From positions 806,001 through 870,000 of the forward strand of contig NZ_VTRS01000001.1 in the NCBI RefSeq assembly GCF_008641065.1: a stretch of 64,000 bases of DNA, in the 5' to 3' direction. This document shows positions 1 through 64,000 of this stretch, piece by piece. Each line of letters opens with the position of its first letter. Positions within the stretch are counted from its first letter, which is position 1. A model generated the notes under the pieces. That model worked only from the letters and a program-made list of their open reading frames with translations. It had not been told where the DNA came from and made no database searches. The position numbers and the translations under genes were made by a program. Source of the DNA: Rhabdaerophilum calidifontis. GTDB lineage: Bacteria; Pseudomonadota; Alphaproteobacteria; Rhizobiales; Beijerinckiaceae.

Positions 1-936
1 CCGGTGCTGGCTCTGGCGCCGCCGGATCCGGGCCGCGTGCATGTGATCGAGGTTTCCTCCTACCAGATCGACCTCGCGCCCGCGCTGGCGCCGACGATCG
101 GCATCCTGCTCAACCTGACGCCGGATCATCTCGACCGGCACGGCGACATGGAACGCTATGCCGCGATCAAGGAGCGGCTCGTCCAGGCGGCGGATGCCGC
201 GATCATCGGCGTCGACGACGATCATTGCGAGGCGATCGCGGTCCGGCTCGAGCATTCCGGCAAGCCGACGATCCGGATCTCGCTCGCCGAAACGCTCGGC
301 GCCGGCATCCATGTGCGCGGCCGCGAGATCTTCGCCTGGCGCGGGCATGGGCGCAAACTCGCGGATCTGACGGGCATTGCGGCGCTGCGCGGTGACCACA
401 ACGCGCAGAACGCCGCCGCCGCCATCGCCGCCTGCCTGCGGCTGGGGCTGACGGAGGCGGAAATCCAGGCCGGGCTCCGGACCTTTCCTGGCCTGCCGCA
501 CCGGCTGGAGCAGGTGGGCCGGATCGGCCGGGCGCTCGCCATCAACGATTCCAAGGCAACCAATGCCGATTCGACCGAGAAGGCGCTGCTGGCCTTCGCG
601 CAAGGGGTGTTCTGGATCCTCGGCGGCAAGCCCAAGGCGGGGGGGATCGAGAGCCTGCGGCCGCTGTTCGGGCGGGTGGCGCGGGCCTATCTGATCGGCG
701 AGGCGGCCCCGGCCTTCGCCGAGACGCTGCGCGGCGCGGTGCCGTTCGAGATCGCCGGCACGCTGGAGGCGGCGGTTGCGGCGGCGGCCCGCGACGCGAT
801 GACATCGGATTTCAACGAACCGGTAATTCTTCTTTCACCTTCTTGCGCCTCCTTTGATCAGTTTCCGAATTTCGAGGTTCGCGGACAGCGCTTCTGCGAG
901 CTGGCTGCAGCGATGCCGGGTTTTTCGGCGGTCTGA
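1..936 (+). CDS. murD: UDP-N-acetylmuramoylalanine--D-glutamate ligase (5' truncated)
   Basis: Cytoplasmic ATP-dependent ligase that adds D-Glu to UDP-MurNAc-L-Ala in peptidoglycan precursor synthesis. The window begins inside the gene: the frame is open from base 1, and the GTG at position 4 is an internal codon, since about a third of a normal ~460-residue MurD (N-terminal Rossmann domain and P-loop) is missing. What remains shows the Mur-ligase central and C-terminal signatures: [55 protein letters not shown] and [19 protein letters not shown]. It stops 35 bases before ftsW on the same strand, as expected in a dcw cluster. Identification is secure; only the N-terminus cannot be assessed. 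Confidence 0.97.
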
Positions 937-971
937 ACGGGAGCGGGGCGCCGCTCTTCGAGGGAGGGGCG

Positions 972-2150
972 ATGGTCACGCGTGCAGAACGCACCGCCTT
1001 CGGCGAGTGGTGGTGGACGGTCGACCGCTGGCTGCTGTTCTCGTTCGTGGCGCTGATGGTGGCGGGGTTCCTGTTCGGGCTCGCGGCCTATCCGCCGGTT
1101 GCGAACAAGCTCGGGCTGCCGACCTTCCATTTCGTCAACCGCCAGGCGATGTTCCTGCTCGTCGCCGGCGCGATCATGACGGGGATCTCGTTCCTCGATC
1201 CGCGCCAGGTGCGGCGGCTGGCGCTGATCATCTTCATCGCCAGCTTCGCGCTCGTCGTCGCGACGCTGTTCTACGGCGCCGAGGTCAAGGGCGCGCGGCG
1301 CTGGATCAACCTGCCGGGCATGAGCCTCCAGCCTTCCGAGATCCTGAAGCCCGCCTTCGTCGTGCTGGCGGCCTGGGCGTTCTCGCAGCGTCACGTGCGC
1401 CGCGACATGCCCTCGACGCTGATCGCGCTGCTGATCCTGCCGCTGGTGGTGGCGCCGCTGATCCGCCAGCCCGATCTCGGCCAGACGATCCTCGTCGCGG
1501 CGGTGTGGTGCGCGCTGTTCTTCCTCGCGGGGCTGCATATCCTGTGGGTGATCGGGCTGATCGGCGTCGGCGCCGGCGGGCTCTATCTCGCCTATCAATT
1601 CCTGCCGCATGTGGCGGACCGAATCGACCGCTTCCTCAACAAGGGCAATGGCGACACGTTCCAGACCGACATGGCGCTCGAAAGCCTGGTCTCCGGCGGC
1701 TGGTTCGGGCGCGGACCGGGCGAGGGCGTGGTCAAGCGCTCGCTGCCGGACAGCCATACCGATTTCCTGTTCTCGGTGATCGGCGAGGAATTCGGAGCGG
1801 TCTTCTGCCTGGCCGTCGTCGCCGTGTTCGGCTTCATCGTGGTGCGCGGGCTGATCGTGTCGCGCAGCAATGCCGATCCCTTCTGCCGCATGGCCGGCGC
1901 CGGGCTGACGATGCTGTTCGGCCTGCAGGCGTTCATCAACATGGCGGTGAACCTGAACCTCATCCCGCCGAAGGGCATGACGCTGCCCTTCCTCTCCTAT
2001 GGCGGATCCTCGCTTCTCTCGATGGCGCTGGTGACGGGCTTTCTCCTCGCGCTCACCCGCCGCCGGCCCAAGGCGGCGCTGACGGAGCGCATGCCGGGCC
2101 CGGCGCTTGCGCCGAGGCCGTTCCCGGAAGGAAGGATCGCCCATGTCTGA
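972..2150 (+). CDS. ftsW: Peptidoglycan glycosyltransferase / lipid II-linked division protein FtsW
   Basis: Polytopic SEDS-family glycosyltransferase of the divisome that polymerises lipid II at the septum. The 392-residue product has about ten hydrophobic segments. The SEDS signatures are the KGARRWI segment (about residue 106), PSEILKPAF (about 121), a large extracytoplasmic loop with GGWFGRGPGEGVVK, and SHTDFLFSVIGEEFG. The start ATG follows a GAGGGAGGGG ribosome site. The last 8 bases overlap the start of murG. FtsW rather than RodA is inferred from the dcw position between murD and murG and from the length. Confidence 0.96.
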   Translation: MVTRAERTAFGEWWWTVDRWLLFSFVALMVAGFLFGLAAYPPVANKLGLPTFHFVNRQAMFLLVAGAIMTGISFLDPRQVRRLALIIFIASFALVVATLFYGAEVKGARRWINLPGMSLQPSEILKPAFVVLAAWAFSQRHVRRDMPSTLIALLILPLVVAPLIRQPDLGQTILVAAVWCALFFLAGLHILWVIGLIGVGAGGLYLAYQFLPHVADRIDRFLNKGNGDTFQTDMALESLVSGGWFGRGPGEGVVKRSLPDSHTDFLFSVIGEEFGAVFCLAVVAVFGFIVVRGLIVSRSNADPFCRMAGAGLTMLFGLQAFINMAVNLNLIPPKGMTLPFLSYGGSSLLSMALVTGFLLALTRRRPKAALTERMPGPALAPRPFPEGRIAHV

Positions 2151-3243
2151 GATCGCGCAATCGCGCCCGGTTCTCCTCGCCGCCGGCGGCACCGGCGGCC
2201 ATCTCTTCCCGGCCGAGGCCCTGGCCGATGCGCTCGCCCAGAAGGGCGTGCGCGCCGAACTCGTCACCGACACCCGCGTCGAGGAATGGGTGAAGCGCTT
2301 CCCCGGCGACGTGCACACCATCGTCGCCGGCACCGTGACCGGCGGTGGGCTCGGCGCCAGGCTCCGCGGCGCCTGGCGGCTGTTCCGCGGCTACCGGCAA
2401 TCCGCCGCGCTGATTGCGCGGATCCGCCCGCGCGCGGTGATCGGCTTCGGCGGCTACCCGACCGTGCCGCCGCTGATCGCCGCGAGCCGCAAGGGCCTGC
2501 CGACGATGATCCACGAGGGGAACGCGGTGATGGGGCGCGCGAACCGCTTCCTCGCGCCGCGCGTGACGCGGATCGCAACCGGGTTCCCGCTGCGCGACGA
2601 CGCCTTCCCCGACAAGACCGTGCTGACCGGCAACCCGGTGCGGCGGCCGGTTCTGCACGCCGCCGAGACGCCGTTCCCGACCCTCGCCCCCGGCGGTACG
2701 CTGCGCCTGATCGTGTTCGGCGGCAGCCAGGGCGCGCGGGTGATGAGCGACGTGGTGCCGAACGCGCTCCAGAACCTGCCGGAGGAGGCGCGGGCGCGGA
2801 TCCATATCACGCAGCAGGCGCGCGACGAGGACGTGTTCCGCGTCAACAAACTCTACGAGAAGCTCGGAATCGCGCATGTGGTCGAGAATTTCTTCGACGA
2901 CCTGCCGAAGCGCATCGCCGAGAGCCATCTCGTGATCGCCCGTGCGGGCGCCTCGACGGTTTCGGAACTGGCGGTGATCGGCCGGCCGGCGGTGCTGGTG
3001 CCGCTGCCCGGCGCGCTCGACCAGGATCAGGCCGCGAATGGCGAGGTGCTGGCCGCGGCCGGCGGCGCCGTGGTGATGCCGCAATCGAGCTTCACCCCGG
3101 TTTCGCTCGCCGAGCTGCTCGAGCGCATGATGGACGACCCGGCCCGCCTCGAACGCATGGCGGGGGCGGCGAAATCGATCGGCGTCAGCAACGCGGCCGC
3201 CCGGCTCGCCGGCGAGGTTCTTTCCATTCTGGCGCCCGCCTGA
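2143..3243 (+). CDS. murG: UDP-GlcNAc:undecaprenyl-PP-MurNAc-pentapeptide GlcNAc transferase MurG
   Basis: Membrane-associated GT-B glycosyltransferase that converts lipid I to lipid II on the cytoplasmic face. The ATG at 2143 is preferred over an upstream in-frame TTG because it has a GGAAGGAAGG site just before it and gives the family N-terminus; it overlaps the ftsW stop by 8 bases. The 366-residue product shows the glycine-rich donor/acceptor loops [14 protein letters not shown] (about residue 10) and [23 protein letters not shown], and the C-terminal [17 protein letters not shown] and [13 protein letters not shown] segments that bind UDP-GlcNAc. Length is normal. Confidence 0.97.
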
Positions 3244-3313
3244 TAACGGCGTGCCATGCCCGCCGGTCCGGCGGGGACTTTCGAAAGGGCCGGCCCGCGC
3301 GGCCGGAGACGCC

Positions 3314-4735
3314 ATGCAGCCAGCCATGAAGATCCCGCGCGAGACCGGGCCGATCCATTTCATCGGGATCGGCGGCATCGGGATGAGCGGCATCGCCGAG
3401 GTGCTCGCCAATCTCGGCTACACGGTGCAGGGCTCGGATGCCGCCGACAACGCCAATGTCAAGCGCCTGCGCGACAAGGGCATCACCTGCTTCGTCGGCC
3501 ATCGCGCCGAGAATCTCGGCCGGGCGGCGGTGGTCGTGGTCTCGACCGCGATCCGGCGTGACAATCCCGAACTGATGGCGGCGCGGGCGAACCGCATCCC
3601 GGTGGTGCGGCGTGCCGAGATGCTGGCGGAGATCATGCGCTTCAAGTCCTGCGTCGCCATCGCCGGCACGCATGGCAAGACGACGACGACGAGCCTCGTC
3701 GCGACGCTGCTCGATCGGGGCGGCCTCGATCCGACCGTGATCAATGGCGGCATCATCAACGCCTATGGCACCAATGCCCGCCTCGGCGAGGGGCAATGGA
3801 TGGTCGTGGAGGCGGACGAGAGCGACGGAACCTTCCTCCGGCTGCCGGCCGATATCGCGATCATCACGAATATCGATCCCGAGCATCTCGACCATTTCGG
3901 CACGTTCGACGCGATCAAGAAGGCGTTCCGGACCCTGGTCGACAACCTGCCCTTCTACGGCTTCGCGGTGATGTGCATCGATCACCAGACGGTGCAGGAA
4001 CTCGTCGGCCAGATCGAGGACCGGCGCGTCATCACCTATGGCGAGAACCCGCAGGCCGATGTGCGGCTGATGGATATCGACCTTTCCGGCGGGCGGTGCC
4101 GCTTCCGTGTCGTGATCCGCGACCGCAAGAGTGGCCGCGAAACCAGCATCTCCGATCTCGTCCTGCCGATGCCCGGCCATCACAACGCGCTCAACGCGAC
4201 GGCGGCGATCGCGGTGGCCTATGAACTCGGGCTCGCGCCGGGCACCATCCGCCACGGGCTCGCGGGGTTCGGCGGCGTCAAGCGCCGCTTCACCCGCACG
4301 GGGGAATGGAACGGTGTCGCGATCTTCGACGATTACGGCCATCATCCGGTGGAGATCGCGGCGGTGCTGCGCGCCGCGCGCGCCTCGACCGGGGGGCAGG
4401 TGATCGCCATCGTCCAGCCGCACCGCTATTCGCGGCTCGCCTCGCTGTTCACCGAATTCTCTCGCTGCTTCAACGAGGCGGATATCGTGATGGTGGCCGA
4501 GACCTATGCCGCGGGCGAAGCGCCGATCCCCGGCGCCGACCGCGACGGCCTCGTGGCCGGAATCCGCGCCCATGGCCATCGCCATGTCATTGCGCTTGAC
4601 GGGCCGGAGGCCATCGCCGGCCATGTCCGCGCGCTGGCGCGGCCGGGGGATTACGTCGTCTTCCTCGGCGCCGGCAACATCACGCAATGGGCCTATGCCC
4701 TGCCGGGAGAATTGGCGGCGGGCGAGGCCGGCTGA
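3314..4735 (+). CDS. murC: UDP-N-acetylmuramate--L-alanine ligase
   Basis: Cytoplasmic ligase that adds L-Ala to UDP-MurNAc, the first amino acid of the stem peptide. The start at ATG 3314 has GGAG six bases upstream; the longer in-frame reading from 3251 adds residues not seen in the family, and ATG 3326 is a possible alternative. The 473-residue product has the N-terminal [10 protein letters not shown] nucleotide loop, ATP loop [53 protein letters not shown] and VQPHRYSR, all in the expected order. The stop overlaps the murB start (TGATG), implying translational coupling. Confidence 0.97.
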
Positions 4736-5676
4736 TGGGTTTCGCGGATATCACCCCCTCTCTCCGGGCGGTCATGCCCGATCTGCGGGGGCGGCTCATC
4801 GCCAACGAGCCGCTGGCGCCGTTCACCTGGCTGCGCGTCGGCGGCCCGGCGCAGGCGCTGTTTACCCCGGCGGATGTCGAGGATCTCGCCTATTTCCTCC
4901 TCAACCTGCCGGCGGAAGTGCCGGTGACGGTGATCGGGCTCGCCTCGAACATGATCATCCGCGACGGCGGGGTGCCGGGCGTGGTGATCCGCTTCTCGCC
5001 GCGAGCGTTCGGCCATATCGCGGTCGAGCCGGGGCACCGCATCCGCGCCGGCGCCTTCGCGGCGGATCGGAAGGTTGCGCTCGCGGCGGCGGAAGCAGGG
5101 ATCGGCGGGCTCGAATTCCTGTTCGGCATTCCCGGCTCGATCGGCGGCGCCTTGCGCATGAATGCCGGCACCCGCTCGAATACCAATCCGGAGATCGAGG
5201 GCGAGACCTGCGAGCGCTTCGTGGCGGCGCAGGCCGTGACCCGTGCCGGCGCCATCGTGACGCTCGGCCCGGAGGATATGAAATTCGCCTACCGGAGTTG
5301 CGGCGCCCCCGCCGATCTCGTGTTCACCGAGGCGCTGCTGCAGGGTTTTCCCCGCGCGCCGGAGGAGGTCCAGGCCATCAACCGCCGGGTCCAGGAGCAT
5401 CGCGAACGGGATCAGGAGACCAGGGTCCGCACGGCGGGTTCCACGTTCAAGAACCCGCCCGGTCATTCCTCCTGGCGGCTGATCCGCGATGCCGGCGGGC
5501 TCGACCTGCGCGTCGGGAAGGCGGAAATGTCGAAAAAGCACGCGAATTTCCTCATCGCGCATGAGGGGGCGAGCGCAGCGGATATCGAGACGCTCGGCGA
5601 GGAGATCCGCCGGCTCGTGCGCGCCCGCAGCGGCGTCGAACTCGAATGGGAAGTGAAACGGATCGGGGTCGCCTGA
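4735..5676 (+). CDS. murB: UDP-N-acetylenolpyruvoylglucosamine reductase
   Basis: FAD- and NADPH-dependent reductase that makes UDP-MurNAc from the enolpyruvyl intermediate. The 313-residue product has the FAD-binding PCMH-type domain: FTWLRVGGPA, GLASNMIIRDGG, FGIPGSIGGALRMNAG, then the C-terminal domain with the catalytic region TAGSTFKNPPG and KHANFLIA. The conserved Ser of GSTFKNP and the late Glu expected in the family are in place. It starts on the last base of the murC stop codon. Confidence 0.97.
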   Translation: MGFADITPSLRAVMPDLRGRLIANEPLAPFTWLRVGGPAQALFTPADVEDLAYFLLNLPAEVPVTVIGLASNMIIRDGGVPGVVIRFSPRAFGHIAVEPGHRIRAGAFAADRKVALAAAEAGIGGLEFLFGIPGSIGGALRMNAGTRSNTNPEIEGETCERFVAAQAVTRAGAIVTLGPEDMKFAYRSCGAPADLVFTEALLQGFPRAPEEVQAINRRVQEHRERDQETRVRTAGSTFKNPPGHSSWRLIRDAGGLDLRVGKAEMSKKHANFLIAHEGASAADIETLGEEIRRLVRARSGVELEWEVKRIGVA

Positions 5677-5694
5677 GCCGTAGAAGGAGGGTTC

Positions 5695-6621
5695 ATGCCC
5701 AAGCATGTCGCGGTTCTGATGGGCGGATGGGCGGCCGAGCGCCCGGTGAGCCTGAAATCCGGCGCCGCCTGCGCAGCCGCTCTGCGCGGGCGCGGCTATC
5801 GCGTCAGTGAGGTCGATGTCGGGCGCGACCTGGCGGCGGTGCTCACGGAACTCGGGCCGGATCTCGCCTTCAACGCGCTGCACGGCCCGTTCGGCGAGGA
5901 CGGAACCGTGCAGGGCCTGCTCGAGATCATGGGCCTGCCCTATACCCATTCCGGCGTGCTCGCCTCGGCGCTCGCCATGCGCAAGGACCGGGCGAAGACC
6001 GTGATGGCGGCGGCCGGGGTTCCGGTCGCGCAGGGCGTGACGGTGTCGCGCTTCGAACTGGCGAAGCGGCATCCGATGACGCCACCCTTCGTCGCGAAGC
6101 CGGTGGCCAACGGCTCCTCCTTCGGGGTGTTCATCGTCAAGGAGGGGCGGACGCATCCGCTCCAGGAACTCGGCCGCGACGATTGGCCGCTCGGCGAGGA
6201 GATGCTGGTCGAGGAATTCATTCCCGGCCGTGAACTCACCTGCGGCGTCATGGGCTATCGCGACGGCGCCCGGGCGCTCGATGTGATCGAGATCCTGCCC
6301 ACCGCCGGGCCGTTCTACGATTATGACGCAAAGTACGCTGCGGGCGGTTCAATTCACGTCCTGCCCGCATCGCTTAAACCAAATATTTACCAGCGCGTCC
6401 AAGAAATGGCAGTGAGGGCGCATGAGGCGCTCGGCTGCCGTGGCGTCTCGCGTGCCGACTTCCGTTACGACGAAACCAGCGACAGGCTGGTCTGTCTGGA
6501 AGTCAACACCCAGCCCGGAATGACCGAGACGTCGCTCGTGCCCGAACTCGCGGCCCATAGGGGCCTCAGCTTCGGCGAGCTCGTGGAATGGATGGTGGAG
6601 GACGCCTCTCTCGATCGGTGA
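5695..6621 (+). CDS. ddl: D-alanine--D-alanine ligase
   Basis: ATP-grasp ligase that makes the D-Ala-D-Ala dipeptide for the stem peptide terminus. The start ATG has a strong GAAGGAGG site four bases upstream. In 308 residues it shows the N-terminal NALHGPFGEDG segment, ATP-grasp residues KPVANGSSFGV and EEFIPGRELTCGV, DYDAKYAAGGS, the RADFRYD motif and the Mg-binding LEVNTQPGMTETSLVPE loop. Length matches DdlB-type enzymes, and dcw placement supports that assignment. Base composition dips between 6330 and 6410, though the protein there is normal. Confidence 0.97.
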   Translation: MPKHVAVLMGGWAAERPVSLKSGAACAAALRGRGYRVSEVDVGRDLAAVLTELGPDLAFNALHGPFGEDGTVQGLLEIMGLPYTHSGVLASALAMRKDRAKTVMAAAGVPVAQGVTVSRFELAKRHPMTPPFVAKPVANGSSFGVFIVKEGRTHPLQELGRDDWPLGEEMLVEEFIPGRELTCGVMGYRDGARALDVIEILPTAGPFYDYDAKYAAGGSIHVLPASLKPNIYQRVQEMAVRAHEALGCRGVSRADFRYDETSDRLVCLEVNTQPGMTETSLVPELAAHRGLSFGELVEWMVEDASLDR

Positions 6622-7505
6622 CAGGAGGATTCGGCCGAATCGCCGAGACCTTCGCGCTTTGGCGCGCCGATCGATCGGCCCGGCGCCGCGCCGCGACCGG
6701 CCTCCATATCCCGCGCGGCCTCGGCTCCTCCGCGGCGATCCTGTTCCTCGCCGCCTGCGGCGCGAGCGGCTTCGTGATCGGTGGCCATTACGACCAGATG
6801 CACGCCGAGCAGGGCCATGCTTCCGATCTTATCGCCCGCGCGCTCGGCTTCGGCATCCGTCACGTCACGGTGACGGGGGCGAGCGAACTCGCACCGGAGG
6901 AGGTGATCGCGCTGTCCGGGCTCGCCCCGCGCGCCTCGCTGCCCTTCCTCGACCCCAAGGCGCTCCAGGCCCGGCTTGCCGCCGTGCCGATGATCGCCGA
7001 AGCGTCGGTGACCAAACTCTATCCCGACCAGCTCGTGATCGCGATCCGCGAGCGCGTGCCCTATGCGCTCTGGCAGCAGGACGGCAAGGTGCAGGTGATC
7101 GCCGAGGATGGCACCGCGATCGAGGCGCTGACCGATCCGCGCTTCCTGCGGCTGCCGCATGTCGTCGGGCCCGAGGCCAATCTGCGCGTGAAGGAATTCG
7201 TCACGCTGATCGAGGCGGTGCCGGAACTGCGCGACCGGATCCGCGCCGGCATTCTGGTTTCGAAGCGGCGCTGGACGCTGAAGCTCAAGAACGGCGTCGA
7301 TGTGCAATTGCCCGAATCCCAGCCCGAGGCGGCGCTCCGGAGCTTCGCCGCGGTCGAGCGCGATTCGGGGCTCTCGGATCGCGCGGTGCTCGCCATCGAT
7401 CTGCGGCTGCCTGACCGGATCACCGTCCGCCTCACCGAGGAGGCGGCGGCCCAGCACCAGGATGTCATCCGCGAGAAGATCCGGAAATGGGGAGGGCGGG
7501 CATGA
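6588..7505 (+). CDS. ftsQ: Cell division protein FtsQ
   Basis: Bitopic divisome scaffold that links FtsB/FtsL to other division proteins. It has a short basic cytoplasmic N-terminus (ADRSARRRA), one membrane segment (about residues 45-68), a POTRA domain beginning at HVTVTGASELAPEEVIALSGL, then the beta domain with VPYALWQQDGKVQVIAEDG. Start choice is uncertain: ATG 6588 lies inside ddl, while GTG 6618 would overlap the ddl stop as GTGA and give 295 residues; neither has a strong ribosome site. The stop overlaps the ftsA ATG (ATGA). Confidence 0.92.
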   Translation: MDGGGRLSRSVTGGFGRIAETFALWRADRSARRRAATGLHIPRGLGSSAAILFLAACGASGFVIGGHYDQMHAEQGHASDLIARALGFGIRHVTVTGASELAPEEVIALSGLAPRASLPFLDPKALQARLAAVPMIAEASVTKLYPDQLVIAIRERVPYALWQQDGKVQVIAEDGTAIEALTDPRFLRLPHVVGPEANLRVKEFVTLIEAVPELRDRIRAGILVSKRRWTLKLKNGVDVQLPESQPEAALRSFAAVERDSGLSDRAVLAIDLRLPDRITVRLTEEAAAQHQDVIREKIRKWGGRA

Positions 7506-8830
7506 AGCGTTCGCCTTCCATCCTTGCACCGCGCATCCGCCCCATCCCGCCGAGCAAGAGCGCGATCCTCTCGACGCTCGATGTCGGCACCTCGAAGGTC
7601 GTGTGCCTGATCGCGCGGCTCGACCCGGTCGAGGGCTCGGACGTGCTTTCGGGTCGCACCCACCGGATGCGGATCCTCGGCATCGGCCACCAGCGCTCGC
7701 GCGGGATCAAGGGCGGCACCGTCGTCGATCTCGCCGGGGCGGAGAAGGCGATCCGGCTCGCGGTCGATTCCGCGGAGCGCATGGCCGGGGTGCAGGTGAC
7801 GAGTGCGCTCGTCAACATCACCGGCGGGCGGATCGGCTCGCACCATTTCTCCGGCCGGGTGATGCTCAACCGCCGCAATGTCGACGAACGCGACATCACC
7901 CGCGTCATCGAGGTCGCGTCGAGCCACGCGCAGGATGCGGGGCGCTCGATCCTGCACGCGCTGCCGGTCGGCTATTCGCTCGACGGCGCGGCCGGCATCC
8001 ACGAGCCGAAAGGCATGGTCGGGGAGACGCTCGGCGTCGATCTGCACATCGTCTCCTGCGATCCGCTCGCGGCGCATAACCTGATGCTCGCGGTGGAGCG
8101 CGGCCATCTCGCGGTGGAGGCGCTGGTCGCCACCCCCTATGCATCCGCGCTCTCCACGCTGTGCGACGACGAGGCCGAACTCGGCGCCGTGGTGCTCGAT
8201 ATCGGCGGCGGCACGACCTCCCTTGCGGTGTTCCACCAGGGGCATCTCGTCCATGCCGATGCGATCGCGGTCGGCGGCAATTACATCACGCTCGACATCG
8301 CGCGCGGGCTCTCGATGCGGCTCGATGATGCCGAGAAGCTCAAATGCCGTTTCGCCTCCTGCATCGAGACCGAGGCGGACAGCCGCGACATCCTCTCGAT
8401 CCGCCAGGTCGGCGCCGATGACCGCGACCAGAGCCATGCGATGCCGCTCGGCCATCTCACCCGCATCGTGCGGCCGCGCGCCGACGAGATCATCGATTTC
8501 GTGCGCGAGCGGCTGGAGAAGGCGGGTTTCCGCATCAGCCGCGGCCAGCACGTGATCCTGACCGGCGGCACGGCGCAGCTCGGCGGGCTCGCCGATCTCG
8601 CGCGCCGTGCCTTCGGCACCCAGGTGCGGCTCGCGCGGCCGGTCGGCGTGCAGGGCCTGCCGGAAGCGGCGAAGAGCCCGGCCTTCGCCGCCGCCGTGGG
8701 GCTTCTCGTCTATCCGCAGGTCGCGGGGCGCGAGAGCTTCGAGGCGGGGCGCGGGGCGGGCGGCCTGCCGCTCACCGGCACCGGCGGCTACATCGCCCGG
8801 GTCGGGCAATGGCTCAGGGACAGTTTCTGA
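7502..8830 (+). CDS. ftsA: Cell division protein FtsA
   Basis: Actin-like ATPase that tethers FtsZ to the membrane. The ATG at 7502 follows a GGGGAGGG site and overlaps the ftsQ stop by 4 bases. In the 442-residue product the actin-fold phosphate loops are visible: [12 protein letters not shown] near residue 25 and [17 protein letters not shown] near 230, with the late adenosine loop [14 protein letters not shown]. The extreme C-terminus [11 protein letters not shown] is the amphipathic membrane-targeting helix. ftsZ follows after 49 bases. Confidence 0.96.
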
Positions 8831-8879
8831 CGGGTATGGAATTCACCCCGGCTCCGGCCGGATGCGAAGAGGCAGAACA

Positions 8880-10592
8880 ATGACGATCACCATCAAAGCC
8901 CCCGACATCCGGGAACTCAAGCCGCGGATCACCGTGTTCGGCGTCGGCGGCGCGGGCGGCAACGCGGTCAACAACATGATCCGCTGCGGGCTCGCCGGCG
9001 TCGATTTCGTGGTCGCGAACACCGATGCCCAGGCGCTGCTGCTGAGCCAGGCGGAGCGCCGAATCCAGATGGGTATCCAGGTCACGGAAGGGCTCGGCGC
9101 CGGCTCGCAGCCGGAGGTCGGGCGCTCGGCCGCCGAGGAGGTGATCGACGAGATCCGCGACCAGCTCGCGCATGTGCACATGGCCTTCATCACCGCCGGC
9201 ATGGGCGGCGGCACCGGCACCGGCGCGGCGCCGGTCATCGCGCGGGTCGCGCGCGAGATGGGCATCCTCACCGTGGGGGTGGTGACGAAGCCGTTCCATT
9301 TCGAGGGGCAGCGCCGGATGCGGGTCGCCGAGGCGGGGATCGGTGAACTCCAGAAGGCGGTGGACACGCTGATCGTGATCCCCAACCAGAACCTGTTCCG
9401 CATCGCCAACGAGAAGACCACCTTCGCCGAAGCCTTCGCCATGGCCGACCAGGTGCTGCTCTCGGGGGTCGCCTCGGTGACCGATCTCATTGTCAAGCCG
9501 GGCCTGATCAACCTCGATTTCGCCGATGTCCGCGCCGTGATGCGCGACATGGGCAAGGCGATGATGGGGACGGGCGAAGCCTCCGGCGAGAACCGCGCCA
9601 TCCTGGCGGCGGAGGCAGCGATCGCCAATCCGCTCCTCGACGAGACCTCGATGAAGGGTGCGCGCGGCCTGCTGATCTCGATCACCGGCGGCGCCGACAT
9701 GAAGATCTACGAGGTTGACGAGGCGGCCAACCGCATCCGCGAGGAGGTGGATGTCGACGCCAACGTCATCTTCGGCGCGACGCAGGACGAGAGCCTCGAC
9801 GGCATCATCCGGGTGTCGGTGGTTGCGACCGGGCTCGACCCGGCGACCATCCGCGAGGAGGGTGGTGATCATGGCGCGACGATCGACCAGCGCCTGGCGC
9901 TGATGGCCGACCGGCTGCGCGCGCAGATGGCGAGCCGCTCCCAGCCGGCGCCCGTCCAGCCGGCCCAGATGCAACCGGTCCATGTGCAGCCGGCGCCCGT
10001 CCAGCCGGTTGCGGCCGCGCCGGTTCCGCCGCAGCCGGAGCCGGTCGCAATGGCGCATGACCTCGTCGTCGAGGCCGTGCAGACCCGCGCTGCCTTCTTC
10101 GCCCAGCCGGTGATGGAAGCGCCGGCGCCGGCCGAGGAGCCTGCCCAGGCCGACGAACCCTTCATCCCGCCGGTTCCGGAGCGGGCGCCGGTCCGGCCGC
10201 CGCGCATGCCGAGCGTCGATGACCTGCCGCGCCCGGCACAGGCCATGCTCTCGGCCTCGCGCGAGGAGGCCGTCGCCGCGCCGCCGGCGCCGGCCGAGAA
10301 GCGCATGACGCTGATGCAGCGCCTCGCCGCCGTGGGGCTCGGCGTCCGCCGCGAGGACGAACATGCCGAGCCGGCTCCGGCGGCCGCGCCTCCGGCGGAG
10401 GTCCCGGCCCAGCCGAGCGCGACGCATCAGATGTATGCCAAGCGTCCGGCCGCGCCGGCCCCCGCCGCCGCCCAGCCCTACCGGCCGGCCCAGGGCAGCC
10501 TCGACGCGCATGGCAGGGTGCCTGCCCCGACCCGATCCTTCGAGGACGACCAGCTGGAAATTCCCGCCTTCCTGCGCCGCCAGGCGAAGTGA
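8880..10592 (+). CDS. ftsZ: Cell division protein FtsZ with a long disordered linker
   Basis: Tubulin-like GTPase that forms the Z ring. ATG 8880 has GAAGAGG about seven bases upstream; the longer open frame from 8607 runs through ftsA and is rejected. The 570-residue protein has [13 protein letters not shown] (about residue 21), the tubulin signature GGGTGTG (109-115) and a conserved globular core to about residue 325. A long Pro/Ala/Gln-rich linker follows, with reiterated QPAPVQP-like segments near residues 355-385, then the conserved C-terminal peptide [13 protein letters not shown] that binds FtsA. Total length fits rhizobial FtsZ, longer than the ~380 residues in enterics. Confidence 0.97.
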
Positions 10593-10637
10593 TTTGTGAC
10601 GGTGGAATGAAAAAGCGGTGAACTGAATATTACGTCC

Positions 10638-10664
10638 CGGCCTGCCCTGGATTGCGGCAGGCCG
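10638..10664 (+). other. Stem-loop downstream of ftsZ, no U tract
   Basis: A 9-bp perfect inverted repeat (CGGCCTGCC with GGCAGGCCG) with a 9-base loop lies 46 bases after the ftsZ stop. No T run follows, so it is more likely an RNA-stability or processing hairpin, or a weak terminator, than a strong intrinsic terminator. Confidence 0.5.
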
Positions 10665-10698
10665 ATGGCAAAGCGTATGGAGTGATTGCATAAGCATC

Positions 10699-10707
10699 TG
10701 ATATAAA
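10699..10707 (+). promoter_or_regulatory. Extended -10 promoter candidate for lpxC
   Basis: In the AT-rich part of the 283-base ftsZ-lpxC gap lies TG-A-TATAAA, an extended -10 element (TATAAA at 10702-10707). No good -35 is seen 17 bases upstream. It would start transcription near 10714 and suggests lpxC can be expressed separately from the dcw genes. This is inference from motif match only. Confidence 0.4.
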
Positions 10708-10875
10708 ATTGTTTTTTTAAGAACACTTCTTCCCCTGTTTGTGGCGGACGCGTGTTACAGAGCGTAAGAATCAGTGATTTTGCAATTGCTGATCGGGGAG
10801 GTATCCCGGCTCTGGTAGCGGGTGGCGTTCCGGCACGGACCGGATCAATGCGTCGGCATCGAGGTGGGGCCTCGC

Positions 10876-11829
10876 ATGCAGGGGAAGAATGACGTGAAAC
10901 AAACCACTTTGGCCGATCAGATTGTCATCGAAGGCGTCGGTGTTCATTCGGGTCGTCCCGCGCAGGTTCTCCTTCATCCGGCGGAAGCCGGGTCGGGCAT
11001 CACCTTCCTGCGTACAAATCTCCCGAATGGGCGCGAGCGCCAGATCCCGGCGCGCTACCATTCGGTTTGCAACACCGATCTCTGCACCGTGATCGGCGAC
11101 GGGGCCGGCGCTTCGATCTCGACGGTCGAGCATCTGATGAGTGCGCTGGCCGGGCTCGGCGTCGACAATGTTCTCGTCGAGGTGGACGGGCCGGAAATGC
11201 CGATCCTCGACGGTTCCGCCCGGCTCTTCGTCGAGGCGATTGACCAGGTGGGGCTGCGCAGTCTCGGCGCGACGCGCAAGGTCGTGAAGGTTCTCAAGCC
11301 AGTGCGGGTCGAACTCGGCAATGCGGTGGCGGAATTGCTGCCGCGCGATCACGGCTTCCGACTTGATGCCGAGATCGTGTTCGACAGCACGGTGATCGGC
11401 CGGCAATCCTACGGCTTTGAACTCGATGCGGGGCGCTATCGCCGCGAGATTGCCAGCGCCCGCACCTTCGGCTTCATGCGCGATGTCGAGCGGCTCTGGA
11501 AGGCGGGGCTTGCGCTGGGGGCTTCGCTCGAGAATACCGTCGCGGTCGGCGAGGATGCCGTCGTCAATCCGGAAGGCCTGCGCTTCCCCAACGAATTCGT
11601 CCGCCACAAGCTGCTCGATGCGGTCGGGGATCTCGCCCTCGCTGGCTATGCCATCCAGGGGCATTACAAGGCGCTCTGTCCCGGCCACAAGCTCAATGTC
11701 ATGGTGCTCGACGCGCTGTTCTCGGACCGCTCGGCCCATGCGATCATCGAGACGCCGGTCCGGCGTCCGGCACGCGGCGTCGGCGACGTGCTCCAGCCGC
11801 TCGCGGCCTTCGCGCCCGATCTCAACTGA
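10876..11829 (+). CDS. lpxC: UDP-3-O-acyl-N-acetylglucosamine deacetylase
   Basis: Zinc-dependent deacetylase catalysing the committed step of lipid A synthesis. Zinc and catalytic motifs are present: TVEHLMSALAGLGVDN with the first zinc His (about residue 86), GPEMPILDGSA, HKLLDAVGDLALAG carrying the second His and the Asp, and GHKLNVMVLDALF with the C-terminal His. Starts are ambiguous: ATG 10876 has a GAGGTGGGG site, but GTG 10894 has GGGGAAG six bases upstream and would give the typical MKQTTL beginning. The longer GTG 10822 reading lacks a ribosome site. Confidence 0.96.
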   Translation: MQGKNDVKQTTLADQIVIEGVGVHSGRPAQVLLHPAEAGSGITFLRTNLPNGRERQIPARYHSVCNTDLCTVIGDGAGASISTVEHLMSALAGLGVDNVLVEVDGPEMPILDGSARLFVEAIDQVGLRSLGATRKVVKVLKPVRVELGNAVAELLPRDHGFRLDAEIVFDSTVIGRQSYGFELDAGRYRREIASARTFGFMRDVERLWKAGLALGASLENTVAVGEDAVVNPEGLRFPNEFVRHKLLDAVGDLALAGYAIQGHYKALCPGHKLNVMVLDALFSDRSAHAIIETPVRRPARGVGDVLQPLAAFAPDLN

Positions 11830-12059
11830 AGCCATCCTTGACGGAAGCCTCGCGGACGACTGCCCCAGGCGTGTTCCCGATGGCGCAGGGCGGGTTCGTG
11901 CCATAATATCGCCGCGAGCGCAGTTAACGACAATCCCGCGAAGCGGCCGGCATGCTCTTGCATCGCAAGGCATCTTCCCGCAAAAGAGCCCGATTGGGGT
12001 GGAGTGGTGTCGCTGCCGTGCCGAAAGGCGCGCCCGTGACCGGTCAGCGTGAGGCCAGG

Positions 12060-12953
12060 ATGGGGTCGAGGACGATTTCGGAGACGCAGCCTTCCGGCAT
12101 GCGGCTCGTGCGGCTGGCGGCGGGGCTCGCGATCGCGCTGGGGCTCGGCGGCTGCGAGACGCTCTCCTCGCTGAATCCGTTCGAGGACAAGGGCCCCAAG
12201 AGCGATATCGGCAAGGACGAGCGCGCCGACGTGCTCTACAATGACGGCCTCGCCCGGCTCGAAGCCCGCGATTTCGGGGGCGCGACGAAGAAATTCGTCG
12301 AACTCGACAAGCAATATCCCTATTCGCAATGGTCGCAGAAGGCGCTGCTGCTCTCGACTTTCGCGGCCTATGAGGGCGGCGATTATGCGGAGGCGATCAA
12401 CCACGGCCGCCGCTACGTGCAGCTCTATCCGGCGAGCCCCGAGACGCCCTACGCGCAATATCTCGTCGGCATGAGCTATCACAACCAGATTCTCGACATC
12501 AACCGCGACCAGGAGCGCGCCGAGAAATCGCTTCAGGTGATGGAGGATCTCGTTCGCAAATGGCCGAGTTCCGAATATGCCAACGATGCGCGCGAGCGCA
12601 TCCGCATCTCGCGCGACCAGCTCGCGGGCAAGGAAATGGATATCGGCCGCTATTACCTCAAGCGGCGCAACTTCACGGGCGCGATCAATCGCTTCCGCGA
12701 GGTGATCGTCAAATACCAGACCACGCGGCATGTCGAGGAGGCGCTCTCGCGCCTGACAGAGGCCTATATGGGCCTCGGCATCGTCAACGAGGCGCAGACC
12801 GCGGCGGCCGTTCTCGGGCACAATTTCCCGGACAGCCCCTGGTACAAGGATGCTTTCGCGCTGCTCGAGTCGCAGGGCACCAAGCCGCGCGAGGATACCG
12901 GCTCGTGGATCAGCCGGCAGTTCCGCGGCTTCTCGCGCGTCATCGGCCTCTGA
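12060..12953 (+). CDS. bamD: Outer membrane assembly lipoprotein BamD (ComL)
   Basis: Essential lipoprotein of the BAM complex that inserts outer-membrane beta-barrels. The N-terminus carries a lipoprotein signal with lipobox LGGC (RLAAGLAIALGLGGC), then tetratricopeptide-like repeats typical of the family (DEVLYNDGL-like first helix, FVELDKQYPYSQWSQKALL, YVQLYPASPETPYAQYLVGMSYH). ATG 12060 with GAGG upstream is used; ATG 12099 just before the signal peptide is equally possible, and the open frame extends back to 11952 without support. Position after lpxC and before recN is common in Alphaproteobacteria. Confidence 0.93.
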   Translation: MGSRTISETQPSGMRLVRLAAGLAIALGLGGCETLSSLNPFEDKGPKSDIGKDERADVLYNDGLARLEARDFGGATKKFVELDKQYPYSQWSQKALLLSTFAAYEGGDYAEAINHGRRYVQLYPASPETPYAQYLVGMSYHNQILDINRDQERAEKSLQVMEDLVRKWPSSEYANDARERIRISRDQLAGKEMDIGRYYLKRRNFTGAINRFREVIVKYQTTRHVEEALSRLTEAYMGLGIVNEAQTAAAVLGHNFPDSPWYKDAFALLESQGTKPREDTGSWISRQFRGFSRVIGL

Positions 12954-12968
12954 ACGCGGCCGGCGGCG

Positions 12969-14678
12969 ATGCTGCTCAGCCTCTCGATCCGGGACATCGT
13001 CCTGATCGACCGGCTCGATCTTGAATTCTCCGAGGGGCTGTCGGTCCTGACCGGCGAGACCGGCGCGGGCAAGTCGATCCTGCTCGATGCGCTGGCGCTT
13101 GCGCTCGGCGCGCGCGGCGATGGCGCGCTGGTGCGGCACGGCGCCGTGCAGGGCCAGGTGATTGCGATGTTCGACGTGCCTGCGGCGCATCCGGCCCGCG
13201 CGCTTGCCGCCGCGGCTGGTTTCGCGGCGGAGGGCGAACTCATCCTGCGCCGCATCCAGCTCGCCGACGGGCGCTCGCGCGCCTATGTCAATGACCAGCC
13301 GGCCGGCGTGCAGGTGCTGCGCGCGATCGGTGCCACTCTCGTCGAGATCCACGGCCAGCATGCCGACCGCGCCATGATCGACCCGGCGGCGCATCGCGCG
13401 CTGGTCGATGGGTTCGCGGGGCTGGAGGACGAGGTGGCGGATCTCGCGCGGCTCCATGCCGGCTGGCGGGAGGCGGCGCGGCAGGCGGCGGAGGCCGCGG
13501 CGCGGCTCGAGGCGAGCCGGCGCGAGGCGGATTACCTGCGCCATGCGGCGGCCGAACTCGACGCCCTCGCGCCGGAACCCGGCGAGGAGGAGGCGCTGGC
13601 GACGCGCCGGCAGGCGATGATGCAGGCGGAAAAGACGATCGTCGATCTGCGCGACGCCGCCGATCTCATCAGCGGCGAGCGGGCGCCGGGGCCGGTGATC
13701 CTCGCGGCGCTGCGGCGGATCGAGCGCCGGCGCGATGGCGGTGGCGAGGCGCTGGCCGGAGCGGTCAGCGCGCTGGAGACGGCGCTCGCCGCGCTCGACG
13801 AGGCGCAGGATGGTCTCGAACGGGCGCTGCGCGATTCGGAATTCGAGCCGCGCGAACTGGAGCGCATCGAGGAGCGGCTCTTCGCGTTGCGCGCGGCGGC
13901 GCGCAAATACCATGTGCCGGTGGATGAACTCGCCGCGCTCGCCGTGCGCCATGCCGCGGATCTCGACATGCTCGACCATGGCGAGGCGCAGCTCGCCGCC
14001 CTGGAGGCGCGGGCGCGCGAGGCGGAGGCGCTGCTGCGGGCGCGGGCCGAGGCGCTCTCGGCCAAGCGGCACCACGCCGCCGCGGCGCTCGACGCGGCGA
14101 TCGCGGCCGAATTGCCGCCGCTGAAGCTCGAACGCGCCCGCTTCTCGACCGAGATCGACAGCGACCCGGCCCGGCTCGACGCCAGCGGCATCGACCGGGT
14201 TGAATTCCATGTCGCGACCAATCCCGGCACGCGGCCGGGACCGATGATGAAGGTCGCCTCGGGCGGCGAACTCGCCCGTTTCATGCTCGCGCTCAAGGTG
14301 GCGCTCGCCGATCGCGGTTCGGCGCCGACCCTCGTGTTCGACGAGATCGATACCGGCGTCGGCGGCGCGGTCGCGGATGCGATCGGCGCGCGGCTCGCCC
14401 GGCTCGCCGGCAATGTCCAGGTGCTGGCGGTGACGCATGCGCCGCAGGTGGCGGCGCGCGCCGCGCATCATTTCCACATCGCCAAGGGCGAGGTAACAGC
14501 GGGCGAGGTAACAGCGGGCGAGGGGACGCCGGAGGAGGAGCGTGCCCCGATGCGATTCGCGACCCGCGTCATCCGGCTCGCGCCCGAGGCGCGGCGCGAG
14601 GAGATCGCGCGCATGCTCTCCGGTGCGGCGATCACCGACGAGGCCCGGGCCGCCGCGCGGCGGCTGCTGGAGGCGTGA
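12969..14678 (+). CDS. recN: DNA repair protein RecN
   Basis: SMC-like ATPase acting in double-strand-break repair. The 569-residue product has an N-terminal Walker A LTGETGAGKSILLDALAL (about residue 30), a long Ala/Arg/Glu-rich coiled coil through the middle, the ABC signature region KVASGGELARFMLALK, and Walker B PTLVFDEIDTGVGGAVADAIG followed by VTHAPQVAARA. Near residue 510 is an unusual GEVTA-GEVTA-GEGT insertion, encoded by a 15-base tandem duplication (14486-14530). The stop abuts the ligA start directly. Confidence 0.96.
   Translation: MLLSLSIRDIVLIDRLDLEFSEGLSVLTGETGAGKSILLDALALALGARGDGALVRHGAVQGQVIAMFDVPAAHPARALAAAAGFAAEGELILRRIQLADGRSRAYVNDQPAGVQVLRAIGATLVEIHGQHADRAMIDPAAHRALVDGFAGLEDEVADLARLHAGWREAARQAAEAAARLEASRREADYLRHAAAELDALAPEPGEEEALATRRQAMMQAEKTIVDLRDAADLISGERAPGPVILAALRRIERRRDGGGEALAGAVSALETALAALDEAQDGLERALRDSEFEPRELERIEERLFALRAAARKYHVPVDELAALAVRHAADLDMLDHGEAQLAALEARAREAEALLRARAEALSAKRHHAAAALDAAIAAELPPLKLERARFSTEIDSDPARLDASGIDRVEFHVATNPGTRPGPMMKVASGGELARFMLALKVALADRGSAPTLVFDEIDTGVGGAVADAIGARLARLAGNVQVLAVTHAPQVAARAAHHFHIAKGEVTAGEVTAGEGTPEEERAPMRFATRVIRLAPEARREEIARMLSGAAITDEARAAARRLLEA
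14486..14530 (+). repeat. 15-base tandem duplication inside recN
   Basis: Two perfect copies of GGGCGAGGTAACAGC (14486-14500 and 14501-14515) are followed by a diverged third copy. In frame it encodes repeated GEVTA and lies in the surface-loop region between Walker B and the C-terminus, so it probably does not disrupt the ATPase. Confidence 0.85.
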
Positions 14679-17951
<3,273 letters not shown>

Positions 17952-17955
<4 letters not shown>

Positions 17956-19796
17956 AGCGGCTGGCACGCCTTTTCGAGGAAGGCGAGATCCGCTCCCGCG
18001 AGATGCGGCGCGAGGCGCGCCAGCGTCTCGGCATGGTAGGCGTCGAGCCAGGCGCGCTCGGCGCGGGTCAGCATGGATTTCACGATCGCCGCCCGGTCGA
18101 TCGGCACATGGGTCAGCGTCTCGAAGCCGAGCATCGCGCGTTCGGCGCCGGCGGGCGCCATCGGCGTGACCGCTACGAGGTTCTCTATGCGTATGCCGAA
18201 ATGCCCCTCGCGGTAATAGCCGGGCTCGTTGGAGAGGATCATGCCCGGCAGGAGCGGCGCGGTGCCGAGCTTCGAGATGCGCTGCGGCCCCTCATGCACC
18301 GAGAGGAAGCTGCCGACGCCGTGGCCGGTGCCGTGATCGAAATCCTGGCCGGCGGCCCAGAGGAACTGCCGGGCGAAGGCGTCGATCTGCGCGCCGCTCG
18401 TGCCCTTCGGGAAGATGGCGCGGGACAGGGCGATCATGCCCTTGAGCACACGGGTGAAGGCGGCGCGCATCGCCCGGCCGGCGCTGCCGATCACGATCGT
18501 GCGGGTGATGTCGGTGGTTCCGTCGCGGTATTGGCCGCCGGAATCGATCAGGAACAGGCCGGGGGCGAGCGGCCGGTTCGTCGCTGCGCTCACGCGGTAA
18601 TGCGGCAGGGCAGCATTGGCGCCGGCGCCGGCGATGGTGGGGAAGGCGATGTCGACGAGGGCGGGGTCGGCGGCGCGGAACCCCTCGAGCGCGATCACCG
18701 CGTCGATCTCGGTGATGCCGCCGGCCGGCGCCTCGCGCGCGAGCCAGGCGAGGAAGCGCGCCATGGCGATGCCGTCGCGCAGATGCGCGGCGCGCGCGCC
18801 GTCGAGTTCGGTGGCGTTCTTCTGCGCCTTCATCAGCGCCAGCGGATCGGCGCCGGGATCGGCGATGCCGCCCGCCGCCTCGATGGCGCGGGCGAAGAGC
18901 ACGGCGCCACTCTCCTCGTCGAGGCGGATCCGCCTGCCCCCCGCCGCAAGCGGGGCGAGGCGCGCGACGAGTTCGGCGCGGCCGTCGCCGGGCGGGGCTT
19001 CCGGCGGCACGATGTCCGCCAGGGTGGCGAGGCGCGCGGCGAGCGGCGGCGCCAACCGCACGGGATCGGCGAAAAGAAGCGGCCGGCCGGCGGCGGGGAC
19101 CAGCGCGAAGGCGCGCAGGATCGGCAGATGCGGCACATCGCCCGCACGGAGATTGAACAGCCAGTTGACCGACGGGCACTCGCTGACGACGAGCCCGGTC
19201 AGCCCCTCGGCGGCCAGTGCCTGCTGCAACCGCGCGACCTTGGCGGCGCTGTCCTCGCCCGCGAAACGGAGCGGGTGCTCGACGACCGGGCTTTTCGGCG
19301 CGGCGGGGCGCTCCGGCCAGATCGCGGCGAAGGGGTCCGCGGCAAGCGGGGCGAGCGTGAAGCGCCCTTCTTCCGCGGCGCGGGCGAACCGCTTCAGGCC
19401 GCGCGGGGTGAACAGCGCCGGATCGTAGCCGATGCGCGCGTCCGCCGCGGTGTTGGCCCGCAGCCAGGTTTCCGGCGCTGTTTCGGCGAGCGGAATGGCG
19501 TGCACGACGGCGGGGTCAAGTTCGGCGCTGGCCTGCGCGGTATAGCGACCATCGACGAACAGCGCCGCTTTTTCCGCGAGCACGATCAGGAACCCGGCCG
19601 AGCCGGTGAAGCCGGTGGCCCAGCCGAGCCGGTTCTCGCTCTCGGGGATGTATTCGCCCTGGAAGATGTCGGCGCGCGGCACCAGCAGCCCGGCAAGGCC
19701 GGCGCGGGCCATTTCGCCGCGCAGCGCGGCGAGCCGGGCCCGCGAGAGATCGGGCCGGCCGGCGGCGGTGAAGGATTGGAAACGGGAACCGGCCAA
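17952..19796 (-). CDS. Aminopeptidase P family protein (M24B, long form)
   Basis: Cytoplasmic metallopeptidase removing N-terminal residues preceding proline. At 614 residues it is the three-domain long form (two creatinase-N-like domains, then the pita-bread catalytic domain), unlike ~440-residue PepP. Metal ligands are visible: LIDSGGQYRDGTTDITRT (both Asp), the His in DHGTGHGVGSFLSVHEGP, the Glu in SNEPGYY, and the Glu in GIRIENL. A C-terminal tail of about 60 residues follows, as in the family. It is divergent from the small + genes across a 327-base gap. Confidence 0.92.
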
Positions 19797-20123
19797 GCGT
19801 GCCTCTTCGTTGCCGCGAAACTAGGGGCTTCGTCCGGCCGCTTCAAGCCGGTCCGGTGCGTTTGGGCGGGAATGTGGCTCCGATGCGCCTCTCTTGCCGC
19901 ATGCAGGGCAGGGGGCGTGCGGTCTGGGCAGATTGTGACGAAAATATGCAAAAAACGCGCAGCCGGTTAAGGAAATTAACAAAGAATTGCGTTTAGCGCA
20001 TATCAAGCCTGCAGGATCCTCTCTTGTTGCAGCGCAACAATCAACTACTTTGGTTGCATACCCAGTGCCTAGTCCGATGCGCCGGTCTCCCCCCGATCCG
20101 GCGCCCTGACACAGGAGATGATG
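19797..20123. promoter_or_regulatory. Divergent intergenic region with two inverted repeats
   Basis: This 327-base gap has no convincing gene. It becomes AT-rich between 19940 and 20060. It holds GTTAA-N5-TTAAC (19966-19980) and TTGTTGC-AGC-GCAACAA (20024-20040), both perfect inverted repeats and plausible protein-binding sites. A weak + strand promoter could be TTAACA (19976) with CATATC 17 bases on. The small gene starting at 20124 is the likely target. Confidence 0.4.
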
Positions 20124-20360
20124 ATGGCCAGCCTGACTTTTTCCAACGCCCTCCTGCCGCTTGCCGGCACCGATGGCGCCGAAACCGCTCCCGCCGCGCG
20201 CAAGGGTTTCTGGGCCCGCATCGGCGAGGCGATGATCGAGAGCCGCCGCCGCCGCGCCGAGCGCGAGATTGCCCGGCTCGAGATCGCCTATGGTCTCCGG
20301 CTGCGTGAGACCGCTTCCGAGAGCGACATCGCCGCGCGCGACCTGCCGTTCAACCGCTGA
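20124..20360 (+). CDS. Small basic protein of unknown function (78 aa)
   Basis: I do not recognise a named function. The third of three consecutive ATG codons is chosen because ACAGGAG sits six bases before it. The product is hydrophobic at the N-terminus (SLTFSNALLPLAG), then has a basic helix (FWARIGEAMIESRRRRAEREIARLE) recalling the Arg-rich helix of small DUF1127-type proteins, and ends in DLPFNR. It is followed after 12 bases by a second tiny gene and then an intrinsic terminator, so the pair forms a short transcript. Confidence 0.7.
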   Translation: MASLTFSNALLPLAGTDGAETAPAARKGFWARIGEAMIESRRRRAEREIARLEIAYGLRLRETASESDIAARDLPFNR

Positions 20361-20372
20361 AAGGAATATCCC

Positions 20373-20498
20373 ATGCTCATGACCCTGTTCACCTGGGTCC
20401 TGGCGCAGAGCCGCTTCGTCCGCGACGTGATCGTCGAGGCGCGCGCGCTGCAGCGCCGGCTCAACGCGGCCCATCCCGGCCTGCTCGGCAGCGAGTAA
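20373..20498 (+). CDS. Very small protein of unknown function (41 aa)
   Basis: ATG 20373 has AAAGGA seven bases upstream and an open frame to TAA 20496-20498. The peptide starts MLMTLFTWVLAQSRFVRDVI and continues as a basic amphipathic helix (EARALQRRLNAAHPG). Support comes from the ribosome site, tight spacing to the upstream small gene, strong codon bias for C/G third positions, and the terminator 50 bases downstream. No family is recognised. Confidence 0.6.
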   Translation: MLMTLFTWVLAQSRFVRDVIVEARALQRRLNAAHPGLLGSE

Positions 20499-20547
20499 GC
20501 CCGGCCCGGCCGGCAACGGCGACTTGATCAGCCAGCGATGGCGACTT

Positions 20548-20576
20548 GGCCCCGGTTCTCCGGGGCCTTTTCATTT
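20548..20576 (+). terminator. Intrinsic terminator after the tiny gene pair
   Basis: GGCCCCGG, a TTCT loop and CCGGGGCC form an 8-bp perfect stem followed by TTTT and CATTT on the + strand. It ends the 20124-20498 transcript and overlaps the last codons of convergent prmA. Confidence 0.9.
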
Positions 20577-21533
20577 GGCGAGCAGCAGGCTCGACCAGCC
20601 TTCGAGATCGATGCGGCGCCGCAGCCGGAAGCCGAAGGCGCCGTAGCGCGCGCGCATGCCCGGCACGTCGCCCGCGAGCATGCCCGAAAGGATGACATGC
20701 CCGCCCGGCGCGGTGGCCGCGGCGATCTCGGGCGCGAGCCGCTTCAGCGGACCGGCGAGGATATTCGCGAAGACGAGATCATAGGTGCCGCGCGCCCGCA
20801 GCGCCGGGTGCTTGAGCCCCGCGGCCACGACGGGGCGGACGAGATGCGGCACGCCGTTCAGCCGGGCATTGGCGCGGGCGATCCGCACCGAATCGGGGTC
20901 GATCTCGCCGGCACGGACGCGGCGCTTCAGCATTGCGGCGGCGGCCATGGCCAGCACCCCGGTGCCGGAGCCGATATCGACGATTGCCGCCGGGCGCCGC
21001 CGCTTCAGCAGCGAATCGAGCAGGAGGAGGCAGCCGCGCGTGGTGCCGTGATGCCCGGTGCCGAAGGCCAGGGCGGCTTCGATCTCGATATTGACGCGGT
21101 TGGGCCGGCGCGCGGCCCTGTCATGCGCGCCATGGATGGTGAAGCGCCCGGCCGAAACGGGCTCCAGCCCCTCCAGCGACGCCGCGATCCAGTCCCGCGC
21201 CTCGATCCGCTCGAAAACGAGGGCCTGACCGGCTTCCGCGCCGGCGATCTCGGCGACCAGCGCGCGGATCGCCGCCTCGTCGATGGCGCCGGCAAAGACC
21301 AGTTCCGCCTGCCAGGGCGCCGCGCTGTCGGGCAGCAGCGTGCCCATGGGGCCCTCGCGGCCGGCGGCGGGCCGGTCCGGCCGCCGGAAGGCGACCGGTA
21401 GGGCCGCGTCATCCGCGATCTCGAACGCGGAGGCCGCGAGTTCCTCGGGCTCGAACCGCTCGGAGAATTCGTCCGCGAGGCGGGTGGCGGTGGCCTCGTC
21501 GGTGAGGAGGCGGGCGATGAGGGGGGGGGGCAT
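20571..21533 (-). CDS. prmA: 50S ribosomal protein L11 methyltransferase
   Basis: SAM-dependent methyltransferase that trimethylates ribosomal protein L11. The C-terminal Rossmann domain shows the AdoMet motif VDIGSGTGVLAMAA and FGTGHHGTTRGCL, and the family motif DLVFANILAGPL. ATG 21533 with GGAGG eight bases upstream is preferred; in-frame ATG 21554 is also possible. The codons right after the 21533 start are CCC CCC CCC CTC, a run of ten C bases (21521-21530), giving MPPPLIARLL. That homopolymer is prone to slippage and would throw the whole gene out of frame. Confidence 0.93.
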   Translation of the reverse strand: MPPPLIARLLTDEATATRLADEFSERFEPEELAASAFEIADDAALPVAFRRPDRPAAGREGPMGTLLPDSAAPWQAELVFAGAIDEAAIRALVAEIAGAEAGQALVFERIEARDWIAASLEGLEPVSAGRFTIHGAHDRAARRPNRVNIEIEAALAFGTGHHGTTRGCLLLLDSLLKRRRPAAIVDIGSGTGVLAMAAAAMLKRRVRAGEIDPDSVRIARANARLNGVPHLVRPVVAAGLKHPALRARGTYDLVFANILAGPLKRLAPEIAAATAPGGHVILSGMLAGDVPGMRARYGAFGFRLRRRIDLEGWSSLLLAK

Positions 21534-21597
21534 GGCTTTGCGCCTCCGGGGCATCCTCGCAATCGGTTCGGGCGGCCATGAGGCCTTCGGCAGCGCT

Positions 21598-21894
21598 TTA
21601 CTCGGCGGCTGGGCGGAAGGCGAGGGGCGGCAGCGGGATCGCCGCAACGATGTGGGTTCCGAGTTCCTGAGCCAGCGCAGGGTCGGCCCGCCATTCGGCG
21701 AGGGAGCGCTGGCGGGGCAACTCGCCGCCGGCCTCGATCAGCAGAACGAGATGCACGGAGAGAGCTTCCGGCGCGTTGTGCAAGGCTTCCTCGAAGCTGT
21801 CCCCCGCCGAAAAACAGCCAGGCACATCCGGAAACCACACGCCAAAGGCGGTGTTTCCGTCACTTTCTTCGATCAGGGCGAGGTAGTGACTCAT
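21598..21894 (-). CDS. hicB: HicB-family antitoxin (short form)
   Basis: Antitoxin partner of HicA. The N-terminal partial RNase-H-like HicB fold is clear: YLALIEESDGNTAFGVWFPDVPGCFSAGDSFEEALHNA. The 98-residue product ends shortly after VAAIPLPP and lacks the C-terminal ribbon-helix-helix or HTH region found in ~130-residue HicB proteins that autoregulate. It starts 9 bases after hicA, the usual toxin-first order. It may resemble the short UPF0150-type antitoxins rather than being a broken gene. Confidence 0.9.
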   Translation of the reverse strand: MSHYLALIEESDGNTAFGVWFPDVPGCFSAGDSFEEALHNAPEALSVHLVLLIEAGGELPRQRSLAEWRADPALAQELGTHIVAAIPLPPLAFRPAAE

Positions 21895-21903
21895 GGCCGC
21901 TGT

Positions 21904-22101
21904 TTACACCCAGCCGGCGATCTTGGCGATACGCCGCGCAGTGCCGATCGGCAGATCCTTCTTCGGATGCGGCACCGTGATGATCAGCGTCAGGCCCGGC
22001 TTGCCGAAGTGATGGTGCGAGCCCTCGATCCGCAGCAACTTCCAGCCCTCGGTGCGAAGGCGACGGATAATGTCGCGGGAACTCGTGGGGACGGAGGGCA
22101 T
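21904..22101 (-). CDS. hicA: HicA-family mRNA interferase toxin
   Basis: Small dsRBD-fold ribonuclease toxin of a type II module. The 65-residue product has the family pattern SSRDIIRRLRTEGWKLLRIEGSHHHF, with the catalytic His in GSHHHF (residues 27-32), then a beta hairpin (LIITVPHPKKDLPIGTARRIAKIAGW). CAGGAG lies eight bases upstream of the ATG. A good promoter sits about 80 bases upstream in an AT-rich stretch. The toxin looks intact. Confidence 0.92.
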   Translation of the reverse strand: MPSVPTSSRDIIRRLRTEGWKLLRIEGSHHHFGKPGLTLIITVPHPKKDLPIGTARRIAKIAGWV

Positions 22102-22179
22102 GGCGACGCTCCTGATTCGACGAAGCGTCTACTAACTGACACGACACAGAGCGATGAGAAACAAGAAAAAACGCGAAAA

Positions 22180-22208
22180 ATAATACGCGCGCCGTCCTTG
22201 ACTGTGAA
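22180..22208 (-). promoter_or_regulatory. Sigma-70-type promoter for hicAB
   Basis: On the minus strand TTCACA (22208-22203) and TATTAT (22185-22180) are separated by exactly 17 bases. Each box matches consensus at five of six positions. Transcription would begin near 22173, giving a 70-base leader before hicA. This is one of the best promoter matches in the window. Confidence 0.6.
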
Positions 22209-22231
22209 TAAGGTGTTCTCTTGCTGTCGCC

Positions 22232-24634
22232 TCACGCCGCCTGCACGAAACTCTCCAGTACCATCTTGCGGCCGGCCTTGTCGAAATCGACCGTGAGCTT
22301 GTTGCCGTCGATCCCGGCTACCGAGCCGGGGCCGAACTTGATGTGGAAGATGCGATCGCCGACCGCGAATCGCGAGGGCTCGCCGGTCGATGAGGCGAGG
22401 ACGCGGCCCTCGATCTGCCTGGGGCCGCCGCGTGCGCCGAAGCGCGCGGGGTCCGGCGGCGCCGAGGAGGGGCGGAAGCCTGCATGGCCCGCGGCCTGCG
22501 CGCGTTGCCAGCCGGGGGTGGAATAGCTCGAAGCCTGGAATGGCTGTGCGCGGTCGAACCGGGAATGCCCGCCGCCATGGATCCGGCGGTCCTGCACGCC
22601 ATAGGTGCCCTGGCCATCCTGCACCTCGACATGGGCCGCAGGCAGCTCATCGATGAAACGCGAGGGAATCGAGGCCTGCCACAGGCCGTGGATGCGGCGA
22701 TTGGCGGCGAAATAGAGCTTGGCGCGCCGCTTGGCGCGGGTGAGCCCCACATAGGCGAGGCGGCGTTCCTCCTCGAGGCCGGCCTTGCCCTGCTCGTCGA
22801 GCGCGCGCGGATGGGGGAAGACGCCCTCCTCCCAGCCGGGGAGGAAGACGGTCTCGAATTCGAGGCCCTTGGCGGCGTGCAGCGTCATGATCGAGACGCG
22901 GTCCCCGCCCTCGCTCGCCGCGGCATCCATCACGAGGCCGACATGCTCGAGGAAGCCGGCGAGATTCTCGAATTCCTCCATCGAGCGGACGAGTTCCTTG
23001 AGGTTCTCGAGCCGGCCGGCCGCATCGGCGGAGCGGTCCTTCTTCCACATGTCGGTATAGCCGGATTCCTCCAGCACCAGCTCGGCGAGTTCGTGATGGG
23101 GCAGGGTTTCCATCTGCGCAGACCAGCGGGAGAAGGCCGCCATCAGGTCGCGCAGGGTGGCGCGCTGCTTCGGTTTCAGTTCCTCGGTCTCGATCAGCAT
23201 GCGTGCCGATTGCATCAGCGGGATGCGCTGGCTGCGCGCATGGGCGTGCAGCGTCGCCAGCACGGCATCGCCGAGACCCCGCTTCGGGGTGTTGAAGATG
23301 CGTTCGAAGGCGAGGTCGTTCGCGGGGCTCGCGACGCATTTGAGATAGGCGAGCGCGTCGCGGATCTCGGCGCGCTCGTAGAAGCGCGGGCCGCCGATGA
23401 CGCGGTAGGGGATCGCGTTGGTGATAAAGCGCTCCTCGAACTCGCGCATCTGGAACGAGGCGCGCACCAGAACCGCCATCTCGTCGAGCCGGTGGCCCTT
23501 GACCTGGCTCGCCTCGATCTCGTCCGCGACCTGGCGAGCCTCTTCCTCGGAATCCCAGGCGCAGGCGACGCTCACGCGCTCGCCCGCCTCGCCCTCGGTG
23601 AACAGCGTCTTGCCGAGCCGGCCCTCGTTATGGGCGATGAGATGCGCGGCCGCGCCGAGGATATGCCCGGTCGAGCGGTAATTGCGCTCGAGGCGGATGA
23701 CCTTCGCGCCGGGGAAATCCTTCTCGAAGCGCAGGATGTTGTCGACCTCGGCGCCGCGCCAGCCATAGATCGATTGATCGTCGTCGCCCACGCAGGCGAT
23801 GTTGCGCCGCCCCTGCGCCAGCAGCCGCAGCCAGAGATATTGCGCGGTGTTGGTGTCCTGATACTCGTCGACGAGAATGTAGCGGAAACGCTTCTGGTAT
23901 TGCGCCAGCACCTCGGGATTGTCGCGGAACAGGCGGATGGTCTCGACAAGGAGATCGCCGAAATCGACCGCGTTCAGCGTCTTCAGCCGCTCCTGATAGA
24001 GCGCGTAGAACGCGCTGCCGCGACCCGCGAAGCCGATGCCCTCGCCGTGGGGAACCTTTTCCGGCGGCAGCGCCCGGTTCTTCCAGCCGTCGATCATCGC
24101 GGCGAGCACGCGGGCGGGCCAGCGCTTCTCGTCGATATTCTCGGCCTGGAGGATCTGCTTCAGGAGGCGGATCTGGTCGTCGGTGTCGAGGATGGTGAAA
24201 TCCGGCCGGAGATCGACGATCTCGGCGTGCCGGCGCAGGAGCTTGGTGCCGATCGCGTGGAAGGTGCCGAGCCAGGGCATGCCCTCGGCCACGCCGCCGA
24301 TGAGATGGCCGACACGCTCCTTCATCTCGCGCGCGGCCTTGTTGGTGAAGGTCATCGCCAGGATCTCGTTCGGCCGCGCGAGCCCGGCGGCAATGATATG
24401 GGCGATGCGGGCGGTGAGCACCTTGGTCTTGCCGGTGCCGGCGCCGGCAAGCACGAGGAGCGGCCCTTCGGTGGTCTCGACCGCGGCGCGCTGTTCGGGG
24501 TTGAGCCCTTCGAGATGTCCGGCCTGCCGGCCCGCCGCCGCGCGGGCGCGCGCGGCAATGCCGCCGCCGTCCGGATCCGGCGCGCGGGGGGCGGGGTCTT
24601 CCGACCAGCGATCAAGCGAGAACGGGTTCGACAC
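22232..24634 (-). CDS. uvrD: ATP-dependent DNA helicase UvrD/PcrA
   Basis: Superfamily 1A 3'-5' helicase of nucleotide-excision and mismatch repair. All helicase motifs are present: Walker A AGAGTGKT (63-70), DEYQDTN, GDDDQSIYGWRGA, LERNYRS, TLHAAKGLEFETVFLPGWEEG, and AYVGLTRAKR. A C-terminal tail ends in a Tudor-like segment (FAVGDRIFHIKFGPGSVAGIDGNKLTVDFD), the RNA-polymerase-interacting module of UvrD/PcrA. GTG 24634 with GTGAAGG and six-base spacing is preferred over TTG 24640. Confidence 0.95.
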   Translation of the reverse strand: MSNPFSLDRWSEDPAPRAPDPDGGGIAARARAAAGRQAGHLEGLNPEQRAAVETTEGPLLVLAGAGTGKTKVLTARIAHIIAAGLARPNEILAMTFTNKAAREMKERVGHLIGGVAEGMPWLGTFHAIGTKLLRRHAEIVDLRPDFTILDTDDQIRLLKQILQAENIDEKRWPARVLAAMIDGWKNRALPPEKVPHGEGIGFAGRGSAFYALYQERLKTLNAVDFGDLLVETIRLFRDNPEVLAQYQKRFRYILVDEYQDTNTAQYLWLRLLAQGRRNIACVGDDDQSIYGWRGAEVDNILRFEKDFPGAKVIRLERNYRSTGHILGAAAHLIAHNEGRLGKTLFTEGEAGERVSVACAWDSEEEARQVADEIEASQVKGHRLDEMAVLVRASFQMREFEERFITNAIPYRVIGGPRFYERAEIRDALAYLKCVASPANDLAFERIFNTPKRGLGDAVLATLHAHARSQRIPLMQSARMLIETEELKPKQRATLRDLMAAFSRWSAQMETLPHHELAELVLEESGYTDMWKKDRSADAAGRLENLKELVRSMEEFENLAGFLEHVGLVMDAAASEGGDRVSIMTLHAAKGLEFETVFLPGWEEGVFPHPRALDEQGKAGLEEERRLAYVGLTRAKRRAKLYFAANRRIHGLWQASIPSRFIDELPAAHVEVQDGQGTYGVQDRRIHGGGHSRFDRAQPFQASSYSTPGWQRAQAAGHAGFRPSSAPPDPARFGARGGPRQIEGRVLASSTGEPSRFAVGDRIFHIKFGPGSVAGIDGNKLTVDFDKAGRKMVLESFVQAA

Positions 24635-24810
24635 GGCCAACCTTCACGATAGCGCATCCGCCCGCCGGACATGGCGCGGGATGTCGGCACATGCAACCAT
24701 TCTGGCTGATTCGCAGCGCGAACGCCTGTGCATGCCGCCTCGATGCGATTGCGCCGCCGAGCTTGCCGTCGCGTGCCGCTTCCGCCAAGCTCGGCGCGAA
24801 GGAGTTTTCC

Positions 24811-26214
24811 ATGATCACCACGCGTCCCGACCCGACGACCATCGCGGCGCTGACGCGCGACCTCCAGGCCCGGTTCGGCAACCGCGCCGTGACCAGCGAG
24901 GCCGTGCGGCGGCAGCATGCGCATACGCTGACCTGGCTCGAAAACCAGCCGCCGGACATCGTCGTGTTCGCGGAGGATGCGGCGGAAGTGGCGGAGATCG
25001 TGCGGCTCTCGGCCGCGCGGCGGGTGCCGGTCATCCCGTTCGGAACCGGCTCGTCGCTCGAAGGGCATGTCAACGCGCCCTATGGCGGGGTCTCGATCGA
25101 TCTCTCCGCCCTGAAGCGCATCATCGCCGTGCATCCCGAGGATCTCGATTGCGTGGTCGAGCCGGGGGTGACGCGCAAGGAACTCAACGATCATCTCAAA
25201 TCCCACGGGCTGTTCTTCCCGATCGATCCCGGCGCCGATGCCTCGCTCGGCGGCATGGTCGCGACCCGCGCCTCGGGCACCAATGCCGTCCGCTACGGGA
25301 CGATGAAGGACAATGTCCTGGCGCTCGAGGCGGTGCTCGCCTCCGGCGAGACGATCCGCACCGCGCAGCGCGCCAAGAAGACCTCCGCCGGCTACGACCT
25401 GACCCGACTCTTCGTCGGCTCGGAGGGCACGCTCGGCATCGTCACCCGCATCACGCTGAAGCTCAGCGGCCTGCCGGAGGCGATCTCGGCCGGGGTCTGC
25501 CCCTTCCCCGATATCCGCGCCGCCGCCGACGCGACGATCATGACCATCCAGACCGGGCTGCCGGTGGCGCGGATCGAATTGCTCGACGAGGTGCAGGTCC
25601 GCGCCTGCAACGCGCATGCGAAGCTCGCGCTGCCGGAGACGCCGCTGCTGTTCGTCGAGTTCCACGGTACCGAGGCGGGCGTTGCCGAGCAGGCGGCGCG
25701 GTTCGGCGAGATCGCGGCGGAATGCGGCGGCGGCCCGTTCGAATGGGCGACCCGGCCCGAGGAGCGCACGCGGCTGTGGCAGGCGCGGCATGATGCCTAT
25801 TGGGCGGCGGTGGCGCTGCGGCCCGGCACGCGCGGCATCTCGACCGATGTCTGCGTGCCGATCTCGCGGCTCGCGGAATGCATCGAGGCGACCAAGGCCG
25901 ATATCGTTGAAACCGGGTTGATCGCGCCGATCGTCGGCCATGTCGGGGACGGGAATTTCCATTGCCTGCCGCTGATCGACACGGCGAATCCCGAGGAAAT
26001 CCGCAAGGCGGAAGGGTTCATCGGCCGCCTCGTCGCGCGTGCGCTCGCCATGGAGGGCACCTGCACCGGCGAACACGGCATCGGCCAGGGCAAGATGAAA
26101 TATCTCGATGCCGAACTGGGCGCCGGCGCGCTCGAGGCGATGCGTGTCATCAAGCGCGGGCTCGATCCGGAGGGAATCCTCAACCCCGGCAAGATCGTCA
26201 CGCTTCGGCCGTGA
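24811..26214 (+). CDS. FAD-binding D-2-hydroxyacid dehydrogenase (D-lactate dehydrogenase / GlcD family)
   Basis: Flavoprotein oxidising a D-2-hydroxyacid such as D-lactate, passing electrons to the respiratory chain or cytochrome c. AAGGAG six bases before ATG 24811 defines the start; the open frame from 24691 is not supported. In 467 residues: PCMH FAD domain with PFGTGSSLEGHVNAPYGG, PGADASLGGMVATRASG, GSEGTLGIVT; C-terminal FAD-oxidase domain with HVGDGNFHCLP, TGEHGIGQGKMKY and ILNPGKI. Substrate (D-lactate versus glycolate) cannot be decided without partners; no glcE/glcF is nearby. Confidence 0.88.
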   Translation: MITTRPDPTTIAALTRDLQARFGNRAVTSEAVRRQHAHTLTWLENQPPDIVVFAEDAAEVAEIVRLSAARRVPVIPFGTGSSLEGHVNAPYGGVSIDLSALKRIIAVHPEDLDCVVEPGVTRKELNDHLKSHGLFFPIDPGADASLGGMVATRASGTNAVRYGTMKDNVLALEAVLASGETIRTAQRAKKTSAGYDLTRLFVGSEGTLGIVTRITLKLSGLPEAISAGVCPFPDIRAAADATIMTIQTGLPVARIELLDEVQVRACNAHAKLALPETPLLFVEFHGTEAGVAEQAARFGEIAAECGGGPFEWATRPEERTRLWQARHDAYWAAVALRPGTRGISTDVCVPISRLAECIEATKADIVETGLIAPIVGHVGDGNFHCLPLIDTANPEEIRKAEGFIGRLVARALAMEGTCTGEHGIGQGKMKYLDAELGAGALEAMRVIKRGLDPEGILNPGKIVTLRP

Positions 26215-26295
26215 TCCGGCAGGATTCTCGGCGCCGCCGCATTCCGCTTGGCGCGCGATGCCGCTATGGAGGGGGCGAACGGAGGCCGCATCGCC

Positions 26296-29200
26296 GTGCG
26301 TGACATCGTGACCGCTGTCGCCGCGCTTGTCGCCATCGCGCTCATCGCGCTGATGGTCGGCCCTTTCGTGATCGACTGGGACAGCCAGCGCGGCCGCGTC
26401 GCCGCGCTGATCCGCGAGCGGACGGGGATCGAGGCGCGCATCGCCGGGCCGCTCCAGGTCTCGCTGCTACCGACGCCCGAACTCGATGCCGGCGGGGTCG
26501 AATTCGGGCCGGAAGGCGCGCCGGTCGCACGAGCCGAGCGGCTGACGGTGACGCTCTCGGCCACGGCTCTCCTCTCCGGCCGGGTGACGGTGACGAGCGC
26601 GCGCGCCGACAATGCCGAGATCGACCGCTCGGCGCTTGCCGCGCTTGCGGGGGAGATCGCGGCGCGGCCGGAGGCCGGCGCCGGGCCGGGGTTCGGGCAG
26701 ATCGGAATCGAGCGGCTCATGCTGCGCGGGCTCCGCCTCGTCGAGGGCGCGGTGGGCGCGCGGGGCGCGCCCCATGACGTGACGATCGAGGCGCCGAGCC
26801 TTGCCGGACCGTTCCGGATCGACGTGACCGATCCCGGCCTCGGGCGGGAATTCCACGCCCAGATCGGGCGTCTGGAGCAGGGACGGGCGCGAATCAAGGG
26901 CCTGATCGAGGATCGCAGCCTCGCGCTCCGCGCCGGGATCGACGGAATCGTCGCGCTGCCCGGCGTGCCGGGGCGGCCGCTTTACGACGGGCTCGTCACG
27001 CTCAACGGCAACCCGATTCTCGGCAGCGGTGCGGGCGCGGCACAGGTGCCGGTGCAGGGATCGCTGCGCGTAATTGCCGACACGCACCGCGTCAGCGCCG
27101 AGCCGGTGACGCTGACGATCGGCGACGGCGAGCGCGCGCTCCAACTCACCGGCCGCGGCGAGGCCGATCTCGCCGCGCCACGGCCGCGCCTCAGCCTGGC
27201 GCTCGCGACCAAGCGCCTCGATCTGACGCCGCCGCCCGCCGACCTGCCGCCGCGCGCGCGACCGGTGGATCTGCGCGCCGCGCTGCTGGCCCTGGCGCAG
27301 GGTGGCGGCCGGCCGCTGCCCTTCGATCTCGATCTCGCTCTCGATATCGGCGCGCTTCAGGCCGGCGGCGCGGTTGTCCACGATCTCGCAGCGGCGATAT
27401 CCGTCGGCAGTGCGGGGCCGATCCTGCATCGGCTGACGGCGCGGCTGCCGGGTGCGACGGCTTTGCGCTTCGCCCGTACGCCGGATGCGACCCAGCCGCT
27501 GGAGGGCGAGCTGGCGGTGGAAAGCGGCGAACTCGGCGGGCTCATCGCTTGGCTGCGCGGGGCCGATATCGCCGCCGGCTTGCCCGCAGAAGGCCGTCTC
27601 GCGGCACGGCTTGCCGGGGGGGCGGAGGGAATCGCGATCCAGACACTGACGCTCGACAGCAGCGCCGGCGCGCTTGCCGGCCGCGGCGATGTCCGGCCGG
27701 CCGCCGCCGGGCAGAGTGCACTGCCCCGGCTGACGCTCGACCTCGCCGCGCGGCGCTTCGATGCCCGCGTGCTCGCCGCGCTCGAACCGCTGAAGCCGGT
27801 GGCCGGCCTCGAGATCGCGACGCGGCTCGCGGTGGAGCGGCTGGTGCTCGACCAGGCCGAACTCGGCGGTCTGCGGGTCGCGCTCGACCGCTCAGGCGGT
27901 ACGGTGTCGCTCCACGAATTCCGCCTTACCGGCCGGGCGGGAGAGGTGCTCACGCTTTCGGGAACGATCGGTCCGGGCGCCACCCATCTGACAGCCAAGC
28001 TTGACGCCGAGCGGCTTGGCGATCTCGCGCGGCTCGCCGGCGCGGTGCTGCCGCGGCCCGAGATCGCGGCGCTGCAACGCCGGGCGGCGCTGCTCGAACC
28101 GGCGCTGGCCGTGGCCAATATCCGCCTGACCGGCGAAAGCGGCGCGAGCGCCTGGGACCTCGCGGTGGACGGGGTGCTCGGCGGGACGCGCGTCTCGGCC
28201 CGGACGCGCTCGACCAATCGGAGCGGCGACCTCGCCGTGGAGGCGGAGGGGGAGATCGCGGCGCCGGACGGCGCGCGCCTGCTCGCCCAGATCAGCGGCC
28301 AGTCGGGATCATCCGGCGCGGCGGCGGGGCAGGGCACGCTGCGTTTCAAAGCCGGCGGCGATCCGCGCCGGGAGATCACGGGCTCGGTCGGCGGCGAGGT
28401 CGCGGGGCTCGGCTTCCGCTTCGACGGCGGCTACAACCCCTTCCGCGCCAACCCGCTCGAAGGCCGGCTGAGCGCCGAAACGGCCGATCTGCGCCGTCTT
28501 CTCGCGGCTTTCGGCACAAGCCCGCCCGTGGCGGACAATGTTGCGGCGGAAATCCATGGCCGCGTCTTCTCCGAGGGCGCGAAGATCACGCTCACCCGGT
28601 TCGAGGCACGGCTCGACGCGGCGCCGGCCAGCGGCGAGATCAGCCTCGATTTTGCGCGCGGCGGGCAGGTGGCCGGGCAGGTCCGGCTCACCGCGCTCGA
28701 TCTCGCGGCGCTGTTCGCGCCGGCCTCCGGCGCCACCCCGCCGGCTTTCGGCGCCGGGCCCTGGTCCGCCGCCCCGTTCGGCCCGTCGGTGCCGCCACCG
28801 CTCGCCGGCGATCTCTGGATCGAGGCCGAGAGCGGCCGTTTCGGCGCCGTGACACTCGAGGCCCCGCAATTCGTCTACCGCTTCGCGCCGGATCTGGCGG
28901 CGATCGAGGGGTTCGAGGCGCGCATGGGCGAGGCGCGGATCCGCGGTTCGCTGACGGCGCTGCGCAAGGACCGCAATGTCGAGATCGCCGGGCGTATCGA
29001 GGCGGCGCGGCTGCCGGTGCCCTTTCTCGGCGGGCGCCTCTCTGGCGCGATGCCGTTTTCGGGCGGGGGGGAGAACCCGCGGGCGCTCGTCGCGAGCCTT
29101 GCGGGGGCCGGGGAGGTCGCGCTCGACCGGTTTCTCGTTCCGGAGGCCGATCCGGCCGCGCTCGCCCGCATCGTCGCGCGCGATCTCGATGAGCTGATGC

Positions 29201-29982
29201 CGATCGACGAGAACCGGATCGGCGCGCTCGTCGATCGGGAATTGCGGCGGGCGGCGTTCGAATCCCCCGCCGGAACCTGGCCGGCGAGCCTCGTCAACGG
29301 GCAGGTCCGGCTCGGCGGCGTGCCGCTGCCGGCGGCCGTGTCAGGCCGGCCGGAGATCGAGATCACACCGGCGATCGGGCTCGATCTCGTGCGCGGCGAG
29401 GTTGATTCGCGGCTGACCTTCCGCCAGCTGGCGCTGCCGAAGGGCTGGCGCGGCGCGGTGCCGGAAATCGCGCTCGTGCTGTCCCGCCGCCTTGCCGCGG
29501 ATGCGCCGCCGCCGCGCCGCGCGCTTCAGGTCGGCGCGCTGGTCAACGGGCTGCTCGCCATGGCGATCCAGCGCGATCTCGAACGCGCCGAGGCGTTCGA
29601 GGCCGATATCCGCGAGCGCGCGATGCATCTGCGCCGCCAGAAGGGCGATGCCTGGCGCGAGCGCCGCGAGCGCGAGATCCGCGAGATCGAGGCGATGATG
29701 GCCGATGAGGCGCGACAGCTCCGCCTGCGCACCGAGGCGGCGGCGGAATTCGAGCGCCAGCGGCTGCTGCGCGAGCGGCTGGAGCGGGAGGCTCGCGAAC
29801 GCGCCGAGCGCGAGGCCGCCGAGCGGCTCGCCCGGCAGCGCGCGGAGGAGGAGCGGGCGCGGCTCGAACGGCTCGTGCGCGACCTCGCCCAGCCGCCGGC
29901 GCCGGCAGCCCCGGTGCCCCCGGCTGCCTCCGGCGCGCCACTCAACCTCGCGCCGCCGGCTTCCGCAGCGCCGCCGGGCTAG
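26296..29982 (+). CDS. AsmA family protein with C-terminal coiled coil
   Basis: AsmA-like bridge protein implicated in envelope lipid transport or outer-membrane biogenesis. GTG 26296 with GGAGG ten bases upstream is chosen over TTG 26248 and ATG 26266 because it places the single membrane anchor (IVTAVAALVAIALIALMVGPF) at the very N-terminus, as usual. AsmA-domain features include RIAGPLQVSLLPTPELDAGGVEFG and a long beta-rich repetitive body of 1,100 residues. Unusually, the last ~130 residues are an Arg/Glu-rich coiled coil (REREIREIEAMM, ERLEREARERAEREAAERL) and a Pro/Ala tail. Confidence 0.88.
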   Translation: MRDIVTAVAALVAIALIALMVGPFVIDWDSQRGRVAALIRERTGIEARIAGPLQVSLLPTPELDAGGVEFGPEGAPVARAERLTVTLSATALLSGRVTVTSARADNAEIDRSALAALAGEIAARPEAGAGPGFGQIGIERLMLRGLRLVEGAVGARGAPHDVTIEAPSLAGPFRIDVTDPGLGREFHAQIGRLEQGRARIKGLIEDRSLALRAGIDGIVALPGVPGRPLYDGLVTLNGNPILGSGAGAAQVPVQGSLRVIADTHRVSAEPVTLTIGDGERALQLTGRGEADLAAPRPRLSLALATKRLDLTPPPADLPPRARPVDLRAALLALAQGGGRPLPFDLDLALDIGALQAGGAVVHDLAAAISVGSAGPILHRLTARLPGATALRFARTPDATQPLEGELAVESGELGGLIAWLRGADIAAGLPAEGRLAARLAGGAEGIAIQTLTLDSSAGALAGRGDVRPAAAGQSALPRLTLDLAARRFDARVLAALEPLKPVAGLEIATRLAVERLVLDQAELGGLRVALDRSGGTVSLHEFRLTGRAGEVLTLSGTIGPGATHLTAKLDAERLGDLARLAGAVLPRPEIAALQRRAALLEPALAVANIRLTGESGASAWDLAVDGVLGGTRVSARTRSTNRSGDLAVEAEGEIAAPDGARLLAQISGQSGSSGAAAGQGTLRFKAGGDPRREITGSVGGEVAGLGFRFDGGYNPFRANPLEGRLSAETADLRRLLAAFGTSPPVADNVAAEIHGRVFSEGAKITLTRFEARLDAAPASGEISLDFARGGQVAGQVRLTALDLAALFAPASGATPPAFGAGPWSAAPFGPSVPPPLAGDLWIEAESGRFGAVTLEAPQFVYRFAPDLAAIEGFEARMGEARIRGSLTALRKDRNVEIAGRIEAARLPVPFLGGRLSGAMPFSGGGENPRALVASLAGAGEVALDRFLVPEADPAALARIVARDLDELMPIDENRIGALVDRELRRAAFESPAGTWPASLVNGQVRLGGVPLPAAVSGRPEIEITPAIGLDLVRGEVDSRLTFRQLALPKGWRGAVPEIALVLSRRLAADAPPPRRALQVGALVNGLLAMAIQRDLERAEAFEADIRERAMHLRRQKGDAWRERREREIREIEAMMADEARQLRLRTEAAAEFERQRLLRERLEREARERAEREAAERLARQRAEEERARLERLVRDLAQPPAPAAPVPPAASGAPLNLAPPASAAPPG

Positions 29983-30021
29983 GGGATGATCTGACGATCT
30001 CCGGTCGGGGATCGAGCGGGA

Positions 30022-30267
30022 TCAGGGCAGGACAGGCCCGCCGCGCGCCATCAGCCATTCGACGAGATGGATGCGCACCGCCGATGACAGGTTGACGCCC
30101 TGCCGCGCGCGGTCGATCCGCTCGACATAGGCCGCGATGCCGAGACCTTCCTGCGCCGCCGCGTGCCGGAGCAGCCGCCAGAACGGCTCCTCCAGCGAGA
30201 TCGAGGTTGCGTGGCCGGCGATGCGCAGGCTGCGCTTGACGATCGGGGCCGGGCTATCCGGCATCAT
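30022..30267 (-). CDS. Ribbon-helix-helix domain protein (81 aa)
   Basis: Small likely DNA-binding protein: KRSLRIAGHATSISLEEPFWRLLRHAAAQEG matches the beta strand and helices of a ribbon-helix-helix fold. Starts MM; the first ATG overlaps the stop of the upstream DUF4169 gene (ATGA), the second may be the true start since GGAGG is close. Third gene of the fumC operon. A role in controlling the operon is inference. Confidence 0.8.
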   Translation of the reverse strand: MMPDSPAPIVKRSLRIAGHATSISLEEPFWRLLRHAAAQEGLGIAAYVERIDRARQGVNLSSAVRIHLVEWLMARGGPVLP

Positions 30268-30467
30268 CCCTCCGGCGTGCCAGAGGGCGCGGGCGGGACG
30301 ATCCGTCCGGCCTCGTGCGCCCGTTCCGCGCGCGCGTTCTCGGCCTTGGCGGCGCGCTTCTCGGCCTTCGGGCGGCCGAATTTCGCGCGGTTCGCTTCGG
30401 CCTGCTTCTCCGCCCCGGCGCGCGCCCTGGCCTTGCGTGCGCGGCGAAGATTGACGATCTCCGCCAT
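30264..30467 (-). CDS. DUF4169 family protein (67 aa)
   Basis: Highly basic small protein starting [18 protein letters not shown] and continuing with KFGRPKAEKRAAKAEN, the hallmark of DUF4169. No function is known. Its ATG uses the last base of the fumC stop (TGATG) and its own stop overlaps the ribbon-helix-helix gene, so all three are translationally coupled. Confidence 0.82.
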   Translation of the reverse strand: MAEIVNLRRARKARARAGAEKQAEANRAKFGRPKAEKRAAKAENARAERAHEAGRIVPPAPSGTPEG

Positions 30468-31852
30468 CAGCCCGGACCGATCATCTTCGCGGGCACGACG
30501 ATGGCGTCGAAATCCTCGCCGGAGATGCCGAGCGCGACGGCCTCCTCGCGCAAGGTGGTGCCGTTCTTGTGCGCGTTCTTCGCGACCTTGGCCGCGAGAT
30601 CGTAGCCGTATTTCTCCTTGAGCGGGGTGACGAGCATCAGCGAGTTCCGGAGGCCGCGCTCGATATTGTCGAGCCGCGGCTCGATGCCGACCACGCAATT
30701 GTCGGTGAAGGAGACCGCCGCATCGGCAAGCAGGCGCACCGATTGCAGGAAGTTGTAGGCCATCATCGGGTTGAAGACGTTGAGCTCGAAATGGCCCTGG
30801 CTACCGGCGAAGGCGATGGCGGCGTTGTTGCCGTGGATATGGGCGGCGACCTGGGTGATGGCCTCGCATTGCGTGGGGTTGACCTTGCCGGGCATGATCG
30901 ACGAGCCCGGCTCGTTCTCGGGCAGCGCGAGTTCGCCGAGGCCCGAGCGCGGACCCGAGCCCAGAAAGCGGATATCGTTCGCGATCTTGAAGCAGCTCAT
31001 CGCCACCGTGTGGATCGCGCCGTGGGTCATCACCATGGCATCATGCGCGGCGAGCGCCTCGAACTTGTTCGGCGCCGAGGTGAAGGGCAGGCCGGTGATC
31101 GCGGCGATGCGTTCAGCCACCTTCTCGGCGAAGCCGACCGGCGCGGCAAGCCCGGTGCCGACCGCGGTGCCGCCCTGGGCGAGTTCCATCAGCATCGGCA
31201 GCGTCATCTCGATGCGCTTGATGCCGTTCTCGATCTGCTGGGCATAGCCGGAGAATTCCTGGCCGAGCGTGATCGGCGTCGCGTCCTGGGTGTGGGTGCG
31301 GCCGATCTTGATGATGTCCGCCCAGGCCTTCGCCTTGGCATCGAGCGCCTTGTGCAGGTGTCTCAGCGCCGGCAGGAGGCGGTTCACCACCTCCACCGAG
31401 CAGGCGATGTGCATCGCGGTCGGGAAGGTGTCGTTGGAGGATTGGCTCATGTTGACGTGATCGTTCGGGTGAACGGGCTTTTTCGAGCCCATCTCCCCGC
31501 CGAGCATCTCGATCGCGCGGTTCGAGATCACCTCGTTTGCGTTCATGTTCGATTGCGTGCCCGAGCCGGTCTGCCACACGACGAGCGGGAAATGCGCGTC
31601 GAGCTTGCCCTCGATCACCTCCTGCGCAGCCTTGATGATCACCGCGCCGAGCGTGGGATCGAGCTTGCCGAGCGCGATATTGGCTTCCGCCGCCGCGCGC
31701 TTGACGATGCCGAGCGCATGGATCACCGGCGCGGGCTGCTTCTCCCAGCCGATCTTGAAATTGCCGAGGCTCCGCTCGGCCTGCGCGCCCCAATAGACGT
31801 TCGAATCGACCTCGATGGGGCCGAAGGTGTCGGTTTCGGTGCGCGTCGCCAT
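30467..31852 (-). CDS. fumC: Class II fumarate hydratase
   Basis: TCA-cycle enzyme interconverting fumarate and L-malate; iron-independent homotetramer. The 461-residue product has [38 protein letters not shown] and the fumarate-lyase signature [15 protein letters not shown] with the catalytic Ser. GAGG eight bases upstream supports the start. It leads a three-gene operon with DUF4169 and a ribbon-helix-helix protein. Confidence 0.97.
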
Positions 31853-32000
31853 GATGATCCTCGGGTGAAAACGTGGGCCAGGATGAGCGGGCTTCTAGCC
31901 GAGGGTGGGGGCCGGAGCAATCGGCGGAAGGACGATGGTGACCGGTGCGGCAGGTCCATCCCCGATCCGGAATGTTCCGACCCGATACGGCTGGCACGGT

Positions 32001-32030
32001 GTGTCGCGGCGCGGCGTGTCGCGGCGCGGT
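32001..32030. repeat. 15-base tandem repeat between fumC and sspB
   Basis: Two copies of GTGTCGCGGCGCGG plus one base (C then T) lie end to end at 32001-32015 and 32016-32030, just 3' of sspB and upstream of fumC. The period equals that of two other tandem duplications in this window. Confidence 0.8.
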
Positions 32031-32041
32031 GATCCCGATGC

Positions 32042-32722
32042 CTACTTCTTCTTGCGGAACGCTTCGAGGCTCACGACCTCGGCGCCGCCGGCCGGAATCT
32101 CGGCGCGCGGCTCCTCCGCCTCGGACGTGGCTGGCGGGGCGGGGGGCGGGGCGGCTGCCTTGTCCGCGGCGCGGGCGCGCGGCTTGCGTGCGGGGGGCTC
32201 CGCCTTCTCGCCCGCCGCCGGTTCGAGCTTCGGCTCGGAGGCGGCCCCGCGTTTCGCCTTGACGCCCTTTTCCAGGGTCGAGATCGCGGCGAGGTTCTCC
32301 TTGACGCCGGGCTCGGCAGCCTCCGGGACGGGGTCGTTGTCAGCCTGCGCCTCATCGGGCGTGAATTTGAGGCCGAACTGGACGGACGGGTCATAGAAGC
32401 CGGTCAGCGCGCTGAAGGGCACCAGCAGCCGCTCCGGCACACCGCCAAAGGAGAGACCGACCTCGAATCCCTGCTCGCTGACCGCGAGATCCCAGAACTG
32501 ATGCTGGAGGACGATCGTCATCTCCTCCGGATATTTCTCGCGCAGCCGCGTCGAGAGCCGCACGCCGGGCGCCTCGGAGCGGAAGGTGATGTAGAAATGA
32601 TGCTCGCCCGGCAGCCCCTGGCGCGCGGCCTCGGCCAGCACCTTGCGCACGACGCCGAGCAGCGCCTCCTGCACCATCACGTCGTAGCGGATCAGGTCTT
32701 CGGTCGGGGGCTCTTGCGTCAT
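32042..32722 (-). CDS. sspB: ClpXP adaptor protein SspB (alpha type)
   Basis: Adaptor that binds ssrA-tagged proteins and hands them to ClpXP. The folded domain is in the first ~150 residues: LIRYDVMVQEALLGVVRKVLAEAA, HHFYITFRSEAPGVRLSTRLREKYPEEMTIVLQHQFWDL, FEVGLSFGGVPERLLVPFSALTGFYDPSVQFGL. A disordered Ala/Pro/Glu-rich tail follows and ends in AEVVSLEAFRKKK, the ClpX-binding tail. ATG 32722 gives the family N-terminus; the longer frame from 32833 runs through a repeat. The tmRNA gene lies immediately upstream on the same strand. Confidence 0.93.
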   Translation of the reverse strand: MTQEPPTEDLIRYDVMVQEALLGVVRKVLAEAARQGLPGEHHFYITFRSEAPGVRLSTRLREKYPEEMTIVLQHQFWDLAVSEQGFEVGLSFGGVPERLLVPFSALTGFYDPSVQFGLKFTPDEAQADNDPVPEAAEPGVKENLAAISTLEKGVKAKRGAASEPKLEPAAGEKAEPPARKPRARAADKAAAPPPAPPATSEAEEPRAEIPAGGAEVVSLEAFRKKK

Positions 32723-32765
32723 GGTGCTTCGGTCTGGGCGGCTTCGGGTCCGACGGGTTTGTGGG

Positions 32766-32809
32766 GCCGATGGTCTGTGGGCCGATGGTCTGTGGGCCGA
32801 TGGGTCTGC
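32766..32809. repeat. 15-base tandem repeat upstream of sspB
   Basis: GCCGATGGTCTGTGG occurs twice perfectly (32766-32780, 32781-32795), followed by a third partial copy with one inserted base. It lies in the sspB 5' region, between the tmRNA terminator and the sspB start, so it could alter the leader of the sspB mRNA. Confidence 0.85.
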
Positions 32810-32859
32810 TCTAGCTCGGACGGAGCCGATCATGGCCGATTCCCGCGCGCCCCGCGCGT

Positions 32860-32890
32860 AAAAAAACCGGCGACGCGGCCCGGATCCGGG
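32860..32890 (-). terminator. Probable terminator of the tmRNA transcript
   Basis: On the minus strand a GC-rich stretch containing CCGG, nine bases and CCGG is followed directly by seven T (32866-32860). The stem is short and imperfect, but the T run at the 3' end of the tmRNA gene supports the role. Confidence 0.5.
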
Positions 32891-32892
32891 CG

Positions 32893-33211
32893 GAAAGTGG
32901 CAGGGTTCTGTTGCCAGGCCCCTGCCGGCCCCGCCTCACGGGGCTAACCGGGAGGACTTAGGTTCGGTGTTTCAAACCGCGTTACGCGGCCTGAGCAACC
33001 GGAGCATAGTTGTCATTCGCAACTATAGGTTTGACCCGATAACGGCGGTATCATGCCGAGCGAAAGTCCACCCTTTACGCCCTCGTCGATCCTGTTTCGC
33101 CCCCGCCGGAGCCCCGCATGCGGGGCTCGGGTGGAGGCGCCGGGTACCGCCCCCGGGTCCGATGGGTTTATTCCGATAGCCGTTTATCGCCATAGTCGCC
33201 ACAAGGGCGAC
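32893..33211 (-). ncRNA. ssrA: Circularly permuted two-piece tmRNA (alpha-tmRNA)
   Basis: Rescues stalled ribosomes by trans-translation. Read on the minus strand, the acceptor piece comes first and ends with the T-arm CCGGG-GGCGGTA-CCCGG and the acceptor strand CGCCTCC plus ACC (33139-33130). A 20-base perfect palindrome (33128-33109) forms the removed intervening segment. The coding piece begins GGGGGCG (33104-33098), pairing with CGCCTCC over 7 bp including one G-U, then AACAGGATCGACG, the conserved tmRNA 5' segment. The tag frame is GCG at 33020 to TAA at 32982, encoding ANDNYAPVAQAA. Two downstream hairpins (CCCCG/CGGGG and GGCAGGG/CCCTGCC) precede the 3' end. Outer ends are estimates. 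The terminal A of CCA is not encoded. Confidence 0.93.
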
Positions 33212-33217
33212 ACCTTC

Positions 33218-33246
33218 AATATAGGCGCACTTGCGGCGGATTTGAA
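33218..33246 (-). promoter_or_regulatory. Promoter candidate for ssrA
   Basis: On the minus strand TTCAAA (33246-33241) and TATATT (33223-33218) are spaced by 17 bases, placing the start near 33211, just before the acceptor piece. Confidence 0.5.
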
Positions 33247-33398
33247 GCGTTGACCGGCGGTTGTGTCGTGACGACCGGAATCGCCGAGAAGATGGGGGAT
33301 TCCCCGTGCGGCCTGTGGCATTTCCGGCGGAATCGTGGTCAAGTCCCGCCGTGGCTCGGGGAGCACACGATTTGTCGTTGCAGTGGGAGGGACTATCC

Positions 33399-33722
33399 AT
33401 GGATCATCTCGCCGACGTGAAGAAATACGTCGACAAGGTCGACGAAGCTGCCATCGCCGGCATGGCCAAGACGTATGCGCTGGTGATGAGCAAGGCCGAC
33501 ACGCGCTATGTCGCGGCGAGCGATCCGGAAGAGGTGCAGCGCGTCGTCGACAATTTCTGCAAGAAGAAGCTCGGCCGCAAGGAGAGCGACGCGGAGCTGA
33601 CGGCCGTGGTCAAGGCGCAATGCGAAAAGATGAAGGCCGACCGCACAAAGTCGCGCATCACGGTCTATTATCTCATCGCCGAGCATTTCAAGCAGCTTGC
33701 TCTGTTCCATCCCAAGGCCTGA
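33399..33722 (+). CDS. DUF2853 family protein (107 aa)
   Basis: All-helical small protein of unknown function: [40 protein letters not shown] and [18 protein letters not shown] are typical of DUF2853. GGGAGG eight bases before ATG 33399 sets the start; the frame extending back to 33261 is not supported. It stands alone, divergent from the tmRNA gene. Confidence 0.88.
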
Positions 33723-33856
33723 CGGTCCTTCCCGCTCCTTGCCGGAGCGGTGGACAAACCGCCGCCCGGATTGCTCCGGGACGGAACGGCGCTATCCTTC
33801 CGCCCGGCGGGGCTTCGCCGCGCGGCGGGTGCGCGGCTCGCCGGCAGGGAAAGCGC

Positions 33857-34651
33857 ATGCAGGCCTATCTCGATCTGATGCGGACGGTGCTCGAAGAGGG
33901 CATCCCGAAGAATGACCGCACCGGAACCGGCACGCGCGCGCTGTTCGGCGCGCAGCTCCGCTTCGATCTGCGCGCCGGATTTCCGCTCGTCACGACCAAG
34001 AAGCTGCATCTGAAATCGATCGTCCACGAGCTGATCTGGTTTCTCGCCGGCGACACCAATATCCGCTATCTCAACGAGAACGGCGTCACGATCTGGGATG
34101 AATGGGCCGATGCCAATGGCGATCTCGGCCCGGTCTATGGCCGGCAATGGCGGAGCTGGCCACGGCCGGATGGCGGCGTCGTCGACCAGATCGCGGAATT
34201 GCTGGTCGAAATCCGCCGCAATCCGGATTCGCGACGGCTCGTCGTCTCGGCCTGGAACCCGGCGGATATCCCGGCCATGGCGCTGGCGCCCTGCCATTGC
34301 CTGTTCCAGTTCCACGTCGCGGGCGGGCGGCTCTCCTGCCAGCTCTACCAGCGCTCGGCGGATATTTTCCTCGGCGTGCCGTTCAACATCGCCTCCTACG
34401 CGCTGCTGACGCATATGATCGCGCAGGTGACCGGGCTCGAAGTGGGGGATTTCGTCCACAGCTTCGGCGATGTCCATCTCTATTCGAACCATGTCGCGCA
34501 GGCGCGCGAGCAGCTCACCCGCGCACCACGTCCGCTGCCGCGGCTGCGGCTCAACCCGGCGGTGACGGATCTCTTCGCCTTCCGCTTCGAGGATGTGGCG
34601 ATCGAGGGCTACGATCCGCATCCCGCGATCAAGGCGCCCGTGGCGGTGTGA
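33857..34651 (+). CDS. thyA: Thymidylate synthase
   Basis: Makes dTMP from dUMP with methylene-THF, producing dihydrofolate. The 264-residue product has the same length as the E. coli enzyme. Visible motifs are [27 protein letters not shown], the WDEWAD segment, catalytic Cys in [12 protein letters not shown], and [23 protein letters not shown]. The stop overlaps the folA start (TGATG), coupling synthesis of the enzyme that recycles its dihydrofolate product. Confidence 0.97.
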
Positions 34652-35163
34652 TGGCGGAACCGGCGATCGTCCTCGTCGCAGCGGTGGCGCGCAACGGCGT
34701 CATCGGCCGCGACAACCGCCTGCTCTGGCGGCTGAAGAGCGATATGCGGCATTTCCGCGCGCTGACCATGGGCAGGCCGGTGATCATGGGGCGGCGGACC
34801 TACGAATCGATCGGCGCGCCGCTGCCCGGGCGGCGGATCATCGTCGTCACCCGAGATCCGGCCTGGCATGCGGAGGGCGTGGCAGCGGCGCCCGCGCCCG
34901 AGGCGGCCCTGGCGCTTGCGCGCATCGTCGCGGCCGAGACCGGCGGCGCGGAGATCATCGTCGCGGGCGGCGCGGAGATCTATGCCGCCTTCCTCGGCAT
35001 GGCCGACCGGCTGGAGATCACCGAGGTCGATCTCGCGCCGGAGGGCGATGCCGTATTCCCGGCGATCGACACGACGCTCTGGCGCGAGGAGAGCCGGGTT
35101 TCCGGCGTGAAAACCGCCGATGACGAGGCGGCTTTCGCCTTCGTCCGGTATGCGCGCCGTTGA
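34651..35163 (+). CDS. folA: Dihydrofolate reductase
   Basis: NADPH-dependent reduction of dihydrofolate to tetrahydrofolate. The 170-residue product begins IVLVAAVARNGVIGRDNRLLWRLKSDMRHFRALTMG, containing the folate site (acidic Asp and Met-Arg-His-Phe), then PVIMGRRTYESIGAPLPGR and IIVAGGAEIYAAFL. Directly coupled to thyA, the standard arrangement. Confidence 0.96.
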   Translation: MAEPAIVLVAAVARNGVIGRDNRLLWRLKSDMRHFRALTMGRPVIMGRRTYESIGAPLPGRRIIVVTRDPAWHAEGVAAAPAPEAALALARIVAAETGGAEIIVAGGAEIYAAFLGMADRLEITEVDLAPEGDAVFPAIDTTLWREESRVSGVKTADDEAAFAFVRYARR

Positions 35164-35301
35164 CCTTCGCGCCGCGAAGACCCAAATGGTTCCCGTCAGC
35201 TGCTCCGATGTCCCGCCGCCCGGCGGCGGGCCGGGACGGGCGGGGAGGACGGCATGCCCTGGTCGAGCGGCGGACGACATGGCGGGAGAGAAGGCGACAA
35301 G

Positions 35302-36453
35302 ATGAGCAACGGACCCTGGCAGCCGAGGGGGCAGGGCCCCCGGAACCCGAATCCCTGGGGCGGCGGCCCGGCCGGCGGCGGCCATGGCGGCCGCGAGCCG
35401 CCGGATCTCGAGGAGATCCTGCGCCGCAGCCAGGACCGGCTCCGGCGCGTGATTCCCGGCGGGGGCGGCGAGGGCGGCGGCATCGGCCGCCTCGGTGCGA
35501 TCGGCATTGCCTTTCTCGGCCTGCTCGCGATCGCCGGCTGGCTGCTGACCGGGTTCTACACCGTGCGTCCCAACGAGATTGGGATCGAGCGCGTCTTCGG
35601 CCGGTTCGCGGCGCTGACCGCGCCGGGCCTCAACTGGAACTGGCCCTACCCGGTTGGGCGGATCGACAAGCCGACCATCGCGGTGCAGACCATCGAGGTC
35701 GGTCTGCGCTCCGATGCGCGCGGCCGCGGCGGGGTGCGCGACGTGCGCGAGGAAAGCCTGATGCTGACCGGCGACGAGAATATCGTCGATGTCGATTTCG
35801 CGGTTCTCTGGCTGGTCGATGCGCGACGCCCGCAGGATTTCGTCTTCAACCTGCGCGAGCCGGCCGGCACCGTGAAGGCTGTCGCCGAGAGCGCGATGCG
35901 CGAGGTGATCGGGCGGCGCGAGATCCAGCCGATCCTGACCGGCGCCCGGCTCGAGATCGAGCGCGAGGTGCAGGAATTGATGCAGAAGACCCTCAACGGC
36001 TACGGCGCGGGCATCATCATCCAGCAGGTGCAGATGCAGAAGGTCGATCCGCCGAACGAGGTCATCAACGCCTTCCGCGACGTACAGGCGGCGCGCGCCG
36101 ATCAGGAACGCATGCAGAACGAGGCGCAGACCTATGCCAACCGCATGATCCCCGAGGCGCGCGGTGAAGCCTCGCGCATCATCCAGCGCGCCGAGGCCGA
36201 GCGCGAGCGGATGATCGCCGATGCGCGCGGCGAGGCCGCGAGATTCAATTCCGTGCTCGACGAATACAGCAAGGCGCCGGACGTGACGCGCCAGCGCCTC
36301 TATCTCGAGACGATCGAACGCATTTATGGCGGCATGGACAAGGTGATCATCGACCAGGGCCGGCAGAACGGCGCCCAGGGCGTGGTGCCGTTCCTGCCGC
36401 TCAACGAAATGATCCGGCCACGCGCCGGCACCACCGAGCCGGGGAGGCGCTGA
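35302..36453 (+). CDS. hflK: FtsH protease modulator HflK
   Basis: SPFH-domain membrane protein that with HflC cages FtsH. Features: Gly/Pro-rich cytoplasmic N-terminus (residues 1-60), one membrane segment (IGIAFLGLLAIAGWLLTGFY), the SPFH domain starting YTVRPNEIGIERVFGRFAAL, and a coiled coil with Ala/Glu/Arg repeats (ARGEASRIIQRAEAERERM). ATG 35302 with GAGAAGG upstream is preferred to ATG 35254. Overlaps hflC by one base. Confidence 0.95.
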   Translation: MSNGPWQPRGQGPRNPNPWGGGPAGGGHGGREPPDLEEILRRSQDRLRRVIPGGGGEGGGIGRLGAIGIAFLGLLAIAGWLLTGFYTVRPNEIGIERVFGRFAALTAPGLNWNWPYPVGRIDKPTIAVQTIEVGLRSDARGRGGVRDVREESLMLTGDENIVDVDFAVLWLVDARRPQDFVFNLREPAGTVKAVAESAMREVIGRREIQPILTGARLEIEREVQELMQKTLNGYGAGIIIQQVQMQKVDPPNEVINAFRDVQAARADQERMQNEAQTYANRMIPEARGEASRIIQRAEAERERMIADARGEAARFNSVLDEYSKAPDVTRQRLYLETIERIYGGMDKVIIDQGRQNGAQGVVPFLPLNEMIRPRAGTTEPGRR

Positions 36454-37328
36454 TGTTCCGCTCGATCTTCGCGGTCCTGGCCGCCGCCATCCTCGTGATC
36501 GGCTCGGCCTCGATCTTCACCGTCGACCAGACCGAGCAGGCGATCGTCACCCAGTTCGGCCAGCCGAAACGGGTGATTACGGCGCCGGGTCTCAATTTCA
36601 AGCTGCCCTTCATCCAGCAGGTCATCTCGCTCGACCGGCGCGTGCTCGATCTCGAGACACCCTCGGTCGAGGCGATCACCGCCGACCAGAAGCGGCTCGT
36701 CGTCGATACCTTCGCCCGCTACCGGATCGAGAATCCGCTGCGCTATTTCCAGGCGACGGCGGGCTCGGAACTGCGCGGCAAGCAGCAGCTCGGCACGTTC
36801 ATGGACGCGGCGCTGCGCCGCGTGCTCGGCGAATCGACCTTCCAGCTGGTCGTGAAGGAGGATCGCGCCGGGCTGACGGCGAAGATCCGTAGCCAGGTCA
36901 ACGCCGAGGCGCAGGCGCTCGGGGTCGCGATTGTCGATATCCGCATCCGCCGCGCCGACCTGCCGGACCAGAACAGCCAAGCGATCTTCTCGCGCATGCA
37001 GACCGAGCGCCAGCGCGAGGCCGCGGAGCTTCGGGCCCAGGGTACGGAAATCTCGGAGCGGATCAAGGCGCAGGCGGACCGCACCGTAACCGTCACCAAG
37101 GCTGAGGCCGAGCGCCAGGCGCGCGAGGCACTCGGCAAGGGCGAGGCGGAGCGTACGCGCCTTCTCGCTGATTCCTATAACCGGGACCCGGAATTCTTCG
37201 CCTTCTACCGCTCGCTCCAGGCCTATGAGCAGGGTCTGAAATCATCCGACACCAGGCTCGTCATCACGCCGGACAGCGAGTTCTTCCGCTATCTCAACAG
37301 CCCGACCGGCGGCGCGGCGAAGCGCTGA
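36453..37328 (+). CDS. hflC: FtsH protease modulator HflC
   Basis: Partner of HflK in the periplasm-facing FtsH complex. A short N-terminal membrane anchor (SIFAVLAAAILVIGSASIF) precedes the SPFH domain TVDQTEQAIVTQFGQPKRVITAPGLNFKLPF, followed by a coiled coil rich in Ala/Glu. It ends with the family segment FFAFYRSLQAYEQGL and TPDSEFFRYL. 291 residues, normal. Confidence 0.95.
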   Translation: MFRSIFAVLAAAILVIGSASIFTVDQTEQAIVTQFGQPKRVITAPGLNFKLPFIQQVISLDRRVLDLETPSVEAITADQKRLVVDTFARYRIENPLRYFQATAGSELRGKQQLGTFMDAALRRVLGESTFQLVVKEDRAGLTAKIRSQVNAEAQALGVAIVDIRIRRADLPDQNSQAIFSRMQTERQREAAELRAQGTEISERIKAQADRTVTVTKAEAERQAREALGKGEAERTRLLADSYNRDPEFFAFYRSLQAYEQGLKSSDTRLVITPDSEFFRYLNSPTGGAAKR

Positions 37329-37435
37329 CCGGATGGCGGGCCGCCGGGGCGGAGATCCCGGCGGCGGGGGCACAAGGGGGGACGCGGCATGGGCAGGGCA
37401 TGTCGGGAGGCGGCGGATCGACGCGCCGGGCGCGG

Positions 37436-37642
37436 ATGAGAGATTTCATCACCGCGCTGGCGCTGATGTTCGCGATCGAGGGGCTGTGTTTCGCGGCCTT
37501 CCCCGCCGCCATGCGCCGGGCTCTGCGCGATGCCGCCGAGATGCCCGAGCGCCTGCTGCGCGTGTTCGGCATCGCGGGGGCAGTGCTCGGGGTGTTCCTG
37601 GTCTGGGCGAGCAAGGGGTTCCCCGCGTTCACCCTGTTGTGA
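37436..37642 (+). CDS. DUF2065 family membrane protein (68 aa)
   Basis: Two hydrophobic segments (FITALALMFAIEGLCFAAFP and VFGIAGAVLGVFLVW) separated by a polar RRALRDAAEMPERLLR turn: the DUF2065 pattern. ATG 37436 gives the family N-terminus MRDF; the frame extends back to 37400. Placement between hflC and degP is recurrent in Alphaproteobacteria and suggests a role in membrane protein quality control, unproven. Confidence 0.85.
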   Translation: MRDFITALALMFAIEGLCFAAFPAAMRRALRDAAEMPERLLRVFGIAGAVLGVFLVWASKGFPAFTLL

Positions 37643-37753
37643 TGTCGGATGTGCGGATCGGCCCTGGCGTGTGATGTTTTTGTCGCGCTTCGGCCACATT
37701 TTCTGCCTTGATGAAACGTCGTCGCGGGCGGCGATCACGATGAGGAGAATTCC

Positions 37754-39259
37754 ATGCTGATGAACCCAGCCCTTGCCGGAGTGGCGGAGCGGACGCCGCT
37801 GCGCACGATGCCGGGCCGGATCGCGCGGGCCTTCGGCGCGCTTGCCCTGTGCGTCGTCGTGCTGCTGCCCGGCGCGGGCACGGCGCAGGCGCGCGGCCCG
37901 GAGAGCATCGCCGATGTCGCCGAGCGCGTCATGGATGCGGTGGTCAACATCAAGGCCAGTCAGAAGGTGGCGCAGCGTGCGGTGCCGCTGCCGCAATTGC
38001 CGCCGGGTTCGCCCTTCGAGGACCTTTTCAACGATTTCTTCAACCGCAACAACCCGCAGGGGCGCCCGCAGCAGCCGCAGCAACGCTCCTCCTCGCTCGG
38101 CTCCGGCTTCGTGGTCGATGCGCAGGGCACGATCATCACCAACAACCACGTGATCGCCGAGGCGACGGATATCGTCGCGGTGTTCGCGGACGGCACCGAA
38201 CTCAAGGCCGAGGTGGTCGGCAAGGACCAGAAGACCGATCTCGCGGTGCTGCGGGTGAAATCCGAAAAGCCGCTGAAATTCGTGAAATTCGGGGACAGCG
38301 ACCGGCTGCGCGTCGGCGAATGGGTGATCGCGATCGGCAATCCGTTCGGCTTCGGCGGCTCGGTCTCGGCCGGCATCGTCTCGGCCAAGCAGCGCAATAT
38401 CCGCTCCGGCCCCTATGACGATTTCATCCAGACCGATGCGGCCATCAACAAGGGCAATTCGGGCGGGCCGCTGTTCAACCTCGACGGCGATGTCGTCGGC
38501 ATCAACACCGCGATCATCTCGCCGACCGGTGGCTCGATCGGCATCGGCTTCTCGGTGCCGGCGAATCTCGCGATCCCGGTGATCGAGCAGCTCAAGCAAT
38601 ATGGCGAGACCCGCCGCGGCTGGCTCGGCGTCGCGATCCAGGACGTGGACGAGGATACGGCGGATGCGCTGAAGCTCGGCCGGCCGCGCGGCGCGCTCAT
38701 CATCAATGTCGACGAGAAGGGCCCGGCCAAGCCCGCCGGCTTCGAGCGCGAGGATGTGATCGTCAAGTTCGATGGCAAGGAGATCCGCCGCTCCTCCGAC
38801 CTGCCGCGCATCGTCGCGCAGACCCCGGTCGGCAAGGAGGTCGAGGTCGTCGTCATGCGCCAGGGCCGCGAGGTGGTGCGCAAGGTGACGCTCGGCCGGC
38901 TCGAGGAGCAGCCGCAGCAGGCCTCCCTGGAAACCAAGGACGCGCAGCGCGCCGCCCCCACCGCGATGCTCGGCCTCGAACTCGCCCCGCTCAATGCCGA
39001 GACGCGCCGCCGCTTCAATGTGAAGGACGGGATCGAGGGCGTGGTCGTCACCAAGGTCGAGCCGGATTCGGTGGCGGCCGAGCGGCGGATCACGGCCGGC
39101 GACGTCATCGTCGAGGTGCAGCGCGAGGCCGTGAAGACGGCGGCCGATATCCGGAAGCGCATCGAGGCGCTCAAGGGGCAGGGGCAGCGTCGGGCGCTGT
39201 TCTACATCGCCTCGGGGCCGCAGGGCACGCTGCGTTACGTCACGCTGCCGATCCAGTGA
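37754..39259 (+). CDS. degP: Periplasmic serine endoprotease DegP/Do-like
   Basis: HtrA protease and chaperone for misfolded envelope proteins. It has a signal peptide (hydrophobic [12 protein letters not shown], likely cut after AQA), a trypsin-like domain with catalytic His132 (TNNHVIAE), Asp162 (KTDLAVLRV) and Ser236 ([11 protein letters not shown]), then two PDZ domains ([13 protein letters not shown] and [16 protein letters not shown]). A Gln/Pro/Asn stretch in the LA loop ([12 protein letters not shown]) resembles Do proteases. GAGGAG lies six bases before the start. 501 residues. Confidence 0.95.
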
Positions 39260-39303
39260 GGCGGAAGCCCGGCCCCGGATCGGGCTCCGGTCCGGATTGA
39301 TGG

Positions 39304-39336
39304 CGGCGGGATGGGCGACCGTCCCGCCGTTTTATT
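39304..39336 (+). terminator. Intrinsic terminator after degP
   Basis: CGGCGGGA and TCCCGCCG form an 8-bp perfect stem around a 10-base loop, followed by TTTTATT. It lies 44 bases after the degP stop and separates it from convergent serB. Confidence 0.8.
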
Positions 39337-39371
39337 GCCCGCCGTTCTATCTGGCGGGGTGGGGTGGGATT

Positions 39372-40280
<909 letters not shown>

Positions 40281-40370
40281 CGGGATCTCGCGCGGGTTCG
40301 GCGGGGCTCGCATTCGGCTCCGCGAGCGGGTAGCACGGAAGCCGATGAACGCAAGCGGAACCCGCAGCGC

Positions 40371-41291
40371 ATGGCCTTCGCCCTTCTCATCGCCGGTCCG
40401 ACCGCCAGCGGGAAATCCGCGCTGGCGATGGCGCGCGCGGCCCTGACGGACGGACTCGTCGTCAATGCCGATTCGATGCAGGTCTATGCCGATCTGCGCG
40501 TGCTCTCGGCCCGGCCGGATGCCGCGGACGAGGCGCGTGTGCCCCACCGGCTCTACGGCATTGCCGGCGCCCGCGAGGAATTCTCGGTGGGGCGCTGGCT
40601 GGCGGCGGTGGCGCCGCTTCTCGACGCGGCGCGGCGCGGCGGCAATCCGCTGGTGATCGTCGGCGGAACGGGGCTCTATTTCCGGGCACTGACCGAGGGG
40701 CTCGTCGAGACGCCGCCGGTTCCGGAAGCGATCCGCGCCGAATGGCGGGCGCGGGCGGCGGCGGGCGCCGATCTTCATGCCGAACTCGCGGCACGCGATC
40801 CGGCCCGCGCGGCGGCGCTCGCCCCGGCCGATACGCCCCGGCTGCTGCGCGCGCTCGAACTGCATGCCGCGACGGGGCGGCGCTATTCCGATTGGCTTGC
40901 CGCGGCGCCGGGCCGGCCGCTGCTGGCGCCCGGCGAATGGCGCGGCGTGTTCCTGGACCCCGACCGCGCGGGGCTGCATGCCGCGATCGACCGGCGCTTT
41001 GTGGCGATGGTCGCCGCCGGCGCGCTGGAGGAGGTGCGGCGGCTTGCGGCACTTGATCCACCGCTGCCGCGCAATCTCGGGGTGATGAAGGCGCATGGCG
41101 TGCCCCATCTCGCCGATCATCTCGCCGGGCGCATCGATCTCGCCGAGGCGATCCGGCGCGGGCAGGCGGATACGCGACGCTATGCGCGGCGGCAGGTGAT
41201 CTTCGCGCGCAAATATCTCGCCGGACCGGGTTGGCGCTGGTGTGCCGATGCGGCCACCGCAGCGCGCAGCCTCGACCATTTTGACGATTGA
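40371..41291 (+). CDS. miaA: tRNA dimethylallyltransferase
   Basis: Adds dimethylallyl to A37 of tRNAs reading U-starting codons. The 306-residue product has the P-loop [12 protein letters not shown] (8-15), [34 protein letters not shown], and the C-terminal [15 protein letters not shown]. Upstream in-frame codons belong to serB antisense and are rejected. Just 3' of the gene is the ilv promoter and leader. Confidence 0.96.
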
Positions 41292-41317
41292 CGCCCGCTC
41301 CCGCGCTCGTGTAGCGT
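41288..41317 (+). promoter_or_regulatory. Promoter candidate for the ilv leader transcript
   Basis: TTGACG (41288-41293) and TAGCGT (41312-41317) are 18 bases apart. Predicted start is near 41324, just before the leader ribosome site at 41329. The -35 is strong and the -10 weak. It overlaps the miaA stop. Confidence 0.45.
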
Positions 41318-41338
41318 TCGCCCGAACCGGAGAGACTG

Positions 41339-41386
41339 ATGAATCTCATTCTTGTATCCTGCGCGCCGATGGAGGGTCTGGGCTGA
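41339..41386 (+). CDS. Leader peptide of the ilvB operon attenuator (15 aa)
   Basis: ATG 41339 with GGAG six bases upstream encodes MNLILVSCAPMEGLG. Codons 3-6 are Leu-Ile-Leu-Val, the three branched-chain amino acids whose shortage should stall the ribosome here. A strong hairpin and an intrinsic terminator follow before ilvB, the classic attenuation layout. Confidence 0.8.
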   Translation: MNLILVSCAPMEGLG

Positions 41387-41442
41387 AGCCAGAACCCCAT
41401 GTCGGCGCGCATTCCGAAGGCCCCCTCGCGAGGGCCTTTTTT
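41360..41442 (+). promoter_or_regulatory. Transcription attenuator of ilvB
   Basis: TGCGCGCCGA (41360-41369) pairs perfectly with TCGGCGCGCA (41402-41411); inside it TCTGG pairs with CCAGA. The 5' arm overlaps the end of the leader frame, where a ribosome stalled at the Leu/Ile/Val codons would cover it. The terminator AAGGCCC/GGGCCTT (41417-41438) with six T (41437-41442) follows. The exact antiterminator pairing is not resolved by eye. Confidence 0.75.
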
Positions 41443-41491
41443 GTTGCGCGCTTTCCTGTTCCGAATGCCGATTCCGCCGATGGAGACCGCC

Positions 41492-43279
41492 ATGACCGAC
41501 CCGAACACCCCGCCCGAAACCATGACTGGCGCCGAAATGGTCGTCCGCGCCATGCGGGACCAGGATGTCGATCTGCTTTTCGGCTATCCCGGCGGCGCGG
41601 TACTGCCGATCTACGACGCCCTGTTCCAGCAGAATTCGATCCGGCATATCCTTGTCCGCCACGAGCAGGGGGCGGTGCACGCCGCCGAGGGCTATGCCCG
41701 CTCCTCCGGCAAGGTGGGCGTGGTGCTGGTGACGTCCGGCCCCGGCGCGACCAATGCCGTGACCGGCCTCACCGATGCGCTGCTCGATTCCATCCCGCTC
41801 GTCTGCTTCACCGGCCAGGTGCCGACGCATCTCATCGGCTCGGACGCGTTCCAGGAATGCGACACGGTCGGCATCACGCGGCATTGCACCAAGCACAATT
41901 ACCTCGTGAAGCGGATCGAGGACCTGCCGCGCATCATCCACGAGGCGTTCTATGTCGCGAAATCCGGCCGGCCGGGGCCGGTGGTGATCGATATCCCGAA
42001 GGATATCCAGTTCGCGAGCGGCGCCTATTCCGGCCCCGGCGCGATCGAGGAGCTCGGGCACAAATCCTATCGTCCCCGGGTGCGGGGCGACCGTGCGCGG
42101 ATCGAGGCGGCGGTGGCGCTGATGGCGCGGGCGAAGCGGCCGGTGTTCTATACCGGCGGCGGCATCATCAATGCCGGCCCCGAGGCGAGCCGATTGCTGC
42201 GTGAATTCGCGCAGATCACCGGCTTTCCCGTCACCTCGACGCTGATGGGGCTCGGCGCCTTCCCCGCCAACAATCCGCAATGGCTCGGGATGCTCGGGAT
42301 GCACGGTACCTACGAGGCCAATCTCGCGATGCATGGCTGCGACGTGATGATCAATCTCGGCGCCCGCTTCGACGACCGGATCACCGGGCGGCTCGACGCC
42401 TTCTCGCCGGGCAGCCGCAAGATCCATGTCGATATCGACCCGTCCTCGATCAACAAGAACGTCAAGGTCGATATCGGCATCGTGGGCGATTGCGCCCATG
42501 TGATCGCCGAGATGATCGAGGTCTGGAAGGAGCGGGCCTATGAGGCCGATGCCGCCGCGCTCAAGGCCTGGTGGGGCGAGATCACCAAATGGCGCTCGCG
42601 CAATTCGCTCGGCTACCGGAATTCCACCGAGGTCATCAAGCCGCAATACGCCATCGAGCGGCTCTACGAACTCACCCGGGGCCGCAAGACCTGCATCACC
42701 ACCGAGGTCGGCCAGCACCAGATGTGGGCGGCGCAGCACTTCCATTTCAACGAGCCGAACCGCTGGATGACCTCCGGCGGGCTCGGCACGATGGGCTATG
42801 GCCTGCCGGCGGCGATCGGCGCCCAGCTCGCGCATCCGGATGCGCTGGTGATCGATATCGCGGGCGAGGCCTCGATCCTGATGAACATGCAGGAGATGTC
42901 GACGGCGGCGCAGTATCGCCTGCCGGTCAAGGTGTTCATCCTCAACAACGAATATATGGGCATGGTCCGCCAATGGCAGGAATTGCTGCATGGCGGGCGC
43001 TATTCGGAGAGCTATTCGGCCGCGCTGCCGGATTTCGTGAAGCTCGCCGATGCCTACCACGCCCATGGCATCCGCTGCGCGGACCCGGCCAGGCTCGACG
43101 ATGCGATCCGCGAGATGATCGAGTATCCCGGCCCGGTGATCTTCGATTGCCTCGTCGCCAAGGAAGAGAACTGCTTCCCGATGATCCCCTCGGGCAAGGC
43201 GCATAACGAGATGATCCTGCCCGATTTTTCCGGCGAGGTCGGCAATGTCATCGATGCCAAGGGCAAGCAGCTGGTGTGA
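41492..43279 (+). CDS. ilvB: Acetolactate synthase large (catalytic) subunit
   Basis: TPP-dependent enzyme making acetolactate or acetohydroxybutyrate, the first common step to Val, Leu and Ile. ATG 41492 has GGAG six bases upstream; the frame reaches back into the attenuator. In 595 residues: VDLLFGYPGGAVLPIYDAL, catalytic Glu in RHEQGAVHAAEGYARSSGK, VTSGPGATNAVTGLTDA, FAD-region LMGLGAFPANNPQWLGMLGMHGTYEAN. The TPP loop reads GEAS-N(24)-NN rather than the canonical GDG, which I believe recurs in Alphaproteobacteria. Confidence 0.96.
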   Translation: MTDPNTPPETMTGAEMVVRAMRDQDVDLLFGYPGGAVLPIYDALFQQNSIRHILVRHEQGAVHAAEGYARSSGKVGVVLVTSGPGATNAVTGLTDALLDSIPLVCFTGQVPTHLIGSDAFQECDTVGITRHCTKHNYLVKRIEDLPRIIHEAFYVAKSGRPGPVVIDIPKDIQFASGAYSGPGAIEELGHKSYRPRVRGDRARIEAAVALMARAKRPVFYTGGGIINAGPEASRLLREFAQITGFPVTSTLMGLGAFPANNPQWLGMLGMHGTYEANLAMHGCDVMINLGARFDDRITGRLDAFSPGSRKIHVDIDPSSINKNVKVDIGIVGDCAHVIAEMIEVWKERAYEADAAALKAWWGEITKWRSRNSLGYRNSTEVIKPQYAIERLYELTRGRKTCITTEVGQHQMWAAQHFHFNEPNRWMTSGGLGTMGYGLPAAIGAQLAHPDALVIDIAGEASILMNMQEMSTAAQYRLPVKVFILNNEYMGMVRQWQELLHGGRYSESYSAALPDFVKLADAYHAHGIRCADPARLDDAIREMIEYPGPVIFDCLVAKEENCFPMIPSGKAHNEMILPDFSGEVGNVIDAKGKQLV

Positions 43280-44259
43280 TGATGTTCACCCTTCCCGAGC
43301 TCCGGGCTGCAGCGGAGATCGTGCATGCCGCGATGCCGCCCACGCCCGCCTATGCCTGGCCGCTTCTGGGCGAGCGGCTCGGCTGCACAATCATCGTCAA
43401 GCACGAGAACCACACGCCGACCGGCGCGTTCAAGGTGCGAGGCGGGCTCGTCTATCTCGATCGCCTCCGGCGCGAGCGGCCGCATGTGCCCGGCATCGTC
43501 TCCGCCACGCGCGGCAATCACGGCCAGAGCCTCGCCTATGCCGGTCGCCGGCACGGCGTGGCGGTGACCATCCTCGTGCCGCACGGGAACTCAACCGAGA
43601 AGAACGCGGCGATGCGTGCGTTCGGCGCGGACCTCATCGAGCATGGCGCGGATTTCCAGGAAGCGCGCGAGGAAGCCGGGCGGCTCGCTCAGGAGCGCGG
43701 GCTTGAGATGGTTCCGTCCTTCCATCGCGATCTCGTGCTTGGCGTCGCCACTTACGCGCTTGAACTGCTCACCGCGCATCCCGATCTCGCGCGGCTCTAT
43801 GTGCCGATCGGGCAGGGCTCCGGTATCTGCGGCTCCATCCTCGCGCGCGACCTGCTCGGGGCGAAAACCGAGATCGTCGGTGTGCAATCCGCCGGCGCGC
43901 CGGCCTATGCGCTCTCCTTCGCGGCGGGACATCCGGTCTCGACCGCGACGGCCGAGACCTTCGCCGACGGCGTGGCGACGCGCGTGCCGGATCCGGAAGC
44001 CCTCGCCATCATCCGCCGGGGCGCGGCGCGCATCGTCCAGGTGAGCGACGACGAGATTGCGGCGGCGATCCGCGCCTATTGGACCGATACCCACAACCTG
44101 GCGGAAGGGGCGGGGGCTGCCCCGCTCGCCGCCGCGCTGCAGGAACGGATGGCCAATGCCGGGCAACGGATCGGCGTGATCCTTTGCGGCGGCAATATCG
44201 ATCTTGCGCTGTTCCGCCGCCGGGTGCTCGACGAGCCCGTGGCCGTGGCGGCGCAATGA
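43279..44259 (+). CDS. PLP-dependent threonine dehydratase (serine/threonine ammonia-lyase)
   Basis: Converts threonine to 2-oxobutyrate, the isoleucine precursor that acetolactate synthase uses. The 326-residue fold type II enzyme has the Schiff-base Lys in HTPTGAFKVRGG, SATRGNHGQSLAYA, and the Gly-rich phosphate loop PIGQGSGICGS. It has no C-terminal ACT domain, so it lacks the usual isoleucine feedback site of biosynthetic IlvA. It starts on the ilvB stop (TGATG) and ends at ATGA near ilvN, inserted between the two acetolactate synthase subunits. Other type II lyases (serine, threo-3-hydroxyaspartate) are possible. Confidence 0.85.
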   Translation: MMFTLPELRAAAEIVHAAMPPTPAYAWPLLGERLGCTIIVKHENHTPTGAFKVRGGLVYLDRLRRERPHVPGIVSATRGNHGQSLAYAGRRHGVAVTILVPHGNSTEKNAAMRAFGADLIEHGADFQEAREEAGRLAQERGLEMVPSFHRDLVLGVATYALELLTAHPDLARLYVPIGQGSGICGSILARDLLGAKTEIVGVQSAGAPAYALSFAAGHPVSTATAETFADGVATRVPDPEALAIIRRGAARIVQVSDDEIAAAIRAYWTDTHNLAEGAGAAPLAAALQERMANAGQRIGVILCGGNIDLALFRRRVLDEPVAVAAQ

Positions 44260-44282
44260 CCCCGAGGAACCGGAACGAGACC

Positions 44283-44813
44283 ATGAAATCGCATTATACC
44301 GACCCGACAGAGATCCAGCTTCCCGAGCGCCGCACCTATTGCGTGCTGGTCGACAACGAGCCCGGCGTGCTCGCGCGGATCGCCGGGATGTTCTCCGGCC
44401 GGGGCTACAATATCGAGAGCCTCACCGTTTCCGAGACCGAGCACGAGAAGCATCTCTCGCGGATCACCATCGTCACCTCCGGCACCAAGGCGGTGCTCGA
44501 TCAGATCGAGGCGCAGCTCGACCGGCTGGTGCCGGTGCATCGGGTGGTCAATCTCTCGGCCAAGCCGGCGATCGAGCGGGAACTGGCGCTCGTCAAGGTC
44601 AGGGGCACGGGCGAGCACCGGATGGAGGCGCTGCGCCTCGCCACCGCCTTCGGCGCGCGGCCGGTCGATGCGACCCTCGAAAGCTTCGTCTTCGAGATCA
44701 CCGGGGCGAGCGAGGATGTCGAGCGCTTCATCAACCTCATGACCGCGATCGGCCTCGTCGAGGTGAGCCGCACCGGCGCCGCGGCGATCGCGCGCGGGAG
44801 CGAGGGATTGTAG
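44283..44813 (+). CDS. ilvN: Acetolactate synthase small (regulatory) subunit
   Basis: ACT-domain regulatory subunit that confers valine feedback. The 176-residue product has YCVLVDNEPGVLARIAGMFSGRGYNIESLTV (ACT domain, valine site), HRVVNLSAKPAIERELALVKV and a C-terminal ferredoxin-like domain. ATG 44283 fits the family; ATG 44256 (overlapping the preceding stop) is a nine-residue longer alternative. The symbol ilvH is used in many alphaproteobacterial annotations. Confidence 0.95.
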   Translation: MKSHYTDPTEIQLPERRTYCVLVDNEPGVLARIAGMFSGRGYNIESLTVSETEHEKHLSRITIVTSGTKAVLDQIEAQLDRLVPVHRVVNLSAKPAIERELALVKVRGTGEHRMEALRLATAFGARPVDATLESFVFEITGASEDVERFINLMTAIGLVEVSRTGAAAIARGSEGL

Positions 44814-44865
44814 GTGCGGGAGGGCGGCTCCGCCTCGCCCTTCGCCCATGCTGCAGGGGATTTCG

Positions 44866-45474
44866 ATGCCGACCGAGACCGTTCTTGCCTTTCTCGCCTT
44901 CGCCTTCGCGAGTTCGGTGACGCCGGGGCCGAACAACATGATGCTCGTCGCCTCCGGGGTGAATTTCGGGCTCCGGCGCACGCTCTCGCATGTCGCGGGC
45001 ATCAATGTCGGCTTTCCGGTGATGCTGCTGCTCTCCGGGCTCGGGCTGGGGCAGGTCTTCCACCGCTACCCGGCGCTTTATGGCGCGATGAAGGTGATCG
45101 GCATCGCCTACATGCTCTGGCTTGCCTGGAAGATTGCCCGGTCGGGCCCCGTCGGCGAGGGCCGGGAGATCGGCAGCCCGATGCGCTTCTGGCAGGCGGC
45201 GGCGTTCCAATGGGTCAATCCCAAGGCCTGGGCGATGGTCGTGGGCGCCATCGCCGCCTATACGGTGCCGGAGAATTACCTTGGCTCGCTGCTGATGATC
45301 ACCGTGCTCTATGCGCTCACGGGTGCGCCGGGCTCGCTGATCTGGGCGGCGTTCGGCGCGGCGATGCGCGGGTTCCTGTCCGATCCCGGCAAGGTGCGGT
45401 GGTTCAACATCGCCATGGCGCTTCTGCTGGTCGCCTCGCTCTGGCCGGCGCTGGCGGAACTGCTCGCGCCGTGA
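44866..45474 (+). CDS. LysE/RhtB-family amino-acid exporter
   Basis: Six-helix exporter of amino acids or their derivatives. SSVTPGPNNMMLVASGVNFGLRRTLSHVAGINVGF is the family signature and FQWVNPKAWAMVVGAI the conserved mid segment. ATG 44866 with AGGGG eight bases upstream is used; ATG 44848 is possible. Position in a branched-chain amino-acid operon suggests overflow export of Val, Leu, Ile or Thr, an inference. Confidence 0.88.
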   Translation: MPTETVLAFLAFAFASSVTPGPNNMMLVASGVNFGLRRTLSHVAGINVGFPVMLLLSGLGLGQVFHRYPALYGAMKVIGIAYMLWLAWKIARSGPVGEGREIGSPMRFWQAAAFQWVNPKAWAMVVGAIAAYTVPENYLGSLLMITVLYALTGAPGSLIWAAFGAAMRGFLSDPGKVRWFNIAMALLLVASLWPALAELLAP

Positions 45475-45481
45475 ATTCCGT

Positions 45482-45535
45482 TTGACGCATGCCCAGCGCT
45501 GCTTTACCAAAAGCCGAACCGTAACGTTCGTTACG
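45482..45535 (+). promoter_or_regulatory. Promoter and palindromic operator upstream of the TetR gene
   Basis: CGTAACG-TT-CGTTACG (45520-45535) is a perfect 7-bp inverted repeat with a 2-base centre, typical of a TetR operator. A promoter may be TTGACG (45482) and TACCAA (45505), spaced 17, so the operator would cover the transcription start and suggests autorepression. Confidence 0.55.
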
Positions 45536-45572
45536 CTCGCCGCGGGCGGGCGATCATGGAGCGCCGCCCGGC

Positions 45573-46223
45573 ATGGAGACGGAAGCCGCCCCAGGGGAGC
45601 GCGTGTTCAGCCCGCGGCAGGCCGAGGTGCTGGAGGCGGCGCTGCGCGAACTGGTCGAGGGCGGCCGGCCGCTAACCATGGGCGCGGTGGCCAAGCGCGC
45701 CGCCTGCTCCAAGGAAACGCTCTACAAATGGTTCGATGATCGCGACGGGCTGCTGACCGCGATCGTGCGCTTCCAGGCGGCGCGGGTGCAGGTGGCGGCG
45801 GTCGAGCCGGGGCGGCTCGATCTTGCCTCGCTGACGGCGCGACTTGAGGAATTCGCCGCCAACTGGCTGAGGGTGATCGCCTCCGAGACCTCGATCGCCC
45901 TCAACCGCGTGGCGATCGGCCAGGCGGGGGGCGGCGCGGTGCCGCTCGGCGCCATCGTTCTGGAAAACGGTCGTTTCGCGCTCGGGCGACGGCTGAAGCC
46001 GGTTCTGGAAGCGGGGCGCGCGGCGGGGCTGATCGATTTCCCGGAGAGCGAGGAGGCGTTCCGCACCTTCTTCGGGCTTTTCGCGCGCGATGTGCAGATC
46101 CGCCTGCTGCTCGGCGAGCGGCTCGACCTCGCGCCCGACACGATCCGCGCCGACGCCCGGCGCGCCGCGCGACAGTTTCTCACGCTCTACGGAGCCCAAC
46201 CCAGCACCGGCATGCCGGGCTGA
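45573..46223 (+). CDS. TetR/AcrR family transcriptional regulator
   Basis: N-terminal helix-turn-helix PLTMGAVAKRAACSKETLYKWFDDRDGLLTAIV (about residues 33-65) is a canonical TetR domain; the C-terminal ~150 residues are a helical ligand-binding domain with no assignable ligand. 216 residues. Lies between lysE and ilvC on the same strand with a palindrome just upstream. Control of lysE and ilvC is inferred from position only. Confidence 0.9.
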   Translation: METEAAPGERVFSPRQAEVLEAALRELVEGGRPLTMGAVAKRAACSKETLYKWFDDRDGLLTAIVRFQAARVQVAAVEPGRLDLASLTARLEEFAANWLRVIASETSIALNRVAIGQAGGGAVPLGAIVLENGRFALGRRLKPVLEAGRAAGLIDFPESEEAFRTFFGLFARDVQIRLLLGERLDLAPDTIRADARRAARQFLTLYGAQPSTGMPG

Positions 46224-47264
<1,041 letters not shown>

Positions 47265-47281
47265 TCCGGCGCGAAACGGAT

Positions 47282-47315
47282 CCGGCGCAGATGGGGCTTG
47301 CCCCGTTTGCGCCGG
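47282..47315. other. Nested perfect stem-loop downstream of ilvC
   Basis: CCGGCGCA/TGCGCCGG (8 bp) encloses GGGGC-TT-GCCCC (5 bp) with symmetric 3-base internal loops. No T run follows, so it is a stability element or a Rho-linked end rather than a standard intrinsic terminator. Confidence 0.6.
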
Positions 47316-47403
47316 CATCCTCACGCCAGCAATTTGACAGCGCGAGGTGAATCTCCCCAAGCTCGCGGCGAAGCGGCGCCTCCCGCGCCCGGATCAACCG
47401 GCC

Positions 47404-48576
47404 ATGTCCTCGCGCGCCTTCCGCCTCGCCACCTTCAACCTCGAGAACCTCTATTCCCGCCCCGATTTCTGGGATCCGCAGCGGCGTTCGGACCAGCAGG
47501 TCGGCAATGTGTTCTTCGAGGATCGCGACGAGGCGCGGGCGGCCAAACGCATCGCCGAGGCGGTCCTGTCGGATGACAAGTGCCAGCTCACGGCACTCGC
47601 GCTGCTTGCGACGAGAGCGGATATCGTCGCGCTCCAGGAGGTCGACAGCGAGGCGGCGCTGCGCTCCTTCCGCGAGAGCTATCTCAAGAAGCTCGAGGGG
47701 CCGGATGTCGCGCAGGCGATGCGGGCGGTGATCTTCCGCGATCCGCCGCCCGCGCCGGATGCGGTGCGGCGGGCGCGGGAGATGGCGATCGCGCGCGTGA
47801 ACTATCGCTATCTCCATGTTTCCGAGGGCAATGACCGGCGCGGGATCGATATCGGCCTGCTCGCCCGGATCGGTTGGCAGAGCGTGACGAGCCATGCGGC
47901 GCTGACCTTCGCGGATCTCGATATCTGGCCGGAGGGGATGGATGCCTATCGCGAGGGGCCGCCGGATGATCCGCGTCCCGTCGCCCGCACCGACCGGCTG
48001 TTCAAGCGCGACCTGCTCCAGGCGGAGTTCATCATCGACGGGCGCAACTTCACGCTCTTCACCTGCCATCTGAAGTCGATGAATGGCGGCCGCCGCGCAA
48101 CGCGGGTCGTGAGGCTCGCCGAAACCATGGCGATCCGGCGGCTGATCGAGCAGCGCTTCGCCGATCATCAAGGCGGCCCGGCGGCGGCCAACTGGGCGAT
48201 CGCCGGCGACATGAACGATTATTACGAGGTCGACGGCGTGCGCGACCTGCGCGATTACCATACCGGCGAGCCGAGCCCGACCGCGCTCGACCCGCTGCTG
48301 GCGGATGGATTTGCCGTCAACCTGATGGAGCGCCGCCCGGCGGAGGAGCGCTGGACGACGTATCACCCGCCGGACGATGTCTATACCCAGCTCGATTACA
48401 TCCTCGTCTCGCCGGCGCTGGCGCAGGCCAATCCGCATGCTGTTCCCGAGGTGATCCGTCAGGGGCAGCCCTTCCGCGCGGCGCGCCATGCCGGTCCGCG
48501 CTTCCCCCGGATCGGCTGGGACCGGCCGAAATCCTCCGATCATTGCCCCGTGGTGGTGGAACTGCGGCTGCCGTGA
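47404..48576 (+). CDS. Endonuclease/exonuclease/phosphatase-fold protein
   Basis: Metal-dependent phosphodiesterase or phosphatase of the EEP (DNase I-like) superfamily; substrate unknown. Motifs in order are LATFNLENLY, the metal Glu in VALQEVDSE, FTCHLKSMNGG, AIAGDMNDYYEVDGV, and DYILVSPAL, with the terminal catalytic SSDHCPVVVEL. The 390 residues contain no signal peptide or membrane segment. ATG 47404 gives the natural N-terminus; GTG 47347 would add 19 Pro/Arg-rich residues. Confidence 0.85.
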   Translation: MSSRAFRLATFNLENLYSRPDFWDPQRRSDQQVGNVFFEDRDEARAAKRIAEAVLSDDKCQLTALALLATRADIVALQEVDSEAALRSFRESYLKKLEGPDVAQAMRAVIFRDPPPAPDAVRRAREMAIARVNYRYLHVSEGNDRRGIDIGLLARIGWQSVTSHAALTFADLDIWPEGMDAYREGPPDDPRPVARTDRLFKRDLLQAEFIIDGRNFTLFTCHLKSMNGGRRATRVVRLAETMAIRRLIEQRFADHQGGPAAANWAIAGDMNDYYEVDGVRDLRDYHTGEPSPTALDPLLADGFAVNLMERRPAEERWTTYHPPDDVYTQLDYILVSPALAQANPHAVPEVIRQGQPFRAARHAGPRFPRIGWDRPKSSDHCPVVVELRLP

Positions 48577-48652
48577 GGCGGGCGATTCCCGCTTGCCTCG
48601 CGCCGGACCGCTGCCTAGTCTCCGCCCCAACAAGAACAGTCGGGAGGACGGG

Positions 48653-48685
48653 ATGACGGCGCAGGCGCGCGGGATGGCCGCATGA
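48653..48685 (+). CDS. Ten-codon minicistron coupled to the ABC ATPase gene
   Basis: ATG 48653 has GGGAGG five bases upstream and encodes MTAQARGMAA; its TGA overlaps the ABC ATPase ATG (ATGA). The ATPase ATG itself has no good ribosome site, so this short frame may load ribosomes by translational coupling. A regulatory peptide is possible but unproven. Confidence 0.5.
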   Translation: MTAQARGMAA

Positions 48686-49533
48686 GCGCGGGTGGTTCGG
48701 CCGCGGTCGCGCCCCGGCAGGATGCGGTTCCGGCGGTTGCGCTGCGCGGAGTTTCGGTCGCCTATGCGCTCGCGGATGGCGGGCGCTACGAGGCGGTGCA
48801 GCCGGTGGACGTGACGGTGGAGGACGGGGAGTTCGTCGCGATCCTCGGCCCGACCGGTTGCGGGAAATCGACCCTGCTCAACATCGCCGCCGGGCTGATG
48901 GCGCCGTCCTCCGGCACCGGCACGATCTTCGGCCGGCCGCTGGCCGGGCTCAACGCCGTGGCCGGCTATCTCTTCCAGCAGGATGCGCTGATGCCGTGGA
49001 AGACCGCGCGCGACAATGTCGCGATCGGGCTCGAGGTGGCGGGCTCGACACGGGCGGCGGCGCTCGAGGCGGCGGCGGCGATGCTGAAGCGCGTCGGGCT
49101 CGCGGGGTTCGGCGAGCGCTATCCCCACCAGCTCTCGGGCGGGCAGAGGAAGCGCGTCGCGCTGGCGCAGGTTCTGGTCCGCCGGCCGAAGATCCTGTTG
49201 ATGGACGAGCCCTTCGGCCCGCTCGACGCGCAGACGCGGCTGATCATGAGCGAATTGCTGCTCGATCTCTGGCAGGCGGACCGCAAGGCGGTGATGTTCG
49301 TGACCCATGATCTCGACGAGGCGATCGCTCTGGCCGACCGGGTGCTCGTGATGTCCGCCGGGCCGCGGGCGCGGATCATCGGCGAATTCCCGATCCCGCT
49401 CGCGCGGCCGCGCGATGTCGCGGAGGTGCGGAGCGAGCCGGAATTCCACCGCCTGCATGCGGCGATCTGGGGTTGCCTGCGCGACGAGGTGCGCAAGACC
49501 TATGCGCTCGCGGCCGGGGAGGGGCGGGCATGA
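48682..49533 (+). CDS. ABC transporter ATPase, nitrate/sulfonate/taurine type
   Basis: Nucleotide-binding subunit of an importer. Walker A LGPTGCGKSTLL, Q loop YLFQQDALMPWKTARDNV, signature HQLSGGQRKRVALAQVLV, Walker B ILLMDEPFGPLDAQTR, and H loop FVTHDLDEAIALADRV are all present. The Q-loop context LMPW is typical of SsuB/TauB/NrtD-like ATPases. 283 residues; overlaps the permease gene by 4 bases. Confidence 0.94.
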   Translation: MSAGGSAAVAPRQDAVPAVALRGVSVAYALADGGRYEAVQPVDVTVEDGEFVAILGPTGCGKSTLLNIAAGLMAPSSGTGTIFGRPLAGLNAVAGYLFQQDALMPWKTARDNVAIGLEVAGSTRAAALEAAAAMLKRVGLAGFGERYPHQLSGGQRKRVALAQVLVRRPKILLMDEPFGPLDAQTRLIMSELLLDLWQADRKAVMFVTHDLDEAIALADRVLVMSAGPRARIIGEFPIPLARPRDVAEVRSEPEFHRLHAAIWGCLRDEVRKTYALAAGEGRA

Positions 49534-50333
49534 GCCGGCCGAAGCTCCTCGCGCTCCAGCTCCTCGTGGCCGTGGTCGCGCTTCTCGTCTGGCATCTCGG
49601 CTCGACCGTGCCGCTCGGCCTGGGGGCGGATGGCAAGCCATTCTTCCTGCTGCCGAAATTCTTCTTCTCGACACCGCTCGACGTGCTGGCGCGCGTCTGG
49701 ACCATGTTCGCCTCCGGCGAGGTCTACCGGCATCTCGCAATCACGCTCGTCGAGGCCATGCTTGCCTTCGCGATCGGGGCGCTGGCGGGGATCGTCATCG
49801 GGTTCTGGTTCGCGCGCAAACCGCTCGTCGCGGCGGTGTTCGACCCTTACGTCAAGATGATGAACGCGCTGCCGCGGGTGGTGCTGGCGCCGATCTTCGC
49901 GCTCTGGTTCGGGCTCGGCATCTGGTCGAAGGTCTGGCTCGGGGTGACGCTGGTCTTCTTCATCGTGTTCTTCAACGTCTACCAGGGGGTGCGCGAGGTG
50001 AGCCCGGTCGTGCTCTCGAACGCGCGCATGCTCGGCATGAACGAGCGGCAATTGTTGCGCCATGTCTATTGGCCGGCCGCGCTCGCCTGGGTGTTCTCGT
50101 CGCTGCACACCTCGGTTGGCTTTGCGGTCGTCGGGGCTGTGGTGGGCGAATATCTCGGCTCCTCCGCCGGGCTCGGTTATCTGATCCACCAGGCGGAGGG
50201 CGTGTTCGACGTGACCGGCGTGTTCGCCGGCATGCTGATCCTGATGGTTTTCGTGATGGCGATCGATTTCGTCGTCACGCTGGTCGAGAAACCCTTGCTT
50301 GTCTGGAAGCCGGGGGAGACAAAGACGGTGTAG
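49530..50333 (+). CDS. ABC transporter permease, nitrate/sulfonate/taurine type
   Basis: Membrane subunit (BPD_transp_1 fold) with about six helices. The EAA-like loop is seen in SNARMLGMNERQLLRHVYWPAALAWVFSSLHTSVG. The LPRVVLAPIFALWFGLG segment marks SsuC/TauC-type permeases. ATG 49530 (267 residues) overlaps the ATPase stop; the longer frame from 49473 is not used. Confidence 0.93.
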   Translation: MSRPKLLALQLLVAVVALLVWHLGSTVPLGLGADGKPFFLLPKFFFSTPLDVLARVWTMFASGEVYRHLAITLVEAMLAFAIGALAGIVIGFWFARKPLVAAVFDPYVKMMNALPRVVLAPIFALWFGLGIWSKVWLGVTLVFFIVFFNVYQGVREVSPVVLSNARMLGMNERQLLRHVYWPAALAWVFSSLHTSVGFAVVGAVVGEYLGSSAGLGYLIHQAEGVFDVTGVFAGMLILMVFVMAIDFVVTLVEKPLLVWKPGETKTV

Positions 50334-50370
50334 CGCGCTGCGGGGCGGCGCGCCGAATGAGGGAGAGACC

Positions 50371-51366
50371 ATGAACCCGATGCACAACGACAAGCCGGGG
50401 CTCGCCCGGCGCGCTCTTCTTGCGGCGACCTTCGCGCTCGCCCTGCCCGGGCTCGCGGCCGCGCAGGCTTTCCCGTCGAAGCCGATCACGATCGTGGTGC
50501 CGTTCGCGGCCGGCGGCTCGACGGATATCGTCGCCCGCATCGTCGGTGCCAAGATGGGCGAGATCCTCGGCCAGACGGTGCTGATCGAGAACCGCGCGGG
50601 CGCCGGCGGCAGCATCGGCGCCGGCGCGGTCGCGAAGGCGGCGCCCGACGGCTACACGCTGCTGATGGGAACGATCTCGACCCATGCGATCAACCCTGCC
50701 GTGCTCAAGAGCAATCCGAGCGACCCGGTGAAGGATTTCGCGCCGATCTCGCTGCTCGCGGACGTACCGAGCGTGCTGGTGGTGACGAACGATTTCCCGG
50801 CGAAGAACGTGAAGGAACTGATCGAGGTCCTGAAGGCCAACCCGGACAAATATTCCTATGCCTCCTCGGGCGTGGCGACGCCGCAGCATCTCGGCGGCGA
50901 ATTGTTCAAGACAATGAGCGGCACCCGGATGCAGCACATCCCCTATCGCGGCGGCGGGCCGGCGCTCCAGGACGTGGTTTCCGGCAAGGTGGCGATGATC
51001 TTCGACAACCTGCCCTCCTCGGCCGAGATGATCCGCGCCGGCAAGGTTCGCGCCATCGGCATCACGGTGATGAAGCGCTCGCCGGCCTTCCCGGATCTGC
51101 CGACCATCGACGAATCCGGCCTGCCGGGCTTCGTCAATTATTCCTGGAACGCGCTCTTCGCCCCCGCCAACACGCCGAAGGACGTGATCGCCAAGCTCAA
51201 CGACGCGGCGAACAAGGCGATCAAGGATCCGGCGGTCGAGAAGAAGCTCGCCGATCTCAGCGCCGTCACCGTCGGCTCGACGCCGGAGCAACTTGGCGAG
51301 CACGTGAAGAAGGAACTCGCGAAATGGGGGCCGATCGCCAAGGCCGCCGGTGCGAAGCTCGAATAA
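50371..51366 (+). CDS. Tripartite tricarboxylate transporter substrate-binding protein (TctC/Bug family)
   Basis: Periplasmic solute receptor with signal peptide (ALLAATFALALPGLAAA, cut near AQA) and the Bug signature FPSKPITIVVPFAAGGSTDIVARIVGAKMGEILGQTVLIENRAGAGG, then DGYTLLMG and PQHLGGELF. GGGAGAG site upstream. It belongs to a system that normally pairs with TctA/TctB membrane proteins, neither of which is here; instead it is inside an ABC operon between permease and its substrate-binding protein. Ligand unknown, usually a carboxylate. Confidence 0.9.
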   Translation: MNPMHNDKPGLARRALLAATFALALPGLAAAQAFPSKPITIVVPFAAGGSTDIVARIVGAKMGEILGQTVLIENRAGAGGSIGAGAVAKAAPDGYTLLMGTISTHAINPAVLKSNPSDPVKDFAPISLLADVPSVLVVTNDFPAKNVKELIEVLKANPDKYSYASSGVATPQHLGGELFKTMSGTRMQHIPYRGGGPALQDVVSGKVAMIFDNLPSSAEMIRAGKVRAIGITVMKRSPAFPDLPTIDESGLPGFVNYSWNALFAPANTPKDVIAKLNDAANKAIKDPAVEKKLADLSAVTVGSTPEQLGEHVKKELAKWGPIAKAAGAKLE

Positions 51367-51388
51367 AACCATCACGGGAGGAACGTGC

Positions 51389-52414
51389 ATGATTCCGGTT
51401 GATCGGAGGCGCCTTCTGGCGCTCGGCGGCGCGATGCTCGCGGCGCCGGCGCTTGTCGGCCGCGCCGGCGCGCAGACCAAGGTTGCGCTCGGCGTCGGCG
51501 GCAAGTCGCTGCTCTATTACCTGCCGCTCACGATCGCGGAGCGGAAGGGCTATTTCAAGGAATTCGGCCTCGACATGGAGATCAACGATTTCGCCGGCGG
51601 CGCGAAATCGCTCCAGGCGCTGGTCGGCGGCTCGGTCGATCTCGTGGCCGGGGCCTATGAGCACACGATCCGGATGCAGGCCAAGGGCCAGGATATCCGC
51701 GCCGTGATCGAGATGCTGCGCTTCCCCACCATCGTGATCGGGGTGCGCAAGGCCGTCGCCGACAGGGTGAAATCCGCGAAGGATTTCAATGGGCTCAAGA
51801 TCGGCGTCACTGCGCCGGGCTCCTCGACCTACATCACCGTGCTCCATGCCATGGCGAAAGTCGGGCTCAAGGCGGGCGATGCCAGCTTCATCGGCGTCGG
51901 CGGTGGCGCCAGCGCGGTCGCGGCGATGAAGAAGGGCGAGATCGATGTCATTTCGCATCTCGATCCCGTCATTGCCAAGCTCGAGGCGGACGGGGATATC
52001 GTGACCCTGATCGATACCCGCACCGAGAAGGGCACGTTCGATCTCTTCGGCGGCACCAACCCCGCCGCCTGCCTCTATGTGCGGCAGGATACGATCGAGA
52101 AGAATCCTGCGACGGTCCAGGCCGCGGTCAACGGCCTCTACAAGGCGCTGCGCTGGATCAACAAGGCGAAGCCGGAAGAGATCGCCGATGCGGTGCCCGA
52201 GCAATACCATCTCGGCGACAAGGCGCTCTATATCCGGGCGGTGAAAGCCTCGCAGGCCGCCTATTCCGAGACCGGGCTGATGGCCGGGGCCGGCATGAAA
52301 TCGGTCTACGACACGCTCAAGGCGCTCGATCCGGAGATGGCGAATGTCAATGTCGATCTCGGCAAGACCTTCGTGCCGGGCTTCGCGGCCAAGGCGGCGC
52401 AGATGGTCAGCTGA
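51389..52414 (+). CDS. ABC transporter substrate-binding protein, NitT/TauT type
   Basis: Periplasmic receptor for the ABC importer encoded upstream. N-terminus RRRLLALGGAMLAAPALVGRAGA is a Tat-like or Sec signal. The NMT1/SsuA-like fold shows YYLPLTIAERKGYFKEFGLDMEINDFAGGAKSLQALVGGSVDLVAGAYEHTIR and GLKIGVTAPGSSTYITVLHAM. GGGAGG eight bases before ATG 51389. 341 residues. An intrinsic terminator follows. Ligand not determined. Confidence 0.92.
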   Translation: MIPVDRRRLLALGGAMLAAPALVGRAGAQTKVALGVGGKSLLYYLPLTIAERKGYFKEFGLDMEINDFAGGAKSLQALVGGSVDLVAGAYEHTIRMQAKGQDIRAVIEMLRFPTIVIGVRKAVADRVKSAKDFNGLKIGVTAPGSSTYITVLHAMAKVGLKAGDASFIGVGGGASAVAAMKKGEIDVISHLDPVIAKLEADGDIVTLIDTRTEKGTFDLFGGTNPAACLYVRQDTIEKNPATVQAAVNGLYKALRWINKAKPEEIADAVPEQYHLGDKALYIRAVKASQAAYSETGLMAGAGMKSVYDTLKALDPEMANVNVDLGKTFVPGFAAKAAQMVS

Positions 52415-52453
52415 AGGCGCTTGCTGCGCTGCGTCGAAGCATGCAGGATGCGG

Positions 52454-52478
52454 AAGGGCGGTTCAGGCCGCCCTTTTT
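52454..52478 (+). terminator. Intrinsic terminator of the ABC/Bug operon
   Basis: AAGGGCGG and CCGCCCTT form an 8-bp stem with a TTCAGG loop, followed by TTTTT. It lies 40 bases after the substrate-binding gene and 28 before pdxY. Confidence 0.88.
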
Positions 52479-52505
52479 CTTTGGTGATCCCGCCTCCGTC
52501 CCGCC

Positions 52506-53354
52506 ATGAACATCCTCTCCATCCAGTCGCATGTGGCCTATGGCCATGTCGGCAACGCTTCCGCGACCTTCCCGATGCAGCGGCTCGGGGTCGAGGTCTG
52601 GCCGATCCATACGGTGCAGTTTTCCAACCATACCGGCTACGGCGCCTGGCGCGGGCAGGTCTTCGAGGCGGGACTGATCGCCGAACTCGTCGAAGGCATT
52701 GCCGAGCGCGGCGTGCTGCCCCGCTGCGATGCCGTGCTCTCCGGCTATATGGGCTCGGATGCGATCGGCGGCGCGATTCTCGACGCGGCGGCGCGCGTCA
52801 GGGCCGCCAACCCGGCGGCGCTCTATGCCTGCGATCCGGTGATCGGCGATCACGGAAGGGGCATCTTCGTGCGCCCTGGGGTCCCGGAATTCATGCGGGC
52901 GCAGGCGGTGCCGGCGGCGGATATCCTCACGCCCAACCTGTTCGAACTCGAATATCTCGCCGGCATGGCGGCGAACGAGCCGGCGGCGCTGCGCGCGGCG
53001 CTTGCGAAGGTGCACGCGCTCGGCCCGCGCATCATCCTCGTCACCTCGGCGCTGCTCGCGGATACGCCGGAAACGGCGATCGATCTGGTGGTCTCCGACG
53101 GAAGCGGGCTCCGGCGTCTGCGGACGCCGCGGCTTGATCTCGACGTCAACGGCGCGGGGGATGCGATCGCGGCGCTGTTCCTCGTGCATTATCTGCGCAC
53201 GCGCGACGCGGCGGCGGCGCTCGCCTGGGCGGGGTCGTCGGTGTTCGGGCTGCTCAGGCGCACGGCCGAGGCGGGGTCCCGCGAGATCCTGACCGTGGCG
53301 GCGCAGGAGGAATTCGTGGCGCCGACGCGGATGTTCGCGCCGGAGCCGCTCTGA
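52506..53354 (+). CDS. pdxY: Pyridoxal kinase
   Basis: Ribokinase-fold kinase that phosphorylates pyridoxal in B6 salvage. Motifs: ILSIQSHVAYGHVGNASATFPMQRLGVEVWPIHTVQFSNHTGYG is the family signature; YACDPVIGDHGRGIFV, DILTPNLFELEYL, and the catalytic Asp in LDVNGAGDAIAALFL. 282 residues. Supplies PLP for neighbours such as the threonine dehydratase, though in a separate transcript. Confidence 0.94.
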   Translation: MNILSIQSHVAYGHVGNASATFPMQRLGVEVWPIHTVQFSNHTGYGAWRGQVFEAGLIAELVEGIAERGVLPRCDAVLSGYMGSDAIGGAILDAAARVRAANPAALYACDPVIGDHGRGIFVRPGVPEFMRAQAVPAADILTPNLFELEYLAGMAANEPAALRAALAKVHALGPRIILVTSALLADTPETAIDLVVSDGSGLRRLRTPRLDLDVNGAGDAIAALFLVHYLRTRDAAAALAWAGSSVFGLLRRTAEAGSREILTVAAQEEFVAPTRMFAPEPL

Positions 53355-53356
53355 GA

Positions 53357-53389
53357 CGGGAGGGCCGGACGCGCGGCCCGGCCCTCCCG
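53357..53389. terminator. Long hairpin between convergent pdxY and HhH gene
   Basis: CGGGAGGGCCGG and CCGGCCCTCCCG form a perfect 12-bp stem with a 9-base loop in the 43-base gap between convergent genes. There is no T run on either strand, so it is a candidate bidirectional barrier rather than a standard intrinsic terminator. Confidence 0.55.
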
Positions 53390-53397
53390 GAGGGCGA

Positions 53398-53790
53398 TCA
53401 GAAGCGGACCTTGCCCTTGATCGCCTCTTCGGCGTTCTTCGGCACCACGTTGCGGGCCACGAAATCGTTCCAATCCTTGAAGCGGCCGTTCTTCGTGCGG
53501 GCCTCGATGATATCCTTGGCGCGGGCCGGGCCGATCTGCGGCAGCTTGTCGAGCTCGGCTTCGGTCGCGGTGTTGAGGTTGACGAGCTGGGCCTGCGCCG
53601 CGGGCGCGGCGGCCGGCGCGGGGGCGGTGGCCGGACGCACCGGCTGCGCCGCCGGGGGCTGGGCCGGCTGGGTGGCGGCGGGCGCTGCCGGCCGCTGCTG
53701 CGGCTGGGTCTGCGTGGTCTGCGCCGAGGCGGCGCCGGCGCCGATCAGCAGGACGGCCGCGGCGGTGCGGAGAAGATGGGTCATCGACAT
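53398..53790 (-). CDS. Secreted helix-hairpin-helix (ComEA-like) protein
   Basis: Signal peptide LLRTAAAVLLIGAGAASAQ, a Pro/Ala/Gln-rich linker of ~50 residues, then a single helix-hairpin-helix DNA-binding motif VNLNTATEAELDKLPQIGPARAKDIIEARTKNGRFKDWNDF. This is ComEA-like and predicts an envelope or periplasmic DNA-binding protein. AAAGGAG eight bases before ATG 53790; the frame to 53955 is not supported. No other competence genes are near. 130 residues. Confidence 0.88.
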   Translation of the reverse strand: MSMTHLLRTAAAVLLIGAGAASAQTTQTQPQQRPAAPAATQPAQPPAAQPVRPATAPAPAAAPAAQAQLVNLNTATEAELDKLPQIGPARAKDIIEARTKNGRFKDWNDFVARNVVPKNAEEAIKGKVRF

Positions 53791-54026
53791 ATCAGACACT
53801 CCTTTGAGTGCACCCCTGTTGTGCCCGCGTTCCGCCTCGCCCGGGGCAGGCGGGAGGAAACGGAGAGTGATCGCGTCGTCGCGGATCATGCTCTCGAGGC
53901 AATCATCTAAAGGAACGGGCATGAATTGTCGCGCAACACTGCGTTTCGCCGCCATTCATCTTGTGGGTTGCTCTTGGTGCGCGCCCGCGCGAAACAAGGG
54001 CCTGCCCTTAAAAGGAAAGGCATATC

Positions 54027-54938
54027 GTGAGCCGGCAATTCCATGTCCTCGACGTTTTCACGGAGCGCGCCTTTACGGGCAATCCGCTGGCGGTGGTGCT
54101 CGACAGCGAGGGCCTCGACGATGCGGCGATGCTGGCGATCACACGCGAATTCAACCTGTCCGAGACCGTATTCGTGCTGCCGCCGGATGATCCCGTGCAT
54201 TCGGCGAAGATCCGCATCTTCACGCCCGGCGGCGAATTGCCCTTCGCCGGCCATCCGACGGTCGGGACCGCAGTCCTGCTCGCGGAATTGCGGGCCGGCG
54301 GGCATCTCGCGGAGGGGGTCGTCATCGCGCTCGAGGAGAAGATCGGGCTGATCCGCGCCGAGGTGCGGCGCAGGCCGGGCGGAGCGGCGCGCGCCGTGTT
54401 CGCGCTGCCGAGGCTGCCGGAGCCGATTCCCCTGCCGCTCGATCCGCTCGCCGTGGCGGCGGCGCTCGGCCTCGATCCGCTCGAGATCGGCTTCGGCGCG
54501 CACGGCCTTTCGGTTTGGTCCGCCGGCGTCCCGTTCGTGATGGTGCCGCTGCGCTCGCTCGATGCGATCCGCAGGGCGCAGATCGCCGACATGGCGGCCT
54601 GGCGCGCGGCCTTCGGCGGCACCGGCAAGGGCGCCGCCTATCTCTACACGCGCGAGACGGTCGAGCCTGCGCATCACATCCATGCCCGGATGTTCTCGCC
54701 GCTGATGGGCATTGCCGAGGATCCGGCGACCGGCTCGGCGGCGGCGGCCTTTGCCGGCGTCGCCGCGCTCTGCGAGGCGCCGGAGGACGGGATGCATCAG
54801 CTCGTTATCGAGCAGGGCTACGAGATGGCGCGGCCGAGCCTGATCGTGCTCGATCTCGAGATCGCCGGCGGCCGGCTCGCGGGCGCGGCGATCGGCGGCG
54901 CGGCGGTGCGGATCAGCGAGGGGCGAATCCATGCCTGA
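54027..54938 (+). CDS. PhzF family isomerase/epimerase
   Basis: Two-domain diaminopimelate-epimerase-like fold. FHVLDVFTERAFTGNPLAVVLDSEGLDD, SETVFVLPPDDPVHSAKIRIFTPGGELPFAGHPTVGTAVLL are the PhzF signatures, with the catalytic Glu in NLSETVF; the C-terminal domain has ARMFSPLMGIAEDPATGSAAAAFAG. GTG 54027 follows AGGAAAGG. 303 residues. Reaction unknown. Overlaps the NUDIX gene by 8 bases, so likely an operon. Confidence 0.9.
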   Translation: MSRQFHVLDVFTERAFTGNPLAVVLDSEGLDDAAMLAITREFNLSETVFVLPPDDPVHSAKIRIFTPGGELPFAGHPTVGTAVLLAELRAGGHLAEGVVIALEEKIGLIRAEVRRRPGGAARAVFALPRLPEPIPLPLDPLAVAAALGLDPLEIGFGAHGLSVWSAGVPFVMVPLRSLDAIRRAQIADMAAWRAAFGGTGKGAAYLYTRETVEPAHHIHARMFSPLMGIAEDPATGSAAAAFAGVAALCEAPEDGMHQLVIEQGYEMARPSLIVLDLEIAGGRLAGAAIGGAAVRISEGRIHA

Positions 54939-55689
54939 GCAATCCCGACCTGCGCAATCCTCGCCTGAAGCGGTCGGCGTTGCGCCGGAGATCGCCGAAC
55001 TCGACGGCCTCGATTGCCGGCTCGAACCGGCGGCCTGGGCCTTCGCGCGCGAGCAGGAGGCGGCGATCGCCGCGCACTGGGCGCGATTCGTCGCCGACAA
55101 GCCGACGAATTTCAACGGCCGGGTCTTCCTCCAGCATCGCTGGGATTTCGACGGGCGGATCTATCGCGGGCGCTATCTGGAAACGGATTACGCGAGCTTC
55201 ATCGCCTGGCGCGATTTCGGCCATCCCGGCGCGCCGATGCGCAACGGCTTTGCCATGGCGGCGCTGCGGGCGCGCGACGGCGCCTTCCTCCTCGGCGTGA
55301 TGGGGCCGGGCACCGCCAATCCCGGCCGCATCTATTTCGCGGCCGGCACGCCCGACCCCGGCGACCTGCTGCCGGACGGGCGGATCGACCTCGCCGGTTC
55401 GGTGCTGCGCGAACTCGAGGAGGAGACGGGGCTGCGCCCGGAGGAGGTGCATGTGGGCGCGGGCTGGCGCGCGGTGATCGACGGCACGCGCGCCGCCTTC
55501 ATGCGGCCGGTGACGATCGACCTGCCGGCGGCGGAGGCGCGTCGGCTGATCCTCGATCGCTTCGCCGGGCTCGCGCATGAGGAGCTGGTCGATATCCATA
55601 TCGTCCGCGGGCCGGAGGATTTCGTTCCGGGGCGGATGCCGCCGTTCCAGATCGCCTATCTTGCCGATGCTTTCGCGCGTGGCGGTTGA
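54931..55689 (+). CDS. NUDIX hydrolase domain protein
   Basis: The NUDIX box appears as ASGVLRELEEETGLRPEEV-like residues (ALGSVLRELEEETGL context near residue 160; REL-EEE-TGL seen directly), with the preceding family Gly region GTPDPGDLLPDG. The ~110-residue N-terminal part (WDFDGRIYRGRYLETDYASFIAWRDFG) is family specific. The product is 252 residues long. The diphosphate-containing substrate is unknown. Coupled to phzF by overlap. Confidence 0.8.
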   Translation: MPEQSRPAQSSPEAVGVAPEIAELDGLDCRLEPAAWAFAREQEAAIAAHWARFVADKPTNFNGRVFLQHRWDFDGRIYRGRYLETDYASFIAWRDFGHPGAPMRNGFAMAALRARDGAFLLGVMGPGTANPGRIYFAAGTPDPGDLLPDGRIDLAGSVLRELEEETGLRPEEVHVGAGWRAVIDGTRAAFMRPVTIDLPAAEARRLILDRFAGLAHEELVDIHIVRGPEDFVPGRMPPFQIAYLADAFARGG

Positions 55690-55695
55690 CCCCGA

Positions 55696-56031
55696 TCAGG
55701 GATAGCCGAACCGGCTCTTCGTGGCGCGGACATGGGCGCTGGCGGCGCCGGATTGGCCGGCTGCGCACAGCGCATCGGCACGCTTCATCTCGGCCTCGAT
55801 CTGGTCATAGACCTGCCGGGTGGTGTGGCCGGTTTCGAGATCATTGGCCTGGATGGCGCGGAAGCGGGCGATGTCGCCCTGGCAGCCGCTGCCTTCCGGC
55901 AGCCGGAACCCTGCCGGCGTGACGGAGACGCCACGCGGTTCCGGCTTTGGCGCCGGCGCCGGAGGCTCGGCCGTCGTCTGGCAGGCGGCGAGCGCGAGAA
56001 GCGCTACGAGGCAGAGGGCGCGTGCGGGCAT
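55696..56031 (-). CDS. Small lipoprotein of unknown function (111 aa)
   Basis: Signal with lipobox: MPARALCLVALLALAACQTT (Cys at residue 18), a short Pro/Ala segment, then a conserved-looking domain GCQGDIARFRAIQANDLETGHTTRQVYDQIEAEMKRADALC. AAGGTGAG lies about six bases before ATG 56031. No function recognised. Convergent with the NUDIX gene, leaving 6 bases between stops. Confidence 0.75.
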   Translation of the reverse strand: MPARALCLVALLALAACQTTAEPPAPAPKPEPRGVSVTPAGFRLPEGSGCQGDIARFRAIQANDLETGHTTRQVYDQIEAEMKRADALCAAGQSGAASAHVRATKSRFGYP

Positions 56032-56196
56032 GAATGGCTCACCTTGGTCACGGATTCGTTGCGCGTCCTTCGGGTTGTAGCGGCTCTCCGGCATTGCCAT
56101 CAAGGTGCCGTTGCCAGATCCGCCCCGCAGCCCGACAGAATGGCCATGCCGGCGTGAAAAGAACAGGCGCAAGGGCAGGGATCCGGTGCAGGATGG

Positions 56197-56409
56197 TCAG
56201 CGCATCCTGTTCCGGTGTTCGATCCGCCTGCCGGGCTCCTCCCGGCGGGGATCGTAGATCAGCCGGTAGCGCGGGATCGCATGGCTGCTCCAGATTTCAA
56301 GCTCTGTATCACAGATAACGCAGCGAAAACGGTCATGATCGCGGAAGATGACCAATTCCTCCGTTCGCTCGTAGATTGCGCCGCAGGAGCATATTACTTC
56401 CCGTTGCAT
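56197..56409 (-). CDS. Small putative zinc-ribbon protein (70 aa)
   Basis: Contains a CSCG motif (residues 8-11) and a CVIC motif (30-33), spaced as in a compact zinc ribbon; the rest is charged with a basic C-terminus (RREEPGRRIEHRNRMR). No named family is recognised. Its base composition is less GC-rich than its neighbours, suggesting transfer. There is no ribosome site, and a promoter ends six bases before the ATG, which fits a leaderless mRNA. Confidence 0.65.
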   Translation of the reverse strand: MQREVICSCGAIYERTEELVIFRDHDRFRCVICDTELEIWSSHAIPRYRLIYDPRREEPGRRIEHRNRMR

Positions 56410-56415
56410 ATCGAT

Positions 56416-56444
56416 ACTATACCGTAACGATCGATTCGCGCCAA
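56416..56444 (-). promoter_or_regulatory. Promoter for the zinc-ribbon gene, predicted leaderless
   Basis: Minus strand TTGGCG (56444-56439) and TATAGT (56421-56416) have a 17-base spacer; the -10 matches consensus at five of six positions. The expected start is near 56409, the first base of the ATG. Confidence 0.5.
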
Positions 56445-56574
56445 GCGGATCGCCGGGGCGGTGGCCGATCGCGGCCCGGCGGACGGCTTGCGCGCGTTCC
56501 CCGGCTCCGGTAGGGTCATGCGTCCTGTTCTGAAGGTCGATCCGGTGTCTGTCGCTGACGCACGCATCCAGACG

Positions 56575-56655
56575 ATGAACCTGAAGTCGCCGCGCCGCGC
56601 CGCGGCGCCGGATGCGCTCGGCCTCCTTTCCCGGCTCCTTCTTATCAGCCCCTGA
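56575..56655 (+). CDS. Leucine-rich leader peptide of leuA
   Basis: ATG 56575 opens a 26-residue peptide with seven Leu and one Ile, six of the Leu in the last 12 residues (LGLLSRLLLISP). It ends inside the 5' arm of a strong hairpin upstream of leuA, as in leucine attenuation leaders. The start is uncertain because the frame is open back to 56461 and no clear ribosome site is visible. Confidence 0.6.
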   Translation: MNLKSPRRAAAPDALGLLSRLLLISP

Positions 56656-56687
56656 GGGCCGTCCGGGTGCGCCTGGGCTCTCAGGGG
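56649..56687 (+). promoter_or_regulatory. Hairpin of the leuA leader (attenuator candidate)
   Basis: CCCCTGAG (56649-56656) pairs perfectly with CTCAGGGG (56680-56687); the 5' arm overlaps the leader stop codon. A run of five T at 56731-56735 follows a GC-rich segment and may mark the terminator, although its stem is not clear by eye. Confidence 0.5.
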
Positions 56688-56796
56688 TGATGGACCACGA
56701 GACGCCCGCAAGGGATGCTCCGCCCGTTTTTCCATTCCGCCGGACAGGCCCGACCGCGACGATGCGGGGGAACCGGCAGCCAGCAAGGATCCGCAG

Positions 56797-58368
<1,572 letters not shown>

Positions 58369-58445
58369 CACTTGCCTTTTCGGCCCGGACGCGCTTTCAC
58401 GGCGCGTCCACCCGGGCGGCGGGTGGGGTTTCGAACAGGGGCATC

Positions 58446-59360
58446 ATGCGGTTGGGGATCGATCTCGGCGGCACCAAGACCGAGATCATCGCGCTCGATC
58501 CGGGCGGGGCGGAGCTGCTGCGCCGCCGTATCGCCACGCCGCGCGGGCAATATCGCGGCATCGTCGCGGCGATCGTCGAACTCGTCCGGCAGGTGGAGGC
58601 CGAGCTTGCCGCGGGCGGCGTCCCTGGCCCCCACTCGCTCGGCATCGGCATGCCCGGCACGATCTCGCCCTTTGCGGGGCTCGCGGTGAACGCCAATTCG
58701 ACCGAGCTCAACGGCCAGCCGCTCCAGGCCGATCTCGAGGCGGCGCTCGGCCGCCCGATCCGGTTCCAGAACGATGCCAATTGCCTCGCCGTTTCCGAGG
58801 CGGTGGACGGCGCCGCGGCCGGGGCGGGCCTTGTCTTCGCGGCGATTCTCGGCACCGGAATCGGCGCCGGGATCGCGATCGACGGCCGCGCCTGGGACGG
58901 GCCGCATCGCATCGCCGGCGAATGGGGGCACAATCCGCTTCCCTGGCCGAGCCGCGCCGAGATCGAGGCGGCGCGGCCGTGCTTCTGCGGCCGGCGCGGC
59001 TGCATCGAGACCTGGGTCGCGGGGCCAAGCTTCGAGCGTGACCATGTGGAGGCCGGCGGGGCGCCGCTGCCGGCGGCGGCGATCGTGGCGGCGGCCGGGG
59101 CGGGGGAGCCGCTCGCCCGCGCGGCGTTCGACCGCTATCTCGACCGGCTCGGCCGGGCGCTCGCGCATGTCGTGAACCTGCTCGATCCCGAGGTGATCGT
59201 GCTCGGCGGCGGCATGAGCAAGACCGAGGCGCTCTATGCGCGGCTGCCGGCGGCGATCGCGCCGTATCTCTTCGCGGAGCGCTTCGTGACGCCGATCCGC
59301 CCGGCACGGCACGGGGATTCCTCCGGCGTGCGCGGCGCAGCCTGGTTGTGGGGGCGGTGA
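58446..59360 (+). CDS. ROK family sugar kinase (fructokinase-like)
   Basis: ATP-dependent hexose kinase: LGIDLGGTKTEIIALD phosphate loop, GIGMPGTISPFAG, catalytic Asp in FQNDANCLAVSEA, GTGIGAGIAIDG, the His of GEWGHNPLPWP and the zinc finger CFCGRRGCIETWVAGPS are all intact. 304 residues match Mak-type fructokinases; N-acetylglucosamine or other hexose substrate remains possible. It follows leuA but its function is unrelated, so shared transcription may be incidental. Confidence 0.88.
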   Translation: MRLGIDLGGTKTEIIALDPGGAELLRRRIATPRGQYRGIVAAIVELVRQVEAELAAGGVPGPHSLGIGMPGTISPFAGLAVNANSTELNGQPLQADLEAALGRPIRFQNDANCLAVSEAVDGAAAGAGLVFAAILGTGIGAGIAIDGRAWDGPHRIAGEWGHNPLPWPSRAEIEAARPCFCGRRGCIETWVAGPSFERDHVEAGGAPLPAAAIVAAAGAGEPLARAAFDRYLDRLGRALAHVVNLLDPEVIVLGGGMSKTEALYARLPAAIAPYLFAERFVTPIRPARHGDSSGVRGAAWLWGR

Positions 59361-59503
59361 TCGGCGGCAGCTGTGTCGATGCCGCGTTTCCGAAAACATT
59401 CTGGACAACCCGGTGCCGATGCGCTATCGAACCGGCCTCGCGCGGGCGTTCCCCGCGCGTCGCCTTTTCTGGGTGGCCGGATATGCTCCGATGGCCCGAG
59501 GCG

Positions 59504-59579
<76 letters not shown>

Positions 59580-59645
59580 ATCCTTCCCGGGTTTGAGCAA
59601 GAGCCGGGCGGGTGCCGGTTTTGTCGGCAAGCCCGCCGCGCGGGC

Positions 59646-63544
<3,899 letters not shown>

Positions 63545-63631
63545 CACCGGCCCCGTGCGCCAGCGCACATTCCGCAGCGCCGGCCGATCATAGGTTCGTC
63601 GGTCTCGGTTCGCGGGTGCTGGGAGGAGAGC

Positions 63632-64000
63632 ATGGATGTCACGTTCTGGGGTGTCCGGGGCAGCTACCCGGCATCCGGCGCGGCTTTCGCCGAATTCGGG
63701 CACCACACGCCCTGCATCGCGGTCGGTGCCGGCGATCACCGCATCGTGATCGATGCCGGCTCCGGCGCGGCGGCGCTCGGCGCAGCGCTCGCGGCGGCTC
63801 CGGCGCGGCGGCTCGACCTGCTGCTGAGCCATTTTCATCTCGACCACATGATCGGCTTGCCCTTCCTGATCGCGGGGACGCGCAAGGCCGCCGAGCTCCA
63901 TGTCCATGCGGCGCTCGGCGCGGATCTCGATCTCGAAGGGCTGGTGCGGCGTTTCTGCGCGCCGCCCTATTTCCCCGACGAGGCGCGCGAGCTGTTCCGC
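63632..64000 (+). CDS. Metallo-beta-lactamase-fold hydrolase (3' truncated)
   Basis: ATG 63632 with GGAGGAGAG just upstream; the frame is open to the window end (123 codons). MDVTFWGVRGSYPASGA and HTPCIAV at the N-terminus and the zinc motif SHFHLDHMIGLPF (HxHxDH) mark a metallo-beta-lactamase-fold protein of the cyclic-diguanylate/phosphodiesterase-like or RNase Z-like type. The C-terminus is missing, so function is not assigned. Confidence 0.88.
   Translation, partial: MDVTFWGVRGSYPASGAAFAEFGHHTPCIAVGAGDHRIVIDAGSGAAALGAALAAAPARRLDLLLSHFHLDHMIGLPFLIAGTRKAAELHVHAALGADLDLEGLVRRFCAPPYFPDEARELFR

Follow-up and report, generated by a model that had tools for sequence, protein, structure and literature searches.

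tmRNA is charged with alanine, and a two-piece form of it was reportedly described in Caulobacter crescentus by Keiler et al. in 2000. Passages of PMC3985003 and PMC11915505 describe how tmRNA acts with SmpB to rescue stalled ribosomes and tag their product, and how enzymes that process tRNAs cut the tmRNA precursor to give a two-piece RNA. In the former, RNase Z is suggested as one of the two processing enzymes and the two-piece tmRNA of Caulobacter is said to have been shown to function (PMC3985003). Here, we analysed a locus of this kind in the genome of Rhabdaerophilum calidifontis. Our observations concern its sequence, its match to known structures, its tag, its partner genes, its conservation and the covariation of its spacer. 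All positions are those of the window, i.e. of the whole stretch of 64,000 nucleotides that was analysed.

The ssrA gene and its parts

The minus strand of the window contains, between 33221 and 32891, a circularly permuted (two-piece) tmRNA gene, ssrA, identified from the sequence, Rfam and ARAGORN. The Rfam covariance search matched it to alpha_tmRNA (RF01849) with 300.5 bits (E = 3.6e-88; gathering threshold 50 bits) along the full model (positions 1-355 of 355), and to tmRNA_permuted (RF04321) with 151.6 bits (E = 1.5e-31) over the whole model. ARAGORN reports a permuted tmRNA (tmRNA*) at 32891-33221 with the tag ANDNYAPVAQAA. The order of the parts is the permuted one in both the sequence and the ARAGORN prediction: the acceptor half precedes the coding half, with a spacer between them. 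This RF01849 match is the only one in the genome. The model of the one-piece tmRNA (RF00023) gave five matches genome-wide, all under its cut-off of 47 bits (the best has 43.2 bits); they are tRNA-sized and lie at sites also matched by the tRNA search. The region 33213-32870 has a fold with a z-score of -3.60, and none of 100 shuffles folded equally well. The shadow ORFs that run across the gene were rejected as candidates, since the RNA match spans the whole stretch.

The first-pass annotation had proposed a permuted two-piece tmRNA at this place and had named a search with the Rfam alpha-tmRNA model as the way to check it. That search, with 300.5 bits from end to end against a threshold of 50, and ARAGORN, which finds the same gene, confirm the proposal. 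The elements picked out from the letters (acceptor half, 7-bp pairing, palindrome and tag frame GCG..TAA) are all present. Nothing in the sequence and covariance-model searches speaks against a tmRNA, and we consider it virtually certain that the locus is the ssrA gene of this cell, a circularly permuted tmRNA in the two-piece arrangement that is usual in Alphaproteobacteria. The gene is real and well formed, but it is ordinary and of a kind already known. It is one more ordinary member of a family for which the catalogue in PMC11915505 holds 11,946 unique permuted sequences.

Upstream of the RNA, on the same strand, lies a promoter-like pair, TTCAAA and TATATT separated by 17 nt (33218..33246, 9/12 consensus matches). 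The consensus scan found one such pair, against a mean of 0.2 in shuffles, and the RF01849 consensus likewise has a UAUAUU block ahead of the RNA. A simple scan for a terminator of the gene found none. The acceptor piece (33130..33213, minus strand; its 5' end is approximate) was delimited from the RF01849 and RF04321 alignments, ARAGORN and the sequence. It contains an upstream stem, the T-arm, the acceptor 3' strand CGCCTCC (33139-33133), the discriminator A (33132) and the CC of the acceptor end (33131-33130). A spacer of 25 bases follows (33105..33129, minus strand), which is expected to be removed. The coding piece (32896..33104, minus strand) has an approximate 3' end, as the RF01849 alignment runs to 32896 and ARAGORN to 32891; it holds the acceptor 5' strand GGGGGCG (33104-33098), the tag reading frame and a 3' region. 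The two acceptor strands pair at 7/7 positions, one of them G-U. The piece ends near 33130 and 33104 that had been put forward from the sequence agree with the acceptor stem and are predicted ends.

Conservation among relatives and the spacer hairpin

RF01849 was found in 57 of the 61 sampled genomes of the order, including this one, and in all 53 order genomes with a completeness of 90% or more and a contamination of 5% or less. It was not matched in four of the 61, all of which are less than 90% complete. To compare the gene across relatives we used 110 loci, 30 from the order and 80 from named relatives. The latter were fetched via sspB (the best 80 of at least 507), which makes them unusable for free linkage counting. 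Ninety-eight loci entered the count of CCA ends. The 12 others comprise seven named loci in which ARAGORN finds no tmRNA, one whose coding half was not found (L113) and four where the tmRNA is present but was missed by the pattern (L014, L046, L055 and L067). Among named relatives, ARAGORN finds no tmRNA near sspB in L044, L045, L053 and L077 despite more than 2,300 bases ahead of that gene, and none in L051, L052 and L071, where the sequence ahead of sspB does not exceed that length. In the former four, the gene may have moved, lie in a gap or have been missed by the program.

Within the spacer, a perfect palindrome of 20 bases (33128-33109, minus strand) forms an 8-bp hairpin, the 24-base fold having an energy of -16.5 kcal/mol. 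Such a palindrome is also symmetric at the DNA level, as would suit a separate element, either a repeat or a protein-binding site, with no part in the fold of the precursor RNA. A genome-wide repeat was rejected: the palindrome has one exact copy in the genome, with a single further place at three mismatches. The evidence from relatives also argues against a separate element. In the six best named relatives (L035-L040), too, the three CCA positions are followed by 24 bases, and we analysed seven distinct 24-base spacers, i.e. that of the window, five distinct ones from these six relatives and that of L027, of the same family. In this set, which is small, related and chosen for equal spacer length, with L027 aligned with a gap, the stem is paired in 92.7% of the cells and the covariation score is 0.619, against 0.213 in shuffles; none of 500 shuffles was as high on either measure, and sliding the stem gave scores of at most 0.161. 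All eight pairs form in five of the seven spacers, and seven and six pairs in the remaining two. One of the five covariation measures is more favourable to a separate element: changes on both sides occur at five of the eight stem pairs, and 58 of 500 shuffles reach this count. More broadly, 81 of the 98 spacers close as a hairpin under a simple rule. The same-length spacers thus change their bases and retain their pairing, which supports the view that the palindrome is a spacer hairpin kept through compensatory changes in close relatives. We regard a separate element as very improbable.

The terminal A and the tag

The final A of the tmRNA's CCA is not written in the DNA, where ACC is followed by C at 33129. 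The tRNAs of the same genome encode the complete CCA in 42 of 42 distinct sequences according to ARAGORN (these are the loci of the 42 RF00005 matches, each of them distinct). Because of this, the tmRNA is an exception in its own genome: CCA is encoded in the tRNAs and the final A is unencoded in the tmRNA. Of the 98 loci compared, 70 have A at the third CCA position, 20 have C, seven have T and one has G, so the encoded A is absent in 28 of them, including this one. The 30 order loci comprise 22 with CCA, 7 with CCC and 1 with CCT. The discriminator A and the CC are kept in all 98 loci. That only the final A varies is in line with a precursor in which the CC may be held while the A drifts freely. 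The legend of figure 1 in PMC11915505 states that non-CCA tails occur, with CCA not encoded at this position in every case.

The bases ahead of the coding half offer a possible partner for the CC. GG occupies the third and second positions before the coding half in 78 of the 98 spacers and could base-pair with the acceptor-end CC; this pairing is present in the predicted fold of the window. The third CCA base and the fourth base from the spacer end pair in 39 of the 98 loci. By base, the pairing occurs in 8/8 loci with T or G (mostly close relatives), 31/70 with A and 0/20 with C. A general rule that these two positions pair was rejected, as it holds in only 39 of 98 loci.

A missing terminal A could also mark a decayed, non-functional copy of a tmRNA whose working version lies elsewhere in the genome, but we rejected this reading as extremely improbable, since the locus is the sole RF01849 match in the genome, full-length and high-scoring, no RF00023 match exceeds its cut-off, the tag frame is intact, and 28 of 98 loci share the missing A while all retain the CC. 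Taking the locus as the working ssrA gene, we can ask what the missing A entails. Forty-three CCA-end sequences were checked in the genome, that of the tmRNA and 42 distinct ones of tRNAs. The tmRNA may be the only one of them that needs the CCA-adding enzyme during its biogenesis, as opposed to its repair, and the supply of this enzyme could then set the amount of usable tmRNA. This is a tentative idea, and we would sooner doubt it than adopt it. Bacteria such as this one, with CCA encoded in their tRNAs and a tmRNA that lacks the A, would provide a test of how a CCA-adding enzyme acts on a single natural client. This contrast between tRNAs and tmRNA is the only point of some use in an otherwise ordinary gene.

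The tag reading frame (33020-32982, minus strand; GCG..TAA, coding part 202-240 of the gene in ARAGORN) is short, starts with an alanine resume codon and ends in small residues, giving ANDNYAPVAQAA before the stop. The same tag occurs in 7 of the 30 order loci, including this one, and in 20 of the 73 named loci with a tmRNA by ARAGORN (out of 80 named loci in the set). It is a common tag in the group, not one special to this gene. A literature search with the tag string ANDNYAPVAQAA found no paper. The first-pass annotation had considered the precise tag, as well as the lack of an encoded A, specific to this locus. The A is truly unencoded, but it is likewise missing from other loci (28 of 98 in all), and the tag is shared as well. 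With the gene itself in 57 of 61 order genomes, the distinctiveness then implied does not hold.

Partner genes, proposed pathway and known tmRNAs

The next gene downstream is sspB (32042..32722, minus strand; PF04386 SspB, E = 1.6e-49), which encodes the adaptor for ssrA-tagged proteins. Its listed open reading frame runs to 32833; the alignments with many relatives begin only at about residue 35-47, which makes the ATG at 32722 the more probable start. Between the tmRNA and this likely start, at about 32758-32803, a direct repeat of short ccatcggcccacaga-like units is visible by eye. Fumarase C follows sspB on the same strand. On the other side of the tmRNA and on the other strand lie a DUF2853 gene, thymidylate synthase and dihydrofolate reductase. 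We found sspB downstream of the tmRNA and close to it in 30/30 order loci, including this one, these being the best-scoring 30 of 57 matches and hence not drawn at random. The tag-encoding RNA and the adaptor that recognises the tag are thus near neighbours in the window (32042-33221) as in the rest of these 30 loci. The best-matching named relatives of sspB belong to Beijerinckiaceae and Rhabdaerophilum, Hyphomicrobiales, and point to the lineage of the window.

Other partners are encoded elsewhere in the genome: SmpB (PF01668, E = 1.9e-58), ClpX (659.4 bits) and the RNase P RNA (289.2 bits). A further protein matches PF01743, and its best hit in NCBIfam, to CCA tRNA nucleotidyltransferase, has 170.9 bits, below the cut-off of 290; it appears to be CCA-enzyme-like. 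RNase Z had no match above the NCBIfam cut-off in the genome (best 42.7 of 292.95 bits).

For transcription, processing, addition of the A, charging, tagging and degradation we rely on tmRNAs studied elsewhere, and they suggest the following pathway. One precursor would be transcribed from a promoter near 33246-33218; it would begin with the acceptor and T-arm part, which the hairpin spacer separates from the tag-bearing coding part. Once the spacer is cut out, two pieces would remain, joined through the 7 bp of the acceptor stem. The acceptor piece would end in ACC, and its sequence suggests that the CCA-adding enzyme supplies the last A before charging with alanine. The charged tmRNA would enter stalled ribosomes with SmpB and extend the nascent chain by (A)ANDNYAPVAQAA. 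The tagged protein would then be passed to ClpXP by SspB, the product of the neighbouring gene.

Two-piece tmRNAs are already known in phages, as stated in a passage of PMC9004378. We observed a complete permuted tmRNA gene in the Rhodobacter phage RcRudolph (OP009285.1, L168:3437-3851), with the tag ANDNVRMDAQALAA and scores of 103.6 bits for RF04321 and 94.8 bits for RF01849. It overlaps a phage frame (L168:3425-3760) whose annotation is hypothetical protein, and its CCA has an encoded final A. A run of 31 bases, covering the T-arm and the acceptor end, is identical between the phage and the window. An attachment site was rejected as an explanation, since in the phage the run belongs to an entire permuted tmRNA.

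Among described systems, the two-piece tmRNA of Caulobacter crescentus shares the permuted gene with this locus, and RF01849 also matches the control genome of Caulobacter vibrioides. The tag of C. crescentus differs from ANDNYAPVAQAA, and its tmRNA has been shown to function, whereas function is predicted for the present gene. Compared with tmRNA_permuted (RF04321), the family of PMC11915505, the gene matches the whole model with 151.6 bits and shows no difference of note. With alpha_tmRNA (RF01849) it shares the full-length match, the permuted order, the acceptor stem, the T-arm and the upstream UAUAUU block; it differs in having its own spacer sequence and in leaving the final A of its CCA unencoded, and both of these features vary among its relatives.
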